A stretch of DNA of 64,000 nt from Ureibacillus massiliensis 4400831 = CIP 108448 = CCUG 49529 (GTDB lineage: Bacteria > Bacillota > Bacilli > Bacillales_A > Planococcaceae), in NCBI RefSeq assembly GCF_000772965.1, contig NZ_JPVQ01000019.1, forward strand, positions 1 through 64,000, read 5' to 3'. The position numbers were made by a program, and so were the translations under genes. Each line of letters begins with the position of its first letter. The first letter of the stretch is position 1. Positions 1 through 64,000 of this stretch are shown here, piece by piece. A model generated the notes under the pieces. It worked only from the letters and a program-made list of their open reading frames with translations. It was not told the DNA's origin and did not search any database.

Positions 1-32
1 CTTTTTTTCAATGTGTAGCCTAAAAACAATAA

Positions 33-60
33 AAAAGCCAATTAATGATAAATTGACTTT
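33..60 (-). terminator. Rho-independent terminator after the LapA-domain gene
   Basis: On the minus strand AGTCAATT pairs with AATTGGCT (one G-U pair) across a 7-nt loop, followed by a run of six T. It lies just beyond the stop codon of the 75-509 gene and would end the secDF-side transcript. Confidence 0.6.
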
Positions 61-74
61 CAAATAAATTTCTA

Positions 75-509
75 TTATTTTATTTCATTTGAACTATTAT
101 CTTGATTCTTTTTTACATTATCTAATTTTTCTTTTTCTATTCTTTCTTTTTCAAGCTTCTCCATTCGAGCTTTTTCCTTTTTCGCTCGCTCTTTTTCTAT
201 TCTAGCTTGTTCCCTCTTCGCTTTTTCTACCGCTTCCTCTTCTTTTCTTCTTGCTTTAATTTTATCGTAGTTTGGGATTAAACGTTCAAGCTCTTGAATT
301 TCTTTTTTTAGTTTGAAAATTCTAATGCCAGCAAAACAGGAGCTAATAATAACCCCTAAAAAAGCTGAACCTAAAATGACTAAAATCAGTGGCCAGCTCG
401 CTACACCGACTACAAAGCTAACGGGAACTTCTTCTACATTTACGATTGCAAACACAGCAATAATAATTACTATTATAAGTCCTAATATTAATCTCCATTG
501 TTCTTTCAA
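75..509 (-). CDS. LapA/DUF1049-domain membrane protein (YrvD-like)
   Basis: A 144-residue protein. Residues about 7-29 and 38-62 are two hydrophobic segments typical of the LapA (DUF1049) family, followed by a very charged Lys/Glu/Arg-rich helix from about 66 to the end that should form a cytoplasmic coiled coil. The start is TTG, preceded by AAGGAG about 10 bases upstream. It lies downstream of secDF, the place of yrvD in B. subtilis, which supports the assignment. LapA-domain proteins are small membrane proteins linked to envelope assembly in other bacteria. The function in Bacillales is not established, so only the family call is firm. Confidence 0.8.
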   Translation of the reverse strand: MKEQWRLILGLIIVIIIAVFAIVNVEEVPVSFVVGVASWPLILVILGSAFLGVIISSCFAGIRIFKLKKEIQELERLIPNYDKIKARRKEEEAVEKAKREQARIEKERAKKEKARMEKLEKERIEKEKLDNVKKNQDNSSNEIK

Positions 510-611
510 CTAGAGCCACTCCTTCTATCAAATAATTTGCTACACTTTCTTCATTATTATAATTTTTATAAGTCGAAAAATGTAGGGAAAAATAGTAAAA
601 AATTAAAAAAG

Positions 612-656
612 AAAGGTGTACTATATTATCTCTAAAAAGAGAAATAGTACACCTTT
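612..656 (-). terminator. Terminator after secDF
   Basis: A 12-bp perfect inverted repeat (AAAGGTGTACTA with TAGTACACCTTT) sits 16 bases past the secDF stop. On the minus strand it runs into a T-rich tail. Confidence 0.85.
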
Positions 657-671
657 AACTTTTACTTTATA

Positions 672-2942
672 TTAAACAACAGGTTCGTCTGTACCCCATT
701 GTTTTTTCTCTTTTTTCACAACTTTTGTACCTTTTTTCTTCATTTGACTCACCTTTAATGTGTACCAAAGCTGAGCAGCGATACAGATTGAAGAATACAT
801 TCCTGTAATTAAACCAATCAGTAAGGCAATTGAGAAGTTTTGAATTGCTGGAGCACCTAAAATTAATAGTGCAACGACAACAATGATAACTGTTAAAACA
901 GTATTAATAGAACGACCCATTGTTTGACGAAGGGACTTGTTCACAATTTCTGCTAACTCTTCAGCGGAAGAGATTTCGCCTTTTTTATCTATATTTTCAC
1001 GGATACGGTCGAAGGTAACAATCGTGTCATTTATCGAATAACCGACGATTGTTAAAATTGCCGCGATAAATGTAATATCAACTTCTAGTCGTAAGAAACT
1101 GAAAATCGCTACCATAAAGAATACGTCATGTAGTAATGATGCAATAGCACCAACACCCATACGCCATTCAAATCGAATTGCAACATATATAATAATACCT
1201 AGTGCTGCAATTGCAAGAGCATAAATTGCGTTTTTCACTAATTCTCTTCCTACAGTATCTGAAACTGTGCTTACACTTGGATCATGACCATAATCAGTTA
1301 AGACATTTTCTTTTAACTGTAATATTTCTTCCTGAGTTAAATCATCTTTATAACGAATAACTGCTGTATCATTGTTTTCCCCCGAAATAACAACTTCCTC
1401 TGATGGGAACCCAATTTTTTCTATATAAGTTGCTATATCATCTTGTGTTAATGACTCATCTGCAAGAATTTCCACACGTGTACCACTTGAGAAGTCAATG
1501 CCTAAATTTAAGCGGAAAATGCCCAAGATAACTGCACCAACAACAAGTATCAATAATGATAATGTATAGAATTTTTTACGGTGGTGGACGAAATTAAATC
1601 GATCAAACTTCGTAGATAAATCTAAAGATGTAAGTCCCTCAGATTCATCATGAATTTTCGATTTCGACACACCGAATAAAAATGGTTTATCCAGATAACC
1701 ACTTTTAACTAGCAATCCTAATAATATCCTTGATAACCATACAGCTGTGACAAAGCTTAGTACAATTGAAATCATAAGCGTTGTAGCAAATCCTTTTACA
1801 GAACTTGTACCAAAATAGAATAATACAGCTGCTGCAAGTAACGTAGTCAACTGAGCATCAATGATAGCAGTTAATGATTGTTTGGAACCTAGCTGATATG
1901 CTTCCTTCACGCTTTTGCCAACCCTTAACTCTTCCTTAATACGCTCTGCAGTTAAGATATTCGCATCAACAGCCATACCAATACCGAGCACTAGTGCAGC
2001 AATACCTGGCAATGTTAAAACTGCTCCAATTCCATTAAATACCCATAAAACAAGGTAAGTAAATACTGTTAACGTAATAACAGATATAAATCCTGGTAGA
2101 CGATAATAAAGAATCATAAATGCAAAGATGATTAGGACCCCTACAATACTAGCATAAACCGTACTTTTTAATGCTTGGTCACCAAATTGAGCCCCAACGG
2201 ATGTGGAATAAATTTCTGTAAGCTTAACAGGTAACGCACCTGCATTCAGAACACTTGCAATATCCTTTGTTTCTTGAACAGTAAAGCTTCCACTAATCAT
2301 AACATTCGTTGTATTTAAAACTTCATCTACCCCAGCAACTGAAACAAATTTTTGTTGTTCTTCAGGTTTTAAAACCTCTTGAACATAAGAATCAACACCC
2401 TCTTCAAAATCTAACCAAACGACTAGTAAATTTTGACCTTGTGGCATTGAGGCAACTTTTCTTGTTACATCTGCAAATTTAGATGCATCCTTTAATGTCA
2501 GAGTAACGATTGGACGATTTTGATCAAAAGAAGCAGCAGCTCCACCCTCTACTAAATCTGTACCATCCAATAATAAATTGTCATTCACATCACGGAAGGA
2601 TAAATTCGCAGTACTTGATAATAACTCACGAGCAGAAGATTGGTCATCTAACCCTGCCAATTGTACACGAATACGGTCCTCTCCCTCAATTTGAACACTT
2701 GGCTCACTAACACCAAATTGGTCAATACGATTTAACAAAGCTGTCGTTGTATCGGTTACAACATCGGGTGTTATATCTTGTCCTTCTTTTAATGGTTCGA
2801 CTTGATATAAAACCTCAAAACCACCTTGTAAATCTAAGCCGAGTTTTACATCATCTAAAACTCCTTTAACTGTTGCACCCATTGCTGCAAATAGCACAAC
2901 AACAATAGCTACAAAAGCTATTACACGGCTTTTTAATTTCAT
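672..2942 (-). CDS. secDF: Protein translocase subunit SecDF (fused SecD-SecF)
   Basis: A 756-residue fusion of SecD and SecF, the proton-driven RND-type accessory to SecYEG that helps pull secreted proteins across the membrane. The SecD half starts with a membrane anchor and the signature DLQGG (about residue 37), followed by a large extracytoplasmic region and a membrane block. The SecF half begins near residue 450 and carries the matching GIDFSSGT signature before a second membrane block. The fused form is usual for Bacillales, where twelve membrane segments are expected. The ATG is preceded by GAGGAGG. The C-terminus is Lys-rich and cytoplasmic. yajC, the partner gene, lies about 3 kb upstream on the same strand, separated by spoVB and the DUF421 gene. 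Confidence 0.97.
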   Translation of the reverse strand: MKLKSRVIAFVAIVVVLFAAMGATVKGVLDDVKLGLDLQGGFEVLYQVEPLKEGQDITPDVVTDTTTALLNRIDQFGVSEPSVQIEGEDRIRVQLAGLDDQSSARELLSSTANLSFRDVNDNLLLDGTDLVEGGAAASFDQNRPIVTLTLKDASKFADVTRKVASMPQGQNLLVVWLDFEEGVDSYVQEVLKPEEQQKFVSVAGVDEVLNTTNVMISGSFTVQETKDIASVLNAGALPVKLTEIYSTSVGAQFGDQALKSTVYASIVGVLIIFAFMILYYRLPGFISVITLTVFTYLVLWVFNGIGAVLTLPGIAALVLGIGMAVDANILTAERIKEELRVGKSVKEAYQLGSKQSLTAIIDAQLTTLLAAAVLFYFGTSSVKGFATTLMISIVLSFVTAVWLSRILLGLLVKSGYLDKPFLFGVSKSKIHDESEGLTSLDLSTKFDRFNFVHHRKKFYTLSLLILVVGAVILGIFRLNLGIDFSSGTRVEILADESLTQDDIATYIEKIGFPSEEVVISGENNDTAVIRYKDDLTQEEILQLKENVLTDYGHDPSVSTVSDTVGRELVKNAIYALAIAALGIIIYVAIRFEWRMGVGAIASLLHDVFFMVAIFSFLRLEVDITFIAAILTIVGYSINDTIVTFDRIRENIDKKGEISSAEELAEIVNKSLRQTMGRSINTVLTVIIVVVALLILGAPAIQNFSIALLIGLITGMYSSICIAAQLWYTLKVSQMKKKGTKVVKKEKKQWGTDEPVV

Positions 2943-3111
2943 GCCTAATCCTCCTCAGGTGTATGTACACTACTACGATAAACAAAAAAACGCTTGATGC
3001 GCTCCTAGTTTTTATACCATAAAACTCTTCCTTATATGCAACAAACCTATTATGAATCACGATTTGCATACTGTCAAATCAACACAAATAAAGATATTTT
3101 AAAAGTTAACG

Positions 3112-3426
3112 TTACTCTTTTTTGGGCTCAATTCTTAATAATTCATTTAATTCATCTTGACGTATTTCTCCAAACCAATCGGTAGTTTGGAATGACTTAA
3201 TTTGTGTAAAGCTCACAATCTCAGATGCTGATATAGAGAAAATTGTTTCAACAATTTCATGAATTTTTAATTCCTCAATTATTTTTTTACGCCATTTTTT
3301 ATTTATACAATAGTTCCAAACAGAATCAATAGTTATCCCTTCATAACCTAAATGCTCAAATTCTTCCGCCTTACTTTGTAACGCTGGCATTACTTTTTCA
3401 TATATATCTTTATATTCGATTATCAT
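3112..3426 (-). CDS. comN: ComN-like post-transcriptional regulator (YrzD family)
   Basis: A 104-residue acidic soluble protein. I chose the ATG at 3426 because GGAGTG sits 6 bases upstream. An in-frame ATG 30 bases earlier has no ribosome-binding site. Its position between secDF and spoVB is that of comN (yrzD) in B. subtilis, where the protein controls comE mRNA and binds DivIVA. The family call rests mostly on this position and on overall resemblance. I see no catalytic motif. It is divergent from spoVB. Confidence 0.7.
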   Translation of the reverse strand: MIIEYKDIYEKVMPALQSKAEEFEHLGYEGITIDSVWNYCINKKWRKKIIEELKIHEIVETIFSISASEIVSFTQIKSFQTTDWFGEIRQDELNELLRIEPKKE

Positions 3427-3518
3427 ATGATTCACTCCAAGCATTTGTTTTAACATCTATAGAACAAGCATACAAATATTGTAGCTGATATTTCTTTAAT
3501 TGAGAAGGGATTGAATCA

Positions 3519-5036
3519 ATGGCTTCATTCGTTAGAGGTACTATTTTTCTAATGGTTGTCATCTTTTTATCTAAATTGTTAGGCTTTGTATATAGAATGC
3601 AATTTATGAGGATTGCTGGAGAAGAAGCTGTAGGGGTTTATATGACCGCATACCCTGCCTTTATTTTTTTCATGTCACTCGTTCAAATTGGACTACCTAT
3701 AGCCGTTGCAAAAATCATTGCCGAATTATATGCAAAGAAACGTCTTGGTCAACTCAAGGCTGTTATGAAAACAGCAACAAAATGGTCAATCGCGTCAATA
3801 ATCGTTTTTGTTCCAATATTGTATTTCTTTATCCCATTTTTAGCAGGCACATTATTACATAATGAAGCAACAACGGTAACGCTGTATATCGCTTTAGGTG
3901 CAGTACCAATCGTCGTATGTTCCGGTTTAATAAGAGGTTATTTACAAGGCATAACGAAAATTTCTCCTACAGCTTGGTCCCAAATGATTGAACAGCTTGT
4001 AAGAATTGCTCTTATTTCAATGGTTTTACCAATGTTTGTTGTTGCAGACAACCCAGAAGTAACAGCTGCCTATGCGATGGCAATCACACTTGTAGGAGAA
4101 GTAGTTTCATTTTTATATTTATATTTTCACTATTTATGGTCTAAACGAAAACTAAAATCAACTGAACAAGTAAAGCCATACCCATCGATGCCTTTATTAA
4201 GAGTAGCGGTGCCATCAGCAGGTAGTCGACTTTTCGGAACATTTACGTGGTTTTTAGAACCTATTGTTTTTTTAAAAGCATTGACCTTAGCAGGATTTAC
4301 TGCTGCCGGTGCAACAACATTATATGGGGTAATTTCTGGTGTTCATATTCCACTATTATTATTCCCTTCATTTATTCCAAATGCCCTTGCCATCGTGTTA
4401 ATACCCGCGGTTAGCAGTGCTGTCGCAAGAAATAATTATTCTTTATTAAATGAGCGCATTGAGCTTTCTTTAAGATTATCTTCAATTATTGGTTGTTATG
4501 CAGCTACTTATTTCTTCCTCCATGGAGATGAGTTAGCAGCACAGCTTTTCGGACTTGAAGAAACAAAAGGCTACATGCGTGTATTAGCTCCAATTTTTTA
4601 TTTTTACTATATTCAAAGCCCTCTACATTCCATTTTACAAGCAGTGGATGAGGCACGCGCTGCCATGATGAATTCCATCTATGGTGGTTTAGGAAAACTA
4701 TTTGTTATGTTCGTTTTAGCGTCACAGGCCTCTATCGCCGAAAATGGTGCAATTATTGCTATTGGTTTTGGCGTATTGATGACTTCGTTTTTACATATTG
4801 CAACGATTCGTCAAAATAAAATGATTGCTGGGGGCTTCCGTTTCTTTATTATTCCTTACTTTATTTTTATTGTAACCTGCATCATTCAAAGCTTCTTATT
4901 ACCAAGGTTCAGCTTTGATTTTTGGACAAATGGTGCGATCACATTAGGTATTATCACCGTTTTACTCGTACTATTTAACCAATTCAGATTTAGTGATTTC
5001 AAATATTTAAAGGCAGTTGTTTCACGTTCAAAATAA
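3519..5036 (+). CDS. spoVB: Stage V sporulation protein B (MOP-superfamily lipid flippase)
   Basis: A 505-residue polytopic membrane protein of the MOP/Wzx-like flippase superfamily, with hydrophobic segments spread over the whole length (12-14 expected). SpoVB acts in spore cortex synthesis, probably by moving lipid-linked peptidoglycan precursors across the forespore outer membrane. The N-terminus has the typical basic-hydrophobic pattern with KLLGFVYRM near residue 20. The start is ATG with AGAAGGGA upstream. It is one of the few plus-strand genes in this block and converges on the DUF421 gene, with only two bases between the stops. The length is close to the B. subtilis protein. Confidence 0.93.
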   Translation: MASFVRGTIFLMVVIFLSKLLGFVYRMQFMRIAGEEAVGVYMTAYPAFIFFMSLVQIGLPIAVAKIIAELYAKKRLGQLKAVMKTATKWSIASIIVFVPILYFFIPFLAGTLLHNEATTVTLYIALGAVPIVVCSGLIRGYLQGITKISPTAWSQMIEQLVRIALISMVLPMFVVADNPEVTAAYAMAITLVGEVVSFLYLYFHYLWSKRKLKSTEQVKPYPSMPLLRVAVPSAGSRLFGTFTWFLEPIVFLKALTLAGFTAAGATTLYGVISGVHIPLLLFPSFIPNALAIVLIPAVSSAVARNNYSLLNERIELSLRLSSIIGCYAATYFFLHGDELAAQLFGLEETKGYMRVLAPIFYFYYIQSPLHSILQAVDEARAAMMNSIYGGLGKLFVMFVLASQASIAENGAIIAIGFGVLMTSFLHIATIRQNKMIAGGFRFFIIPYFIFIVTCIIQSFLLPRFSFDFWTNGAITLGIITVLLVLFNQFRFSDFKYLKAVVSRSK

Positions 5037-5038
5037 TG

Positions 5039-5698
5039 TTAATTGGCCGTATTTTGATTGATTGCCGCTTGCTTTAATTGAACATGTAAATCATAGTTTT
5101 CATAGCAACAGTAAAATATATCATCTGGATTATCATAACCTTTCTTTTTTAATGTCTCATATAACCATGATTCATCCTTATCTATCATGGTTATATGTTT
5201 TTCAATTATATTTCCATCGATAATTAATGGTAAAACGAGTGGGTCTTCTTCTTTTAAAAAGATAGATAGTTTACCTGAAGGCTCTAAATAGGCATAGGCA
5301 ATATTTTGAATGGATGGTACCCTTTCTTCACGTAATTGCTGAAATAAGTCATCTAAATTGTATCGCTGTTTCTTCATTTCTGCTTCATTAATTACCCCAT
5401 CTCGGACGATTAAGGATGGGTCTCCATCTACTAAATCACGAAATTTTTTACTTTTTAACGCAATAATTGAATTCAGAAATTGAATCCCTAACAAAATAAG
5501 GATTGGGAAAATTGTTTGTAAAATTGGTTTTTCCATATCATCTAAAGAGAAGGCGACACATTCTGCAATTAAAACGAAGACCACTAAATCCATAATGCTA
5601 AGTTCGCCAACTTCTCTTTTCCCCATCATCCGAAAAACAATGAGGACGAATATATATAAAAGTACCGTGCGATAAAATATTTCAAAATAAACTTCCAT
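5039..5698 (-). CDS. DUF421/YetF-family membrane protein (YrbG-like)
   Basis: A 219-residue protein. It has three N-terminal hydrophobic segments (roughly residues 5-25, 35-50 and 60-80), then a cytoplasmic alpha/beta domain with the family pattern around SLIVRDGVI and a C-terminal DUF421 fold. The start chosen is the ATG at 5698, six bases after GGGGAG. A longer reading adds 11 residues but has no ribosome-binding site. B. subtilis has a DUF421 gene (yrbG) at the same place. The biochemical function of the family is not settled. Some members affect spore germination or stress. Confidence 0.88.
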   Translation of the reverse strand: MEVYFEIFYRTVLLYIFVLIVFRMMGKREVGELSIMDLVVFVLIAECVAFSLDDMEKPILQTIFPILILLGIQFLNSIIALKSKKFRDLVDGDPSLIVRDGVINEAEMKKQRYNLDDLFQQLREERVPSIQNIAYAYLEPSGKLSIFLKEEDPLVLPLIIDGNIIEKHITMIDKDESWLYETLKKKGYDNPDDIFYCCYENYDLHVQLKQAAINQNTAN

Positions 5699-5763
5699 TT
5701 CAAACTCCCCTTCCTCACTCATTGTTTGCACTCTTCATCTTAACTATTCAAATATTGAAAATG

Positions 5764-5811
5764 AAAAAAGCCTACGAATTTGGGAGCTTGTCCAAATTCG
5801 TAGGCTTTTTT
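5764..5811 (-). terminator. Terminator after yajC
   Basis: A 19-base perfect inverted repeat centred on GCCTACGAATTTG and its complement, flanked by A6 and T6. It lies 5 bases past the yajC stop. The symmetric A and T tracts would let it work on both strands. Confidence 0.9.
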
Positions 5812-5815
5812 ACTA

Positions 5816-6079
5816 TTATTGTTCAGTTACTACGCGTCCGATTGCTTGACGTTCAAATTTTAAACGAGTATTCCCATCTACTAGGATATATACTGAAGTA
5901 TCTTCAATCGCATCAATTTCACCGTGTAATCCACCAATTGTCACAACGCGATCACCGCGCTTTAAACTATTTTGCATTTGCGCAGTTGCTTTTTGTCTTT
6001 TTTGAGCCGGGCGAATTAAGAAAAACCACATAGCTACAAACATAATAATAATTGGTAGTATTTGTAATAAACCATCCAT
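5816..6079 (-). CDS. yajC: Preprotein translocase subunit YajC
   Basis: An 87-residue protein. It has one N-terminal membrane helix (residues 5-22) ending in the signature FFLIRPAQKRQK, then the small cytoplasmic beta-rich domain with RGDRVVTIGGLHGEI. YajC joins SecDF in the accessory Sec complex. The ATG follows GGAAAGGGGG. It is downstream of tgt, the order conserved in most bacteria. Confidence 0.96.
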   Translation of the reverse strand: MDGLLQILPIIIMFVAMWFFLIRPAQKRQKATAQMQNSLKRGDRVVTIGGLHGEIDAIEDTSVYILVDGNTRLKFERQAIGRVVTEQ

Positions 6080-6238
6080 TACCGTAAATCCCCCTTTCCT
6101 AATCTCACTTAAATAGTATATTATAAATTGACTATAAAAAGCGATTTGAAACTATCATTTTTATGAAATATTTCATATTTTTTTAAAAGTAGATAAAATT
6201 TGAAATATTTTACTTTATATAATTTTGCTTAAATTAAT

Positions 6239-7387
<1,149 letters not shown>

Positions 7388-7494
7388 TTATTCCCTTTCT
7401 TGTGAAGTAAAAACAGTACTTTAATCAGTCTTTAGGTATTCCAGAATTATTATTCTCTAGTTTCCCCGATTTCAACTTAAAGCCTATACTTATA

Positions 7495-8535
7495 TTAGTC
7501 ACGGCTCGGTCGAATAAACATCGCATCTCCAAAGCTAAAGAAGCGATACTTTTCTTCAACAGCTTTTCTATATGCATTTAAAATGATCTCTCTAGACGTT
7601 AGAGCGCTTACTAACATAACTAAAGTTGATTTAGGTAAATGAAAGTTCGTAATTAATCCATCAATTGCCTTATATTCAAAGCCAGGATAGATGAAAATAT
7701 TTGTCCACCCTTGTTCAGCACGAATTTCTCCATTGTATTTTTGCGCAATGGTCTCGAGTGTTCGAGTGGATGTTGTGCCAACTGCGATTACTTTTCCACC
7801 ATGTTTCTTTGTACGATTAATCACCTCTGCTGCTTCTTCTGTTACACTATAAAATTCAGAATGCATATCATGATTTTCGATGGAATCTACACTAACCGGG
7901 CGGAAGGTTCCAAGACCAACATGTAGTGTAATAAAAACAACTTCCACACCTTTTTCTTTAATCAGCTCTAAAATTTCATTCGTAAAATGTAATCCAGCTG
8001 TTGGTGCAGCAGCCGAGCCAATTTCTTTAGAATAAACCGTTTGATATCTTTCACGATCCTCTAATTTTTCATGAATATAAGGTGGTAATGGCATATCGCC
8101 GAGTTGATCTAAAATCTCGTAAAAAATACCATCATAACTAAATTTAAAGAGACGTCCACCATGATCTAGTTCACCAGTGCAAGTAGCTTTTAATAAACCG
8201 TCACCGAATGTAATCTCTGTACCTATCTTCACACGTTTTGCAGGTTTAACTAAAGTTTCCCATTCGTCTGCATTCCCCTGTTTTAATAATAATATCTCAA
8301 TGTGAGCTCCTGTTTCTTCTTTTACTCCGAAAAGTCTTGCAGGCATTACACGTGTATCATTTAAAACGAGGCAATCCCCCTTTTGGAGTTCCTCAACAAT
8401 ACGAGGGAAATGATGATGTTCAACTTCCCCAGTTTTGCGATCTACTATCATTAATCGACTAGCAGTACGATCTTCTAATGGTGTTTGAGCGATTAACTCT
8501 TCAGGTAAATCAAAATCAAAATCTTCTACTTTCAT
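7495..8535 (-). CDS. queA: S-adenosylmethionine:tRNA ribosyltransferase-isomerase
   Basis: A 346-residue enzyme that transfers the ribosyl part of S-adenosylmethionine onto preQ1 in tRNA, making epoxyqueuosine. The N-terminus has the family pattern [16 protein letters not shown]. The middle holds [13 protein letters not shown] and the C-terminal part [12 protein letters not shown]. The start is ATG with AAAGGAAG upstream. It lies between ruvB (18 bases upstream) and tgt, as in B. subtilis. Confidence 0.97.
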
Positions 8536-8553
8536 TATTGAAACTTCCTTTTT

Positions 8554-9552
8554 TTATGTTTGTTGTGAGTAACCAAAATGTTCATATGCGAGTTGTGTTG
8601 CAACACGCCCACGTGGAGTACGTTGAATGAAACCAATTTGCATTAAATAAGGTTCGTATACATCCTCAATTGTTACCCTTTCTTCACCAATTGATGCAGC
8701 AAGTGTATCAAGGCCAACTGGTCCGCCTTGGAAGCCTTCTATCATACTTTTCAAAAGCTTATGATCAATATGATCTAGTCCAAGTGGATCAACTTGTAGA
8801 AGTTGTAGGGCTTGATTGGCGATTGGAAGAGATATAATGCCATCTCCAATTACTTGAGCATAGTCCCTTACTCGTTTTAATAAACGATTAGCAATACGCG
8901 GTGTCCCCCTTGAACGTCTAGCAATTTCTTTAGCAGCAGATGATTCGATATCTACTTCGAAAAGATTAGCACTCCTTATCACGATTTCAATAAGAGACTG
9001 CTCATCATAATAATCTAGACGTAACATAACTCCAAAACGGTCACGGAAAGGAGCTGACAAGGCACCAGCTCTCGTAGTCGCACCAACCAATGTGAATGGT
9101 GGCAAATCATACCGAATAGTACGGGCTTCATTTCCTTTTCCGATGACAATGTCTAAGCAAAAGTCCTCCATAGCCGGATAAAGTACCTCTTCAATTGATC
9201 TTGAAAGACGATGAATCTCATCAATAAATAGCACATCCCCTGGCTCTAACGAACTAACGATGGCAGCTAAATCACCAGGTCGTTCAATCGCTGGTCCACT
9301 TGTCATACGAATATTAACATTCATTTCGTTGGCGATAATACTTGCTAATGTGGTTTTCCCAAGACCAGGAGGACCGTATAGCAACACATGATCTAAGCTT
9401 TCTTGGCGTAGTTTAGCAGCTTCTATAAATATCTTTAAACTATCCTTAACCTTTTGCTGGCCGATATATTGATTTAGCTTTTGAGGTCTTAGGGAAAGTT
9501 CAAATTGCTCATCATAGTTGCTTACTTCGCTGGAAATGATTCGATCAGACAT
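8554..9552 (-). CDS. ruvB: Holliday junction branch-migration ATPase RuvB
   Basis: A 332-residue AAA+ motor that drives branch migration of Holliday junctions with RuvA. Visible motifs are Walker [10 protein letters not shown] (about residues 60-68), Walker B with DEIHRL, sensor 1 GATTRAG, the arginine-finger region, and a C-terminal winged-helix DNA-binding domain with [10 protein letters not shown]. Length is normal. The ATG follows AAGGGGGG, 12 bases downstream of the ruvA stop, so the two are co-expressed. Confidence 0.98.
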
Positions 9553-9564
9553 CTGTTTCCCCCC

Positions 9565-10191
9565 TTACTTCGATGTTAATAATAATTGTAAAGCTTCCTT
9601 CATATATCCTTCAGTTGTTGATAAATTTTCATTTTTCTCTAAGTTTGGTTTTATTTTCAATAGTTCTTTATCTGAATACCCAAGAGCACTTAATGCCAAA
9701 AAGGCTTCGTCTAAAAGATGTTGGTTTGGATTTACACCAAACAACGGGAGTTCATCTTCTTTACTTGGTATAACAACTTCATGTTGAATAGATAAGTTTC
9801 CGAGTTTTCCTTTTAAATCAAGTATCATTTGTCGAGCTGTTTTCTTCCCTACACCAGGAAATTTAACTAGTAATGATTCATCCTCTGATTCTATTGCTGA
9901 AATTACGTGTGCAGGATTACCACCTGCTAAGATTGCTAACGCACCCTTTGGACCGATACCTGATACTTGAATAAGCTTTCTAAATAATTCTCTTTGATCT
10001 AATGATTTAAATCCAAACAACAGGTGTGCATCTTCACGAACATGCATATGTATATACACTTGCTGTAACTCATCTTTTACTTGGAATACAAATGGATTTG
10101 GAGTATAAATACACCATCCAATATGTTGTTGCTCTATTACGATATATTCATGTGTTACTCGCTTTACTTGTCCAATAATATAATCATACAT
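9565..10191 (-). CDS. ruvA: Holliday junction DNA-binding subunit RuvA
   Basis: A 208-residue subunit that holds the four-way junction for RuvB. It has the N-terminal OB-fold (MYDYIIGQVKR), two helix-hairpin-helix motifs (SGIGPKGALAIL and FPGVGKKTARQMI) and a C-terminal UBA-like domain that contacts RuvB. The ATG follows GAGGGATT. The bofC gene that precedes ruvA in B. subtilis is not present. Confidence 0.97.
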   Translation of the reverse strand: MYDYIIGQVKRVTHEYIVIEQQHIGWCIYTPNPFVFQVKDELQQVYIHMHVREDAHLLFGFKSLDQRELFRKLIQVSGIGPKGALAILAGGNPAHVISAIESEDESLLVKFPGVGKKTARQMILDLKGKLGNLSIQHEVVIPSKEDELPLFGVNPNQHLLDEAFLALSALGYSDKELLKIKPNLEKNENLSTTEGYMKEALQLLLTSK

Positions 10192-10273
10192 TACAATCCC
10201 TCACATTCACTGCTTCCCATTATAGCATATTCCGGCTATTGATTAGCGAATCTACCGCAGTACATACGAAAGA

Positions 10274-10299
10274 AAGACCGCCTTTTAATAGACGGTCAA
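10274..10299 (-). terminator. Terminator after the SafA-linked kinase gene
   Basis: On the minus strand GACCGTC pairs with GGCGGTC (one wobble) across an 8-nt loop, followed by TTTCTTTC. It is about 70 bases past the stop of the 10368-11207 gene. Confidence 0.6.
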
Positions 10300-10367
10300 T
10301 TTCAACTATTTTGATTCAATTATTCTATCATAAATGAATGGTTTCGACTAACATGTAATGGTTAAAT

Positions 10368-11207
10368 TTATACTTTTTCAGTTTTTGCAATTAACTCGGG
10401 CCAATGCATTAAAGCTTTTTCTGTAAATGGCATTAAATAGTCTAAAAAGGCTTCCTTTTCGATATCTCCAAGCTGTAAGGTATAGAGCCATTCTCTTAAT
10501 AGCTCATTGGGATATTGTAGATAGAACATTTTATGGCTACTTTTTTCAACCAAATATTGATTTTCATCTAATAATAATTGGAGATCGTAATCGACTGTCG
10601 GTAATGCTCGATGCAACCAAAGTATACATTCGTCAGACGGATCTCCAAGGACAGCTAAATCAAAATCGATCAATTTCATACCCTCGAGCGTTACTAAGAA
10701 ATTATGATGCACCACATCACCATGTAATAAAGTAAGCTGTGGGGATTTGTTATCAAGGTTTTTTTTCATTTTCCTTAATACACGATTTGCATATAGCGTA
10801 ATATCATAATATCCATGCTGTAAATAAGGAACTAGCTCTTTTTCATATGATAAAAAACGTTCCAGTCGAACTGTCCATTTATGAAGTAAATTTTGTCTTG
10901 GTACAATACTTTTACTTTTCCAGTCAATTACATTACTTGTTTGATGCAATGCCTTTAATATTTTCACCGCATGTTTACGATCGGATTCTTTAGAGAAATC
11001 GGCACTGTAGCTTCTTGGTTGCCATTTCTGTACTAATAAATTAGGCTCTTTGGTTTTTTTTAGTGGAATAACATATGGAAACTCAATTTGCTCTAGTCTC
11101 TCATGTATAAATTTTACTTTATCAACAACAAAATCATTATCATACTTTTTTATAAATAGTGTTTCATTTGGTGTTTCTTCTTTCCATATATTGTTTTTTA
11201 TTTGCAT
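10368..11207 (-). CDS. Aminoglycoside phosphotransferase-fold protein (CotS/YsxE-like spore coat kinase family)
   Basis: A 279-residue protein with a protein-kinase-like (APH) fold. The catalytic loop LLHGDVVHHNF (HGD at 162-164, Asn169) and the metal-binding LIDFDLA (residues 179-185) are both present. The N-lobe Lys/Glu pair is less clear. The stop of safA and this start are one base apart, so it is probably translated with safA. In B. subtilis, coat proteins of this fold (CotS, YtaA, CotI, YsxE) are recruited by SafA/SpoVID-type scaffolds, and ysxE sits next to spoVID. Here the kinase-like gene sits by safA instead. Substrate unknown. Confidence 0.75.
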   Translation of the reverse strand: MQIKNNIWKEETPNETLFIKKYDNDFVVDKVKFIHERLEQIEFPYVIPLKKTKEPNLLVQKWQPRSYSADFSKESDRKHAVKILKALHQTSNVIDWKSKSIVPRQNLLHKWTVRLERFLSYEKELVPYLQHGYYDITLYANRVLRKMKKNLDNKSPQLTLLHGDVVHHNFLVTLEGMKLIDFDLAVLGDPSDECILWLHRALPTVDYDLQLLLDENQYLVEKSSHKMFYLQYPNELLREWLYTLQLGDIEKEAFLDYLMPFTEKALMHWPELIAKTEKV

Positions 11208-11208
11208 T

Positions 11209-12462
11209 TTAATAATTCCAAGGTTTTTGGTGCGGTAAATTTTGATTCATAAATGGTTGGTTTTGGTACATTGGATACGTCATTTGTTGCTGCATCATGT
11301 GGTGAGGCATCATATGATCAGGCATTACATTATGAGGCATATACGGCATTTGTTGCATTGGATACCCCATCACATGCTCATTTGGGCTACCGTGATAAAA
11401 GTCTGGAACAGCTCCTTCTTGCATTTGTGAATAATCGTCGTAATTATACTTGGCATCAAACCCTAATTCATGACCTAAATTCATATCTTCTGATGAAGAT
11501 GATGAATCTTCTAACCAATCAGGCAAAGTCGAATCTTTGTTATTATCCACCATCACAGGAGCAATGTCATAATTGGGTTCAAAATACTGAGGTTGCATAA
11601 AATTAGAGTCAAAATGTTGAGAACCACCACAGCCACAAGGCATCTCCATCATTGGCATTTGTTCCATGTGCATTGGAGCATATTGCATATGCATAGGCAT
11701 CTGCTGATTTCCTCCACAGCCACAAGGTTTAACATGATGATGGGACGAACATGGACATGGGTGATGAACTGGCATCATTTGCTCTGGAATATATGGAATG
11801 TACACATAATATGGCTGTGGCACTGGAACATACTCTGTTCTTGTTACTTCTTTTTCCTCAACCTCAGGCTTCGGCATTTGTATCATAATTGGTTGTGGAA
11901 TTGGCATCGGCATTGGAATATGCTGTGGTTGCTGTTGCGGCATAATCATTGGCATTGGAACAGGTTGTGGCTGCGGTGTTGGTAAAGTTTGCGAAACTGG
12001 TTGTGTAAAATGTAATTGTGGAGCAAAATCTAAATGAAAATCAGGCATTACTTCTGGTTGTGGCATTGGTGGTGCTGGTGGTACTGGTTGTATTGGTTGT
12101 GGCATAATGTACTCTGGTAATGGTCGTGGTTGAGTTAGCTTCTCTTTTGAAGGGGGAGCCTCCTGTACAGGTGCTTCCTCTACCACTGGCGCCGGTTCTT
12201 GTGCTGGTGCTGGCTGAGCTTCTGAAATAGGGATAATTGGTTCAGTTAGTTTTTCTTTATAACTTGTAGTTCTTGTAGTTGCTGTTTTCCCTTTATTTGA
12301 TCCAGTTGAAACATTATCAGGTAGAAAGATTTCCATACCTGGCATTACATAGTCTGGGTTAGCTAAATGGCTATTAAGACTCTTTAATTCTTCAAAATTA
12401 ACACCATACTGTTTTGCAATTTTCCAAAGTGTATCTCCCTTTTGAACAACATGAGTTCGCAC
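11209..12462 (-). CDS. safA: SafA-like spore coat morphogenetic protein (LysM, Met/Cys-rich tail)
   Basis: A 417-residue protein. Residues 1-50 are a LysM domain (HVVQKGDTLWKIAKQYGVNF) very like the N-terminus of SafA, which recruits inner-coat proteins and binds cortex peptidoglycan and SpoVID. After a Pro/Gln-rich linker comes a low-complexity tail rich in Met, Pro and His with clustered cysteines: a PCPCSSHHHVKPCGCGG stretch, and a second PCGCGG about 35 residues later. The N-terminal region lacks a signal peptide, as expected for a coat protein made in the mother cell. Position near ruvA and niaR matches B. subtilis safA. Expression under mother-cell sigma-E is expected, though I did not identify the promoter. 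Confidence 0.88.
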   Translation of the reverse strand: MRTHVVQKGDTLWKIAKQYGVNFEELKSLNSHLANPDYVMPGMEIFLPDNVSTGSNKGKTATTRTTSYKEKLTEPIIPISEAQPAPAQEPAPVVEEAPVQEAPPSKEKLTQPRPLPEYIMPQPIQPVPPAPPMPQPEVMPDFHLDFAPQLHFTQPVSQTLPTPQPQPVPMPMIMPQQQPQHIPMPMPIPQPIMIQMPKPEVEEKEVTRTEYVPVPQPYYVYIPYIPEQMMPVHHPCPCSSHHHVKPCGCGGNQQMPMHMQYAPMHMEQMPMMEMPCGCGGSQHFDSNFMQPQYFEPNYDIAPVMVDNNKDSTLPDWLEDSSSSSEDMNLGHELGFDAKYNYDDYSQMQEGAVPDFYHGSPNEHVMGYPMQQMPYMPHNVMPDHMMPHHMMQQQMTYPMYQNQPFMNQNLPHQKPWNY

Positions 12463-12608
12463 AATACATCCTCCTTTTCTCGTTTTATAATATGTGAAGC
12501 AATAAAAAAGGACACAAAAAATATCGGATGATTTCCTTCCTCGTGATAAACTATGAATGTGGTATCAATTTATATACATAAAAAGTCGAAAAAAGGAGCT
12601 TTTTAAAA

Positions 12609-13139
12609 TTGAAAAAAATGTTAGGCGAAGAACGACGCAAGGAACTTCTTACATTATTAAAAAACTCAAAACAACCGATTACTGGAACTGATTTAGCAAA
12701 ACAAGCAAATGTTTCTCGTCAAGTGATTGTTAATGATATGAATTTGTTAAAAGCTCGTAATGAGCCAATTATTGCAACAAGTCAGGGATATTTATATTTA
12801 ACAACCGATGAACCGAGCAATACTTATGAACGTAAAATTGTTTGTTTACATACGACTGAACAAGCAGAAGATGAAATGTCGACTATTGTTGATTGTGGAG
12901 TAACTTTAAAAAATGTAATTGTTGAGCATCCGTTGTATGGAGAAATTACCGCTTCTATGATGATTTCAAATCGTTTAGAGGTACAAAACTTCATTCAACG
13001 TGTGAAGGATACAAAAGCAAGCTTACTCTCAATACTTACTAATGGAACTCATTTGCATGTTATTTCAGCTCCAAGTATCGAACAACTAGATTCAGCGGTG
13101 CAACGTTTAAGGGAAAAGGGATATTTAGTAGAAGAGTAA
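12609..13139 (+). CDS. niaR: NAD biosynthesis repressor NiaR
   Basis: A 176-residue niacin-responsive repressor (YrxA in B. subtilis). Residues 5-60 are an HTH_11 winged helix (TGTDLAKQANVSRQVIVNDM). The rest is the 3H domain, named for three conserved histidines seen here in VCLHTTEQ, IVEHPLYGEI and GTHLHVI, which bind nickel and nicotinate. The start is TTG with GGAG ten bases upstream; an ATG three codons later is also possible. It is divergent from safA. The nifS/nadB genes that neighbour it in B. subtilis are not in the window, so its targets lie elsewhere. Confidence 0.93.
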   Translation: MKKMLGEERRKELLTLLKNSKQPITGTDLAKQANVSRQVIVNDMNLLKARNEPIIATSQGYLYLTTDEPSNTYERKIVCLHTTEQAEDEMSTIVDCGVTLKNVIVEHPLYGEITASMMISNRLEVQNFIQRVKDTKASLLSILTNGTHLHVISAPSIEQLDSAVQRLREKGYLVEE

Positions 13140-13140
13140 A

Positions 13141-13189
13141 AAAAGGATGAGCCAGCTGATGATAAAAATCAGTCATGGCACATCCTTTT
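13141..13189 (+). terminator. Bidirectional terminator between niaR and pheA
   Basis: AAAAGGATG pairs with CATCCTTTT with further pairing inside (AGCCA with TGGC, CTGAT with ATCAG). T-rich sequence follows on both strands, two bases after the niaR stop. Confidence 0.7.
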
Positions 13190-13263
13190 AATTTTTAGTT
13201 GGAATTTTTTTATTAAAATGAATTGAGTGAAGGGATCATTTTTAAATACTTTTTTTAATAAAT

Positions 13264-14142
13264 TTACCCTTCCGGTGTCAAATGTGTGTAATAAGTACCT
13301 AATGATTTAACAGTAACACCAATTGAATTTAGCTCTTCAAAGGCACCTTTCATCATTACATCATTCTCATCCGCAAGCACATCCGCAATAAAGAAATAAT
13401 GACCTAATCCCGTTTTTAATGGTCGAGATTCAATTTTACTCAAGTTTAGCTTTCTCCATGCAAGAACTGATAAAACCTGGTGTAAAGTTCCTGATTCATC
13501 TGACGGAAGTGTAAACATGATTGTTGTCTTCGGATTCACTTCAGCTTTTTCCACTGGCAATCTAGTATTGTGACGAGAGAGTACAAAAAAGCGCGTATGA
13601 TTAAAGTGAAAATCATGAATGTTTTTTTCTACTATTTCTAAGCCATACTTTTCTGCTGATGATGCGTTCCCTATCGCTGCAATACAACGTTCAGGGCTCT
13701 CTGCAACAAGTTTAGCTGCAGCTGAAGTAGATGATATTTGCCTTAATGGTATACCACTAAATCGATAAAACAAATATTTGTGACATTGAGCAAGTGCATG
13801 CGGGTGGGAATAAATCTCCTCAACATGCTGCCAATTATGAACTTGGGATTTGTTCACCATTAAATGCTGTTGTATTTTTTCTAATATTTCTGCTACAACA
13901 TATAAATTAACTTCATGAAATAAATAATCAATCGTTAATGGAACGATACCTTCTAATGCATTTTCAAGTGGCACCACAGCATATTCTACTTTACCTTCTA
14001 CAACCGCATCAATACATTCAGGAATGGTTGTCATTGGCATTAACTGATTATCGGGAAAAAGCCCCTTTGTCGCTATATATGTAAAAGATGCCTCTGGTCC
14101 TAGATAGGCGATTTTTTTTTCTTGCTCAACTATCACATTCAT
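13264..14142 (-). CDS. pheA: Prephenate dehydratase
   Basis: A 292-residue monofunctional enzyme that turns prephenate into phenylpyruvate for phenylalanine synthesis. The catalytic domain starts with KIAYLGPEASFTY, contains the NHTRFFVL motif with the catalytic Thr-Arg-Phe, and is followed by a C-terminal ACT domain with the allosteric motif IESRPLKTG. The start given is ATG at 14142, only two bases after AGGGGG. A GTG two codons downstream has better spacing and may be the true start. The ACT-domain gene pheB lies just upstream. Confidence 0.95.
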   Translation of the reverse strand: MNVIVEQEKKIAYLGPEASFTYIATKGLFPDNQLMPMTTIPECIDAVVEGKVEYAVVPLENALEGIVPLTIDYLFHEVNLYVVAEILEKIQQHLMVNKSQVHNWQHVEEIYSHPHALAQCHKYLFYRFSGIPLRQISSTSAAAKLVAESPERCIAAIGNASSAEKYGLEIVEKNIHDFHFNHTRFFVLSRHNTRLPVEKAEVNPKTTIMFTLPSDESGTLHQVLSVLAWRKLNLSKIESRPLKTGLGHYFFIADVLADENDVMMKGAFEELNSIGVTVKSLGTYYTHLTPEG

Positions 14143-14180
14143 TTCCCCCTAGTGAATATTAAAAATTTATTATCTATTTT

Positions 14181-14636
14181 TTATAATGCCCCCGAACTAA
14201 TAACTTCTGCTGCTTCTACGAATTCAAGCTTATTGATTTGCTCAATTAATTCATTTAGATCAATTGACATGCTTGTCACATCAAGTGATAATGTTACATT
14301 TGCTCGTCCTTGTATTGGAATCGTTTGATGTATTGTTAAAACATTACAATGAGCTATTGTTATAATTTCTAAAAGCTTTGCTAGTGTCCCTTTTTGATCC
14401 TGCAACTGGATGATAATCGTTAAAATTCGTTCTTGCACAATTGAGTGGAATGGAAATACTGCATCACGATATTTATAAAAAGCACTTCTTGATAAATCAA
14501 CTTTTTTTACAGCATCCCAAATTGAAGAAACTGCACCACTTTCTAAAAGTTGTTTTGCTTCTAGAGTTTTTTGCATCGCATCCGTCAATACATCTTCTCT
14601 GACCAAATAATACTTTTGATTTGCAACGTTTTTCAT
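14181..14636 (-). CDS. pheB: UPF0735 ACT-domain protein PheB
   Basis: A 151-residue protein with the N-terminal helical region typical of UPF0735 (LTDAMQKTLEAKQLLESG) and a C-terminal ACT domain (ILTIIIQLQDQKGTLAKLL). It is paired with pheA as in B. subtilis. The family is named for the pairing. A regulatory role that senses an amino acid is likely but unproven. The ATG follows GAGGGGG. Confidence 0.92.
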   Translation of the reverse strand: MKNVANQKYYLVREDVLTDAMQKTLEAKQLLESGAVSSIWDAVKKVDLSRSAFYKYRDAVFPFHSIVQERILTIIIQLQDQKGTLAKLLEIITIAHCNVLTIHQTIPIQGRANVTLSLDVTSMSIDLNELIEQINKLEFVEAAEVISSGAL

Positions 14637-14759
14637 ACGCTACCCCCTCATAATTCATTCGCAAAAAGCGAATTGGAGGCCAATGAATAATTGATTCTTC
14701 AATCATGTATATCACGGCCCCCAGACATTAACTACACTTTATTTAAGCTCATAAAGTCG

Positions 14760-16058
14760 TTAATCGACAAAATCAAATTCAAATTCTAACAATCTCACCG
14801 TATCCCCGTCTTTTGCACCTTTTTCGCGCAATGCTTCATCCACTCCCATTGCACGAAGTTGTCTAGCAAAACGTCGAATACCGTCTTCTCTACTGAAGTC
14901 TGTCATTTTAAACAAACGTTCAATGGAGTATCCACTAAGTACAAAGGCTCCATCATCATCACGAGTAATTTCGAACTCTTCACCTTTTTTCTCATGTTTA
15001 TAAAGTACTGTTGCGTTACTTGTTTCTTCTTCAATTTCATGTAGTGTAAATTCTGGCGTTACTTCTAATAGATCTGCGATTTCATATAATACAGGCTTTA
15101 ATCCCTGACGAGAAAGTGCCGATACTGGGAAAACTTTAACAGAGTCTCCAACCTTCTTTAAAAACTCTTCTAAGTTTTCTTCTGCATTTGGCATATCCAT
15201 TTTATTTGCAACTACAATTTGAGGACGCTCTGTTAAACGTAAATTATATTGTTTTAGTTCCTCATTTATTGTAACGTAATCCTCGTATGGATCTCGTCCT
15301 TCTACACCGCTCATATCAACTACGTGAACTATTACACGTGTACGTTCAATATGTCTAAGGAATTGCATACCTAGTCCAACACCTTGATGGGCACCTTCAA
15401 TTAATCCTGGTAAATCTGCCATAGCAAAGCTTCGACCATCGTCTGTTTCCACCATTCCTAAATTTGGTACGATAGTTGTAAAATGATAAGCACCTATTTT
15501 CGGCTTTGCAGCGGATACAACAGATAAAATTGTTGATTTTCCAACACTTGGGAACCCTACAAGACCAACATCTGCTAAAACTTTTAATTCCAATATAACA
15601 TTTAATTCTTGGCCTGGCTCACCTTTTTCAGCAAGTTCAGGTGCTGGATTTGCTGGTGTGGCAAATCTTGAATTACCACGACCTCCACGACCACCGCGAG
15701 CGATGACAGCAGTTTGTCCATGCTCAACTAAATCAGCAATAACAGCTTTTGTCTCTTCATTTATAACAACAGTTCCAGGTGGCACTTTAATGATTAGATC
15801 CTCTGACTTTTTCCCATGCATTCCTTTACTCATTCCGTGTTCACCACGTTCAGCTTTAAAATGACGTTTATATCTAAAATCCATTAATGTACGCAAGCCT
15901 TCTTCAACTTGGAAAACAACATTCCCACCATGTCCTCCATCGCCACCAGCAGGACCTCCATTTGGAACAAATTTCTCACGGCGAAAAGCGACCATACCAT
16001 CTCCGCCGTCTCCACCTTTTACATAAATTTTCACGTGATCAACAAACATTGATTTCAC
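14760..16058 (-). CDS. obg: GTPase Obg
   Basis: A 432-residue GTPase bound to the 50S ribosome and needed for ribosome assembly, general stress signalling and Spo0A phosphorelay activity. Three domains are seen: the glycine-rich Obg fold at the N-terminus ([20 protein letters not shown]), the G domain with G1 [13 protein letters not shown] and NKMD, and a C-terminal OCT domain. The ATG follows TAGGAGTG. It directly follows spo0B, the conserved Bacillus order. Confidence 0.98.
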
Positions 16059-16067
16059 TCCTATTCT

Positions 16068-16583
16068 CTAGGTCAATTCATATTTCCAAGATTCATTTGT
16101 CTCTTCATATGTTTGAACTTTCAATTTCGTTAATTTTTCATGTTTAAATACATCGGCATTCCATTTCCCTTTAAGGTGGAATATTAGTTTAAACAACTCT
16201 TTATTGGATTCAATTTGAATGAAAAGATGTTGTTCTGTATAAGCATCTAAACTATCATAAACATGAATAATTGTCTTTTCTAAGTATTCTACAATTTCCT
16301 CGTCATTTTGCGTTTCATTAGCATCCACTATATTACAGCTTAAATGAATATTTATTGAAGGGAATCGCCACCGCGCAGTATGTAGCCATTCAGCTGTTTT
16401 TGGTAAATTCAACTTGTTTAAATCTGAAAATGTTCGATAACTTTCAGATATTTCTTTTATAATCCCTTTTGATTCTTCAGTACGACCTAATTCTAAATTC
16501 ATATTTAATACTTGAAGATGATTCATAAAATCATGATTTGCATATCGCAAAACTTGAATGATTGACAGTGGTTGTTGTTTCAT
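16068..16583 (-). CDS. spo0B: Sporulation phosphotransferase Spo0B
   Basis: A 171-residue protein. Near the N-terminus it has a histidine in NHDFMNHLQV (His17), matching the phosphorylated His of Spo0B, which passes phosphate from Spo0F to Spo0A at the start of sporulation. The helical hairpin (residues 5-60) is followed by a degenerate ATPase-like domain. Overall conservation of this family is low, so the call leans on the HDxMNxLQ motif and on its place between rpmA and obg. The start is ATG after TTGGAGTG. Confidence 0.88.
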   Translation of the reverse strand: MKQQPLSIIQVLRYANHDFMNHLQVLNMNLELGRTEESKGIIKEISESYRTFSDLNKLNLPKTAEWLHTARWRFPSINIHLSCNIVDANETQNDEEIVEYLEKTIIHVYDSLDAYTEQHLFIQIESNKELFKLIFHLKGKWNADVFKHEKLTKLKVQTYEETNESWKYELT

Positions 16584-16733
16584 ATTTATTCACTCCAAAT
16601 ATAAATGACGTAAAATCAACTGATAATGAGAGTTATGTATTTCTTAGTATAACAAGTTTTTCTATATATTTCTTGTTCGCAATAATAATAATGAGTAAAT
16701 ACTTATGAAAATTTCAATTATTCATCATAAAAA

Positions 16734-16757
16734 AAGGACTGCATAAAGCAGTCCCTT
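16734..16757 (-). terminator. Distal copy of twin terminator after rpmA
   Basis: The stem GGACTGC with GCAGTCC is flanked by A/T tracts. It is the second of two nearly identical hairpins and lies about 60 bases past the rpmA stop on the minus strand. Confidence 0.7.
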
Positions 16758-16789
16758 AGGTAATCTTGCTTGACTTCTTTGACAATATA

Positions 16790-16813
16790 AAAGGACTGCC
16801 TAAGCAGTCCTTT
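16790..16813 (-). terminator. Proximal copy of twin terminator after rpmA
   Basis: AAAGGACTGC and its complement pair across a 4-nt loop (CTTA in minus-strand sense CTTAGG), ending 3 bases past the rpmA stop, with TTTTAT following. Confidence 0.8.
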
Positions 16814-16816
16814 CGA

Positions 16817-17468
<652 letters not shown>

Positions 17469-17483
17469 CTTTTCACCTCTGAC

Positions 17484-17792
17484 TTAAGCGTTGATAGATT
17501 CAACAACTAATTTAGTGTAAGGTTGACGATGACCTTGTTTACGACGGTAGTTTTTCTTCGCTTTGTATTTGAATACAGTGATTTTTTTAGCGCGACCTTC
17601 TTTAACAACTTTCGCTGTTACAGTAGCACCTTCAACTGTTGGAGCTCCAACTTTTACTGTTTCGCCACCTACGAATAAAACTTTATCAAAAGTTACTACT
17701 TCATCAGCTTCGACACCTAGTTTTTCAACATAGATTTCTTGTCCAGCTTCTACTTTGATTTGTTTACCACCAGTTTCGATAATTGCGTACAT
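17484..17792 (-). CDS. rplU: 50S ribosomal protein L21
   Basis: A 102-residue protein with the standard start [18 protein letters not shown] and the basic C-terminal RNA-binding region [14 protein letters not shown]. It is the first gene of the rplU-prp-rpmA operon. AGGAGGTG lies 8 bases before the ATG. A long structured leader with its own promoter precedes it. Confidence 0.98.
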
Positions 17793-17907
17793 TTTACTGC
17801 ACCTCCTCTTAGACTCAGACTCGCCTGATATGAAAGGTGATCCAACAGATTCTTATAAACCTTTCCAGAGCGGTTGTAGCACGGGTGCTACAAACAATAA
17901 CATTAAA
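17793..17907 (-). ncRNA. L21 leader (rplU 5' UTR)
   Basis: About 110 bases of untranslated leader between the promoter and rplU. It begins with a perfect hairpin (TTGTAGCAC paired with GTGCTACAA, 17874-17893), then ACCGCTCTGG and a second region pairing around GGATCACC. The TGTAGCACCCG hairpin is like the Rfam L21 leader of Bacilli, which is thought to let L21 regulate its own operon. The assignment is from memory of that motif; a covariance search would settle it. Confidence 0.7.
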
Positions 17908-17936
17908 ATACTAACACAGCGTTCTTTTTAAGTCAA
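17908..17936 (-). promoter_or_regulatory. SigA-type promoter of the rplU operon
   Basis: On the minus strand TTGACT (17936-17931) is followed after 17 bases by TAGTAT (17913-17908), a near-consensus vegetative promoter. The -35 box starts immediately beyond and partly within reach of the spoIVFB stop codon (17928-17930). Confidence 0.8.
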
Positions 17937-18566
17937 TCTTTTCATTACGTGTATTTCAAAAGCTAATCGATATTTACGGTAACGCCATTCACTTATAATC
18001 TTCATCAATAGGAACAAGCTTAAAATAAAAATAAAAAGAGATCGAGGTAAAAGGATAAATGTAATAAGAACTGATAAAATAATAAGAATTAAGGATATGG
18101 CCAGGAAAAACTCATAATTTCTAGCATTACCATTAAAAATCAAAATTAAAGAAAAAACAATCCTACCGCCATCTAATGGCCAAATAGGAATTAAATTAAT
18201 CAATAATAATATCATTTGTATTTTTAAAAAGGGTTCTGCAAATAAAGGATCTAACAATGGTGTAACCATTATACACCCTAATGTTGCAATAGGACCTCCA
18301 AGTGCTATAACCAGTTGTTTTGTAGGATTAAGGGCAAAACCACTCCGCAACTCAATTTCTCCACCATATGGCATTATAACACAACGCTCCACCTTTACCT
18401 TGACTAACCAAGCAGCTATTAAATGACCTACTTCATGGACAATTAGAGATGTTAAAATCATTGCGTAATACGCTACATCACCATATAAAACCATACCAAA
18501 TAGTAATGGTAGGAATAATGGATGGATTACCATTCGAGTCACGATTGAACATACTCTCTCATCCAT
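17928..18566 (-). CDS. spoIVFB: Sporulation intramembrane metalloprotease SpoIVFB, lacking the CBS tail
   Basis: A 212-residue site-2-type protease that cleaves pro-sigma-K in the mother cell. The zinc motif HEVGH (residues 44-48) and the second metal-ligand motif PIWPLDGG (Asp132) are intact, with about six hydrophobic segments. B. subtilis SpoIVFB is 288 residues and ends with an ATP-sensing CBS domain. Here the protein stops at the point where that domain would begin, and the following bases are the rplU promoter, so the tail is truly absent at this locus. The start at 18566 overlaps spoIVFA by 28 bases. It aligns with the B. subtilis N-terminus, though an ATG 11 codons later is possible. 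Confidence 0.88.
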   Translation of the reverse strand: MDERVCSIVTRMVIHPLFLPLLFGMVLYGDVAYYAMILTSLIVHEVGHLIAAWLVKVKVERCVIMPYGGEIELRSGFALNPTKQLVIALGGPIATLGCIMVTPLLDPLFAEPFLKIQMILLLINLIPIWPLDGGRIVFSLILIFNGNARNYEFFLAISLILIILSVLITFILLPRSLFIFILSLFLLMKIISEWRYRKYRLAFEIHVMKRLT

Positions 18567-19105
18567 TTAATCGTTTCTTCTAAATTCAATGATTTCCCAT
18601 TTGTCTCTATTTGTATATAAAGATCACCGGCCTCATCTTTATTTGCAATTGTTTGTCCTTTAGCTACTGAAGTATATGGTAACACCGTAAACGAATCCAA
18701 AAAGCCATAAGTAACCGTTGTATTATTTTCATAATAAACAGATATTGTTCTTCCAATATTCGTATTATGTCCGGTATATACAACTAAGCCATTCTCAATC
18801 GCTAATATTGGAAGTGGCTTCTCAAATGTTAATAAGTATCCATCATCATATGGTTTTACTGCAATAAAGGATAAGAGCTGATTGTCAATTGCTTCTTGAG
18901 AAACAGCTATTGTTGGATCTTCTTCGGTTCCAAAAGCTTCTCTTAAAACATTGCGCATAAAATTTAAATCCTCAGAGCTATATACAATCTTTCTAATATC
19001 CGTATTTATTTGTCCATTTTGTTGTAAATGATTCGTTGCAAGAACCGCAACACATAAAAGCCCTGCACCAATCCATTTCCATTTTTTAGACACATGATCA
19101 TCCAT
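18539..19105 (-). CDS. spoIVFA: SpoIVFA-like inhibitor of SpoIVFB
   Basis: A 188-residue protein with one N-terminal membrane helix (residues 8-24) and an extracytoplasmic degenerate LytM/M23-type domain (residues about 95-180, LPILAIENGLVVYTGHNTN). It lacks the His/Asp zinc ligands of an active peptidase. In B. subtilis SpoIVFA anchors and restrains SpoIVFB until SpoIVB cuts it. The overlap with spoIVFB means they are co-translated. The protein is shorter than the 264-residue B. subtilis one. The call is supported mainly by gene order and topology. Confidence 0.8.
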   Translation of the reverse strand: MDDHVSKKWKWIGAGLLCVAVLATNHLQQNGQINTDIRKIVYSSEDLNFMRNVLREAFGTEEDPTIAVSQEAIDNQLLSFIAVKPYDDGYLLTFEKPLPILAIENGLVVYTGHNTNIGRTISVYYENNTTVTYGFLDSFTVLPYTSVAKGQTIANKDEAGDLYIQIETNGKSLNLEETIKWMREYVQS

Positions 19106-19164
19106 TCTAATTTTTCATAGTATATGAAGAATATAAAATTATGATTCTAGGAGAATCAAATACT

Positions 19165-19196
19165 AAAACAACAGGATAATATTATCCCGCTGTTTT
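19165..19196 (-). other. Imperfect hairpin between minD and spoIVFA
   Basis: AAAACAACAGGATAAT and ATTATCCCGCTGTTTT can pair over 16 bases with two mismatches. It lies 60 bases upstream of spoIVFA. It may be a second terminator for the min operon or part of a spoIVFA leader; I cannot tell which. Confidence 0.4.
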
Positions 19197-19258
19197 AAAC
19201 TTATTAGAATTATATTTTACTTATCGTGAAACTATTAACTCTTTTAGTAAAAATAAAA

Positions 19259-19297
19259 AAAATGTCCCACTACAAACTTTTGTAAGTGGGACATTTT
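19259..19297 (-). terminator. Terminator after minD
   Basis: AAAATGTCCCACT pairs perfectly with AGTGGGACATTTT, about 9 bases past the minD stop. T-rich sequence follows on the minus strand. It separates the mre-min operon from spoIVFAB. Confidence 0.9.
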
Positions 19298-19305
19298 AGT
19301 ACTCT

Positions 19306-20103
19306 TTATCTTGAAAAAATAGATTTAAATTTTGCAAACATACCTTTATGTTCCTCATCTAATGACATAAGAGGGACTGATTCACCAAGAATTCTTCGAG
19401 CAATATTACGGTAGCCTAATGAAGCCTTATTATTTGGATCCATGACAATAGGTTCACCTTTATTCGAAGAGCTAATCACATTTTCATCTTCAATAATAAT
19501 TCCTAATAAATCAATTGAAAGATGTGCTGTTATTTCATTAATATCGAGAGTATCTCCGTTTTTCATAAGACTTTTTCGAATTCGATTAATAATAAGTCTT
19601 GGCGGCTCTATATTTTCTTGTTCTAGTAGTCCAATAATTCGATCAGCATCACGTACAGCTGATATTTCTGGTGTCGTAACAACAATCGCTTGATCTGCAC
19701 CAGCTACTGCATTACGATATCCTTGTTCAATACCAGCAGGGCAATCGATTAAAACATAATCAAATTCACGTTTCAACTCATCTACTAGACTCTTCATTTG
19801 CTCTGGATTCACAGCGTTTTTATCTGTTGTTTGAGCAGCAGGCAATAAAAATAGTTTTTCCTCTACACGCTTATCACGAACAAGTGCTTGATGTGGTTTG
19901 CATCGACCTTCAACAACATCGACTAAATCATAAATAATACGATTTTCCAAGCCAAGAACAACATCAAGATTACGTAATCCGATATCTGTATCGATTAAAC
20001 ATACTTTTTTACCTTGAAGAGCCAATGCAGTTCCAAGATTGGCAGTAGTTGTTGTTTTACCAACACCGCCTTTACCTGAAGTAATAACTATTGCTTCCCC
20101 CAC
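19306..20103 (-). CDS. minD: Septum site-determining ATPase MinD
   Basis: A 265-residue ParA-type ATPase that blocks division at the poles with MinC. The deviant Walker A is ITSGKGGVGKTTTTANLG and the C-terminus has an amphipathic membrane-targeting helix (KGMFAKFKSIFSR). I place the start at the GTG at 20103, eight bases after AAAGGAGG, giving the conserved N-terminus MGEAIVITSGKGG. The open frame extends 24 codons further upstream but that part overlaps minC and is not conserved. It follows minC by one base. Confidence 0.96.
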   Translation of the reverse strand: MGEAIVITSGKGGVGKTTTTANLGTALALQGKKVCLIDTDIGLRNLDVVLGLENRIIYDLVDVVEGRCKPHQALVRDKRVEEKLFLLPAAQTTDKNAVNPEQMKSLVDELKREFDYVLIDCPAGIEQGYRNAVAGADQAIVVTTPEISAVRDADRIIGLLEQENIEPPRLIINRIRKSLMKNGDTLDINEITAHLSIDLLGIIIEDENVISSSNKGEPIVMDPNNKASLGYRNIARRILGESVPLMSLDEEHKGMFAKFKSIFSR

Positions 20104-20104
20104 A

Positions 20105-20773
20105 TTAGCTTCCTCCTTTTGCACTATGTAAAAATGGGCGCAAATTTCTAACTTCTTGTAAGCGATCATATGCAATTACACCATTTTCACCAATATAGGC
20201 AACGATTTGTTCTCTTTGTTCTGTTACAAATGGTTTTTCATTAGACATTACGTCTATTTTATCAGAAATATAAACATGCGTTGGTTCAAAATGAGAAGCA
20301 GTAATAATAGCGCTATCATTACCACTTATCCCTGCATGTACTAAACCTTTTAGATTACCTAGTACAAAAATACTTCCTCCAGCTTCAACACGACCGTTCG
20401 GATTAACATCACCAATAATAATGATATCACCAGACGCTTTTACAATTTGTCCTGAACGAACGATACCAACATATGTGTCTCGTATACTTGCTTGAACTTG
20501 TTCATTACATTCTGTCAAGCTTATAACCTCGCTATGAACGTGTAGTACGTGCATTTTTCCAGAATGTTCTACCATTTGTACCAATTCGTTTTTTTGTTCA
20601 ACCGTTAAAAAACGATATCCAATATCAAGATGAACATCAACTTTGTTATCGATACCGCCTTCAGAGATTTTGTTTTCTAATTCATCTAATAAATCTGCGT
20701 AGGCGCAACTGTCATCAAGTCGAAGAACCAACCCATCTTTTGTCCCTTTTATATGGACAAGCTGTTTTTTCAT
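20105..20773 (-). CDS. minC: Septum site-determining protein MinC
   Basis: A 222-residue FtsZ-assembly inhibitor. It has an N-terminal inhibitory domain and a C-terminal beta-helix domain (residues about 110-205) with the repeated pattern GDIIIIGDVNPNGRVEAGG and FVLGNLKGLVHAG that dimerises and binds MinD. The start is taken as ATG at 20773, ten bases after GAGGTG. A GTG 18 bases upstream lacks a ribosome-binding site. It is part of mreB-C-D-minC-D. Confidence 0.95.
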   Translation of the reverse strand: MKKQLVHIKGTKDGLVLRLDDSCAYADLLDELENKISEGGIDNKVDVHLDIGYRFLTVEQKNELVQMVEHSGKMHVLHVHSEVISLTECNEQVQASIRDTYVGIVRSGQIVKASGDIIIIGDVNPNGRVEAGGSIFVLGNLKGLVHAGISGNDSAIITASHFEPTHVYISDKIDVMSNEKPFVTEQREQIVAYIGENGVIAYDRLQEVRNLRPFLHSAKGGS

Positions 20774-20799
20774 AAAAAAGTGACACCTCACGCTAATTT

Positions 20800-21327
20800 C
20801 TAATTATTTTCACGTGCTCGTTGCAATACACGTGCGTTAATCAAATATTTAAACGCCCAACCTAACATTATTAAGAACAATAGGTTAGCGATTAAAGTTG
20901 GGATTAAACGATTCATCATAAAATTTGAGAATGTAATATTTGTAAAATTGATAAATGCAAAGAAGTTGTACAGAACAATCTCCATTAATGCAACTAAAAC
21001 TAATGAAAGGATGGTAGTAATGCTCAAATGTTGATGGATAAATTTCACAGTAGATCCTGCTAAAAAACAGATAAGTGGATATAATACGGTATATAATCCA
21101 ATAATATCAATGTAAAACACATCATACAAGAGCCCAAAAACTAATCCATATATTACAGCTCTTTGGCGACTGTAATAGATTGAAACAAAAATTAAATATA
21201 AAATTAAAAACCTTGGGACTAAATAAATAATTTGATCATTTAATTGAATTGGAGAAAACAGAGCAAATTCAGGTTCAAGTAAAAACAAAACTACAGCTAC
21301 AAACGGGATAAGGGCTCGAACAAACAT
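20800..21327 (-). CDS. mreD: Rod shape-determining protein MreD
   Basis: A 175-residue membrane protein with about five hydrophobic segments and the family pattern GLVFGLLYDVFYIDIIGLY near residues 62-80. It works with MreB and MreC in the elongation machinery. Two bases separate it from mreC, so it is co-translated. ATG after GAGGGTG. Confidence 0.93.
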   Translation of the reverse strand: MFVRALIPFVAVVLFLLEPEFALFSPIQLNDQIIYLVPRFLILYLIFVSIYYSRQRAVIYGLVFGLLYDVFYIDIIGLYTVLYPLICFLAGSTVKFIHQHLSITTILSLVLVALMEIVLYNFFAFINFTNITFSNFMMNRLIPTLIANLLFLIMLGWAFKYLINARVLQRARENN

Positions 21328-21329
21328 TG

Positions 21330-22220
21330 TTATTCACCCTCATCTGTTTCAGCTTGAGTTTTTGCCTTTTCGTGTTCATCAATTGTGATGACATTTCTTT
21401 TGGCAATAATTACATCTTGAAGCATTGAAAAATCTGCAGCTGGTTTTACATATGCTAGTTTTGTTAAACCGAAATCATCTGTTGTCACTTCAGTAATTTC
21501 ACCTATTAATATTCCTTTTGGGAAAATACCACCTAAACCTGATGAAATTACCAATTCGCCTTCTTTTACTTCTAAGCTTGAATCGATTCGCTTCATTATT
21601 AATTCATTACGCTCAACATCATATCCTTCTAACAAACCAAAAATCTCTTGATTTTCCCCTTGAATAACTGCTGAAACCCTAAAATTCGGATTATTCGTTT
21701 GAAGTAACTCCACCTCTGATGTTAAAGGTGTCACTAAACTTATTTTACCAATTAATCCTTGAGCTGTCATGACTGCCATATTCACTTCGATTCCGTGGGA
21801 TGAACCTTTATTTAAAATGATTTTCTCTTCCCATTGGTCAGGATTTCTAGAAATAACAGTTGCTTGGATTGGTACATAATCTCTCAAACTATCCTCTTTC
21901 TCTACTATTTCACGCAATGATTCATTTTCGCTTTGCAATGTATTAACCTGTGATTGTAAAACAGCAAAGTCCTCTAAACGCATTTTTAAACGTTTATTTT
22001 CTTCATAAGTATTTAATAAAGAATTAATATCGTTAAAAACTCCTGTTATGTAATTCGTTGGTTTAGCTACAAATGATTGTACTAAACCAACTGTATCTTT
22101 TATAAACTGTTCGGGTAACGTTGCATTTTGACGATCACGTAATGAGAAGCTAATCAATGCCACAATGAAAATCATGCTAACAAGTAGCAATATTAATTTC
22201 TTGTTTGAAAAGTGTGGCAT
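21330..22220 (-). CDS. mreC: Rod shape-determining protein MreC
   Basis: A 296-residue bitopic protein. It has one membrane helix (residues 8-26), a coiled coil (residues about 65-110) and a C-terminal double beta-barrel with the family motif VISRNPDQWEEKIILNKGS and GLIGKI. It links cytoplasmic MreB to penicillin-binding proteins outside. ATG after AGGAGG. Confidence 0.96.
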   Translation of the reverse strand: MPHFSNKKLILLLVSMIFIVALISFSLRDRQNATLPEQFIKDTVGLVQSFVAKPTNYITGVFNDINSLLNTYEENKRLKMRLEDFAVLQSQVNTLQSENESLREIVEKEDSLRDYVPIQATVISRNPDQWEEKIILNKGSSHGIEVNMAVMTAQGLIGKISLVTPLTSEVELLQTNNPNFRVSAVIQGENQEIFGLLEGYDVERNELIMKRIDSSLEVKEGELVISSGLGGIFPKGILIGEITEVTTDDFGLTKLAYVKPAADFSMLQDVIIAKRNVITIDEHEKAKTQAETDEGE

Positions 22221-22232
22221 TGGTATTCCTCC

Positions 22233-23252
22233 TTATTTTTTTAATTGTTGTGAACGGACTAAGTCAATATGATCTAACGCTTTACCTGTACCGATCGCTA
22301 CACAATCTAATGGATTTTCTGCAATAAATACAGGCATTTTCGTTTCATCACTAATAACTTTATCAAGATTTCTTAGTAATGCTCCACCACCTGTTAAAAC
22401 AATGCCTCTTTCCATAACATCTGCAGATAATTCAGGAGGAGTCTGTTCTAATGTTTTCTTCACACCATCAATAATAGAGGTAATGGCCTCTTTTAATGAT
22501 TCAGAAATTTCTTGAGAAGTAATGTCAATGGTTTTCGGTAATCCTGTTACTAAATCGCGTCCACGGATTTCCATCGTTTGATTATCTCCATCAACTCTAG
22601 CCGTACCAATCTCAATTTTAATATTTTCTGCAGTACGTTCACCAATCGTTAAATTATAAGCTTTTCGAATATAGCTAATAATAGCTTGGTCCATAGCGTC
22701 ACCACCAATACGAACAGAATCACTTGTTACGATACCTCCTAATGAGATAACAGCGACTTCTGTCGTACCGCCACCAATATCTACAACCATAGAACCAGTT
22801 GGATCCCAAACAGGTAGGTTTGCACCTATTGCTGCAGCAAATGGTTCTTCGATTGTAAACGCTTCTTTTGCACCAGCTTGGCGGCTTGCATCAATAACTG
22901 CACGTTGTTCAACCGTTGTAATTCCGTATGGAACACAAATCATGACATTCGGTTTTTTCCAATTAGAGCCTGAGTTTTTTAAAGCCTGTCTTAAATAATA
23001 TTGAATCATAGCTGTCGTAATTTCAAAATCTGCAATAACGCCATCTTTCATTGGACGAATAGCTACGATAGAACCTGGTGTACGGCCTATCATATTTTTT
23101 GCGTCATTTCCTACTGCTACAATTTCACCAGTCTTTGTGTTTTTCGCAACAACAGAAGGTTCACGTAAAACGATACCTTTTCCTTTAATAAAAACTAATG
23201 TATTCGCTGTGCCAAGATCGATCCCGACATCTTTGTTTCCTAATCCAAACAA
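22233..23252 (-). CDS. mreB: Rod shape-determining actin MreB
   Basis: A 339-residue bacterial actin that guides lateral wall synthesis. It has the phosphate-1 motif [12 protein letters not shown], phosphate-2 [11 protein letters not shown], and adenosine motif [13 protein letters not shown]. The start is TTG, preceded by AAAGGGAG. It opens the mre-min operon. An upstream intergenic stretch of about 300 bases should carry its promoter. Confidence 0.98.
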
Positions 23253-23602
23253 ATTGTGTACTCCCTTTCTTTAAGCCATACTTCGCTGTCCTTAAATCAT
23301 AAGATTTATTATAGCGGATTAATGTAAAAATTTATAGTATGAATACAGCTCTTCCTCGTATTTTGTAGAACTTGATAGATTTTTTATCAACATCATTCAT
23401 TTTATTTCTATTTTGTCCATGAAACAAATAAAAAATTTATTTAACTTATTACATTCGTATGACTATTCGTATCTAATATCAAGACGAATTAACAATTTAA
23501 AGGTTCTTTGAAATGAATATGTAATATTAGAAAAAATTTTTGACTCTAAAAAGTCGATATTCCAATTTTTCAGGAATATCGACTTTTACATGTGACATTA
23601 AT
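23253..23602 (-). other. Intergenic stretch between radC and mreB
   Basis: AT-rich, without a credible gene on either strand. It holds the radC terminator at its left end and presumably the mreB promoter. I could not pick a convincing -35/-10 pair. Confidence 0.5.
23549..23587 (-). terminator. Terminator after radC
   Basis: AAAAGTCGATATTCC pairs perfectly over 15 bases with GGAATATCGACTTTT. It lies 16 bases past the radC stop codon and is followed on the minus strand by T-rich sequence. Confidence 0.9.
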
Positions 23603-23743
23603 CTACATATAGCCTTTTTCTTTTAAACTAATAAATTGGTGGTCACCAATTATAATATGATCAATTAATTCTATACCAATAATATATCCTGCTTCTTGCA
23701 GCCTTTTTGTCACTTCTATATCTTCTGGGCTCGGTGTTGCAAT
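23603..23743 (-). CDS. radC: radC, 3' exon (C-terminal 46 residues)
   Basis: This stretch encodes [19 protein letters not shown] and continues to GYM-stop. It is the normal RadC C-terminus and includes the JAMM-motif Ser and Asp (Ser191 and Asp194 in the joined protein). It has no start codon or ribosome-binding site of its own. It joins in frame to the 26278-26835 exon when the group II intron is removed, giving 232 residues, the usual RadC length (B. subtilis about 231). Confidence 0.9.
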
Positions 23744-23804
23744 GTAGGGTAGGAAGCATGTGCCGTGCTATGTTTCCACAGTCGGTTTCACAATTCCCCC
23801 CTCA

Positions 23805-23838
23805 GAACCGTACGTACACCTTTCAATGTATACGGCTC
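23805..23838 (-). ncRNA. Group II intron domain V
   Basis: A 34-nt hairpin beginning GAGCCGTA and ending TACGGTTC with a GAAA tetraloop-like tip, matching the most conserved part of group II ribozymes (AGC triad near the base). The last codons of the reverse transcriptase gene, including its TGA stop at 23823-23825, are read through this element. Confidence 0.9.
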
Positions 23839-25706
23839 GCCAGTTGTTCAATCGGTATTTGTTTCTCGTGATGCTTATGGTGGCAATCATAACAGAGTAC
23901 AATGGTCTTTCTGTTTCGTTCAATCATTATACGATCTAAGTATTTAAGATTCTTTTTCTTCTTTAAATCTTTTAGTTTACGTATATGGTGTACTTCCATT
24001 TGTCCTTCTGTTTTGCCACATGCTTCACACTTATTCGCTAATAGTCGTTTTTCGAATTCTGAACGTCCAGAATACTTTAACGTATTCGGAATACGGTCTA
24101 TATCATCTTCATCTACACGAATTGCACCTTTGGTTTTTGGCATATCTTTAAGTTTTACGAAAGCATGTAAAACTTGTTCCCCTTCACTCTTTTGACGTAC
24201 CAAACAAAGTCGTCCTTGTTGATGTTTACGCATACTAGTAGCTACTTTTCTAGAAGTGCTTCTTCGTTTATTAGCAATAGTTTTTATAAAACTACTTTCT
24301 GCTAAGTAGAATAATTTATCTAGATGGTGATAATTATTTGCTAACTTATAGTAGTTCGCAATCCCACGTAATTCTGCATTATACGTCATAAGTACTTCTA
24401 ATTCAGAATTATTAATTAGACTTTTTCGATGTGTGATTTTAAAATCGTCTAAATTTCCATATCCATTTTTAATTGCAAACGCATGAATTTTACTTTGTGG
24501 AACTACTAATTTTATCGCACCTGATAAAGTACGTTTTTTCATAGGATGACTTAGATTTTTATATTGGACACGAGTTACTTTCTGTTGTTTCCATAATCTA
24601 AATTCGTATCCCAAAAACGGAACACCATTTTCAAGATGAGTAATAACCGTTTTTTCTTCGCTTAATTCTAACTGAAGCCTTTCATTAAGAAAGTCTTTTA
24701 CAACTTTTTTTATTTCTTTTGCTTCTTGTTTCGAACCAGCTATACCAATTACGAAATCATCCGCATACCGAACGTATTTCATTCGACGATAATTTTTATC
24801 CATTGGGTCAACAGCTGAAATTGTTAATTGTTTGGATTTCAATGCTTGGATTTCTTGAACATACTCACTTCGTTCCAGCCATTCTTTATGCCCATGTCTC
24901 TCATCTAATCTTTTGATTTTACGTTGTAAAGTATAGATGCGGCTACGAATGCTTTTCCATTCTGAATTTCGTTCACGGAATTTTCCTCTTTCAAATATAT
25001 TTATTTGTTCCTCCATAAATAAATCGAGTTCATTGAGATAAATATTTGCAAATAAAGGGGAAATAATCCCGCCTTGTGGTGTTCCACTAAATGTTTTTTC
25101 AAAGCGCCAATCTTCCATGACACCACATGATAAGGCATTGTGAATTAGCAATAGAAATCGTCGGTCATCTATTTTTCTAGCAATCAGATTTAAAAGAGTT
25201 TCATGATTAATGTTATCGAAGAACCCCTTAATATCTCCTTCAATACACCAAGTTAAGCCTTTCCAAGTGTTTTTAATTTCTGATAAGGCAGTATGACAAC
25301 TATAATTTGTTCTGAAACCGTGCGAATGGCTACTAAAAATAGGCTCGTATACTTGTTCCAAAATCATCCTCATCACTTCTTGTACTAATTTATCTTTAAA
25401 ATTTGGTACTCCAAGTGGGCGTTTCTTTCCATTTGATTTTGGAATGTATACACGGCGCACAGGTGAGAAACGAAATTTCCCTTCTTTTAGTTGTTCTATT
25501 AACTCGTCTATTTTTTGGGAACTAAAACCGTCTATTGTTTCTTCTGCTGTTCCTTTTGTTAAATTCCCTGCGTTTGGATACAGCTTTGCATATGCCTTAA
25601 TCCATAAATCTTTATGATATAGTAGACGATAACAATCTTTTACTTTTCGATTATTACGAGAAACATTCCTTATAACGTCTAACTGTTGAAATGGATTTTT
25701 TGCCAT
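23823..25706 (-). CDS. ltrA: Group II intron reverse transcriptase/maturase with HNH endonuclease domain
   Basis: A 627-residue intron-encoded protein. The RT domain (residues about 70-370) has VYIPKSNGKKRPLGVP, the GTPQGGIISPLFANIYLNELD block and the catalytic YADDFVIG. A maturase (X) domain follows, and the C-terminus (from about residue 570) is an HNH/En domain with CEACGKTEGQMEVHHIRK and CYDCHHKHH, i.e. two Cys pairs and the His cluster. It promotes splicing and retrohoming of its own intron. I took ATG at 25706, eight bases after AAAGGAG. An ATG six codons earlier lacks good spacing. The stop lies inside domain V. No frameshift is seen, so the element looks active. Confidence 0.95.
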   Translation of the reverse strand: MAKNPFQQLDVIRNVSRNNRKVKDCYRLLYHKDLWIKAYAKLYPNAGNLTKGTAEETIDGFSSQKIDELIEQLKEGKFRFSPVRRVYIPKSNGKKRPLGVPNFKDKLVQEVMRMILEQVYEPIFSSHSHGFRTNYSCHTALSEIKNTWKGLTWCIEGDIKGFFDNINHETLLNLIARKIDDRRFLLLIHNALSCGVMEDWRFEKTFSGTPQGGIISPLFANIYLNELDLFMEEQINIFERGKFRERNSEWKSIRSRIYTLQRKIKRLDERHGHKEWLERSEYVQEIQALKSKQLTISAVDPMDKNYRRMKYVRYADDFVIGIAGSKQEAKEIKKVVKDFLNERLQLELSEEKTVITHLENGVPFLGYEFRLWKQQKVTRVQYKNLSHPMKKRTLSGAIKLVVPQSKIHAFAIKNGYGNLDDFKITHRKSLINNSELEVLMTYNAELRGIANYYKLANNYHHLDKLFYLAESSFIKTIANKRRSTSRKVATSMRKHQQGRLCLVRQKSEGEQVLHAFVKLKDMPKTKGAIRVDEDDIDRIPNTLKYSGRSEFEKRLLANKCEACGKTEGQMEVHHIRKLKDLKKKKNLKYLDRIMIERNRKTIVLCYDCHHKHHEKQIPIEQLASRIH

Positions 25707-26277
25707 ATTCATGACTCCTTTCATTGTTAACGTTAAAACAACCTGTCCTCCTTCCCCGTGCTAAACTCATTACAAGCAAACGTTGAGTACTATGAGGACT
25801 CCGTTGCCATATGTGATTTTCAAACGTCTATACGTTATAGCCACTTGGGCACTCACACTTAGGCAATCCCTGCATTACACATAAATTCAGAAACGTGATG
25901 GTTAGGTATCCCTTTCGACAGTTTCCTTTTACAAAGGATTGAAGGATAAATCTCACTATGGACAGGAAAGCGGCAATTTCCAACAGACACTCAGGCAATA
26001 TGTCTCCCATTTTATCCTCATTACCTGTTAGCTATCGTAGGTAACGGCGCACCCATCGCTCATTTGTCTAGGATTCAGGCAGTCTAGCTTTTACCATACA
26101 TCACTTGATCTGAAGAACTGACTCGACTCTGATAGCTTTGTCGTCTTTTCTCCTTTTCACATCATGCTATGTTCCCTCTATGAGTTTCCTCGCAAGGTAA
26201 GACGCTGACCATAGAACATTGTGAGAAGTTCTAGTTTTCACTCGAAAACGCTGAATTTACGCACTTTACAGGCGCAC

Positions 26278-26835
26278 ACCACTTGGATGATTATGAGCAC
26301 AAATTATAGAAGCTGCAGAGCGTTTCACAGCTTCTCTAAAAATTTCTCTTGGATGCACAATTGATGAATTGAGACTTCCAATAAAAATGGTCTGTTTATG
26401 GATTACTTGGTTTTTTGTATTTAAAAATAAAGCGACGAAATGCTCTTGATTCAAAGAGGACATTTCTGGCATTAAGTAATTTGCAGCATCCTGAGGAGAT
26501 CGAATAGTGAAACGTGTATCTACTTGGATTTGGGCCAATCGTCTACCAAGCTCAACTGCCGCCAATAACTGTATTGCCTTTGCTTCTCCAATTCCTTTTA
26601 TTGAAGTTATTTCCTCAATGGTTGCATGCTTTAATTCATGGATTTTTTCAAAGTAATTTAATACTCGATTTGCGATCGATAAAACCGATTCTTTTTTTGT
26701 CCCAGTTCGAAGCAATATAGCAATTAATTCTTGATTTGATAAACTTTGTGCACCTTGCTTCATTAGCCGTTCCCTTGGACGATCATCTACGTGTACATCA
26801 CGCAGCATGAGCTCTGGAAATACGCTAACTACCAT
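26278..26835 (-). CDS. radC: radC, 5' exon (N-terminal 186 residues)
   Basis: Encodes RadC/JAB1-MPN residues 1-186. The N-terminal helix-hairpin-helix region holds ITSIKGIGEAKAIQL, and the last residues are AHNHPSG, the first half of the JAMM zinc motif. Reading on into the intron adds only VRL before losing homology. The joined protein restores His181-x-His183-x7-Ser191-x2-Asp194. RadC is a conserved JAMM protein of uncertain function; a DNA-repair role is disputed. It sits between maf and mreB as in B. subtilis. Without splicing the protein would lack part of its metal site. Confidence 0.93.
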
Positions 26836-26851
26836 TCAAAAATCACTTCCT

Positions 26852-27439
26852 TTAAATATGTAAAATGTTTAAAGAAATTAATTTTTCAAAAACAGTTGCT
26901 AAAGGAAATCCAACTACATTATTATAATCTCCCTCAATTCGGTCGATAAATAATGCTCCATCTGTTTGAATTCCATAACCACCTGCTTTATCAAAAGGGT
27001 CACCTGTATCAACATAAGCTTTGATTAGATTAGGTGATAATGTTTTAAAATACACTTTCGTTTCTTCCACAATTGTTTCTTCATGTCCATCTCGGTCGAT
27101 AATGACAACAGCGGTAAATACTGAATGCACATTATTGGATAGTTTGCTTAAATGTGCAATCGCTTCTTCCTCTGACTTTGGCTTGTGTAAAAGCGTATCT
27201 TCAAAAACGACAATTGTATCTGCTCCAATAACCGTCTTATTGAAAACTCTTTTTTTCACATCTCTTGCTTTTAATAAAGCCACTTCCCGCACATAGTCAA
27301 CAACTGTATTAGCCTCAACGGAAGTCTCCTCTACATTACTAGTTACCACTTCAAAGGGCACACCTAATTTTGAAAAAAGCTCCTTTCTCCTAGGTGAAGA
27401 TGATGCTAAAACAAGCTGATGATTAGTAGTAAAATTCAT
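26852..27439 (-). CDS. maf: Maf-family nucleotide pyrophosphatase
   Basis: A 195-residue house-cleaning nucleotide pyrophosphatase. Signature ASSSPRRKELFSKLGVPFEV lies at the start, with VIGADTIV and the C-terminal DKAGGYGIQ motif. In B. subtilis Maf acts on modified nucleotides and affects septum formation. ATG at 27439 is used because GGAGG is then seven bases upstream; another ATG two codons earlier is too close. It lies 16 bases before radC. Confidence 0.95.
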   Translation of the reverse strand: MNFTTNHQLVLASSSPRRKELFSKLGVPFEVVTSNVEETSVEANTVVDYVREVALLKARDVKKRVFNKTVIGADTIVVFEDTLLHKPKSEEEAIAHLSKLSNNVHSVFTAVVIIDRDGHEETIVEETKVYFKTLSPNLIKAYVDTGDPFDKAGGYGIQTDGALFIDRIEGDYNNVVGFPLATVFEKLISLNILHI

Positions 27440-27533
27440 TTCCATTCCTCCTACTACTATTTTAACCGAGAAGTATTGTTTTGAAAATTTTGAATGGTAG
27501 ATAGAAAATTCAAATTCGGTCCATTTTTAAAAC

Positions 27534-28178
27534 TTAAAATTGAATTTTGAGACACTCATTTTGCTCAAAATAATGCTTTAATAAGTGTAATCGCGTTACA
27601 TCTAAATCATCTGAAAGGCTTGCCATTGCTGACGTTATCGACTGCCAATCTTGCGGTAAATTCTCAGGTGCTTGACCTTGTTCAAAATAAAATTTTCCGC
27701 GATCTTCACTAGATAAAAGGGTTGGAACATTTTGTATTGTGGGATCCTGGCATGCACTACTAGATACTTTAAAGGCTTTCGCAAATGAAGGTGGGTTTTC
27801 GGATTTTACAATCCCCTCTTGAACTGGTGTTACTTCTGACCATACGAAGTAGCTTCCATCTACCTCAATAATTGTGGCAGTATTTAATGATGGATACCCA
27901 GCCATAAAATCCGTCGCCCCTTCAAACGAAGAAAAAACGCCATGTTGATTTGCATAAAATTGTAGTGCAGATAAATCAACTGAAGGTGTAGAAGATTCCC
28001 CATCGGATGATACTGGAACAACCTCTTCCTCACCTTGTTCTGCTACTTCTTGGACATCTTCATTATTCATCGAATTCAACATAAAAATAAAGAAAATTAC
28101 ACCGACAACTCCTGCTAATGATCCGAAAATTGCTGCTTGTATTAGTTCTTTGCGTCCGATCATTCTTGTAAATTTCAT
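27534..28178 (-). CDS. SpoIIB-like membrane protein (putative SPOR-type domain)
   Basis: A 214-residue protein. A short basic cytoplasmic start (KFTRMIGRKELIQAA) is followed by a membrane helix (residues about 12-33), an acidic linker and a C-terminal region (about 65-214) resembling a SPOR-like peptidoglycan-binding domain. Its place between maf and folC is that of spoIIB in B. subtilis, which helps engulfment. Sequence resemblance is weak, so this is a position-based call. The ATG at 28178 has GAGGTG eight bases upstream; longer readings lack a ribosome-binding site. Confidence 0.6.
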   Translation of the reverse strand: MKFTRMIGRKELIQAAIFGSLAGVVGVIFFIFMLNSMNNEDVQEVAEQGEEEVVPVSSDGESSTPSVDLSALQFYANQHGVFSSFEGATDFMAGYPSLNTATIIEVDGSYFVWSEVTPVQEGIVKSENPPSFAKAFKVSSSACQDPTIQNVPTLLSSEDRGKFYFEQGQAPENLPQDWQSITSAMASLSDDLDVTRLHLLKHYFEQNECLKIQF

Positions 28179-28344
28179 GCATATCACCTCTAGTATACCG
28201 TACCAAACAAAGAACAAAAAAAGACAAGACCTTTGTCGTCTTGCCAATAAAATATTTCGCAAAATATACGATCAATCGATATAATTTAACATTCAGAGGT
28301 CATTATTTTATTTATATGAATGAATTTTTCACAATTCCCTTAAG

Positions 28345-29598
28345 CTAGTCTCCAAATATTTTACTCCGCAACTCCGTCAACAAATAAAGGGAACCTGTTA
28401 CAATTGTTTTACATTCCTTAAAATTAGCACCTTTTATAAATGCTGAAAAATCATTTATGACATATTTTTCAGTAGCATTCGACAAATTTATCATTTCTTC
28501 TGCTTTCATTGCACGACTGTTCATAAAATTAATAAAATAAAACTCATCGCTTACTGTTTCAAGAATTTTCAATACCGATTTAACATCCTTATCAGCTAAC
28601 ATTCCAATTACAAAACGTATCGGTTCATTAGGAATTTGTTGTTTTATTGTTTGTGCTAGCTTTTCTGCACTTGCAGGGTTATGAGCACCATCTAAATATA
28701 CATTTTCCATTACTTTCTCGAAACGACCGGGAACTTTTGCAGCCTTTACACCTTTTCGAATTTTTTCTTCATCCCAGTTCATTTGAAAGAATTTTGCAAC
28801 CTCTAAAAATGCAGTAATAGCTAGTGCCATATTCTCACCTTGATGTTCGCCAATAAGCGATCGTTTCAATCCACTGATTTGAATATTTCCCATACGATTT
28901 ACGTACAAATCCCCTTCGTTATGGAATTGAACATGAAACTGGTTACCTAAACGATATAATGTTGAATTTTTGTTTTCGGATTCCTGTTCGATTATTTTGT
29001 TTGCTTCTATAGGTAGCTTTCCGACAATAACTGGTCTCTCATGCTTGATAATTCCAGCTTTATGACGAGCAATACTTTCAATCGAATTCCCTAAAAATTT
29101 TGTATGTTCAAGTGCAATACTTGGAATAATCGAAACGATAGGAACTACAACATTTGTACTATCCTCTAATCCACCCATACCTGCTTCAAATAAAACTAAA
29201 TCTACTTTTTTGTTGTAAAAGTAAATTAACGCTGCACATGTTAATAACTCAAAATCAGTAAGTAAGCCACTAAGCTGTGCATCATGCATTATTTTAAATA
29301 CCTCATCCAAATCTATTTCTGCTATAGGCTTTCCATCAATTTGAATTTGGTCATGTACATCTTTGATACATGGTGAAGTAAATTTACCAACAGTTAGTCC
29401 ATGCTCCATCGATATGTTTTCAATAAATGCTAATGTGGAGCCTTTTCCGTTTGTACCTGCAATATGCACGATGTTCAATCCATTTTGAGGATTGTTTAAG
29501 TGATTTAATGCATTTTGAATTGCAGCAAGACCTGGTTTGATAGAATCATCACTTTCAACATTCCACTTTGCTTTATATTCATCTAGTTTTGGAATCAT
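28345..29598 (-). CDS. Diverged FolC paralogue (folylpolyglutamate/dihydrofolate synthase family)
   Basis: A 417-residue Mur-ligase-family protein. The P-loop GTNGKGST (residues 48-55), the carbamyl-lysine region ARHKAGIIK, LDGAHN and the C-terminal TGSLY are all present, so it should bind ATP and glutamate-type substrates. However the pterin-binding motif that reads SPHLERVNERI in its neighbour is SPCIKDVHDQI here, and GIGGRVDSTN is GMGGLEDSTN. These changes suggest altered substrate preference, perhaps only one of the two FolC activities. It lies 30 bases downstream of the canonical copy. Confidence 0.88.
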   Translation of the reverse strand: MIPKLDEYKAKWNVESDDSIKPGLAAIQNALNHLNNPQNGLNIVHIAGTNGKGSTLAFIENISMEHGLTVGKFTSPCIKDVHDQIQIDGKPIAEIDLDEVFKIMHDAQLSGLLTDFELLTCAALIYFYNKKVDLVLFEAGMGGLEDSTNVVVPIVSIIPSIALEHTKFLGNSIESIARHKAGIIKHERPVIVGKLPIEANKIIEQESENKNSTLYRLGNQFHVQFHNEGDLYVNRMGNIQISGLKRSLIGEHQGENMALAITAFLEVAKFFQMNWDEEKIRKGVKAAKVPGRFEKVMENVYLDGAHNPASAEKLAQTIKQQIPNEPIRFVIGMLADKDVKSVLKILETVSDEFYFINFMNSRAMKAEEMINLSNATEKYVINDFSAFIKGANFKECKTIVTGSLYLLTELRSKIFGD

Positions 29599-29627
29599 CT
29601 GAGAATATCCTTCTTTCTCAAAAAATA

Positions 29628-30902
29628 TTAAATAATTGTTTGCAAAAACTTACGAACTTCTGCAATAAAGTATAGAGACCCTGTTATCACTAGTAGCTCA
29701 TCTTCATTTAATTTATCTATTTCTCGCTCGATAAGTCCTTCCCAGTCCCCATCAACTACTATGTTTTCGCATTTCGATTGTGACGCAAGGTGCTCAGCTT
29801 TTGCGGCGCGAGGTAAAGGGATTTCTGTAAAACTAATTTTATCTGCTACTTCATCCATCATAGCTATGCTGTTTTGATGATCCTTATCCTGTAATGCTGC
29901 ATAAATAAACTTATAACGTTTATTTGGCTCAACATCATGTAAGGTACGAATTAATGCCCTTGTCCCCTCGGAGTTGTGAGCTCCATCAATAATGATTTGT
30001 TTATTCATTCTTTCAAAGCGCCCTTCCCACTTTGCTTTAGCAAGCGCCTTATAAACTGTATCCTCAGAAATAGTGGAATCAAAAAGTAAAGATGCTGTAA
30101 TAGCTAGTGCTGCATTTTCTACTTGATGTTCCCCCTCCATTGCAAGTTGAATTCCGTTTATCTCTTTTCCTTTGCATTGGTAATTAAATACCTGTGGACT
30201 TGTTTTGGAAATTGATTGTATTTGAAATTCATTTCCTAATATATATAAATCAGCCTGACAACTTTTTGCCTTTTGTTTAATGACATGAAGAGCTTCTTCG
30301 TTTTTCACACCGACAACAGCAGGAACATTCGGTTTAATAATACCTGCTTTTTCATAAGCTATTTTTTCATATGTATCTCCGAGAATTTCTGTATGCTCAA
30401 GTGAAATGGTAGTAATTATAGATACAGCTGGAGTTATCATATTCGTTGAATCGACACGACCACCGATTCCCGTTTCGATTAAAGCAACATCAACATCACT
30501 ATTAGCAAAGTGTAAAAAAGCGATCAGCATGACCACTTCAAAAAAACTAGGATATAGTCCATTAAGATGTTTTTCAATCATTTCAGCCACTTGATTAGCA
30601 TAAGTAACAAATTGTTCATCGGTAATTTGCTCATTATTGATCGTGATGCGTTCATTTACTCTTTCAAGATGGGGCGAAGTAAATGCAGCAACCTTCAAAC
30701 CATGTATCATTAATATTTCTTTTGTTGCATTAAGTGTAGAGCCCTTCCCATTTGAACCAGCATAATGAATAAATTTTACCTTTTGATGCGGATTTCCAAA
30801 TTCATTCATAATAATTCGAACTGCTTCAAGAGGCTTTCCTTTATATTTACCTGCTCTTAATTGAAATATAAAATTCGTACATTCTTCGATGGAATGGAAC
30901 AT
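29628..30902 (-). CDS. folC: Bifunctional folylpolyglutamate synthase/dihydrofolate synthase FolC
   Basis: A 424-residue ligase that adds glutamate to dihydropteroate and to folates. It has the P-loop GSNGKGST (49-56), the pterin-site SPHLERVNERI (76-86), ETGIGGRVDSTN (143-154), the active-site Lys in YEKAGIIK, IDGAHN and TGSLYF. These match the B. subtilis enzyme well. It follows valS after a terminator, the usual order in Bacilli. A second, diverged copy follows directly. Confidence 0.95.
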   Translation of the reverse strand: MFHSIEECTNFIFQLRAGKYKGKPLEAVRIIMNEFGNPHQKVKFIHYAGSNGKGSTLNATKEILMIHGLKVAAFTSPHLERVNERITINNEQITDEQFVTYANQVAEMIEKHLNGLYPSFFEVVMLIAFLHFANSDVDVALIETGIGGRVDSTNMITPAVSIITTISLEHTEILGDTYEKIAYEKAGIIKPNVPAVVGVKNEEALHVIKQKAKSCQADLYILGNEFQIQSISKTSPQVFNYQCKGKEINGIQLAMEGEHQVENAALAITASLLFDSTISEDTVYKALAKAKWEGRFERMNKQIIIDGAHNSEGTRALIRTLHDVEPNKRYKFIYAALQDKDHQNSIAMMDEVADKISFTEIPLPRAAKAEHLASQSKCENIVVDGDWEGLIEREIDKLNEDELLVITGSLYFIAEVRKFLQTII

Positions 30903-30938
30903 AATGATCGCTCCTAAAATTTAATTAACCATTAGAAA

Positions 30939-30965
30939 AATGTCCTAGCTTCATACTAGGACATT
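30939..30965 (-). terminator. Terminator after valS
   Basis: AATGTCCTAG and CTAGGACATT pair perfectly over ten bases, with TTTTTC following on the minus strand. It lies between the valS stop and folC. Confidence 0.9.
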
Positions 30966-30975
30966 CCTTATCATA

Positions 30976-33624
30976 TTACATATTTTTTAATTCCGCTAAA
31001 CGTTTTTCAACTGCTTCGTGTTTTTCTTGGTAATCGGCTAGTTTTTCACGTTCTTTTGCAACTAGTTCTTCTGGTGCTTTTGATACAAATTTTTCATTTG
31101 AAAGCTTTCCTGATACTAGTTTAACTTCCTTCGCCCATTTTTCTAATTCTTTTTCAAGGCGAGCAATTTCTTCTTCAAGATTGATCAAACCAGCTAATGG
31201 TAGGAACAGTTCAGCCCCTGTAACAACTGCTGTCATAGATTGACTAGGTGCTTCAATGTTTTCTCCAATTGTTAAAGTTTCAGGATTACAGAATTTCTCA
31301 ATATACGCTCTGTTTCCTTCTAGCACACGAGCTGTTTCAGCATCCTTAGCAGCAATGTATAACGGTACCTTCTTGCTCATCGGTGTATTTACTTCCGCGC
31401 GGATGTTTCTTACTGAACGAATAATATCCATAAGAAGCTTCATGCTCGCTGCATCATCTGCAAAATTAAATTCAGTTCGAACTTGCGGCCATGCTGCAAC
31501 TGTAATGGACTCTCCACTATGAGGAAGGTGTTGCCAAATCTCTTCTGTAATAAATGGCATAAGCGGATGAAGTAAACGCATTGTGTTATCAAGAACATAA
31601 GCCAATACAGATCTTGTTGTTTTCTTTGCTTGTTCATCTTCTCCATATAGTGGAAGCTTCGCCATTTCAATATACCATGAACAGAAATCATCCCAAATAA
31701 AGTTATATAACTCACGACCCACTTCACCAAATTCATAACGCTCAGCAAGGTTCGTTACTCGTTCAATCGTCTCATTTAAACGAGTTAAAATCCATTTATC
31801 CGCAACATTTAAATTGCCTGTTAAATCGATTTCATCATACGTTAAACCTTCCATATTCATAAGGGCAAAGCGAGAAGCATTCCATATTTTATTGGCAAAG
31901 TTCCATACTGCTTCTACTTTTTCAGTAGTATATCGTAAATCTTGACCAGGCGATGATCCAGTTGCTAAGAAGTAACGAAGGGAGTCTGCACCGTATTGGT
32001 CAATTACATCCATTGGGTCAACACCGTTACCTAGCGATTTACTCATTTTACGTCCTTCACCATCACGCACTAAGCCGTGAATTAATACATCTTTAAATGG
32101 ACGCTCTCCAGTAAATTCTTTTCCTTGGAAAATCATACGGCTTACCCAGAAGAAAATGATGTCATAGCCAGTTACTAACGTATTTGTAGGATAGTATCGT
32201 TTAAATTCTTCATTTTCTGTGTCTGGCCAACCCATTGTTGAAAATGGCCATAATGCAGATGAGAACCACGTATCTAATACATCTTCGTCTTGTGTCCAGT
32301 TTTCGCTATCTGCTGGTGCATCTTTTCCAACATAAATTTCACCAGTTTCGTTGTGATACCATGCTGGAATTTGGTGCCCCCACCATAATTGACGAGAAAT
32401 ACACCAGTCATGGATATTTTCCATCCAACGGTTATACGTATTCTCAAAACGATTTGGTACAAAGTTAACCTTTTCCTCTTCACTTTTTTGTATCTCTAAT
32501 GCTTGCTCAGCAAGTGGTCCCATTTTTACGAACCATTGTGCAGAAAGGTAAGGCTCTACTACAGCACCTGAGCGTTCAGAGTGACCCACTTGGTGTGTAT
32601 GTGGCTCAATTTCAACAAGTACACCTGCTTCTTGTAAATCTTTTACGATTTGTTTACGACATTCGAAACGATCCATTCCAGCATATTTACCAGCAAGGTC
32701 ATTCATTGTGCCATCTTCATTCATGACAAGAATACGTTCTAAACTATGACGGTTCCCAACTTCAAAGTCGTTCGGGTCATGAGCAGGTGTCATTTTTACT
32801 ACACCTGTACCGAACTCCATATCTACATAATCATCCGCAACGATAGGTATTTCACGACCAACAATCGGAAGAATCACTGTTTTCCCAACTAAATGTTTAT
32901 AGCGTTCGTCTTCTGGATGTACAGCAACACCAGAGTCACCCAGCATTGTTTCCGGACGTGTCGTTGCAACGCGTAAGACACCAGAGCCGTCTGCTAGTGG
33001 GTATTCCATATGATAGAAGGCACCTTCTACTTCTTTATGGATAACTTCAATATCAGATAGAGCTGTTTTTGCTGCTGGATCCCAGTTAATAATACGTTCA
33101 CCACGATAAATTAAGCCTTTTTCATATAACTTAACAAAAACTTCTTTAACAGCATCCGATAAGCCTTCATCGAGAGTAAAGCGCTCACGTGTATAATCAA
33201 GTCCTAAACCAAGCTTTGCCCATTGTTCACGAATATGACTTGCATATTCTTCTTTCCATTCCCATGTTTTTTCAAGGAATTTTTCACGGCCAAGATCATA
33301 GCGTGTTACCCCTTCTTCACGCAGTTTCGCTTCTACTTTTGCTTGAGTTGCAATACCTGCATGGTCCATTCCCGGTAACCATAATGCATCAAAACCTTGC
33401 ATACGTTTCATACGTATTAGAATATCTTGTAATGTAGTATCCCAAGCATGGCCTAGATGAAGTTTTCCTGTTACGTTTGGAGGCGGAATAACGATTGAAT
33501 ATGGTTGTTTCCCACTTTCAGGCTGTGCCTCGAAAAATTTACCTTGTAGCCACCATTCATAGCGTCCTGATTCTATGCTTTGTGGATCGTATTTTGTTGG
33601 CATTGAAATATTTTGTTCTGTCAT
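30976..33624 (-). CDS. valS: Valyl-tRNA synthetase
   Basis: An 882-residue class I aminoacyl-tRNA synthetase. The HIGH-type motif is [14 protein letters not shown], the KMSKS motif [11 protein letters not shown], and the editing domain lies between them ([10 protein letters not shown]). The anticodon-binding domain and a C-terminal coiled coil (from about residue 810) follow. The ATG at 33624 has AAGGAGG upstream and gives the normal N-terminus; the frame is open further upstream but runs into the T-box leader. Expression is controlled by that leader. Confidence 0.98.
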
Positions 33625-33639
33625 GATAATGAATTCCTC

Positions 33640-33976
33640 CTTATTACGATTATGATTAGAAAACAAAAATAAAAAACCCCTATCGTCAAAAAAGGACGAA
33701 GGAGTTTTATCATTTTTCCGCGGTACCACCTTTATTCTAATCAGAAAACAAAATGCACATATATCATGCGTTTTTCTGAAGTTAGCTCTCATTACGATAA
33801 CGGTGTTTAACCGACATTTTGTTACTACTATTTCACAAAAGTTGCTCTTAGGCTACGTTCAAATGGTTGCAAGCAGAAACTTTTCAGCTACCGTTTCCTC
33901 TCTAATGCATGCAAAATCATTCTACTCTTCCTATTCATTGCATCTATATTGAACTAATTTTTTGAACTGTACATAT
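33640..33976 (-). promoter_or_regulatory. T-box leader of valS
   Basis: The T-box sequence AAGGTGGTACCGCGG is at 33732-33718 on the minus strand. It is followed by a terminator hairpin (AAAACTCCTTCGTC with GACGATAGGGGTTTT, 33709-33673) and T6. Upstream lies a long stem I region. GUA (33856-33854), within GAACGTAGCC, is a candidate Val specifier codon, which fits valS. Uncharged tRNA-Val should favour the antiterminator. About 330 nt in total. Confidence 0.92.
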
Positions 33977-34004
33977 TGTATAATATTACGTCATTAGTTT
34001 TCAA
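33977..34004 (-). promoter_or_regulatory. Candidate promoter of the valS T-box transcript
   Basis: TTGAAA (34004-33999) and TATACA (33982-33977) are separated by 16 bases on the minus strand, just upstream of the leader. It fits a vegetative promoter but overlaps other AT-rich options. Confidence 0.5.
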
Positions 34005-34035
34005 GTTACAACGAAAAGGAAAGGAATGAAAAATC

Positions 34036-34239
34036 ATGAAAAGAAAAAGAAGAAAAAGCTATAATCCATATCTATTGCCACCCTGGCTAAGAAAAGTACG
34101 TTTTTATTGTAAACAAATGATTATTCCAATCGCAGTGTTTCAAGGCTTGAGAACATTATTCTTACCTACAACAGGCGATTTCTTATTGTTAATTTTATTA
34201 ATTTTTATCGCTTGGTTACTCTGGATTGATTTTATTTGA
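34036..34239 (+). CDS. Small basic membrane protein of unknown function
   Basis: A 67-residue predicted protein. A strongly basic start (KRKRRKS) is followed by a helix and a C-terminal hydrophobic segment (about residues 47-66). AAAGGAA lies upstream of the ATG at reasonable spacing. It is divergent from valS, and its last 24 bases overlap, tail to tail, the end of the SpoVID-like gene. I do not recognise the family. Codon pattern and charge layout are those of a real small membrane protein, but coding is not proven. Confidence 0.55.
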   Translation: MKRKRRKSYNPYLLPPWLRKVRFYCKQMIIPIAVFQGLRTLFLPTTGDFLLLILLIFIAWLLWIDFI

Positions 34240-35160
34240 TCTTAGATTAAGAAGCGTATAGGATTCTGTTAAATCTGAGAAGAAATCCTCTTCTTCAAAC
34301 GGGAAGGTAGATGGTTCTTCATTTTCTCTTTCTTGTAAAAGAATATTTTCAGCTTCTACTAATTCATCTGATTTAGTTTGAAGCTCATCAATAGTAAATT
34401 CAGCTTCTGGTAATTCTTCAGTTATTTCTTTTGCTAATTCGACTTCTGGTAACTCAGGTTCTAGTAATTCAGGCTCTGGTAAATTAGTTTCCTTTGTATT
34501 CAAAACATTCGTAGTTTGTAGGATTTTTTCTGGCTCAAAATAATTGCTATAACTCTCTTCATAGCTTGGTTCAACTTCGGGCTCTACTTGTACTTTCGGA
34601 ACATTCGTTTCAAATTCATAACGCGGTGGGTCCTCTATCATTTCAGCAAAGGCTTCTACGCTTGGGATATCTAGAGGAAGACTACTAGAATCAATATATT
34701 CTAGATTAGGCAATTCAGGTTCGATAAACTCATTCTCAAATTCATAATCTACTTCATCAACTTTTTCTGAAATTGTACAACATATATCCCATTTAAATGT
34801 ACAACTTGACCCATCATAAACAAAGAAATTAACATCCTCTACATTTAACTGAGGAGCCCAACCATCTTGTACTTTTTCTTTTGGTAAATTAACTTCCAAT
34901 GGCAAAGCATATTCGAAATAGCCTTCATTTCCGTTCATTTCTAAATGCTCAATAAGTGTCCCTTCACTATATTCAGGAAACTCTTTTGGATTAAAGCGAA
35001 CTGTTGAAGTAATATGATAAATTCCAACTAGTCTTAGAGAATCTTCAGTCTCAATTTGTTGCCATCGAGGTTTTATATCAACTGAAACAACTTCTTCTAC
35101 TATCCCATATTCTTCAGGAAAAACGAATTGCGTCATAAGATCCCAGTTATAATTTTGCAC
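34216..35160 (-). CDS. SpoVID-like spore coat protein without LysM domain
   Basis: A 314-residue acidic protein. Residues 1-140 resemble the N-terminal domain of SpoVID (beta-rich, with VDIKPRWQQIETEDSLRLVG), the scaffold for spore coat encasement. The rest is low complexity, Glu/Pro-rich with repeats such as LPEPELLEPELPEVEL. B. subtilis SpoVID ends with a LysM domain that here is missing: the frame closes shortly after SYTLLNLRSNKI. The start is GTG after GGGAGGG. Its place between valS and hemL is that of spoVID. The ysxE gene that normally accompanies it is absent. Confidence 0.75.
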   Translation of the reverse strand: MQNYNWDLMTQFVFPEEYGIVEEVVSVDIKPRWQQIETEDSLRLVGIYHITSTVRFNPKEFPEYSEGTLIEHLEMNGNEGYFEYALPLEVNLPKEKVQDGWAPQLNVEDVNFFVYDGSSCTFKWDICCTISEKVDEVDYEFENEFIEPELPNLEYIDSSSLPLDIPSVEAFAEMIEDPPRYEFETNVPKVQVEPEVEPSYEESYSNYFEPEKILQTTNVLNTKETNLPEPELLEPELPEVELAKEITEELPEAEFTIDELQTKSDELVEAENILLQERENEEPSTFPFEEEDFFSDLTESYTLLNLRSNKINPE

Positions 35161-35295
35161 TTATATCCCTCCCGCTACTACAATATGCGCGTGATTCTTA
35201 AGTATGCAAAATATAGTAACTATTATTTTTATAAGAAGGATTGGAGAATAAAATCTTATTTTCTTACTATTTTTTAGTGGATATATAAAAATAAA

Positions 35296-35327
35296 AATGC
35301 CCCTTCTAAGTGAATAGAAGGGACAAT
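35296..35327 (-). terminator. Terminator after hemL (end of heme operon)
   Basis: CCCTTCTA pairs with TAGAAGGG with extended A/T pairing on both sides and a T-rich tail on the minus strand, about 28 bases past the hemL stop. Confidence 0.85.
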
Positions 35328-35354
35328 TTATATTGAAATTTAACTTATTTAAAT

Positions 35355-36644
35355 CTATCTTGATAATTTTTCAAACACAATGTTAAATGCTTGAATCGTT
35401 TTTTCAATATGTTCTTTCGTATGTGCAGTTGAAATAAATAAGCCTTCGAATTGTGAAGGTGGTAAATATATTCCTTCTTCAGCCATTAGCTTATAATATT
35501 CAGCAAATAATTCTAAATCGGAAGTCTTTGCAGAGGCAAAGTCTATAACATCTTCATTTGTTAAAAATAAACCAATCATTGAACCCGCACGATTAACAGT
35601 GTGCGGAATATTGAATTTTTGAGCAGCTTCACGAATACCATTTTCAAGCATGTCTCCAAGCGTTTTGAAGTATTCATATGATTCAGGAGTTAGTCTTGAT
35701 AATGTTTCAATTCCTGCAGTCATCGCAAGAGGGTTACCAGATAAAGTACCTGCTTGATATACCGGTCCAGCTGGTGCAATATGCTCCATAATATCACGGC
35801 GACCACCAAAGGCACCAACAGGTAGACCTCCACCAACAACTTTCCCTAGACATGTTAAATCTGGTGTAACACCAAAATAACCTTGGGCACAATTGTAATC
35901 TACGCGGAATCCCGTCATAACCTCATCAAATATTAATAGTGAACCGTATTCTTTCGTTACATCTCTTAAACCTTCTAAGAACCCTGGTTTTGGAGGTACA
36001 ACGCCCATATTACCTGCTACTGGTTCAACAATCACTGCAGCAATTTGCTTACCGAATTTTTCAAAGACTACTTTTACAGCATCAATATCGTTATAAGCAA
36101 CTGTCATTGTATTTTTAGCAATATCTGAAGGTACTCCAGGGCTATCAGGTAAACCAAGTGTTGCTACACCTGAACCTGCTTTTATTAGCAATGAATCACC
36201 ATGTCCGTGGTAAGAGCCTTCAAATTTCAAAATAATATCACGGCCTGTAAAACCACGCGCTAAACGAAGGGCTGCCATTGTTGCTTCTGTACCAGACGAT
36301 ACGAAACGTACCATCTCAACTGAAGGAACTCGCTCAATTACTATTTCTGCTAATTTGTTTTCAAGTAATGTTGGTGCACCAAAGGAAGATCCTTTAGCTA
36401 CTTGTTCTTGAATAGCTTTTACTACATCAGGATGAGAATGACCTAAAATAAGCGGTCCCCAGCTTAATACATAATCGATATACTCATTGCCATCGATATC
36501 ACGAATTACTGCACCGTTTCCTGACTCAACAAAAATTGGATTCAAATTTACCGACTTAAATGCTCGAACAGGGCTATTTACTCCACCCGGCATTAAATTA
36601 ACCGCTTCTTCAAAGGCATTAATTGAATTCGTAAATGTTTTCAT
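35355..36644 (-). CDS. hemL: Glutamate-1-semialdehyde 2,1-aminomutase
   Basis: A 429-residue PLP enzyme that makes 5-aminolevulinate from glutamate-1-semialdehyde. Motifs include the N-terminal [28 protein letters not shown] and the PLP lysine in [16 protein letters not shown]. It is the last gene of hemAXCDBL, four bases after hemB. ATG after TTGGAGGAG. Confidence 0.97.
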
Positions 36645-36647
36645 ATT

Positions 36648-37628
36648 TTATTTCTCCTCCAACCAACGAGCTACATCTTTTGCGTGATACGTTAAAATCA
36701 TATCTGCTCCTGCACGTTTCATACCTAATAATGTTTCAAGAACGATTGATTTTTCTTCAATCCAGCCATTTTGTGCTGCCGCTTTAATCATTGCATATTC
36801 ACCAGATACATTATAAGCAACGATTGGCAAATTATAGTTATTACGTACATCACGAATAATATCTAAATATGACAGTGCAGGCTTAATGATTAAAATATCT
36901 GCACCTTCCTCAATATCTGACTCAGCTTCTCGGAATGCTTCTAAGCGATTTGCTGGATCCATTTGATAGGTTTTACGATCACCAAATTGAGGCGCCCCAT
37001 CAGCTGCTTCACGGAATGGGCCATAGTAGCTTGATGCATATTTCACAGCATATGACATAATTGGTACATCTTCAAAGCCTGCTTCATCAAGAGCTACACG
37101 AATAGCCGCAACAAATCCGTCCATCATGTTTGATGGAGCAATGATATCAGCACCTGCTTTTGCCTGCGAAACAGCTGTACGAGCTAAAACATCAAGTGAT
37201 GGGTCATTTAAAATTTTCTCCCCTTCTACTAATCCACAGTGACCATGGTCAGTAAACTCGCATAAACAAGTATCTGCAATTACAAGTAATTCCGGATAGC
37301 GTTCTTTTATTTGACGAGTTGCTTCTTGTACGATTCCGTGATCATGAAATGCTCCTGTCCCAACCGCATCCTTTTCTGCAGGAATACCAAATAAAATAAT
37401 CGCTGGTATACCAAGCTCAACAACCTCATCTACTTCTCTATTCAACGTGTCCAATGAAAATTGATAGACACCTGGCATAGAACTAATAGGGTTTTTAATA
37501 TTTTCACCTTCGATTACAAAAATCGGGTAAATCAAATCCTCTTTGTGTAAATATGTTTCTTTCACCATTGATCTCATTGTTTTTGAAGTTCTTAGACGAC
37601 GATGTCTTTTGAAATTTAGTTCAGTCAT
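36648..37628 (-). CDS. hemB: Porphobilinogen synthase (delta-aminolevulinic acid dehydratase)
   Basis: A 326-residue enzyme that condenses two aminolevulinates. The zinc cysteines are seen in [14 protein letters not shown], with Schiff-base lysine regions [15 protein letters not shown] and [15 protein letters not shown] at 37628 has GGAGG nine bases upstream and gives the conserved start [13 protein letters not shown]; the open frame extends 11 codons further but overlaps hemD. It overlaps the hemD stop by eight bases. Confidence 0.97.
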
Positions 37629-38385
37629 TCCATTCTTCCTCCTCATTACTAATCTCATCAATTACTGCTTCCATTGTATACGTATTAGGCTGATATGTAA
37701 CATGGCCACCGCGTTTTTCTATCGCATGGGCTGTTATATGTCCAATGCTAGCTATTTTTACACTATCCCATCCAACAATTGGCGCAATATGTATTGCAAA
37801 AACATTTACAGCTGAAGGACTTGCAAAAATAATAATGGGCTGTTCCTTCGATTTAATAATGTTTACAATACTTTGAATATGCTCTAAAAAATCTTCTGTG
37901 TCATAAACAACCCACTCATCCACAGAAAAAGGAAGGCCGTTTTTAATAGTATCCTTCGCTTTACTTCCTCTTACGAATAAGCATCGCGGCTTTCCTTCTA
38001 TGATCGTTGGAAATTCCTCTATAAAATAATCGGCACTATAGATGGAAGGCATAAAATCAACCGTTAAACCATTAGCTTCTAATCGATCACGCGTTTTCTC
38101 ACCAACAGCAGCAATTTTTCCTTTTATCATTGAAGGAAAAAACTTATGTCTAACCATTTTAGCACAGAATGCATCAACTGCATTTTGACTTGTAAAAATC
38201 AGCCAATCGAAATTTCGCGCCATTTCCAGTTGCATATGATCATACGGTTCTAATATTTCAACAATTTTAATGAGTGGAAAGGCATGTGCTTCTCCACCCA
38301 ATTGTTGAATTCTATTTAAAATCGATGTTGTCATGGAAGAACCAGTCAATATAACGGTTTTACCACGAAGTGATTGTTTAAGCAT
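37621..38385 (-). CDS. hemD: Uroporphyrinogen-III synthase
   Basis: A 254-residue two-domain enzyme that closes and isomerises the tetrapyrrole ring. Sequence conservation in this family is weak. Visible anchors are [29 protein letters not shown] and the C-terminal [12 protein letters not shown]. The start ATG (38385) overlaps the hemC stop, a TTG one codon upstream is an alternative. The operon position supports the call. Confidence 0.93.
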
Positions 38386-39307
38386 CAAGCTCAGCCTTTA
38401 CTTTTTGTATCAGCTCAAATGCACCCTGTTCTGTTAACTTTCGAGCCACTTCTTTTCCTAGCTCTACTGGATCTTTTCCAGTTAACGTTTCTTTATAGAA
38501 TACAGAAGCATCTGGTGCTGCAACAAGTCCTGTTAATGTTAATAAATCTCCATCTGTTGTTGCATATCCTGCAATTGGAACTTGACATCCGCCATCCATT
38601 GCCCCTAAAAACGCTCTTTCTGCAAAGGCTTCATTCCAAGTTGTAGAATCCGTTAATTTTGCTAGTTCCACCAGTAGTTCTTCATCATCAGCACGGCATT
38701 CAATACCTAGAGTACCTTGCGCAACGGCCGGTAAACAAAGATCCGTATCTAAATATTCCGTAACAATTGTATCGCTCCAACCTAAACGTTTTAAGCCCGC
38801 AGCTGCTAAAATAATTGCATCAAAATTTTCAGATTCAAGCTTTGCTAAGCGTGTATCAACATTCCCTCGGATCCATTTAATTTCTAAGTCTGGACGAGCT
38901 TGTAATATTTGAGCACTGCGACGAAGAGAGCTTGTCCCAACAATTGCTCCTTTAGGAAGATCCTTGAACTTCACATGACCGTTTGAAATAAAGGCATCAC
39001 GTGCATCTTCTCGAGGTGGAATGCAACCAATTACAAAACCTTCAGGCAAAACAGCTGGCATATCTTTCATAGAATGTACAGCAAAATCAATTTCTTTATC
39101 ATAAAGGGCTTGTTCGATTTCTTTAACAAAAAGGGCTTTCCCACCAACTTTTGATAGTTGTACATCTAAAATTTTATCGCCTTTTGTTACAATTTCTTTT
39201 ACTTCAAATTCGAAAGGTGCACCTGCATTTTTTAATTCATTAATAAACCAATTTGTTTGTGTAAGTGCTAATTTACTCTTTCTTGATCCTACTATAATTT
39301 TTCTCAA
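38378..39307 (-). CDS. hemC: Hydroxymethylbilane synthase (porphobilinogen deaminase)
   Basis: A 309-residue enzyme that links four porphobilinogens. It has the N-terminal [42 protein letters not shown], and the dipyrromethane-cofactor cysteine in [12 protein letters not shown] use the TTG at 39307 because the protein then starts right at the conserved RKIIVGSR and AGGAA precedes it. A TTG eight codons earlier is less likely. Confidence 0.96.
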
Positions 39308-39378
39308 AATAATTCCTACCCTTCTATTCAATTACGCCTGACTAATTTGCCCGTGAGTTTAAATTCGCAATTAGCTTT

Positions 39379-40212
39379 TTAATACCATAAATGGAATCCT
39401 GAAAGTTTACTTCCTAAAAAGAAGTTGATAACTACTAATAAAAATGTATAAATCTGAGCCCAGGAATAACTAATCCCTGTTAGCTTACCTTTACGATGTA
39501 ATATCATAATAATGAAATATATAATCGCAATCACAAAGGAACCAAGAATTTTTGCATCGATAATAGAGAACTTTTCCATCGTCATAAATGCCCATTCTAG
39601 TCCTAAAAGTATACTTATAAGGAAAATTGGAATAGCAACTAGTATCGATTTATTAATCCAATTAATAATCTGACTAAGTGCAGGTAAACGGCTCCATAGC
39701 TTAGAATATTTTTTTTCTTTCAGTATTTTATATAGAATTAAATACAATATCGAAAAGACGAATGCTAACGTAAACGCTGCATAAGCTAAAATTGCAAAAC
39801 TAATATGAATGACCAACATTTCTGAAATTACTGTTTCCCCTAAAGCTGGGTTGATCTGATCCTGGGCAAATAAATGAATTGTTACAAATATAAATCCAAG
39901 AATATTAATAAAGAAAACAGGTAAATCTACGCGTGCGATACAATGTAATATGATTGAAATAGTAATTAATAGCCATGCATAGAAATACACACCTTCAATC
40001 AACGATAAAACCGGGAATCGCTTAGTCTCCATTACATAGAGTAATAAAAAAGCTGTTTGCATAACCCAAACAACCGAAACGAGCCAAAAGGCAATTCGTC
40101 GGATTTTATTTTGTTTGTAAAAATAATCTATAAAATATAAAACAATACATATCGCATATAGGATAACCATCATCTCATATAATCTAGTCATCGCTAATTC
40201 AGTCATTAGCAT
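39379..40212 (-). CDS. hemX: HemX/CcsA-family membrane protein
   Basis: A 277-residue protein with eight or so membrane segments of the cytochrome c assembly (CcsA/CcmC) family. In B. subtilis HemX lowers the cellular level of HemA and so limits heme synthesis. It lies between hemA and hemC as expected. The start was placed at 40212, five bases after GGAG; an ATG two codons later is equally acceptable. Confidence 0.92.
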   Translation of the reverse strand: MLMTELAMTRLYEMMVILYAICIVLYFIDYFYKQNKIRRIAFWLVSVVWVMQTAFLLLYVMETKRFPVLSLIEGVYFYAWLLITISIILHCIARVDLPVFFINILGFIFVTIHLFAQDQINPALGETVISEMLVIHISFAILAYAAFTLAFVFSILYLILYKILKEKKYSKLWSRLPALSQIINWINKSILVAIPIFLISILLGLEWAFMTMEKFSIIDAKILGSFVIAIIYFIIMILHRKGKLTGISYSWAQIYTFLLVVINFFLGSKLSGFHLWY

Positions 40213-40358
40213 CCCTTCTCCATCAAAAAATTGATTTTTATAAGGTGTTATCTTCAGATTCACTCCAAAATAATAGCGTTTCCGTATCTAGTTTAACATA
40301 CTGATACGAAAACGCCTTATCTCATTTATATCCTTATAAGTTTCCATTGCAACTTGTA

Positions 40359-41714
40359 TTAATAAGACAATTTAGGATTTCCAACTGCCTCAATATTTTC
40401 TGTTGCTAACTTCTCCTTAACGTGCAGATTATTCAATTCTTCTTGAACTGCATCTTCAATCCCAAAAATTTGTTGGAATAATTGAAGCTGTTCCTTCGCT
40501 TTAGGTGAATTCGCTAGTTCTTTTGCTTGAAGAATTGGTTCCTTCAATAATTGATTGATAATGGATTTCGTATGCTTATTTAAAATTTTTCGTTCTCGAT
40601 CTGTTAAATTTGGCATCTTATTTTCAATACTCATCATCGTCTCTTCTTGAATTCGACTAGCTTTTTTACGCAATGAAGAAATTACAGGCACAACACCTAA
40701 AGTAGCAATCCAATCTTTAAATTCGTCTACTTCTTTCACTATCATCTTAGATATATCCTGAGCTGCCTTTTCACGTTCAGCCAGATTCGCCTCTACAATA
40801 CCTTGTAAATCATCAATGTCGTACAAGAAAACGTTAGGTAAGTCACCAATCTTCGGATCCAAATCACGTGGAACAGCAATATCTACCATAAATAATGGCT
40901 TACCTTTTCTTAATCTTTCTACAAATTGCATTAGTTCATAATCAATCACATATTCTGTAGAACCAGTGGAACTGATTAGAATATCCGCTTCCAATAAAGA
41001 ACATTGTAGTTCTTGCATTGATTTTGCTTGTCCATTAAATTTTTCTGCAAGTATTTGTGCTTTCTCTAGTGTACGGTTAATAACCGTTACTTTTCCAACA
41101 CCGCTACCAGCTAAATTCTGTGCTGCCAGCTCACCCATTTTGCCAGCACCTAGAATTGCTACATGCTTATGTTTTAATGAACCAAATATTTTTTTGGCTA
41201 ATTCAACAGCAGCATAAGAAACTGATACTGCGTTTTCATTGATCGTTGTCTCATTGTGCGCACGTTTAGCAAAGGTAATTGCCTGTTTAAACAACTGATT
41301 ATAAACCGTTCCTGTTGTGCCAATTTCTTGAGCATCTAAAAAGCTTTTCTTAACTTGACCAAGAATTTGTGTTTCACCTAACACCATCGAGTCAATACCA
41401 GATGCAACTCGGAATAAATGGTTAAGTGATTCGTCATTTTCACGTATATATAAATGTTTATCAAATTCTTCAACGGGAATATCGAACCATTTTGCTAAGA
41501 ATTGTTTTATATAGTAACGACCAGTATGTAATTGATCGACTACAGCATAAATTTCTGTACGATTGCATGTAGAAACAATTACATCTTCTAATATGCTTTT
41601 TTCTTTTTTTAGCGCAGCCATTGCATTCGGTAAATCGCTTTCGATAAACGACAATTTCTCACGAATTTCGACCGGCGCAGTTTTATAATTCAAGCCTACT
41701 ACAAGTGTATGCAT
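40359..41714 (-). CDS. hemA: Glutamyl-tRNA reductase
   Basis: A 451-residue enzyme for the first committed step of heme synthesis by the C5 path. The nucleophilic cysteine is Cys50 in [12 protein letters not shown]. Further motifs are the [13 protein letters not shown] stretch and the NADPH fold with [15 protein letters not shown]. The C-terminal helical dimerisation domain is complete. ATG at 41714 follows GAGGTG and gives the standard [16 protein letters not shown]. It opens hemAXCDBL and is preceded by a promoter with a PerR-type palindrome. Confidence 0.97.
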
Positions 41715-41820
41715 GAACTTACACCTCACACTGTCTTTTTCCAACTCCTATTGTAACACAAAGAAAGCGCTATCCATCAACTAAATTGTGAACATGCTAT
41801 GAATTGGTTTTATTTTTAAA

Positions 41821-41867
41821 TTAGAATAATTCTAATTAAGTGTACCAAAAATTTATTTATTCTTCAA
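41821..41867 (-). promoter_or_regulatory. hemA promoter with overlapping PerR-type operator
   Basis: On the minus strand TTGAAG (41867-41862) and TACACT (41844-41839) are 17 bases apart. Three bases after the -10 box begins the perfect 15-bp palindrome TTAGAATTATTCTAA (41835-41821), which differs from the PerR consensus TTATAATnATTATAA at only two symmetric positions. It would cover the transcription start. PerR represses hemAXCDBL in B. subtilis, so this is a reasonable operator. A weaker extended -10 (TGTTACAAT) lies nearer the gene at about 41758-41750. Confidence 0.7.
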
Positions 41868-41899
41868 TGATTTAAGTCAAATTAGGTAGAATTATAAAA

Positions 41900-41915
41900 A
41901 ATAATTCTCATTATT
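41900..41915 (-). promoter_or_regulatory. Second Fur/PerR-like box upstream of hemA
   Basis: AATAATGAGAATTATT on the minus strand has six-base symmetric arms and resembles an iron-box half-site arrangement. It lies about 33 bases upstream of the proposed -35. Composition is AT-rich, so a chance match is possible. Confidence 0.35.
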
Positions 41916-41940
41916 ATTAAAATTATCCCCTTAATTAAGA

Positions 41941-41990
41941 AAAAGATGTTTCGTAAAAATCGAAAAAATTCGATTCAACTCAAAACATCT
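41941..41990 (-). terminator. Terminator after engB
   Basis: AGATGTTT and AAACATCT form the base, with an inner ATCGAA/TTCGAT stem, followed by TTTTTC on the minus strand, about 45 bases past engB. Confidence 0.75.
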
Positions 41991-42035
41991 CCCCTCTCAC
42001 ATATTTAGTTGTGAAAATTGGGTATGTACGATTCG

Positions 42036-42617
42036 TTACATCCTTTTTTCAATTTCGCTCCAAGCTTGTTCAAAACCTAGACCTATTTCTGACGAAAAGA
42101 CGATTAATGGATCGCCTTTTTCCATATCTAACGTCTCTTTCACAACTTTTTTATGCTTATCCCATTTACCTTTTGGAATTTTATCGGCTTTCGTAGCTAT
42201 AACAATAGTTGGTATATTGTAATGCTTTAAAAAGTCGTACATCATTCGATCATCACTCGTCGGTGGATGTCTTAAATCAACGATTAATAGTACAGCACGT
42301 AGTACATCACGCGCTGTAATATATCGTTCAATCATCTTTCCCCATGCTTCTCGCTCTGTTTTCGAAACCTTTGCATAGCCATAGCCTGGCACGTCTACAA
42401 AAAATAGCTGTTCCTCAATTTTGTAGAAATTGAGGGTTTGTGTTTTCCCAGGCTTTGAAGACGTGCGTGCTAATGCTTTACGTCCAATCATTTTATTAAT
42501 AAATGATGATTTCCCTACATTCGAACGTCCTGCTAATGCGAACTCAGGGAGACCACCTTCAGGATATTGTTCTGGTTTTACAGCACTAATAACCAGTTCA
42601 ACATTATTTACTTTCAT
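42036..42617 (-). CDS. engB: Ribosome biogenesis GTPase EngB (YsxC)
   Basis: A 193-residue GTPase needed for 50S assembly. G1 is [13 protein letters not shown], with the switch region [21 protein letters not shown] and ATKADK. ATG at 42617 has GGAGG eight bases upstream and overlaps the last 14 bases of lon. The lon-engB order is conserved in Bacilli. Confidence 0.97.
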
Positions 42618-44937
42618 TTTTAAAACCTCCAACTAGTGCTAGATTTAGCACCTCGTCAGCAGTAGATACTGGTTTAAATGTAAGCTGATCTCGAATACTA
42701 TCAGGTATATCATCAATATCACGAATATTATCCTTCGGCATAATAATCGTTGTTAAACCTGCTCTATGTGCACCTAATGATTTTTCTTTTAAGCCACCGA
42801 TTGGTAAAACGCGACCACGTAATGTGATTTCACCTGTCATACCAATTTCTCGTTTAATCGGTTTGTTTGTAATAGCTGATACCAATGCAGTACACATTGT
42901 TATACCTGCAGATGGACCATCTTTTGGCACAGCGCCTTCAGGTACATGGATATGAATATCATGCTCGTCAAAGAAATTCGCATCAATTTTCAACTTATCA
43001 GATAATGATCGAACATAGGATAGGGCTGTTTGTGCAGATTCTTTCATTACTTCCCCTAACTTACCTGTTAATTGGATCTTACCTTTACCAGGAGTTAGCG
43101 ATACTTCGATTTGTAATGTATCTCCACCAACTGTTGTATAGGCTAAACCTGTTGCAACACCAACTTGATTCTCTGTTTCTGCTTGACCATAATGGAATTT
43201 GTGTTTTCCTAACATATCAATTAATACTTTTTGATTAACTGTTACACGTTTTTTCTCACCTGAAACAATTATTTTCGCTGCTTTACGGCAAAGAGACGCA
43301 ATTTGTCTTTGTAGGTTTCGGACACCGGCTTCTCGCGTATAATAACGGATTAAATCAACAATCGCTTCATCTTTTATAACGATTTGAGATTTTTTCAATC
43401 CATTTTCTTCAATTTGTTTCGGTATTAAGTGATTTTTCGCGATTTGAATTTTTTCCATTTCAGTGTAACCAGCAATTGATATTACTTCCATACGGTCTAA
43501 CAAAGGACCTGGTATCGTACTTAAATCGTTAGCTGTAGCAATAAACATTACCTGAGATAAATCATATGGTTCTTCAATGTAATGGTCACTAAAATTATGG
43601 TTTTGTTCTGGGTCTAATACTTCAAGCATCGCCGCCGATGGATCTCCCCTAAAATCATTTGACATTTTGTCAATTTCATCTAGTAAAAAGACAGGATTTA
43701 TCGTACCGGCTTTTTTCATCCCTTGAATAATTCGACCAGGCATCGCACCTACATAGGTTCTACGATGGCCTCGAATTTCTGACTCATCTCGAACACCACC
43801 AAGTGAGACACGTACAAAGTTTCGATCAAGACTTTCAGCTACAGATCGAGCTAAAGACGTTTTCCCTACCCCAGGAGGTCCGACTAAACAAAGAATTGGT
43901 CCACGTACCGAATTTTTAAGTTGACGTACTGATAAATATTCTAAAATACGTTCTTTTACTTTTTCTAAACCGTCATGGTCACGATTCAATATATTTTCCG
44001 CATGAAGAATATCTAGTCGGTCAGTTGTGCTTTCTGTCCATGGAATTGTCACAAGCCATTCAATGTAATTTCGAATTACACCACTTTCAGCACTAGCTGC
44101 AGGTAATTTTTCATAACGATCAAGTTCTTTGAAGGCAGTGCTTTTTGTGGACTCAGGCATTCCTGAATTTTCAACACGTTTCCTTAAATCTGCTACCTCT
44201 CCTGTTTTCCCTTCACGATCACCTAGCTCAGCCTGAATCGCTTTCATTTGTTCACGAAGATAATACTCTTTTTGAGTACGCTCCATTGCTTGCTTCACTT
44301 TAGAATTAATTTTCTTTTCTAGATTTAATACTTCTTGTTCATCATGTAATCGAATAATTAAATGATCCAAACGTTTTTTTATGTTAAATATACTTAAGAT
44401 TTCTTGTTTTTCTGCTACTTTAAGTGGAAGGTGAGATGCGATAACATCCGCTAGTCTACCTGGTTCATCAATATCTAACACAGAATCAATCGTTTCTGTT
44501 GTAATTTTGTTAGAGGATTTCGCATATTTTTCAAAATAGCTAAGAAGTGTACGCATTAACGCCTCAATTTCAGGATCTTTTACTTTACTATCTTCATGTA
44601 ACTCAATGCTAACAGAGGTGAAGTCCTTATCTTCATAAAAATTAATGATTTCTCCTCTGCTTACACCTTCAACTAAAACACGTAATGTACCATTTGGTAA
44701 TTTTAACATTTGTTTAACATTAACTAATGTTCCAATTGTATATAGATCTTCTTTTTCAGGTTTTTCAATACGTAAATCTTTTTGTGTTGCTAAGAAAATG
44801 TGATTGTCATTTAACATTGCGTACTCTAACGCAGCCACTGATCTTGCTCTACCTACATCAATATGTAAAACCATTGAAGGGTAGACTAGTAATCCTCGCA
44901 AAGGCAGTAATGGTTTCTTATCTTTTACTTTGCTCAT
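42604..44937 (-). CDS. lon: ATP-dependent protease LonA
   Basis: A 777-residue AAA+ serine protease that degrades damaged and regulatory proteins. It has an N-terminal LAN domain ([20 protein letters not shown]), Walker [12 protein letters not shown], Walker B LLDEIDKM, and the protease domain with catalytic Ser in [11 protein letters not shown] and Lys in [14 protein letters not shown]. Start ATG at 44937 after GGAGGTG; upstream in-frame codons are not conserved. No lonB lies between it and clpX, unlike B. subtilis. Confidence 0.97.
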
Positions 44938-45114
44938 GCGGGTAATCACCTCCATTTGAATTTTGCGTATCAACCCGCTCACTTATTATGAGATAAAAAC
45001 AAAACATTTCTCTTGCATATTGTTTACAGTTTTTATCCTCTACATGTACATAAGTCATTAACATTTTATGTATCAAAAATCATTTAGTAACGATATGTTC
45101 ATTAAAGTTGGCAG

Positions 45115-45172
45115 AAAAAGCTGACTTACGACTTTTACGCGAATATTTGCGCATCTTTCGAAGTCAGCTTTT
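45115..45172 (-). terminator. Terminator after clpX
   Basis: AAAAGCTGACTT pairs with AAGTCAGCTTTT around an inner hairpin (GCGAATATTTGCGC). It lies about 30 bases past the clpX stop with T-rich sequence following. Confidence 0.8.
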
Positions 45173-45202
45173 ATTTGCCTACTTGTGTTTCATCACAATA
45201 GT

Positions 45203-46471
45203 TTATGCTGATGTTTTTTTATCATTTAGACCTTCTAGTTCTGTACCATCTTCCAAAATCAATTTTGGTGGCTTGTTATCACTAATTGTTTCTTTCGTAA
45301 TGATACATTTTACAATGTCTTCACGCGAAGGTAGCTCATACATCATATCTAAAATTGTTGATTCGATAATAGAACGTAAGCCACGAGCACCCGTTTTACG
45401 TTCAATTGCCTCATTCGCAATTGCAGTAAGTGCATCTTCTTCAAATTCAAGTTCCACTTTATCGAGCTCAAACATTTTTTGATATTGTTTTACTAAAGCA
45501 TTTTTCGGTTCAGTTAAGATACGAACAAGTGCTTCTTCGTTTAATTGCTCTAAAGATGCTAAAACTGGTAGTCGTCCAATAAATTCTGGGATCAAACCAA
45601 ATTTCAACAAATCTTCAGGGATTAATTTCGAAAGTAAAGACTCATTCTCTTCTTTTTTAACATTATTCGAACCAAACCCAATAACCTTTTCTCCTTGACG
45701 ACGTTTAATGATTTGTTCAATACCATCAAAGGCACCGCCAACGATAAATAAAATGTTTGTAGTATCAATTTGTAAGAACTCTTGATGAGGGTGTTTACGT
45801 CCCCCTTGAGGAGGAACACTTGCTACAGTCCCTTCAAGAATTTTTAGTAATGCTTGTTGAACACCTTCACCAGATACATCACGTGTAATAGAAGGATTTT
45901 CTGATTTACGTGCAACTTTATCAATCTCATCGATATAAATAATACCTTTTTCAGCACGTTCAATATCGTAATCAGCGGCTTGTATTAATTTCAATAAGAT
46001 ATTTTCAACATCTTCACCCACATAACCAGCTTCTGTTAATGAAGTGGCATCTGCAATTGCAAATGGTACATTTAATATTCTTGCAAGTGTTTGTGCAAGT
46101 AATGTTTTACCACTACCTGTTGGTCCAATTAATACAATATTTGATTTTGATAATTCAACATCATCAATTTTACTGTTTGAATTAATACGTTTATAGTGAT
46201 TGTACACAGCAACAGCAAGGGCTTTCTTTGCTCGCTCTTGTCCAATTACATATTCATCTAGTATAGATAAGATTTCTTTTGGTTTCGGAATATCTTGGAA
46301 TTCAATCTCTTCCTCAACACCTAATTCTTCAACAACAATTTCAGAGCATAGTTCGATACATTCGTCACAGATATATACTCCTGGACCTGCTACTAGTTTA
46401 CGAACTTGTTCTTGTGGCTTTCCACAGAACGAGCACTTCAAATTGCCTTTTTCATCATTAAATTTGAACAA
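45203..46471 (-). CDS. clpX: ATP-dependent Clp protease ATP-binding subunit ClpX
   Basis: A 422-residue AAA+ unfoldase partner of ClpP. The N-terminal zinc domain has CSFCGKPQ and CDECIELC. Walker A is [12 protein letters not shown], Walker B IYIDEIDK, followed by [18 protein letters not shown] and sensor-2 GARGLRSI. The start is TTG, preceded by AGGGGTGA. It lies between tig and lon, the typical arrangement. Confidence 0.98.
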
Positions 46472-46498
46472 CTTGCTTCACCCCTATTCACGAGAACT

Positions 46499-46527
46499 AT
46501 CTTACAAGATTCTTATATCTTTATCAA
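46499..46527 (-). promoter_or_regulatory. Candidate promoter of clpX
   Basis: On the minus strand TATCAA-complement TTGATA (46527-46522) is followed after 17 bases by TAAGAT (46504-46499), 28 bases before the clpX start codon. No CtsR heptad repeat is seen near it. Confidence 0.6.
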
Positions 46528-46604
46528 ATATGTTGACTCTTTTATGCATATGGATGTATTTTCCACATGCAGAACTTATGTATTTTTTCGTTATATATGT
46601 TTAT

Positions 46605-46638
46605 AAAACAAGGCACGGATTATACCGCACCTTGTTTT
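46605..46638 (-). terminator. Terminator after tig
   Basis: AAAACAAGGTGCGG and CCGTGCCTTGTTTT pair over 14 bases with two wobble pairs, about 27 bases past the tig stop. Confidence 0.85.
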
Positions 46639-46664
46639 TTACTATTGTACTAAATTACACTTAA

Positions 46665-47957
46665 TTATTCAGTAATTTTTGCGTTTTCTACTAAAAATTC
46701 AACTGTTTTTTGAGTGCGGATATCGTTTTCTAAGATCTCAGTTGTACCACCTAAAGCAGTAACAATTTGTTCTTTATCCATGTTGAATTGTTTACCCATT
46801 TTTTCTAGTTCTGCATCCATATCCTCTTGTGTTACTTCGATATTTTCAGCTTTAGCAATTGCTTCTAGAGTTAATGAAATACGTACGCGTTTTTCAGCTT
46901 CTGGACGCATTTGCTCGTGTAATGCATGCTCATCTTGACCAGAGAATTGATAGTAAAGATCTAAGCTCATACCTTGCATTTGTAAACGTTGAGCAAATTC
47001 GTCAATCATGCGGTGTATTTCGTTATGAGTCATTGATTCAGGAATTTCGATTTCAGCATTTTCAGCTGCTTTTTCTACTAACTCGTCACGTAAAGAAGCG
47101 TCTGCGTCTGCTTTCTTTTGCTCTTGAGTTTTAATTTTAAGTGCAGCACGTAATTCAGCTAAAGATTCAACATCTGGATCGATTTCTTTTGCTAATTCGT
47201 CGTTTAATTCTGGAACAACTTTTGTTTTAACTTCTTTAACTGTTACTTTGAAAGTAGCTTCTTTACCAGCAAGTTCAGCTGCATGGTATTCTTCTGGGAA
47301 AGTAACTTGTACATCTTTAGATTCACCAGCTTTTAGACCAACTAATTGTTCTTCAAAACCTGGAATGAAAGAACCAGATCCGATTTCAAGCGGGTAGTCT
47401 TCTCCTTTACCACCTTCGAATGCTTCGTCACCTACGAAACCTTCGAAATCGATAACAGCAGTGTCACCTTCTACAATCGGCTCATCTTCTTTAATTTCTA
47501 ATTCAGCTTTACGGCTAACTTGCTCTTGAATTTGTTCTTCGATTTCTTCATCAGTAACTTCTGTATCTAATTTTTTCACTTCAAGACCTTTATATTCACC
47601 TAATTTAGGCTCTGGTTTAACAGTTACTGTTGCAGTGAAAGTGAAAGCTTGGCCTTTAGCAAAATTCTCAGTTCCATCAATTTGTGGATAGTCAACTGGC
47701 ACAATTCCAGTTTCATCGATTGCATTTGAATATGCATCAGGCACTAGAATTTCAAGAGCATCTTGGTATAATGCTTCAATACCAAAACGTTTTTCAAATA
47801 AGTTACGTGGCATTTTACCTTTACGGAAACCAGGAACGTTAATTTCTTTCACAACTTTTGCAAACGCTTTATCTAAAGCATTATTCACTTCTTCAGCTGG
47901 CACTTCGATTGTAAGGATACCAGTATTCCCTTCTTGTTTTTCCCATTTTGCTGACAT
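46665..47957 (-). CDS. tig: Trigger factor (ribosome-bound chaperone, peptidyl-prolyl isomerase)
   Basis: A 430-residue chaperone binding nascent chains at the ribosome exit. The ribosome-docking signature is [19 protein letters not shown]. The FKBP-type isomerase domain spans about residues 155-240 ([20 protein letters not shown]), and the long C-terminal helical domain follows. ATG after TTTGGAGG. It has its own promoter and terminator. Confidence 0.98.
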
Positions 47958-48027
47958 ATATTAATACCTCCAAAAATAATTTACAGTTTGACAAACTCTT
48001 CGTTTATACGATTTTGACAACCATTTT

Positions 48028-48055
48028 AGTATATCATAGTTAGTTATACTTTCAA
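48028..48055 (-). promoter_or_regulatory. Candidate promoter of tig
   Basis: TTGAAA (48055-48050) and TATACT (48033-48028) lie 16 bases apart on the minus strand, starting at the end of the TPR gene and about 70 bases before tig. Confidence 0.65.
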
Positions 48056-48061
48056 CTTTTT

Positions 48062-49060
48062 TCATACTTCTTGTAGTTCTGTTAACTTTTCGAGATTCTG
48101 CAAAAAGTCTACTAATTCATAATCCATTTCCTGTACGTTTCCAAACATTAAGCTTACTAAATCAATATAAGCTAAAGCCACATCTTCGGAATCATAATCT
48201 AACCATTCGTAAGGATAAGTGACTATTGCATGCTTTGAAATTAAATATTCTAGCATTTCTAATTTAGATGGTTCTTGATCTAATTTTTCTATTACAAGTG
48301 ATGTAATGGCTTGATATTGTGGTAGTTTTGTTGGTAATGGTAATGTTGATGGATTTACTACCATTGATCGATGAAATTTGTTTATTTTTATTTCTACATT
48401 CACTTCTTGTTCGACTAGCAAAATTAATATTAGACTCTTGATAAATGGATGGGATTTATCATGTTCAATAATGCTTTTTAACTGCTCAACAATAGGACGA
48501 ACATTTGCTTCAGTAAGTTCTTGTATTTTTATTAATTGTTCATTTGGATTTAAAGATAAGAATTGATACACATCGTATTCTTCAAGATTTAATTTGTTTT
48601 CAGTTTGAAATTCAAGCTGCGAATCATCATCCATTTGTGTAATATTTGCGTTCAAGTTTTTTAAACGTTCAAATTTCTCAACTTGATTTTCAGGAATTGC
48701 GCCTTCTTCAAGAAGAGATGTAATGATGCTCTCGACCTGCTTAAATTGTTTTAATTGCATACAAATTGTTAAATATAATTCCATCACTTCTAAGTACATA
48801 GATGGCCCAATACTCAATAATTGCTCGCAAACCTCTTTTGCTTTTTCAAAGGATTTCGCTTCATATAAAGAGTAGGCATAAACACTTAAAGTTAATTCAT
48901 CACCTTCAGTGTATTGTAACGCTTCTGAGAAATTCTCGTTAGCTTCATCGAATTGATAATTTTCTACATATTCATGGGCTTGTGAAATTAATCTTTCGAC
49001 AGTTCCAGGAAATAAGACAACATTTTTATATCCCTTTATTCTTTTCTTCTTATTTTTCAT
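48062..49060 (-). CDS. TPR-repeat protein (YsoA-like)
   Basis: A 332-residue soluble protein. Residues about 25-110 contain tetratricopeptide-type helix pairs (YQFDEANENFSEALQYTEG, then SFEKAKEVCEQLL). The rest is helical and acidic with a DUF-like C-terminus. Its place upstream of tig matches ysoA of B. subtilis. The partner and function are unknown. ATG at 49060 has GGAG eight bases upstream; an earlier ATG lacks one. Confidence 0.8.
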   Translation of the reverse strand: MKNKKKRIKGYKNVVLFPGTVERLISQAHEYVENYQFDEANENFSEALQYTEGDELTLSVYAYSLYEAKSFEKAKEVCEQLLSIGPSMYLEVMELYLTICMQLKQFKQVESIITSLLEEGAIPENQVEKFERLKNLNANITQMDDDSQLEFQTENKLNLEEYDVYQFLSLNPNEQLIKIQELTEANVRPIVEQLKSIIEHDKSHPFIKSLILILLVEQEVNVEIKINKFHRSMVVNPSTLPLPTKLPQYQAITSLVIEKLDQEPSKLEMLEYLISKHAIVTYPYEWLDYDSEDVALAYIDLVSLMFGNVQEMDYELVDFLQNLEKLTELQEV

Positions 49061-49438
49061 GTGTCTCACTCCCAAGCTGTTCATTATGAAAATCTTATAT
49101 AAGTATTCATAATTATTGTCATTTTACCGTTAATTTACTTCTTGAACAACATCAATTTTATCTTTCAATACAAATGAAGTTATTACGATTACTAATCAAT
49201 GTTACCCGCTTAAATAAAATTTAATCGAAGAACAATTAATAATACATAAATGAAAAAGAGTAATCATTTGTATTTTTTGCAATTATTTTTTAATCAATCA
49301 AGCCTCAATTTATATTTCAATTTTCCATCTTAAGCTTTTAATCTTATCTCATTATAAATTGCATAAATCTGAATAATGTTTCCACATTTGTGCAACCTAG
49401 TGATAGTTATGCATTTTAATCATAAAGGAGAGCTTTTG
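49061..49438. other. Intergenic region between the TPR gene and the DUF3231 gene
   Basis: About 380 AT-rich bases between divergent genes. I see no credible reading frame, RNA motif or strong inverted repeat. It should hold the two promoters. Confidence 0.5.
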
Positions 49439-49951
49439 ATGGGGATCTTAAGTAAAAATCCAAAGGACGAACCGTTACACTATGGTGAAATTTTTGCAAT
49501 GTGGTCGCATACATTGACGAACAATGGATTGATAGCAGCCTATCAAACACTATACAACCATACTGGCGATGTAGATTTAGCAAAGCTTATTGAAGAAGCC
49601 CTGGCAGGATTAGAGGAAGAAAATAAACAGGTGAAAAGTGTTTTAAAAATTAACGGTGTTGGTTTACCACCTGCCCCTCCTGAACGTCCAAATGCTCGTA
49701 TTGAAGATATTCCTGTAGGAGCAAAATATATGGATCCTGAAATAAGTGCAATTTTATCATCAAATGTCGCTTCAGGTTTAATTTCTTGTAGTACTACAAT
49801 AGCATTATGTACTCGCGAGGATATTGCCTTTATGTATGGCCAATTCCATATGGCTAAGGCTCAATTAGGTGGGAAAATGTTACGATTAAATAAAGCAAAG
49901 GGTTGGCTCGCTCCTCCCCCACTACATGTTAGCCCTACCGACAAATCATAA
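49439..49951 (+). CDS. DUF3231-family protein
   Basis: A 170-residue helical protein of the DUF3231 family, whose members have a ferritin-like four-helix layout. Typical pieces are EIFAMWSHTLTNNGLIAAYQ and the region around FMYGQFHMAKAQLGGKMLRL. It is a single-domain member, whereas many relatives have two tandem copies. ATG at 49439 is eight bases after AAAGGAG. Function unknown. It is followed by a clear terminator, so it is monocistronic. Confidence 0.8.
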   Translation: MGILSKNPKDEPLHYGEIFAMWSHTLTNNGLIAAYQTLYNHTGDVDLAKLIEEALAGLEEENKQVKSVLKINGVGLPPAPPERPNARIEDIPVGAKYMDPEISAILSSNVASGLISCSTTIALCTREDIAFMYGQFHMAKAQLGGKMLRLNKAKGWLAPPPLHVSPTDKS

Positions 49952-49978
49952 AAAGTTTAATAAAAAAATTACGTTGAA

Positions 49979-50004
49979 AGCACCTACCTACCATAGGTGT
50001 TTTT
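49979..50004 (+). terminator. Terminator after the DUF3231 gene
   Basis: CACCTA pairs with TAGGTG across a 7-nt loop, flanked by extra A/T pairs and followed by TTTTTCTATTTTTT. Confidence 0.8.
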
Positions 50005-50098
50005 CTATTTTTTAGTATTAATAGAAAATTAACTCTCACATTTTCACGTTTTTTATAACATGTTTTGTACATAATAAAAATACATAGGAGGGAGAAAT

Positions 50099-50647
50099 AT
50101 GAGCAAATATCTTTTAGGTTTAGCACTATTATTATCTTTAGGACTAGCAGCATGTTCAGGAGACGATACTCCTACGGATACAGCAAATGATACACCTGCT
50201 GATGAGACAAATACAGAAACAGAACAGGAAGAAGAAGTAAGTACAGATGAAAATGTACAAGAATCAGATCTAGGTAAATTAACGATTAATTATAAAAATG
50301 AGGAATTAGGCATTAGCCATGAAGCTGGTCCAATGAATTTAACGTTAAATGCTGTTCAAGTCGCTACACTTGAAGTTGCAGAGGATTTTAAGGAATCCTT
50401 CGACAATCAAGATGTTGCTACAGTAATCACAATCAATATGACAGCAAAAAACTCAACAGACCAAACTATAAGTTTCTACCCTGACCAGGCCACACTTGTA
50501 ACAGATACTGGACAACAAGTAGACGCTGATCTTTGGTATTCTGGTGAAGTAGGCGGCGACTTTATGGGTGCGGTTACAATGGAAGATGATGTAGTTTGGA
50601 TTTTAAAGCATGATGAAAACATAAAAAAATTAACTCTTCATACTTAG
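50099..50647 (+). CDS. Lipoprotein of unknown function with a 3' frameshift
   Basis: A 182-residue predicted lipoprotein. The signal peptide ends in the lipobox LAAC (Cys19), followed by a Thr/Asp/Glu-rich linker to about residue 58 and a beta-rich domain (VITINMTAKNSTDQTISFYPDQATLVTD compressed over residues 118-145) like DUF4352-type extracellular domains. The frame closes at TAG (50645-50647) just where the next frame continues as SGPFDEDFESVGEDFTLDV to a TAA at 50712-50714. One surplus base near 50642-50645 explains this. The last 22 or so residues are therefore lost, unless it is a sequencing error. AGGAGG precedes the ATG. Confidence 0.75.
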   Translation: MSKYLLGLALLLSLGLAACSGDDTPTDTANDTPADETNTETEQEEEVSTDENVQESDLGKLTINYKNEELGISHEAGPMNLTLNAVQVATLEVAEDFKESFDNQDVATVITINMTAKNSTDQTISFYPDQATLVTDTGQQVDADLWYSGEVGGDFMGAVTMEDDVVWILKHDENIKKLTLHT

Positions 50648-50714
50648 CGGTCCTTTTGATGAAGATTTTGAATCAGTTGGAGAAGACTTTACCTTAGATG
50701 TTCCACTTGAATAA
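50646..50714 (+). pseudogene. Out-of-frame C-terminal remainder of the lipoprotein gene
   Basis: Reads SGPFDEDFESVGEDFTLDV and ends PLE-stop. It makes sense only as the continuation of the 50099 gene after removing one base. Confidence 0.7.
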
Positions 50715-50725
50715 TTTATTATTAT

Positions 50726-50751
50726 AGACACCATTTTTTATCATGGTGTCT
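50726..50751 (+). terminator. Hairpin after the lipoprotein gene
   Basis: AGACACCAT and ATGGTGTCT pair perfectly, 12 bases past the second-frame stop. The tail TTACTTAT is only a weak U-tract. Confidence 0.6.
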
Positions 50752-50828
50752 TACTTATATGGATGGTGGTTGGCGCAGTCATTCTTTTTTATATTGCTTC
50801 TGTCGGTTGGGTAGGTTAAATATTGTAA

Positions 50829-50866
50829 GGAAAAGGTTGATTCGATATTTACGAATCAGCCTTTTT
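50829..50866 (+). terminator. Hairpin upstream of the dehydrogenase gene
   Basis: AAAAGGTTGATTCG pairs with CGAATCAGCCTTTT (one wobble), followed by TT. It looks like a Rho-independent terminator, 40 bases before the dehydrogenase start. No gene with a clear start lies between it and the previous hairpin, so it may be a backup terminator or an attenuator. Confidence 0.65.
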
Positions 50867-50905
50867 TCACTTAGCATAATGGTAAGAGAAAATAGGAGGT
50901 ATTTT

Positions 50906-51652
50906 ATGTTTAAAAATAAAGTTGTCGTCATAACAGGTGCTGCTCAGGGGATAGGAAAAGAAGTTGCCATTCAGTACGCAAAATCTGGAGCTAATGTAGT
51001 TTTAGCAGATAAAAATGAAGAGCTAGTTCAACAAGTATGTGAAAACATTTGTAAAGAAGGCTATTTTGCAGCCTTTTTCTCTACTGACGTTCGAAAAGAA
51101 CATGACGTAATACAGCTAATGAAGTTTGCAGTAGAGAAATACGGAAAAATTGATATTCTCATTAACAATGCGGGTATTTTCTGTCCGAAATCCCCTTATG
51201 ATTTGTCCATGGATGAATGGGATTATGTCATGGATACTAATTTACGTAGTGTCTTTTTATGTTCACGGGAAGCTGCAAAGTTCATGAGACAAAATAATCA
51301 TGGTGGCGCTATCGTTTCTATGGCTTCTACACGTGCATTCATGTCTGAGCCACATACAGAATCCTATGCAGCAACGAAAGGTGGCATCGTTTCATTAACT
51401 CATGCTTTAGCTCGATCATTTGCTCCGGATAAAATTCGAGTAAATTGCATTTCTCCTGGTTGGATTGAAACTGGTGATTATGAAAAGTTACGTGAGATTG
51501 ATCATGAGCAGCATTTATCCCGTCGAGTTGGCAAACCTGATGATATCGCCCGCGCATGTTTTTATTTAACAGACGAAAAAAATGATTTTGTAACTGGCAT
51601 CAATTTAACAGTTGATGGTGGTATGACAAAGAAAATGATCTATGAGGAGTAA
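50906..51652 (+). CDS. Short-chain dehydrogenase/reductase (SDR family)
   Basis: A 248-residue classical SDR. The nucleotide-binding motif TGAAQGIG is at residues 10-17, NNAG at 87-90, and catalytic Ser141, Tyr154 and Lys158 (YAATK) are present. An Asp at the end of beta-2 (LADKN) suggests NAD rather than NADP. ATG at 50906 has AGGAGG seven bases upstream; the open frame runs further upstream across the hairpin but is not coding there. Substrate cannot be told from sequence. Confidence 0.9.
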   Translation: MFKNKVVVITGAAQGIGKEVAIQYAKSGANVVLADKNEELVQQVCENICKEGYFAAFFSTDVRKEHDVIQLMKFAVEKYGKIDILINNAGIFCPKSPYDLSMDEWDYVMDTNLRSVFLCSREAAKFMRQNNHGGAIVSMASTRAFMSEPHTESYAATKGGIVSLTHALARSFAPDKIRVNCISPGWIETGDYEKLREIDHEQHLSRRVGKPDDIARACFYLTDEKNDFVTGINLTVDGGMTKKMIYEE

Positions 51653-51769
51653 TATAGTCTTATTTGAATTTTGAATAATTAGAACTAAGTTAATAAATCT
51701 GAAATTTAGTATAATAAATATGAAAAGTTATACAAACAAGCTTGCAATTTCTTATAGATAGGAAGTGGG

Positions 51770-52054
51770 ATGATGGAGAAACTGTTCCAGTATCTTTTAC
51801 TAGGAATCGTTCTTTTATTTTTAATATGGTTTGTCTTTCAACTCTTTCTATTTATCATAAGAAATTTTCAACGCTTATTTGCCTGGTTTAAATTATCCCC
51901 TCAGCAACGAAAAAATCGAAGAAAAATGAATAAAACCGTTAAGCGAATTAAACGTCAATCAAAATACGGTTCTTCAGATTATAGCGGGAGTTATTCATTC
52001 ACCTCCACTTCAAGTGATTGTAGTGATGACGGAGGTGGCGGTGGCGGTGATTAA
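51770..52054 (+). CDS. Small membrane protein with Gly-rich tail
   Basis: A 94-residue predicted protein. A membrane helix spans residues about 6-31, followed by a basic stretch (QQRKNRRKMNKTVKRIKRQ), a Ser/Tyr-rich segment and a C-terminal run of six glycines and Asp. AGGAAGTGGG precedes the ATG. The GGGGGGD tail with Ser/Thr in front looks like those of small YmaH/YxeM-style or holin-adjacent peptides, but I do not recognise a family. Confidence 0.65.
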   Translation: MMEKLFQYLLLGIVLLFLIWFVFQLFLFIIRNFQRLFAWFKLSPQQRKNRRKMNKTVKRIKRQSKYGSSDYSGSYSFTSTSSDCSDDGGGGGGD

Positions 52055-52214
52055 AAAGTATTGCTGACTAATTACAAAATTATATCTTTTAATTTTAATG
52101 AAAAAATAATTAGCTACTTTTATTTTGCCTACGGGAAATATTCTTATTGTTGATGTTAACCGTATTACTGCATTTGAATTAGAAAATAATTAAGATAGGA
52201 AATAAAAATATGAC
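52055..52214. other. Intergenic region left of the insertion element
   Basis: No complete gene. At 52098-52193 there is an ATG-Lys-Lys-stop immediately followed by a 27-codon open stretch reading LATFILPTGNILIVDVNRI and ending in TAA. It looks protein-like, possibly the remnant of a small gene interrupted by one stop codon. Confidence 0.4.
52210..52214. repeat. Target-site duplication, left copy
   Basis: TATGA directly abuts the left inverted repeat and recurs at 53877-53881 directly after the right one. Confidence 0.85.
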
Positions 52215-53876
52215 CTGAATTATTCATACTTCCAATGAAGATTTAATTTGATACCAAATCCAATGATTTTTTGTTATCTAAACAAGTAAGAGCTGTTAAT
52301 TTCGATAAACATGATAAATGATAAAGGTGAATGGTAGTAAAATCCTGATTTTGGGCATACTACCCCCTTGGTCTTTCATCCTTTTAAAAAACAGCTATTC
52401 AATTGAATTATTCTAGCTTAAGACGTTGAATTCGCTGAAGTACTTCCCAAAAGAATTTTTGGTACACAAAACTAGAGGACAATTTAAAGTAGATGGATCG
52501 TCCTGATTTTACTAATTTACTCGCAACTTTAATAATTCTTGTACGAATGGTCTCGATTTGCATACTTTTCCGTCCTTTTGGAAAGCAAAGGGTACGTAGC
52601 CAATTCGTTAGGTTGTACGCTAATAGACTTAACATCATTTTGACTTCATTTACCTGGAAAGAATGGCTGTTCATTTTATCCAGATAAAAACCGTTTTTAG
52701 CTTCCTTGATATAGTTCTCCATCGTCCCTCTTTTTTGATAAGAACGAACGATAGTTTCTGGAGTGAATGCATCTTTTAAATTCGTTACAAAAAAGGAATG
52801 GGTAAAAAACAGTTCACCCGCAGGACGAACAGATTGTACGATGACTTTTCTTGACTTCGACCATGATTTTGCCTGGTATTCGATTTCCTCATAATAGCAT
52901 TCAGACATGGAAACATCTGATATCTCCGTTGCTGGATGTAATTCATCTGCCATTCGCTGTAAAATAGCGTTTGATTTTAGACGAATCACGTAATAGACAG
53001 ACTCATCTTCGCATAAGTCATACAAAGCCGGGACAGCAAATCCACTATCTCCACGTAAAAACGGTGTGGTTTCTGGAAATTTTTCATTGTAGTGTTCAAT
53101 AAGTGGTTTTACAAAATCAACGACACCATTGGAAGTATAAACATTTCCTGGTCGTAGCTTCGCTTTAAGGAAATCGCCAGTGATACCATCAAAAGCAACT
53201 AACGGATGAAAACCGACCGTTCCATAATGAGTATTGTACGATGCCGATTCTTGTTCACCATATGTGTCAGCATGTGTTGAATCCAAGTCAAAGATGATTG
53301 CTTTGGATCCCCTGGATGTATGTACTTTATCTAAAAGCTCTTGGTTCGCTTGATTTAATTGTTCCATGGATTCGTTATCAAATCTTGTGTAAAACCGAGA
53401 TAAACTTGGTTGAGAAGCTAAGGCGTCGGTCCCGATAATTTGTGTGAAGACAGGATCATTCGTCAATTGATCAGCACTGTCATCTTCAGCATAACCAGCA
53501 ATGATTTGATAAATCTTTTGACGGAGTAAATTTTCATTCGAATGAACATGGTATTTTCTATCGTCTTTTAAATGTAGATGTCGAGCCAAGGTTTTAGAGA
53601 ATCCGATTTTCTCATCGAATTCCCTAAAGATAAATTCACCTGTATCAGAAGAAAGAGAACCCCCATCACTTGACAATTTAATTTGACGATTGAAATCTAA
53701 AGTTAATTGCGGTAAAGTAGCCATTATAAGAATCCTTTCTGTGGTTATTTTGTGGTGATTTAACTTTAACAGAAATGGATTCTTTTTTCATTTATTTGAT
53801 GCATGATCAATTCGGTTGAAATGCTTGATAGATAGGCATTCAAAATTTATCAAAAGTTTTCTATGAATAATTCAGG
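52215..53876 (-). mobile_element. IS1380-family insertion sequence
   Basis: A 1,662-bp element with perfect 15-bp terminal inverted repeats, CCTGAATTATTCATA at 52215-52229 and its complement at 53862-53876. It carries one transposase gene on the minus strand and is flanked by a 5-bp direct duplication. The size and the transposase match the IS1380 family. The perfect repeats suggest recent insertion. Confidence 0.93.
52408..53724 (-). CDS. IS1380-family DDE transposase
   Basis: A 438-residue transposase. The three acidic motifs are visible as FDLDSTHADTYG, FLRGDSGFAVP and, after an insertion domain, YQKRGTMENYIKEAKNG (Glu). Start ATG after AAAGGATT. The frame is intact. It occupies nearly all of the element. 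Confidence 0.95.
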   Translation of the reverse strand: MATLPQLTLDFNRQIKLSSDGGSLSSDTGEFIFREFDEKIGFSKTLARHLHLKDDRKYHVHSNENLLRQKIYQIIAGYAEDDSADQLTNDPVFTQIIGTDALASQPSLSRFYTRFDNESMEQLNQANQELLDKVHTSRGSKAIIFDLDSTHADTYGEQESASYNTHYGTVGFHPLVAFDGITGDFLKAKLRPGNVYTSNGVVDFVKPLIEHYNEKFPETTPFLRGDSGFAVPALYDLCEDESVYYVIRLKSNAILQRMADELHPATEISDVSMSECYYEEIEYQAKSWSKSRKVIVQSVRPAGELFFTHSFFVTNLKDAFTPETIVRSYQKRGTMENYIKEAKNGFYLDKMNSHSFQVNEVKMMLSLLAYNLTNWLRTLCFPKGRKSMQIETIRTRIIKVASKLVKSGRSIYFKLSSSFVYQKFFWEVLQRIQRLKLE

Positions 53877-53881
53877 TATGA
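53877..53881. repeat. Target-site duplication, right copy
   Basis: TATGA, matching the left copy at 52210-52214. Confidence 0.85.
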
Positions 53882-53915
53882 CTATTATTTCATTTCAATT
53901 ATTTAAATAAAGAAT

Positions 53916-53958
53916 AAACGTACATTATCACTATATTCCATTAGGATAATGTACGTTT
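53916..53958 (-). terminator. Terminator after the hemolysin III gene
   Basis: AAACGTACATTATC pairs with GATAATGTACGTTT over 14 bases, ending 12 bases past the stop codon. Confidence 0.85.
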
Positions 53959-53969
53959 ATTTCATTTCA

Positions 53970-54611
53970 TTATATAAAGAAATAGATGGCTAAAAACATG
54001 CACAAGCTTCCACCCATTACAAATACATGCCATATTGCATGATTATAAGGGATTTTTTTGTTTTTATAAAAAATAGTTCCGATTGTGTAGCTAAGCCCTC
54101 CAGCTAGTAATGTTAAAACTCCGTTTATTGTGAAATGGTCAATTACTGGTTGGTAAACAAAGATAAGCAACCAGCCCATTCCAATATAAACTATAAGTGA
54201 TATTCCATGAAAACGGTGGACAAAAAACTGTTTCAGAACAATACCTATTAATGCTAATCCCCATTCGATTCCAAATAAAATCCACCCTGTTTTCCCTCCT
54301 ATTGCTATCAACGCAACAGGTGTATATGTTCCTGCGATTAAAAGAAATATTGAACTGTGATCTAATTTTTTTAAGAAATATTTATGTGTTGGCCACGAAT
54401 GATATAATGTTGACGCTAAATATAAAAGGAACATTGAAATTCCAAAGATTAAGTAGCTAATTAACTCAATTTTTGACCCATTGCTAATAGCCTTATCTGC
54501 TAGTAAAAATGTTGCTGGTATCGTTAAAAACGCACCTATTCCATGGGTCATGGCATTCCAAAATTCTTCTTTTTTACTATAAGCACTTTCAACTATTACT
54601 GCTTGCGTCAT
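53970..54611 (-). CDS. trhA: Hemolysin III / PAQR-family membrane protein TrhA
   Basis: A 213-residue protein with seven membrane segments. Family motifs are the N-terminal NAMTHGIGAFLT, STLYHSWPTHKYFLKKLDHSSIFLLIAGTYTP and the C-terminal HAIWHVFVMGGS, whose histidines form the likely metal site. In B. subtilis the homologue helps control membrane fluidity and fatty-acid homeostasis. ATG at 54611 follows GAGGTGAAGG; longer readings are not conserved. Confidence 0.93.
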   Translation of the reverse strand: MTQAVIVESAYSKKEEFWNAMTHGIGAFLTIPATFLLADKAISNGSKIELISYLIFGISMFLLYLASTLYHSWPTHKYFLKKLDHSSIFLLIAGTYTPVALIAIGGKTGWILFGIEWGLALIGIVLKQFFVHRFHGISLIVYIGMGWLLIFVYQPVIDHFTINGVLTLLAGGLSYTIGTIFYKNKKIPYNHAIWHVFVMGGSLCMFLAIYFFI

Positions 54612-55061
54612 TTCCTTCACCTCAATTAATATTATGGCAATATAATGGTAAAACAGAAGAGTAAGATGTAATAAAAAATAAATGATAAATGTCATACTTC
54701 AAAATGACATCTATAAATATGAGCAAAATTGTAAAAAGACATACGTTTGGTGAAGAATAAAAAAATAGAGCACATCTAAATGATTGTGCTCTTAGTGTCG
54801 ACAAAAAAAGAACATCCGTGACGCTACATTGCTAGCTCCAAAGCGTTTCTTTGCTCACAACGGAACCTTTACTCTTAGTAACATACTTAATCAAAATCGA
54901 TAGTTAATTGCTACTATAATACAGTTTCATACTCCCCGCAAATGTTTGAGCGCTTATTAGAGATAAGTTATACAGTCTATTTGAATGCCACTGTTGAATC
55001 ATCTACTCTAGAGCGTGGAGATTAGAAGTTCCGGTTCGTTTGATTCTTCTGAGCGTTTGGT
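54612..55061. other. Gene-free stretch of 450 bases
   Basis: No credible protein on either strand. It contains a minus-strand terminator hairpin at 54767-54792. The 266 bases between that hairpin and the TIMP-like gene could be a 3' UTR or a small RNA. I found no known RNA motif. Confidence 0.4.
54767..54792 (-). terminator. Distal terminator downstream of the TIMP-like gene
   Basis: On the minus strand AGAGCACA pairs with TGTGCTCT, followed by ATTTTTTTATTC. It lies 270 bases past the TIMP-like gene stop. Confidence 0.75.
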
Positions 55062-55664
55062 TTATTGATTTCGTTTCTTTTTGATAATCGCGTACAGGGA
55101 AATGGCAATAATAATTAGCCCTAATATACTAAAAATGAGAAGAATGTTTGAATGATCATCTTCACTTTTAGCTACAATGTTTTCTTTTTTTCCATCTGAT
55201 TGATCAACTTCTACTATTACGGTAGGTTCTTCACCAGCACCTAGTTCTTCTAAATCAGATGTAGCTGCTATTAATGGAGCTGTTCTCGAACAAAGATTCA
55301 CATGAAGTGCTCCATCTGATTTATTTGCATACACTAAATATTCTTCATTCAAAGTGAAGTTAAAACCACAGCTTGCAGATTCTCTTGCCGTATAAAGTGT
55401 AACAATTGTTTCATCGACACCCTTCCATGTCTCCTTTACCTTCAATTGGACCTCAAGAAGATCTGCGGATGATTGTATTTCTGCATCCTTATTAGGGTCC
55501 ACTATTTTAATCACTTTCCCAGAGAACACAGCAGTACTCATGTTTAATTCTTCAGTTGGCGAACCAGGTGCAGCACATGAACAAGCATAAGCTTCAGTTG
55601 CGGTAAAATTAAATGAAAATGCTATTAGGAATGAAAAAATAAGAAACATTTTTATTTTTCTCAA
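55062..55664 (-). CDS. TIMP/NTR-like secreted protein with C-terminal membrane anchor
   Basis: A 200-residue protein. A signal peptide (residues 1-27, ending EAYA) should be cut to expose an N-terminal Cys-Ser-Cys, the hallmark of tissue-inhibitor-of-metalloproteinase folds. Two more cysteines follow (SASCGFNF and HVNLCSRTAP). The NTR-like beta-barrel covers about residues 28-140. An acidic linker leads to a C-terminal membrane helix (about 173-193) and a KKKRNQ tail. Bacterial members of this family exist widely in Bacillales and their targets are unknown. Start is ATG. Confidence 0.82.
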   Translation of the reverse strand: MRKIKMFLIFSFLIAFSFNFTATEAYACSCAAPGSPTEELNMSTAVFSGKVIKIVDPNKDAEIQSSADLLEVQLKVKETWKGVDETIVTLYTARESASCGFNFTLNEEYLVYANKSDGALHVNLCSRTAPLIAATSDLEELGAGEEPTVIVEVDQSDGKKENIVAKSEDDHSNILLIFSILGLIIIAISLYAIIKKKRNQ

Positions 55665-55754
55665 GATTAATCCCCCTTTAGCAATTTGACTTTGTTTGTT
55701 ATAGAAAGTTACATGTAATCATCCATCTGGAGGAATTTTTACGAAATAAAAAAA

Positions 55755-55789
55755 ACACGTTTCACTCCATTTAGTGAGCAAAAACGTGC
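55755..55789 (-). terminator. Terminator after the universal stress protein gene
   Basis: GCACGTTTTTGCTCACT pairs imperfectly with the complement around AGTGAAACGTGT, followed by a run of seven T on the minus strand. Confidence 0.75.
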
Positions 55790-55797
55790 TACATATT

Positions 55798-56220
55798 TTA
55801 TAAACGAACAATAAGAACATCGCATTTTGCTGTACGAGCAACTTGCTCTGCAACTGAACCGATAACCATTTTCTCCATTGCATTATATCCTGTAGCTCCG
55901 CATATGATTAAATCTACATCTGGTAGTTGAGTTAAAATTGCCTTTGCAGAACCTTCTTCTACAGTTACTTCTACACTATTAACACCTTGGGCTTTTGCTT
56001 CAAGTTTTAATGTTTCTAATTCAGAAAGGCTTTGAGTTTTTAATTTTCCAGCATAATTTAAATCATAGGCTGCAATTGAACCAAATGATACCGTATCAAC
56101 TACATGTATTAATTGAAGAGCTGCATCATAATCCTTTGCCAGAATAACTCCACGTTCTAGTGCTTTTTTAGATTGCTCGGAAAAATCGATTGCTACTGCT
56201 ATTTTTTGATATTTTGCCAT
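55798..56220 (-). CDS. Universal stress protein (UspA family)
   Basis: A 140-residue UspA domain. It starts MAKYQKIAVAIDFSEQSKKAL and ends with the ATP-binding pattern GATGYNAMEKMVIGSVAEQVAR (G-x2-G-x9-G-S type). ATG at 56220 has GGAGGAGG upstream; an ATG ten codons earlier is less likely. It is monocistronic. Role probably in stress survival, with no specific target visible. Confidence 0.93.
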   Translation of the reverse strand: MAKYQKIAVAIDFSEQSKKALERGVILAKDYDAALQLIHVVDTVSFGSIAAYDLNYAGKLKTQSLSELETLKLEAKAQGVNSVEVTVEEGSAKAILTQLPDVDLIICGATGYNAMEKMVIGSVAEQVARTAKCDVLIVRL

Positions 56221-56318
56221 TATTATCCTCCTCCATTTTGACTTTATCATATCAAATTTTAGAAGATACGAATATAAATTAATTCTTATTCTAGAGACAA
56301 TATGAAAATTGAAAACTA

Positions 56319-57131
56319 CTAAAAAATACTACCAACCGCTGTAATTGTTGTTGCTAAATCATGACGATAATTCGGGTGTTTATCATTTAAACTATTGATC
56401 GACACTTCATTTCCACCTAATGAACTATGGACATATAAATCATCTCCCATATACAGCGCAATATGCCCCGGGAAATAAATTAAATCACCTTTTTGAATTT
56501 GTTCAAAGGGGATTTGCTTAACAGGAAAACCGTCAACTATTTTTGCATCCCGATATATAATCGAACCGTTCAACATATACGCCATCAAACAAAGTCCAGA
56601 ACAATCAATACCAATTGGAGTTTTTCCTCCCCATCGATATGGTGTTTTCAAATAGCTGAGTGCCGTTTGAACAACACGCTCACGAAAGTCTCTCTCAGGA
56701 ACCTTTATCTCTTGTATTTTTTCTTGAATCCATTTGGTTCTAGTATAACCAATTTCTCCTGTGACTAATTTCACCTTCGACCAGGTATGATCCAAATTCT
56801 CTTCTTCCAACAATTGAACAATGGAACCTTTTACAAGTGTTATTATTTTCTCATTTTGAATTTTAGGTCCTCGCAGCAAATCCGCAAAATTTTGAATAAT
56901 AATATGCTGTGCTTCATTTTGCCACTTTTTTGTTTTTTCATCATTTATAAGAAAATGTTCCTTTTGACAATACCCTTCGTATCGATAAGTAGTACGAACC
57001 TTTAACCATGATTCACCACATAACTCTAATATTTCAACGGTCATACCATAAAGAACTTCATCAACTAGTTCTGAAGTCGCCTCAGGTTTTGCATGAAGGT
57101 TTGCAATCATTGAAGTAACAACAGCTTTCAT
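56319..57131 (-). CDS. NlpC/P60 cell-wall endopeptidase with SH3 domains (YkfC-like)
   Basis: A 270-residue protein without a signal peptide, so cytosolic. Residues 1-60 and 75-135 are two SH3-type domains. The NlpC/P60 domain (145-270) has catalytic Cys177 in GIDCSGLC and His223 in PGHIALYMG, with His235 as third member. B. subtilis YkfC cuts gamma-D-Glu-diamino acid bonds in muropeptides, which fits a cytosolic role after import. The start ATG overlaps the stop of the beta-lactamase-fold gene by four bases (ATGA), so translation is coupled. Last gene of the operon. Confidence 0.9.
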   Translation of the reverse strand: MKAVVTSMIANLHAKPEATSELVDEVLYGMTVEILELCGESWLKVRTTYRYEGYCQKEHFLINDEKTKKWQNEAQHIIIQNFADLLRGPKIQNEKIITLVKGSIVQLLEEENLDHTWSKVKLVTGEIGYTRTKWIQEKIQEIKVPERDFRERVVQTALSYLKTPYRWGGKTPIGIDCSGLCLMAYMLNGSIIYRDAKIVDGFPVKQIPFEQIQKGDLIYFPGHIALYMGDDLYVHSSLGGNEVSINSLNDKHPNYRHDLATTITAVGSIF

Positions 57132-57919
57132 AGAAAGTGTTCACCCCTTTCAATACGTTCAAAATATTGAAATACAATCTTAGAAATTAAGCCAATACAT
57201 TTCTTCGCTTCTTCAGCATCATTAATATCTGTAATCATAATTCCGATGATATAATCTAGTTTCTCATGAAAAACAATGCCAACATCGTGACTCACAGTAT
57301 CTAAATTACCCGTTTTATGTGCGATTTTAACATTTTCGATTATATACCGTTTAAGTCCATCATTTATTCTTTGTCTGCTTAAAATATCAAGAGCTAATTG
57401 ACTAAATTGTAATGGTAATAAATCTTGCTTATAAATTCGGGTGAACAAATTTGCCATATCTCTTGCAGTCGTGACATTATCTACCCCTTTTTGTAAGCTA
57501 TCAAAATCCATCATTTTTCTTTGTAGCTTAGTACGCGTTAATCCTATTTTTTTAAAAAATGCATTACATTCTTCCATTCCTAAAAAATCGATTAACACAT
57601 TTGTTGCCGTATTATCACTTGTAATGATCATCCAAACAAGTAATTCATATAATGTACTCTTATCTGAGTCTTGCTCCGTTAGTACACTATATTCCACTTT
57701 ATGATTTTGCTTAATTTCAACTTCCATTTGTAACGAAATGTTTTGCCTTTCAATTAACTCTAGCACGGCTATTAATATCGGAACTTTAATAAGACTAGCA
57801 CTAGAAACTACTTCATCTAGTTGTTTAGCAAAGATAAAATCTTCAGCTTTTGCCCTTTTAATAAATAGATGAATGTTATAATCTACTGAATCAATCAATC
57901 TTTCAAGTTCTTCTTTCAA
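57128..57919 (-). CDS. Cytosolic class A beta-lactamase-fold serine hydrolase
   Basis: A 263-residue protein of the serine beta-lactamase/penicillin-binding fold. The nucleophile motif is Ser42-x-x-Lys45 (SLIK), the second motif SDN at 101-103 and the third KTG at 202-204. No signal peptide or membrane segment is seen. The omega-loop Glu166 of true class A enzymes is not obvious: the corresponding stretch reads RKMMDFDSLQKG. Being between an LD-carboxypeptidase and an NlpC/P60 gene, a role in trimming peptides is more likely than antibiotic resistance, but that is inference. Start TTG at 57919 has AAAGGGGG six bases upstream. Confidence 0.85.
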   Translation of the reverse strand: MKEELERLIDSVDYNIHLFIKRAKAEDFIFAKQLDEVVSSASLIKVPILIAVLELIERQNISLQMEVEIKQNHKVEYSVLTEQDSDKSTLYELLVWMIITSDNTATNVLIDFLGMEECNAFFKKIGLTRTKLQRKMMDFDSLQKGVDNVTTARDMANLFTRIYKQDLLPLQFSQLALDILSRQRINDGLKRYIIENVKIAHKTGNLDTVSHDVGIVFHEKLDYIIGIMITDINDAEEAKKCIGLISKIVFQYFERIERGEHFL

Positions 57920-57932
57920 AATTTGCCCCCTT

Positions 57933-58862
57933 TTACATGACGGAGATAGTTTTATCATCCGCATTGATAGTAACCGTTCTGCCTAATGGTAATGTCATAG
58001 TTGGTAACATATGCCCGCATACGACATCCATTAAAATCGGTTTACCTGTTGGCACGAGTATTTCTTCAAAAATTGTTTGTAATCGTAAGCTTTGCTCAGG
58101 ATGCATCGCATTTTGTGGACCACAATTCGTCCAAGCTCCTAATATGATTCCAGCCGCATCATCTAACTTTCCTGCAAGCTTTAATTGGGTTAACATTCGA
58201 TCAACACTACGCTCATATTCATCAATTTCTTCTAAAAATAGAATTTTACCCTTAGTATCAATTTCATATGGAGTACCAAGAGATGCCGTAACTAATGTTA
58301 AATTACCACCAACTAGCTGGCCAGTTGACTTTCCTGGAACAAGGGTTGTCATCTGCATACCAATCGGATTTTCTAGATCATAACAATCTCGATTTGTTTC
58401 TAGTACACTACTTAAAAAAGAATCCCAAGTATAATCATCCATCTCTGGTTTAATAAATTCCGTAGAAGGCATTGGTGAATGGTATGTGACAAAATCACAT
58501 TGTTGGTTAAACACAATATGAAGGGCGGTCACATCACTATAGCCTGCAAAAACTTTCGGATTTTCCTTTATCATTTCTAAATCTAGTAATGGTAATATTT
58601 TTGTGGCACCATAACCACCTCTTATGCAAAAGATGCCATCTATTTCTGGGTTTTGAAACATTTCATTGACCTCACGAGCGCGTAAATCATCTTTCCCCGC
58701 TAGATATCCATGTCTTTGCCGGCACGTTTCACCAACAACCACCTTAAAACCGAGATGTTCAACCTTTTCAATCGCTTTTGGAAGAGCTTCCTCAGGTGTT
58801 GGACTTGATGCACTAATGAGTCCAATCGTATCCCCTTTTTTTAAAGACTTCGGTATCCTCAT
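57933..58862 (-). CDS. S66-family LD-carboxypeptidase (LdcA/YkfA-like)
   Basis: A 309-residue cytosolic serine peptidase that removes the terminal D-Ala from muropeptide tetrapeptides during wall recycling. The catalytic triad is Ser109 in AGYSDVTALH, Glu211 or Glu212 in LFLEEIDE, and His284 in VCGHMLP. The N-terminal GDTIGLISASSP is typical. GGGGG precedes the ATG, and it begins right after the permease ATPase gene. B. subtilis ykfA occurs with a similar permease, which supports the muropeptide role. Confidence 0.94.
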   Translation of the reverse strand: MRIPKSLKKGDTIGLISASSPTPEEALPKAIEKVEHLGFKVVVGETCRQRHGYLAGKDDLRAREVNEMFQNPEIDGIFCIRGGYGATKILPLLDLEMIKENPKVFAGYSDVTALHIVFNQQCDFVTYHSPMPSTEFIKPEMDDYTWDSFLSSVLETNRDCYDLENPIGMQMTTLVPGKSTGQLVGGNLTLVTASLGTPYEIDTKGKILFLEEIDEYERSVDRMLTQLKLAGKLDDAAGIILGAWTNCGPQNAMHPEQSLRLQTIFEEILVPTGKPILMDVVCGHMLPTMTLPLGRTVTINADDKTISVM

Positions 58863-58864
58863 TA

Positions 58865-59812
58865 TTAAACCCCCATTTTTTGAGTTTGCTGATAACGGTA
58901 AATCTCCTCGTCATTTGCTAATACATAATGTCCCTCCTCCAGTTCGACAAATGAAGGGGGATTTAATTCATAGTTATGTTGAGATGGGTCATATATTTCA
59001 ATTTTTTTATTTCGTTCTTTATGTGGATTCGGTTCAGGTACAGCAGAAATAAGCGCTCTTGTATAAGGATGAATGGGATTGGAGAATAATTTCTCTGTTT
59101 CTGCCAGTTCAACAATTTTCCCTTTAAAAATAACTGCCGTTCGATTGGATATATATCGTACAATGGATAAATCATGCGCTATAAATAAGTAAGTAAGATT
59201 ATTTTCGATTTGTAATTTCGATAGCAAGTTTAACACTTGGGCACGAATAGATACATCAAGGGCTGATATCGGTTCGTCCGCTATGATAAACTCTGGTTCC
59301 ATGACAAGAGCTCGAGCGATGCCAATTCGTTGACGCTGACCGCCTGAAAATTCATGGGGAAAGCGACTTGCAAATTCAGGTAATAATCCTACTTGTAATA
59401 AAGCCTTTCGCACTTTTTCCTTCCGCTCATCATCATTTGCATACTTCCTTGTATTAAATAGTCCCTCGGAAATAATATAATCTACTTTCGCCCGTTCATT
59501 TAAAGATGCCATAGGATCCTGAAAAATCATTTGAATTTTTTCTGTAATTTGTTGATCCCATTCTTTTTGGATTTTACCGTTAATCCTTTGTCCCTTAAAA
59601 AGAATTTCTCCACCAGTAACTTCATTAATGCGCATAATAGCTCGTCCAATTGTCGTTTTACCAGAGCCTGATTCACCAACAAGCCCGAAGGTTTCGCCTT
59701 TATAAATATTGAAGCTAACATCATCGATAGCCACAAACTTATTTTTCCCTTTACCGAACGTCACATTTAAATTTTTCACTTCAACGAGTACATCTCTATC
59801 CTTCATTTGCAA
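58865..59812 (-). CDS. Oligopeptide ABC transporter ATP-binding protein (OppF-like)
   Basis: A 315-residue ATPase of the dipeptide/oligopeptide importer. Walker A is [13 protein letters not shown], signature [17 protein letters not shown], Walker [13 protein letters not shown], plus the C-terminal oligopeptide-type extension with [15 protein letters not shown]. The start TTG overlaps the end of the paired ATPase gene by 17 bases; an ATG two codons later is possible. Confidence 0.95.
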
Positions 59813-60857
59813 ATCGTCTCCCTTCTTCGAAAAATGCTTTCAAATTTTCGGGAGGTTCTACCTTTGGTGCCTTTGGATGAAGTAACCACGTTTTTGCATA
59901 ATGGGTTTCACTCACTTTAAAAAACGGTGGATTTTGTTCATAATCTATTTTTAAAGCATAAGGATTACGTGGTGCAAAGGCATCCCCTTTTATTTCTTTA
60001 AACAAATTAGGTGGTGTACCTTTTATAGAAAATAATTCTTCTCCCTTCACTCCAAGCTGTGGCAATGAAGAAAGAAGTGCCCACGTATAAGGATGCTTAC
60101 TATCAAAAAATATTTCATCAGATTTACCAAACTCAATCACTTCTCCTGCATACATGACAGCTAGTCGATCTGCCACCTTGGCAACAACGCCTAAATCATG
60201 GGTGATAAAGATTGTTGTTAGCATATATTTTTCCTGTAAATTTTTTAAAAGCTGTAAAATTTGGGCTTGTATTGTTACATCTAATGCAGTGGTAGGCTCA
60301 TCACAAATTAATATTTTCGGATTACAGGCAATAGCAATTGCAATGACAATTCGTTGACGCATACCACCCGAAAATTCGTGAGGGTATTGTTTGTATCGCC
60401 TTTCCACATCATGAATACCGACATCCTTTAATAATTGTAAAGTTTTTTCATAAGCCTCTTTCCCTATTAGCTCTTGATGTAAGACAATAGCTTCCTCAAT
60501 TTGCTTTCCAATTGGTTTTAAAGGATTTAATGATGTCATTGGATCTTGAGTTACCATGGCAATTTCTTTTCCGCGAATTTTTAACCAATCTTTTTCAATT
60601 TTATACGTAGCGATATCTTCATCGTTATAGTAAATACTCCCTTTATCGATATAGCCATTATTATCTAGTAAACCGATGATTGATTTTACAAGTACTGATT
60701 TTCCTGAACCTGATTCTCCAACAATGGCTAAACTTTCACCCTTATATAAGTCTAGTGAAATACCTCGTATAGCAGTGAGTATTCTCCCGTGTAGTTTGAA
60801 CTTTATGACTAAGTTTTCAATGGATAAAATAGGTTTTTTTGATTCTTCGGTGATCAT
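59796..60857 (-). CDS. Oligopeptide ABC transporter ATP-binding protein (OppD-like)
   Basis: A 353-residue ATPase. Walker [18 protein letters not shown]-loop [13 protein letters not shown], signature [21 protein letters not shown], Walker [12 protein letters not shown], and C-terminal [14 protein letters not shown]. The ATG at 60857 has GGAGG seven bases upstream. It pairs with the OppF-like ATPase to power uptake. Confidence 0.95.
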
Positions 60858-60868
60858 TAACATCCCTC

Positions 60869-61843
60869 CTACCTATGATTTTTCGGATCAGCCGCATCTG
60901 CAAATGCATTACCGATAATATAAAAGGCAATCGTAATAACACTTAACACAATACTTGGAAAGATGAGCTGATAACGCAAATCTGGTGACATCATTAGAAC
61001 TCGACCTTCATTGATCAAATTTCCTAATGATGGCTCGCTAATTGGAAGACCTAACCCGATATAGGTTAAAAATACTTCAGAACCAATGGCAAACGGAATG
61101 GCTAAGCTCACCCGAAGCATGATAATTGAAATTAAATAGGGTAATAGATTTTTAAAAATAATGCGATGACTTGGAGTTCCCAATGTCCTAGATGCTAAGT
61201 TGTATTCACGGTCTCTTAATATGACAATTTGATTTCGGATAAACCGAGCCATTTCAACCCATCCGGTTATACACATCGCGATAATAATCGTTGTAATACT
61301 AGGCCGTAATATTAAAGACATTAAAATTAATACGATTGTCGTAGGAATATTTTCTACGATGTTGTACATATGAGAGATGGGATTCTCAAGTTTTCTAGAG
61401 TAACCCCAAAGAGCACCAATTGTAATCCCAACAATCACTTCAAATAGTGCTACGACAACACCTATTAGTAAGGACGTACGCGTTCCGGCCCATATCCGCG
61501 ACCATAAATCTTGTCCAATTGAATTTGTCCCAAACCAAAATTCACTGTTTGGTTCAACATTTCGTAATTGATAGCCTGTTTCCTCATTTAAGTATATTTC
61601 GGTCGGTGATTTCTGATTTGGTAAATAAGGTTGAATAACAACGAAAAATACGATAGACATGACTAATATTAATAGAAAAACCGCTACTTTATTTTTTAAA
61701 AACGATCTCCAGGTTGAGCGCCAATAGGAATAATTCGAGTAGCCAGTTTCTTCTGCTTTATGTTCATCTGTTACTGCAAATTGAAACAATTGTTCACTAG
61801 ACTTGTCCGAAATATTACGGATTTCTTCTGAAAATAGACCCAT
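60869..61843 (-). CDS. Oligopeptide ABC transporter permease (OppC-like)
   Basis: A 324-residue permease with six membrane segments. The N-terminal region has the OppC-type helix, then FWFGTNSIGQDLWSRIWAGTRTSL, and the EAA coupling loop is DREYNLASRTLGTPSHRIIFKN. A TAATG junction gives a one-base overlap with the OppB-like gene. Confidence 0.95.
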   Translation of the reverse strand: MGLFSEEIRNISDKSSEQLFQFAVTDEHKAEETGYSNYSYWRSTWRSFLKNKVAVFLLILVMSIVFFVVIQPYLPNQKSPTEIYLNEETGYQLRNVEPNSEFWFGTNSIGQDLWSRIWAGTRTSLLIGVVVALFEVIVGITIGALWGYSRKLENPISHMYNIVENIPTTIVLILMSLILRPSITTIIIAMCITGWVEMARFIRNQIVILRDREYNLASRTLGTPSHRIIFKNLLPYLISIIMLRVSLAIPFAIGSEVFLTYIGLGLPISEPSLGNLINEGRVLMMSPDLRYQLIFPSIVLSVITIAFYIIGNAFADAADPKNHR

Positions 61844-62787
61844 TAACGTACACTCTCCCCTCTACCGAGCTTAATCCGAGGATCGACAAGCGACATTACA
61901 ATATCACCTAAAAATAAACCAATAATTCCAAGGGATGAAAAAATTAATACAAGCCCTTGAACTACCGCATTGTCCTGACGTTGAATAGCATCAACGAGTA
62001 AGCCTCCCATTCCTGGTATGGAATATAGTGACTCAATATAAATTGAACCTGTGATGGTAAACAAAATGGTTGCAGGTAAATATTGTGCCATTGGAATAAA
62101 CGCATTTCTCATGACATGACGAAACATCAATGTACGCTCTCTTACTCCCTTAGCTCTTGCTAATTGAATATAATCTTTGTTTAGCTCGTCCACCATATAA
62201 CGTCTCATCCACATTGCATAGGAAGCGATCGGTCCTAAAGCTAAAGAAATTAAGGGTAAAATCCAACTAATTGGTCTATCTTCATCAAATAACATCGGTA
62301 AACGGAAAAAGTCCGTAACATATACTTGGATTAATAAGTAATAAACCATAGCAGGAACAGCTACAACGAAGACAATGTATCCTGTCCCTAGCCGATCAAG
62401 CCAACGACCTTTCATTTGCGCCATTAAAATCCCCAATGGAACACCGATAAGCAAGGCTAAAACGACAGCTCCCAATCCAAAAAATAATGAATACAATATT
62501 TTATCAGCAATGATTTCAACAACAGGTACATCTGTACGATAAGTTATGGATTTTCCTAAATCACCTTGCGCTAGGTTGCTATAAAAGTTTCCTAATTGAA
62601 CGAGAATAGGATCTCTAAGACCTAGATTCGTTAAATAAACTTCCTGTTGTTCAGGTGTCATTTTCTCTGCCGCCGCTCCTAAATAACCCTCTTCAGGTAA
62701 TAAGCGTAGTAATAAGAAAACTATCGTGATAATAACTAATAATGTAATGACCGACTGCATTAATCGTTTCCCTATATAAGCAAGCAT
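61843..62787 (-). CDS. Oligopeptide ABC transporter permease (OppB-like)
   Basis: A 314-residue permease with six membrane segments. It starts MLAYIGKRLMQSVITLLVI and has the EAA loop NKDYIQLARAKGVRERTLMFRH with ARAKG typical of DppB/OppB. Start ATG follows GGGGGG. It is the second cistron, after the binding-protein gene, separated by a stable hairpin. Confidence 0.95.
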   Translation of the reverse strand: MLAYIGKRLMQSVITLLVIITIVFLLLRLLPEEGYLGAAAEKMTPEQQEVYLTNLGLRDPILVQLGNFYSNLAQGDLGKSITYRTDVPVVEIIADKILYSLFFGLGAVVLALLIGVPLGILMAQMKGRWLDRLGTGYIVFVVAVPAMVYYLLIQVYVTDFFRLPMLFDEDRPISWILPLISLALGPIASYAMWMRRYMVDELNKDYIQLARAKGVRERTLMFRHVMRNAFIPMAQYLPATILFTITGSIYIESLYSIPGMGGLLVDAIQRQDNAVVQGLVLIFSSLGIIGLFLGDIVMSLVDPRIKLGRGESVR

Positions 62788-62818
62788 TTAAATCCCCCCT
62801 ATGAAAGAGAATATGAAG

Positions 62819-62847
62819 GAAGGAGATGGTGAGAAGCCATCTCCTTC
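62819..62847 (-). terminator. Hairpin between the binding-protein gene and the permease genes
   Basis: GAAGGAGATGG and CCATCTCCTTC form a perfect 11-bp stem with a 7-nt loop. The minus-strand tail CTTCATATTCTC has no strong T-run, so it is more likely a partial terminator or an mRNA-stabilising stem that favours the binding-protein message. Confidence 0.6.
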
Positions 62848-62887
62848 ATAGTGTTTCAACACTCTTTATATCTAAATGTAGAATCTT

Positions 62888-64000
62888 TTACTGTCCTTGC
62901 TCTGCTAATGCCTCCGCACGCTCTTGTTCCCAAATCTCTTTCGCTTCTTCGAATTCCTCATTACTCATTGGCTTTTCTAATAAACTTTGACCTTTAAACT
63001 TCTCTGATGTTACACCAAATGGAGAGAACTGAGCCTCAAATGGATTTAGCTTAGAAGCCATGTACCCGTCACCTTGAACTGAATACGGGATAACAAAGGC
63101 TTCGTCTATTAAGAAGGCTTCTGCTTCTGCAAATAGCTGATAACGTTCCGCTGCTTCTATAGTTGCTTTTGCTTTTTCAACCATATTTTGATATTTCGGC
63201 TTACCATTGGACTCTAAATAGCCTTCTGCAAGTTCAGGTTTATTGTATGTGCCTCCAATTGTAAACGGATCTGTGTAAGTTGATGGATCAGCAAAGTCTG
63301 GACCCCAGTTCACTTCCATAAACGCATATTTACCCGGACGACGAACCTCTGATAAGAATCCAGTTGAAGGTCCTGCCTCTACAATAATATCGATATAATC
63401 TTTTCCTAATAGATTTTCCATTTGTTGTTCAACTACTTGCGTACGGTTCGCCCAGTCAGGACTACCGGAGTTATATGGCATTAATACTTTAATAGGGAAT
63501 GTTGCTTTTCCTTCAAGATCTGCCAATGCTTTTTCTTTATACTCTAGAGCTAATTCAGCATTAAATGATTCACTATTTGTAAATTGAGCTAATGGCTCTA
63601 ATTGTGTATAGTCCACACCATCAATATCAACAAAGTTTTTCGGTGTGATCGAGTTATTTAGTAGTGTCTCTGGATTATATGGTTCCATTGTCATCATTGC
63701 AGATACACGATCAAAAGCGTGGAATAAGGATTTACGGAAATTTTTATTATTAACCGCAACCTTCCAATTCTCAGGCTCGTATTCTGCATCAAATTGCGGA
63801 TCAAAGTTTAACGCATAAAAATATGTGTAAAAGCTTGGCGTATCTTGTCTTACTAAGTCCTTTTTCTCGGGATCGTTAAACCAATCATCTAGTATCGCTG
63901 TTGGAATAAGTGCAAAATCTACTTCACCTCGTAAAAACAGCTCAGGTGCAACAGTATTTGCCTCAGCATTATATTTATAATGAATTTTATCGATTAACAC
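62888..64000 (-). CDS. Oligopeptide-binding protein of family 5 (OppA-like), partial
   Basis: The C-terminal 370 residues of an extracellular solute-binding protein. The N-terminus, lipobox and signal are beyond the right edge of the window. Family features are FRKSLFHAFDR, ALEYKEKALADLEG-type helices and the C-terminal lobe with EVNWGPDFADPSTYTDPF, where the tyrosine/aspartate-rich stretch is like binding proteins for murein-type or general peptides. Being first in the operon it is likely made in excess of the permease, with the downstream hairpin helping. Confidence 0.9.
   Translation of the reverse strand: MLIDKIHYKYNAEANTVAPELFLRGEVDFALIPTAILDDWFNDPEKKDLVRQDTPSFYTYFYALNFDPQFDAEYEPENWKVAVNNKNFRKSLFHAFDRVSAMMTMEPYNPETLLNNSITPKNFVDIDGVDYTQLEPLAQFTNSESFNAELALEYKEKALADLEGKATFPIKVLMPYNSGSPDWANRTQVVEQQMENLLGKDYIDIIVEAGPSTGFLSEVRRPGKYAFMEVNWGPDFADPSTYTDPFTIGGTYNKPELAEGYLESNGKPKYQNMVEKAKATIEAAERYQLFAEAEAFLIDEAFVIPYSVQGDGYMASKLNPFEAQFSPFGVTSEKFKGQSLLEKPMSNEEFEEAKEIWEQERAEALAEQGQ

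Follow-up and report, generated by a model that had tools for sequence, protein, structure and literature searches.

A group II intron within the RadC metal motif of Ureibacillus massiliensis and its same-site relatives, from intact retroelement to ORF-less intron, with two candidate EBS1 guides

Introduction

The transition from mobile group II intron to an element that is only spliced is best known from organelles. In bacteria, Chee and Takami reportedly described in 2005 that recA of Geobacillus kaustophilus contains a group II intron; recA is likewise a DNA-repair housekeeping gene, though a different one from that considered here. The closest described system is O.i.I2 of Oceanobacillus iheyensis, a group II intron in radC with an intron-encoded protein (IEP) of the mitochondrial-like (ML) class that lacks YADD, and a 2015 review knows of no other degenerate IEP in bacteria (PMC4424553). 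The same review calls ORF-less bacterial introns rare and includes C.te.I1 of Clostridium tetani, an ORF-less intron in a genome without an IEP-related gene (PMC4424553). One described case of alternative EBS1–IBS1 pairing stems from an additional IBS1 in the exon and involves no second guide in the intron (PMC4238363). In the open-access literature, as represented by titles and the starts of abstracts, we found no description of two EBS1 hairpins and one statement about a radC intron, that on O.i.I2 (PMC4424553).

Here we describe a group II intron in radC of Ureibacillus massiliensis, found in a 64,000-nt stretch of DNA (hereafter the window), and compare it with introns at the same site in relatives. 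Both this element and O.i.I2 are group II introns in radC, but, taking O.i.I2 as the review describes it, the IEP of O.i.I2 is degenerate whereas the window copy has an intact RT and HNH. We collected 27 RT-dead relatives at the site of the window intron, four of them ORF-less; the review counts O.i.I2 as the sole degenerate IEP in bacteria. MatK, encoded in trnKI1 of plant chloroplasts, is similarly described there as an RT-dead IEP with a conserved domain X in a host-gene intron (PMC4424553); unlike it, the radC series is bacterial and still includes intact members at its shared site. The four ORF-less radC introns resemble C.te.I1, except that their hosts each have a PF01348 protein elsewhere. 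Two features appear to be new from these sequence comparisons: a same-site series from intact to ORF-less introns, and two domain I hairpins that match TCN-type and AGY-type IBS1, respectively.

Intron anatomy in radC

The intron occupies 23744..26277 of the window (minus strand; 2,534 nt), as delimited by an Rfam group II profile match, exon joining and a consensus fold, and it runs GTGCGCC...TTCCTACCCTAC (5' GTGCG, 3' CCCTAC). Upstream lies the 5' exon of radC (26278..26835, minus strand), whose 186 codons end in HNHPSG and were recognised by translation and RadC family matches; downstream lies the 3' exon (23603..23743, minus strand), which ends in KEKGYM and a stop codon and was identified as the C-terminal part of RadC by family match. 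A sequence-only reading had placed the intron inside the RadC catalytic motif, between Gly186 and Ile187, and this stands: when the intron is excised in silico the exons fuse in frame to a 232-residue protein that matches the RadC family and in which the JAMM motif H-x-H-x7-S-x2-D is restored. Without splicing, the radC frame reads HNHPSG-VRL and stops after those three codons. The predicted stop supports the further claim that RadC depends on splicing; the strict form of that claim fits poorly with two relatives (L047 and L062) that keep the intron: a search of roughly 10 kb and 5.6 kb of upstream DNA, respectively, did not reveal a 5' part of radC.

All six domains, DI, DII, DIII, DIV, DV and DVI, are visible when 11 RT+ introns are folded to a consensus, in which we assigned the domain names. 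DI extends over about intron positions 3-410, DII over 411-476 and DIII over 477-534, and the ORF lies within DIV; DII and DIII, the absence of which had been raised as a possible objection to splicing, are thus both present. The last 97 nt (23744-23840) match the Rfam group II intron model RF00029 (77 positions) with 64.7 bits against a gathering score of 40. Domain V (23805..23838, minus strand; RF00029 and consensus fold) is 34 nt long and contains the IEP stop codon, and domain VI (23746..23802, minus strand; consensus fold) has a bulged A near its 3' end. The IEP (23823..25724, minus strand) is a 633-aa protein with RT (YADD), X/maturase and HNH parts; it matches RVT_1, Intron_maturas2 and an AI2M-like HNH family, and it reaches 302.2 bits against group_II_RT_mat (TIGR04416; cut-off 300). 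The proper ends, 34-nt domain V and intact RT that the sequence-only reading had listed were all borne out. By domains V and VI, domains I-IV, its 5' GUGYG and 3' AY ends, EBS–IBS pairing to the exons and RT/maturase, the element is a group II intron.

A delta base immediately 5' of EBS1 is a trait of IIA introns. The intron has such a base, which together with the profile matches of its protein (AI2M-like HNH and Intron_maturas2) makes class IIA/ML the most likely assignment. Across the 156 contigs of the host genome we detected no second copy of the radC intron, a single RadC-family gene and one PF01348 match; two other RF00029 matches that we inspected (L238 and L239) adjoin RT genes and apparently belong to other intron types.

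Occupancy of the same site in relatives

The sequence-only reading implied that this insertion was singular, and here it must be revised: O.i.I2 is already published as a radC intron (PMC4424553), and we collected at least 38 complete same-site introns (the window included) and one partial one from Bacillus-related genera, with lengths of 552-2,538 nt. A site unique to the host genome was rejected because the same junction is occupied in these relatives.

Within the genus survey, radC was matched in 25/25 genomes and the intron was present at the site in three: the window, Lysinibacillus endophyticus (G007, locus L060) and Ureibacillus xyleni (G023, locus L124). G002 and G006 gave short DNA matches to the intron only, and radC of G002 and G024 continues past contig ends; these were counted as neither empty nor filled. 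In the closest genome by exon (G015) radC is uninterrupted, and its 5' exon part is 94.6% identical over 500 nt. The junction pattern occurred in 5/261 genomes of the window's order and in 17/397 genomes sampled from the order to which G030 belongs. Scanning named genomes yielded at least 31 intron-bearing loci among 80 listed (at least 117 matching stretches), all Bacillus-related by title. These 31 were chosen by eye; 23 had the 3' exon at once and 5 of the remaining 8 were completed, while L061 was used as a partial intron and the remaining two, L080 and L113, are cut short where their contigs stop. Another 13 loci were tested, from which 4 duplicates were dropped and 9 were added.

Three named Oceanobacillus species (L061, L072, L107) share the same 5' junction, and Bacillus sp. 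FJAT-22090 has two radC-like genes with the same intron start that are identical over the 63 nt visible on both contigs. Two of the host genes with the intron look truncated. Queries for carriage on other replicons returned no phage match and a single plasmid match, which extended over 17% of a 520-nt query; of 24 pattern matches in viral contigs, 0 were preceded by the radC motif.

From intact retroelement to ORF-less intron

The same-site introns form a graded series. We scored introns as RT+ when the longest frame contained a Y[AS]DD motif, with shortened frames in L174, L180 and L181 and a partial one in L061. This RT active-site motif is kept in 12/39 introns, eight of which have frames of 632-645 codons, and intact elements measure about 2,535 nt. 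It is lost in 27/39, comprising 23 that retain frames of 234-543 codons and four that are ORF-less, with no frame of at least 65 codons: L093 (552 nt), L082 (705 nt), L216 (877 nt) and L079 (1,067 nt). In all four ORF-less introns, almost the whole of DI, DIII and DV can be aligned to the window intron; 3/4 have a shortened DII, and L093 also has shortened DIV and DVI. Intact and RT-dead copies coexist in one genus.

In RT-dead frames the RT motifs have decayed, and in most of them the X motif is still recognisable. Pfam searches with 10 RT-dead proteins matched Intron_maturas2 in 8/10 and passed the RVT_1 cut-off in 0/10, with L013 matching RVT_1 below the cut-off and L055 and L219 matching neither family. 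Three RT-dead forms are only 225-239 aa long. For one protein of this size, the 228-aa form of Halolactibacillus miurensis, a structure model (mean pLDDT 80, 8 aligned sequences) had group II intron RTs as the best 3 of the listed PDB matches: 8h2h and 8fli, both with E below 0.001, and 6me0, at query-length TM-scores of 0.55, 0.44 and 0.43, respectively. Values of dN/dS were 0.27-0.50 in five RT-dead pairs and 0.04-0.11 in five RT+ pairs, with dS above 1 in several. The RT-dead frames compared are under purifying selection.

RT+ introns share a mean of 88% identity against 64% for their host exons (intron higher in 45/45 pairs), which is as expected of recent spread; the corresponding means for RT-dead introns are 71% and 60% (intron higher in 168/210 pairs). 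The exon comparison is ungapped and omits seven loci, 6 of them RT-dead and 1 RT+, because they hold a second insertion or their upstream exon is short. On the intron tree RT status must have changed at least 6 times, with only 6/35 inner branches well supported; the window intron clusters with L175, L013 and L014 at 100/100.

Two candidate guide hairpins and their fit to host codons

The DI segment at intron positions 273-313 folds as two adjacent hairpins, in a region whose fold stability does not exceed that of shuffled sequences (z 0.07). Hairpin b (25965..25981, minus strand; intron 297-313) carries the loop GCCGCU at 25969-25974, an AGY-type complement that fits the host IBS1, AGTGGT (26278..26283, minus strand), in the Ser-Gly codons of HNHPSG. 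The two form 6/6 pairs (4 Watson-Crick, 2 G-U) and the U before this EBS1 is able to pair, as delta, with the first 3'-exon base, A, just as the sequence-only reading had it. That reading overlooked the second, adjacent loop with a different EBS1-like sequence, along with the occupancy of the site in relatives. Hairpin a (25985..26005, minus strand; intron 273-293) carries the loop GCCUGA at 25991-25996, which misfits the host AGTGGT and complements a TCN-type IBS1 (UCAGGC/U), with the preceding U as delta. A possible EBS2, UGGGUG (26050..26055, minus strand; intron 223-228), could pair with a possible IBS2, CATCCA (26284..26289, minus strand), in the His-Pro codons; this exon segment is conserved, hence covariation is uninformative, and the candidate is weak, with a mean of 5.0 of 6 pairs over 37 introns in what is the second-best register of the scan.

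Among 24 genus genomes with a readable site, 16 spell the serine AGY and 8 spell it TCN. Across the family, loop a fits most TCN hosts and loop b fits AGY hosts. Loop b GCCGCU as the family-wide EBS1 was rejected; by eye it is absent or eroded in most RT-dead introns of TCN hosts, which loop a fits instead. In 33/39 introns the hairpin region contains a 6-mer that pairs over its full length with the IBS1 of its own host, and when IBS1 was shuffled among introns the mean was 13.9 and the maximum 21, with 0/2000 shuffles reaching 33. Four of the 33 full matches, all in RT+ introns, lie outside both loops. The base preceding the best-matching 6-mer follows the 3' exon: it is T in 4/4 introns whose 3' exon starts with A, and among the 34 whose 3' exon starts with G it is C 28 times, T 5 times and G once (T versus not-T, Fisher 0.0017).

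It is conceivable that one of the two loops is instead EBS2, or makes some other tertiary contact, and that its radC-like complement is coincidental. EBS1 and EBS2 of IIA introns do sit in neighbouring DI stem-loops, the candidate EBS2 UGGGUG is weak, and the folding energy of the region is unremarkable. Against this, an unbiased scan of 3,658 pairs of exon position and intron column ranked exon -1 with base 1 of the loop a 6-mer first and exon -4 with base 4 of that 6-mer third, which ties loop a by covariation to the wobble bases of the Gly (-1) and Ser (-4) codons; loop b columns were within the top 25, and rank 2 went to exon +4 with intron 444, a pair of no known role. Related introns elsewhere also place the complement of their own IBS1 at loop a or, once, at loop b, as judged by eye: those that occupy a second radC site or lie in addA carry it where loop a would be (GAAGT with ACTTC and AAGTATC with GATACTT, some rows being mismatched), and a pcrA-type intron carries it where loop b would be. 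We consider this alternative improbable.

Our preferred reading, which we think rather probable from the sequence comparisons, is that of a two-guide homing intron with maturase-aided splicing that decays in some lineages to a one-guide, splicing-only resident. A mobile intron would home into the stretch of codons for HNHPSG, the RadC metal motif, and its own maturase would help to splice it out of radC mRNA. Target recognition would involve EBS1 at the Ser-Gly codons, delta at the first base of the 3' exon and probably EBS2 at the His-Pro codons. The two hairpins would be alternative EBS1 elements, loop a for TCN serine and loop b for AGY, so that one intron could use radC with either serine spelling; in U. 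massiliensis, loop b would guide and loop a would be idle. After insertion, some lineages would have lost RT and HNH and mostly kept the maturase; the idle guide would then have been lost, the remaining guide tuned to the host and, in some cases, the whole ORF lost. The anatomy, the complementarity, the graded series and the purifying selection on the RT-dead ORFs compared are visible in the sequences themselves; splicing in vivo, homing, the use of both loops and the order of losses are steps that we infer from the sequence comparisons.

The number of guide-like sites bears on the use of both loops. Two exact sites are present in 9/12 RT+ introns and 0/27 RT-dead introns (Fisher 1e-6, kinship ignored), and two exact sites arose in 528/24,000 (2.2%) shuffled RT+ regions. 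Under a looser rule that allows one G-U pair, at least two sites occur in 12/12 RT+ and 5/27 RT-dead introns, with a chance level of 31% in shuffled RT+ regions. The guide types are swapped between loops a and b in L181, and the two types present in each of L072, L210 and L211 are both TCN. The link between two guides and RT is confounded by ancestry, and it is not significant beyond ancestry because few independent pairs separate RT status (2 well-supported, 6 on all branches; sign test p 0.5 or more).

The same data could reflect introns in which guides switch and never act two at once: only the host-fitting loop would work, and the other would be a vestige of a former host after a recent insertion. 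RT+ introns do look recently spread by identity, several pair with the host through only 5/6 loop positions, and the idle site is gone from RT-dead introns. RT+ introns pair 6/6 with their own IBS1 in 7/12 cases and imperfectly in the rest; 4 of those 7 matches lie outside the loops and include two or three G-U pairs, such that 6/6 loop matches are found in 3/12 (the window intron, L091 and L180). Yet 9/12 RT+ introns still carry two exact radC-type spellings, AGY-type loops persist in TCN hosts (L091, L061, L218, L175) and TCN-type loops in AGY hosts (the window intron and L174), and the delta base fits 4 of these 6 idle loops, with a misfit in L175 and no readout in L061. We treat guide switching as a serious but somewhat unlikely account.

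In RT-dead introns the pairing of guide and host is full in 26/27: the AGY guide is kept in 4/4 AGY hosts, and TCN hosts show a full match in 22/23. Splicing in the family is supported because RT-dead guides fit the codons of their own hosts in this way and the RT-dead frames compared (five pairs) are under purifying selection. The fit also speaks to whether the insertion is splicing-defective and radC here a pseudogene, an idea that gains something from the two relatives with an apparently truncated radC and from RadC not being essential in model bacteria. Even the four ORF-less introns have guides that match the codons of their hosts, and in U. massiliensis all domains are present and the exons are intact and in frame, which makes a pseudogene very improbable.

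Other repair-gene introns and a possible shared maturase

Five loci (L067, L079, L082, L179 and L180) have a second radC intron after HPREV, with a 63-nt exon between both introns, and the junction pattern of this second site was found in 10/397 genomes. Each of the four genomes with ORF-less radC introns has a PF01348 protein encoded in another intron. These proteins lie in addA in G661 (YGAH replacing YADD) and G405 (YADS), in a UvrD/PcrA-type helicase gene in G663 (YADQ), which has an additional YADD one at the second radC site, and in recA in G662 (without YADD). Gene names here were read from translations, and PF01348 is blind to other intron classes. A maturase shared among the introns of ORF-less hosts is possible from these arrangements.

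Implications

One insertion site spans forms from an intact retroelement to a 552-nt ORF-less intron, which makes the steps between them experimentally testable, many in named strains. A bolder version of our preferred reading is a naturally bispecific retroelement with two EBS1 guides that can stand in for each other, each serving one family of serine codons, of which the idle one is kept only while the intron is mobile, and with one RT-dead repair-gene maturase that may serve several ORF-less introns; we hold this to be evenly poised between right and wrong. If it is true, the intron would target a protein motif and not just a single way of spelling it in DNA. The two guides, if real, would represent a base-pairing element that copes with synonymous variation in its target, and they may offer a design idea for gene targeting with group II introns.

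A second group II intron within radC

The radC genes of five loci from other genomes (L082, 5300-6800; L067; L079; L179; L180) carry an additional group II intron, inserted behind HPREV, with 63 nt separating it from the downstream intron that follows HNHPSG. In Gracilibacillus bin30, both radC introns are ORF-less, at 705 and 724 nt. A domain V match lies immediately upstream of the ORF-less radC intron of genome G405, which suggests that its radC also contains a second group II intron upstream of the first.

The 5' portion of radC was not found within about 10 kb upstream of the intron in G. dipsosauri (L047 and L244), nor within 5.6 kb upstream in R. korlensis (L062), with the intron still present in each. 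Bacillus sp. FJAT-22090 has the radC intron start in both of two radC-like genes (L113 and L080) of a single genome, and both contigs stop within the intron, as expected from near-identical repeats.

Other features of the window and related introns

The stop codon of the intron-encoded protein lies inside domain V (window 23805-23838), where ribozyme core and coding sequence overlap. The window also contains an L21 leader (17807-17885, Rfam), two folC-like frames in tandem (28345-29598 and 29628-30902; named by eye from translation), and a T-box leader (33689-33947) upstream of a valS-like frame, likewise named by eye.

Three further, closely spaced group II domain V matches occur on G405 contig C1 (310514-314155, inside L242), and this genome has one match to the maturase family PF01348. 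Related introns with RT-altered maturases were detected in other repair genes, namely addA, a UvrD/PcrA-type helicase gene, and recA (L233, ~932-3090; L234, ~1077-3320; L235, ~1023-3280; L236, ~2186-3950). These maturases may be shared with the ORF-less radC introns.
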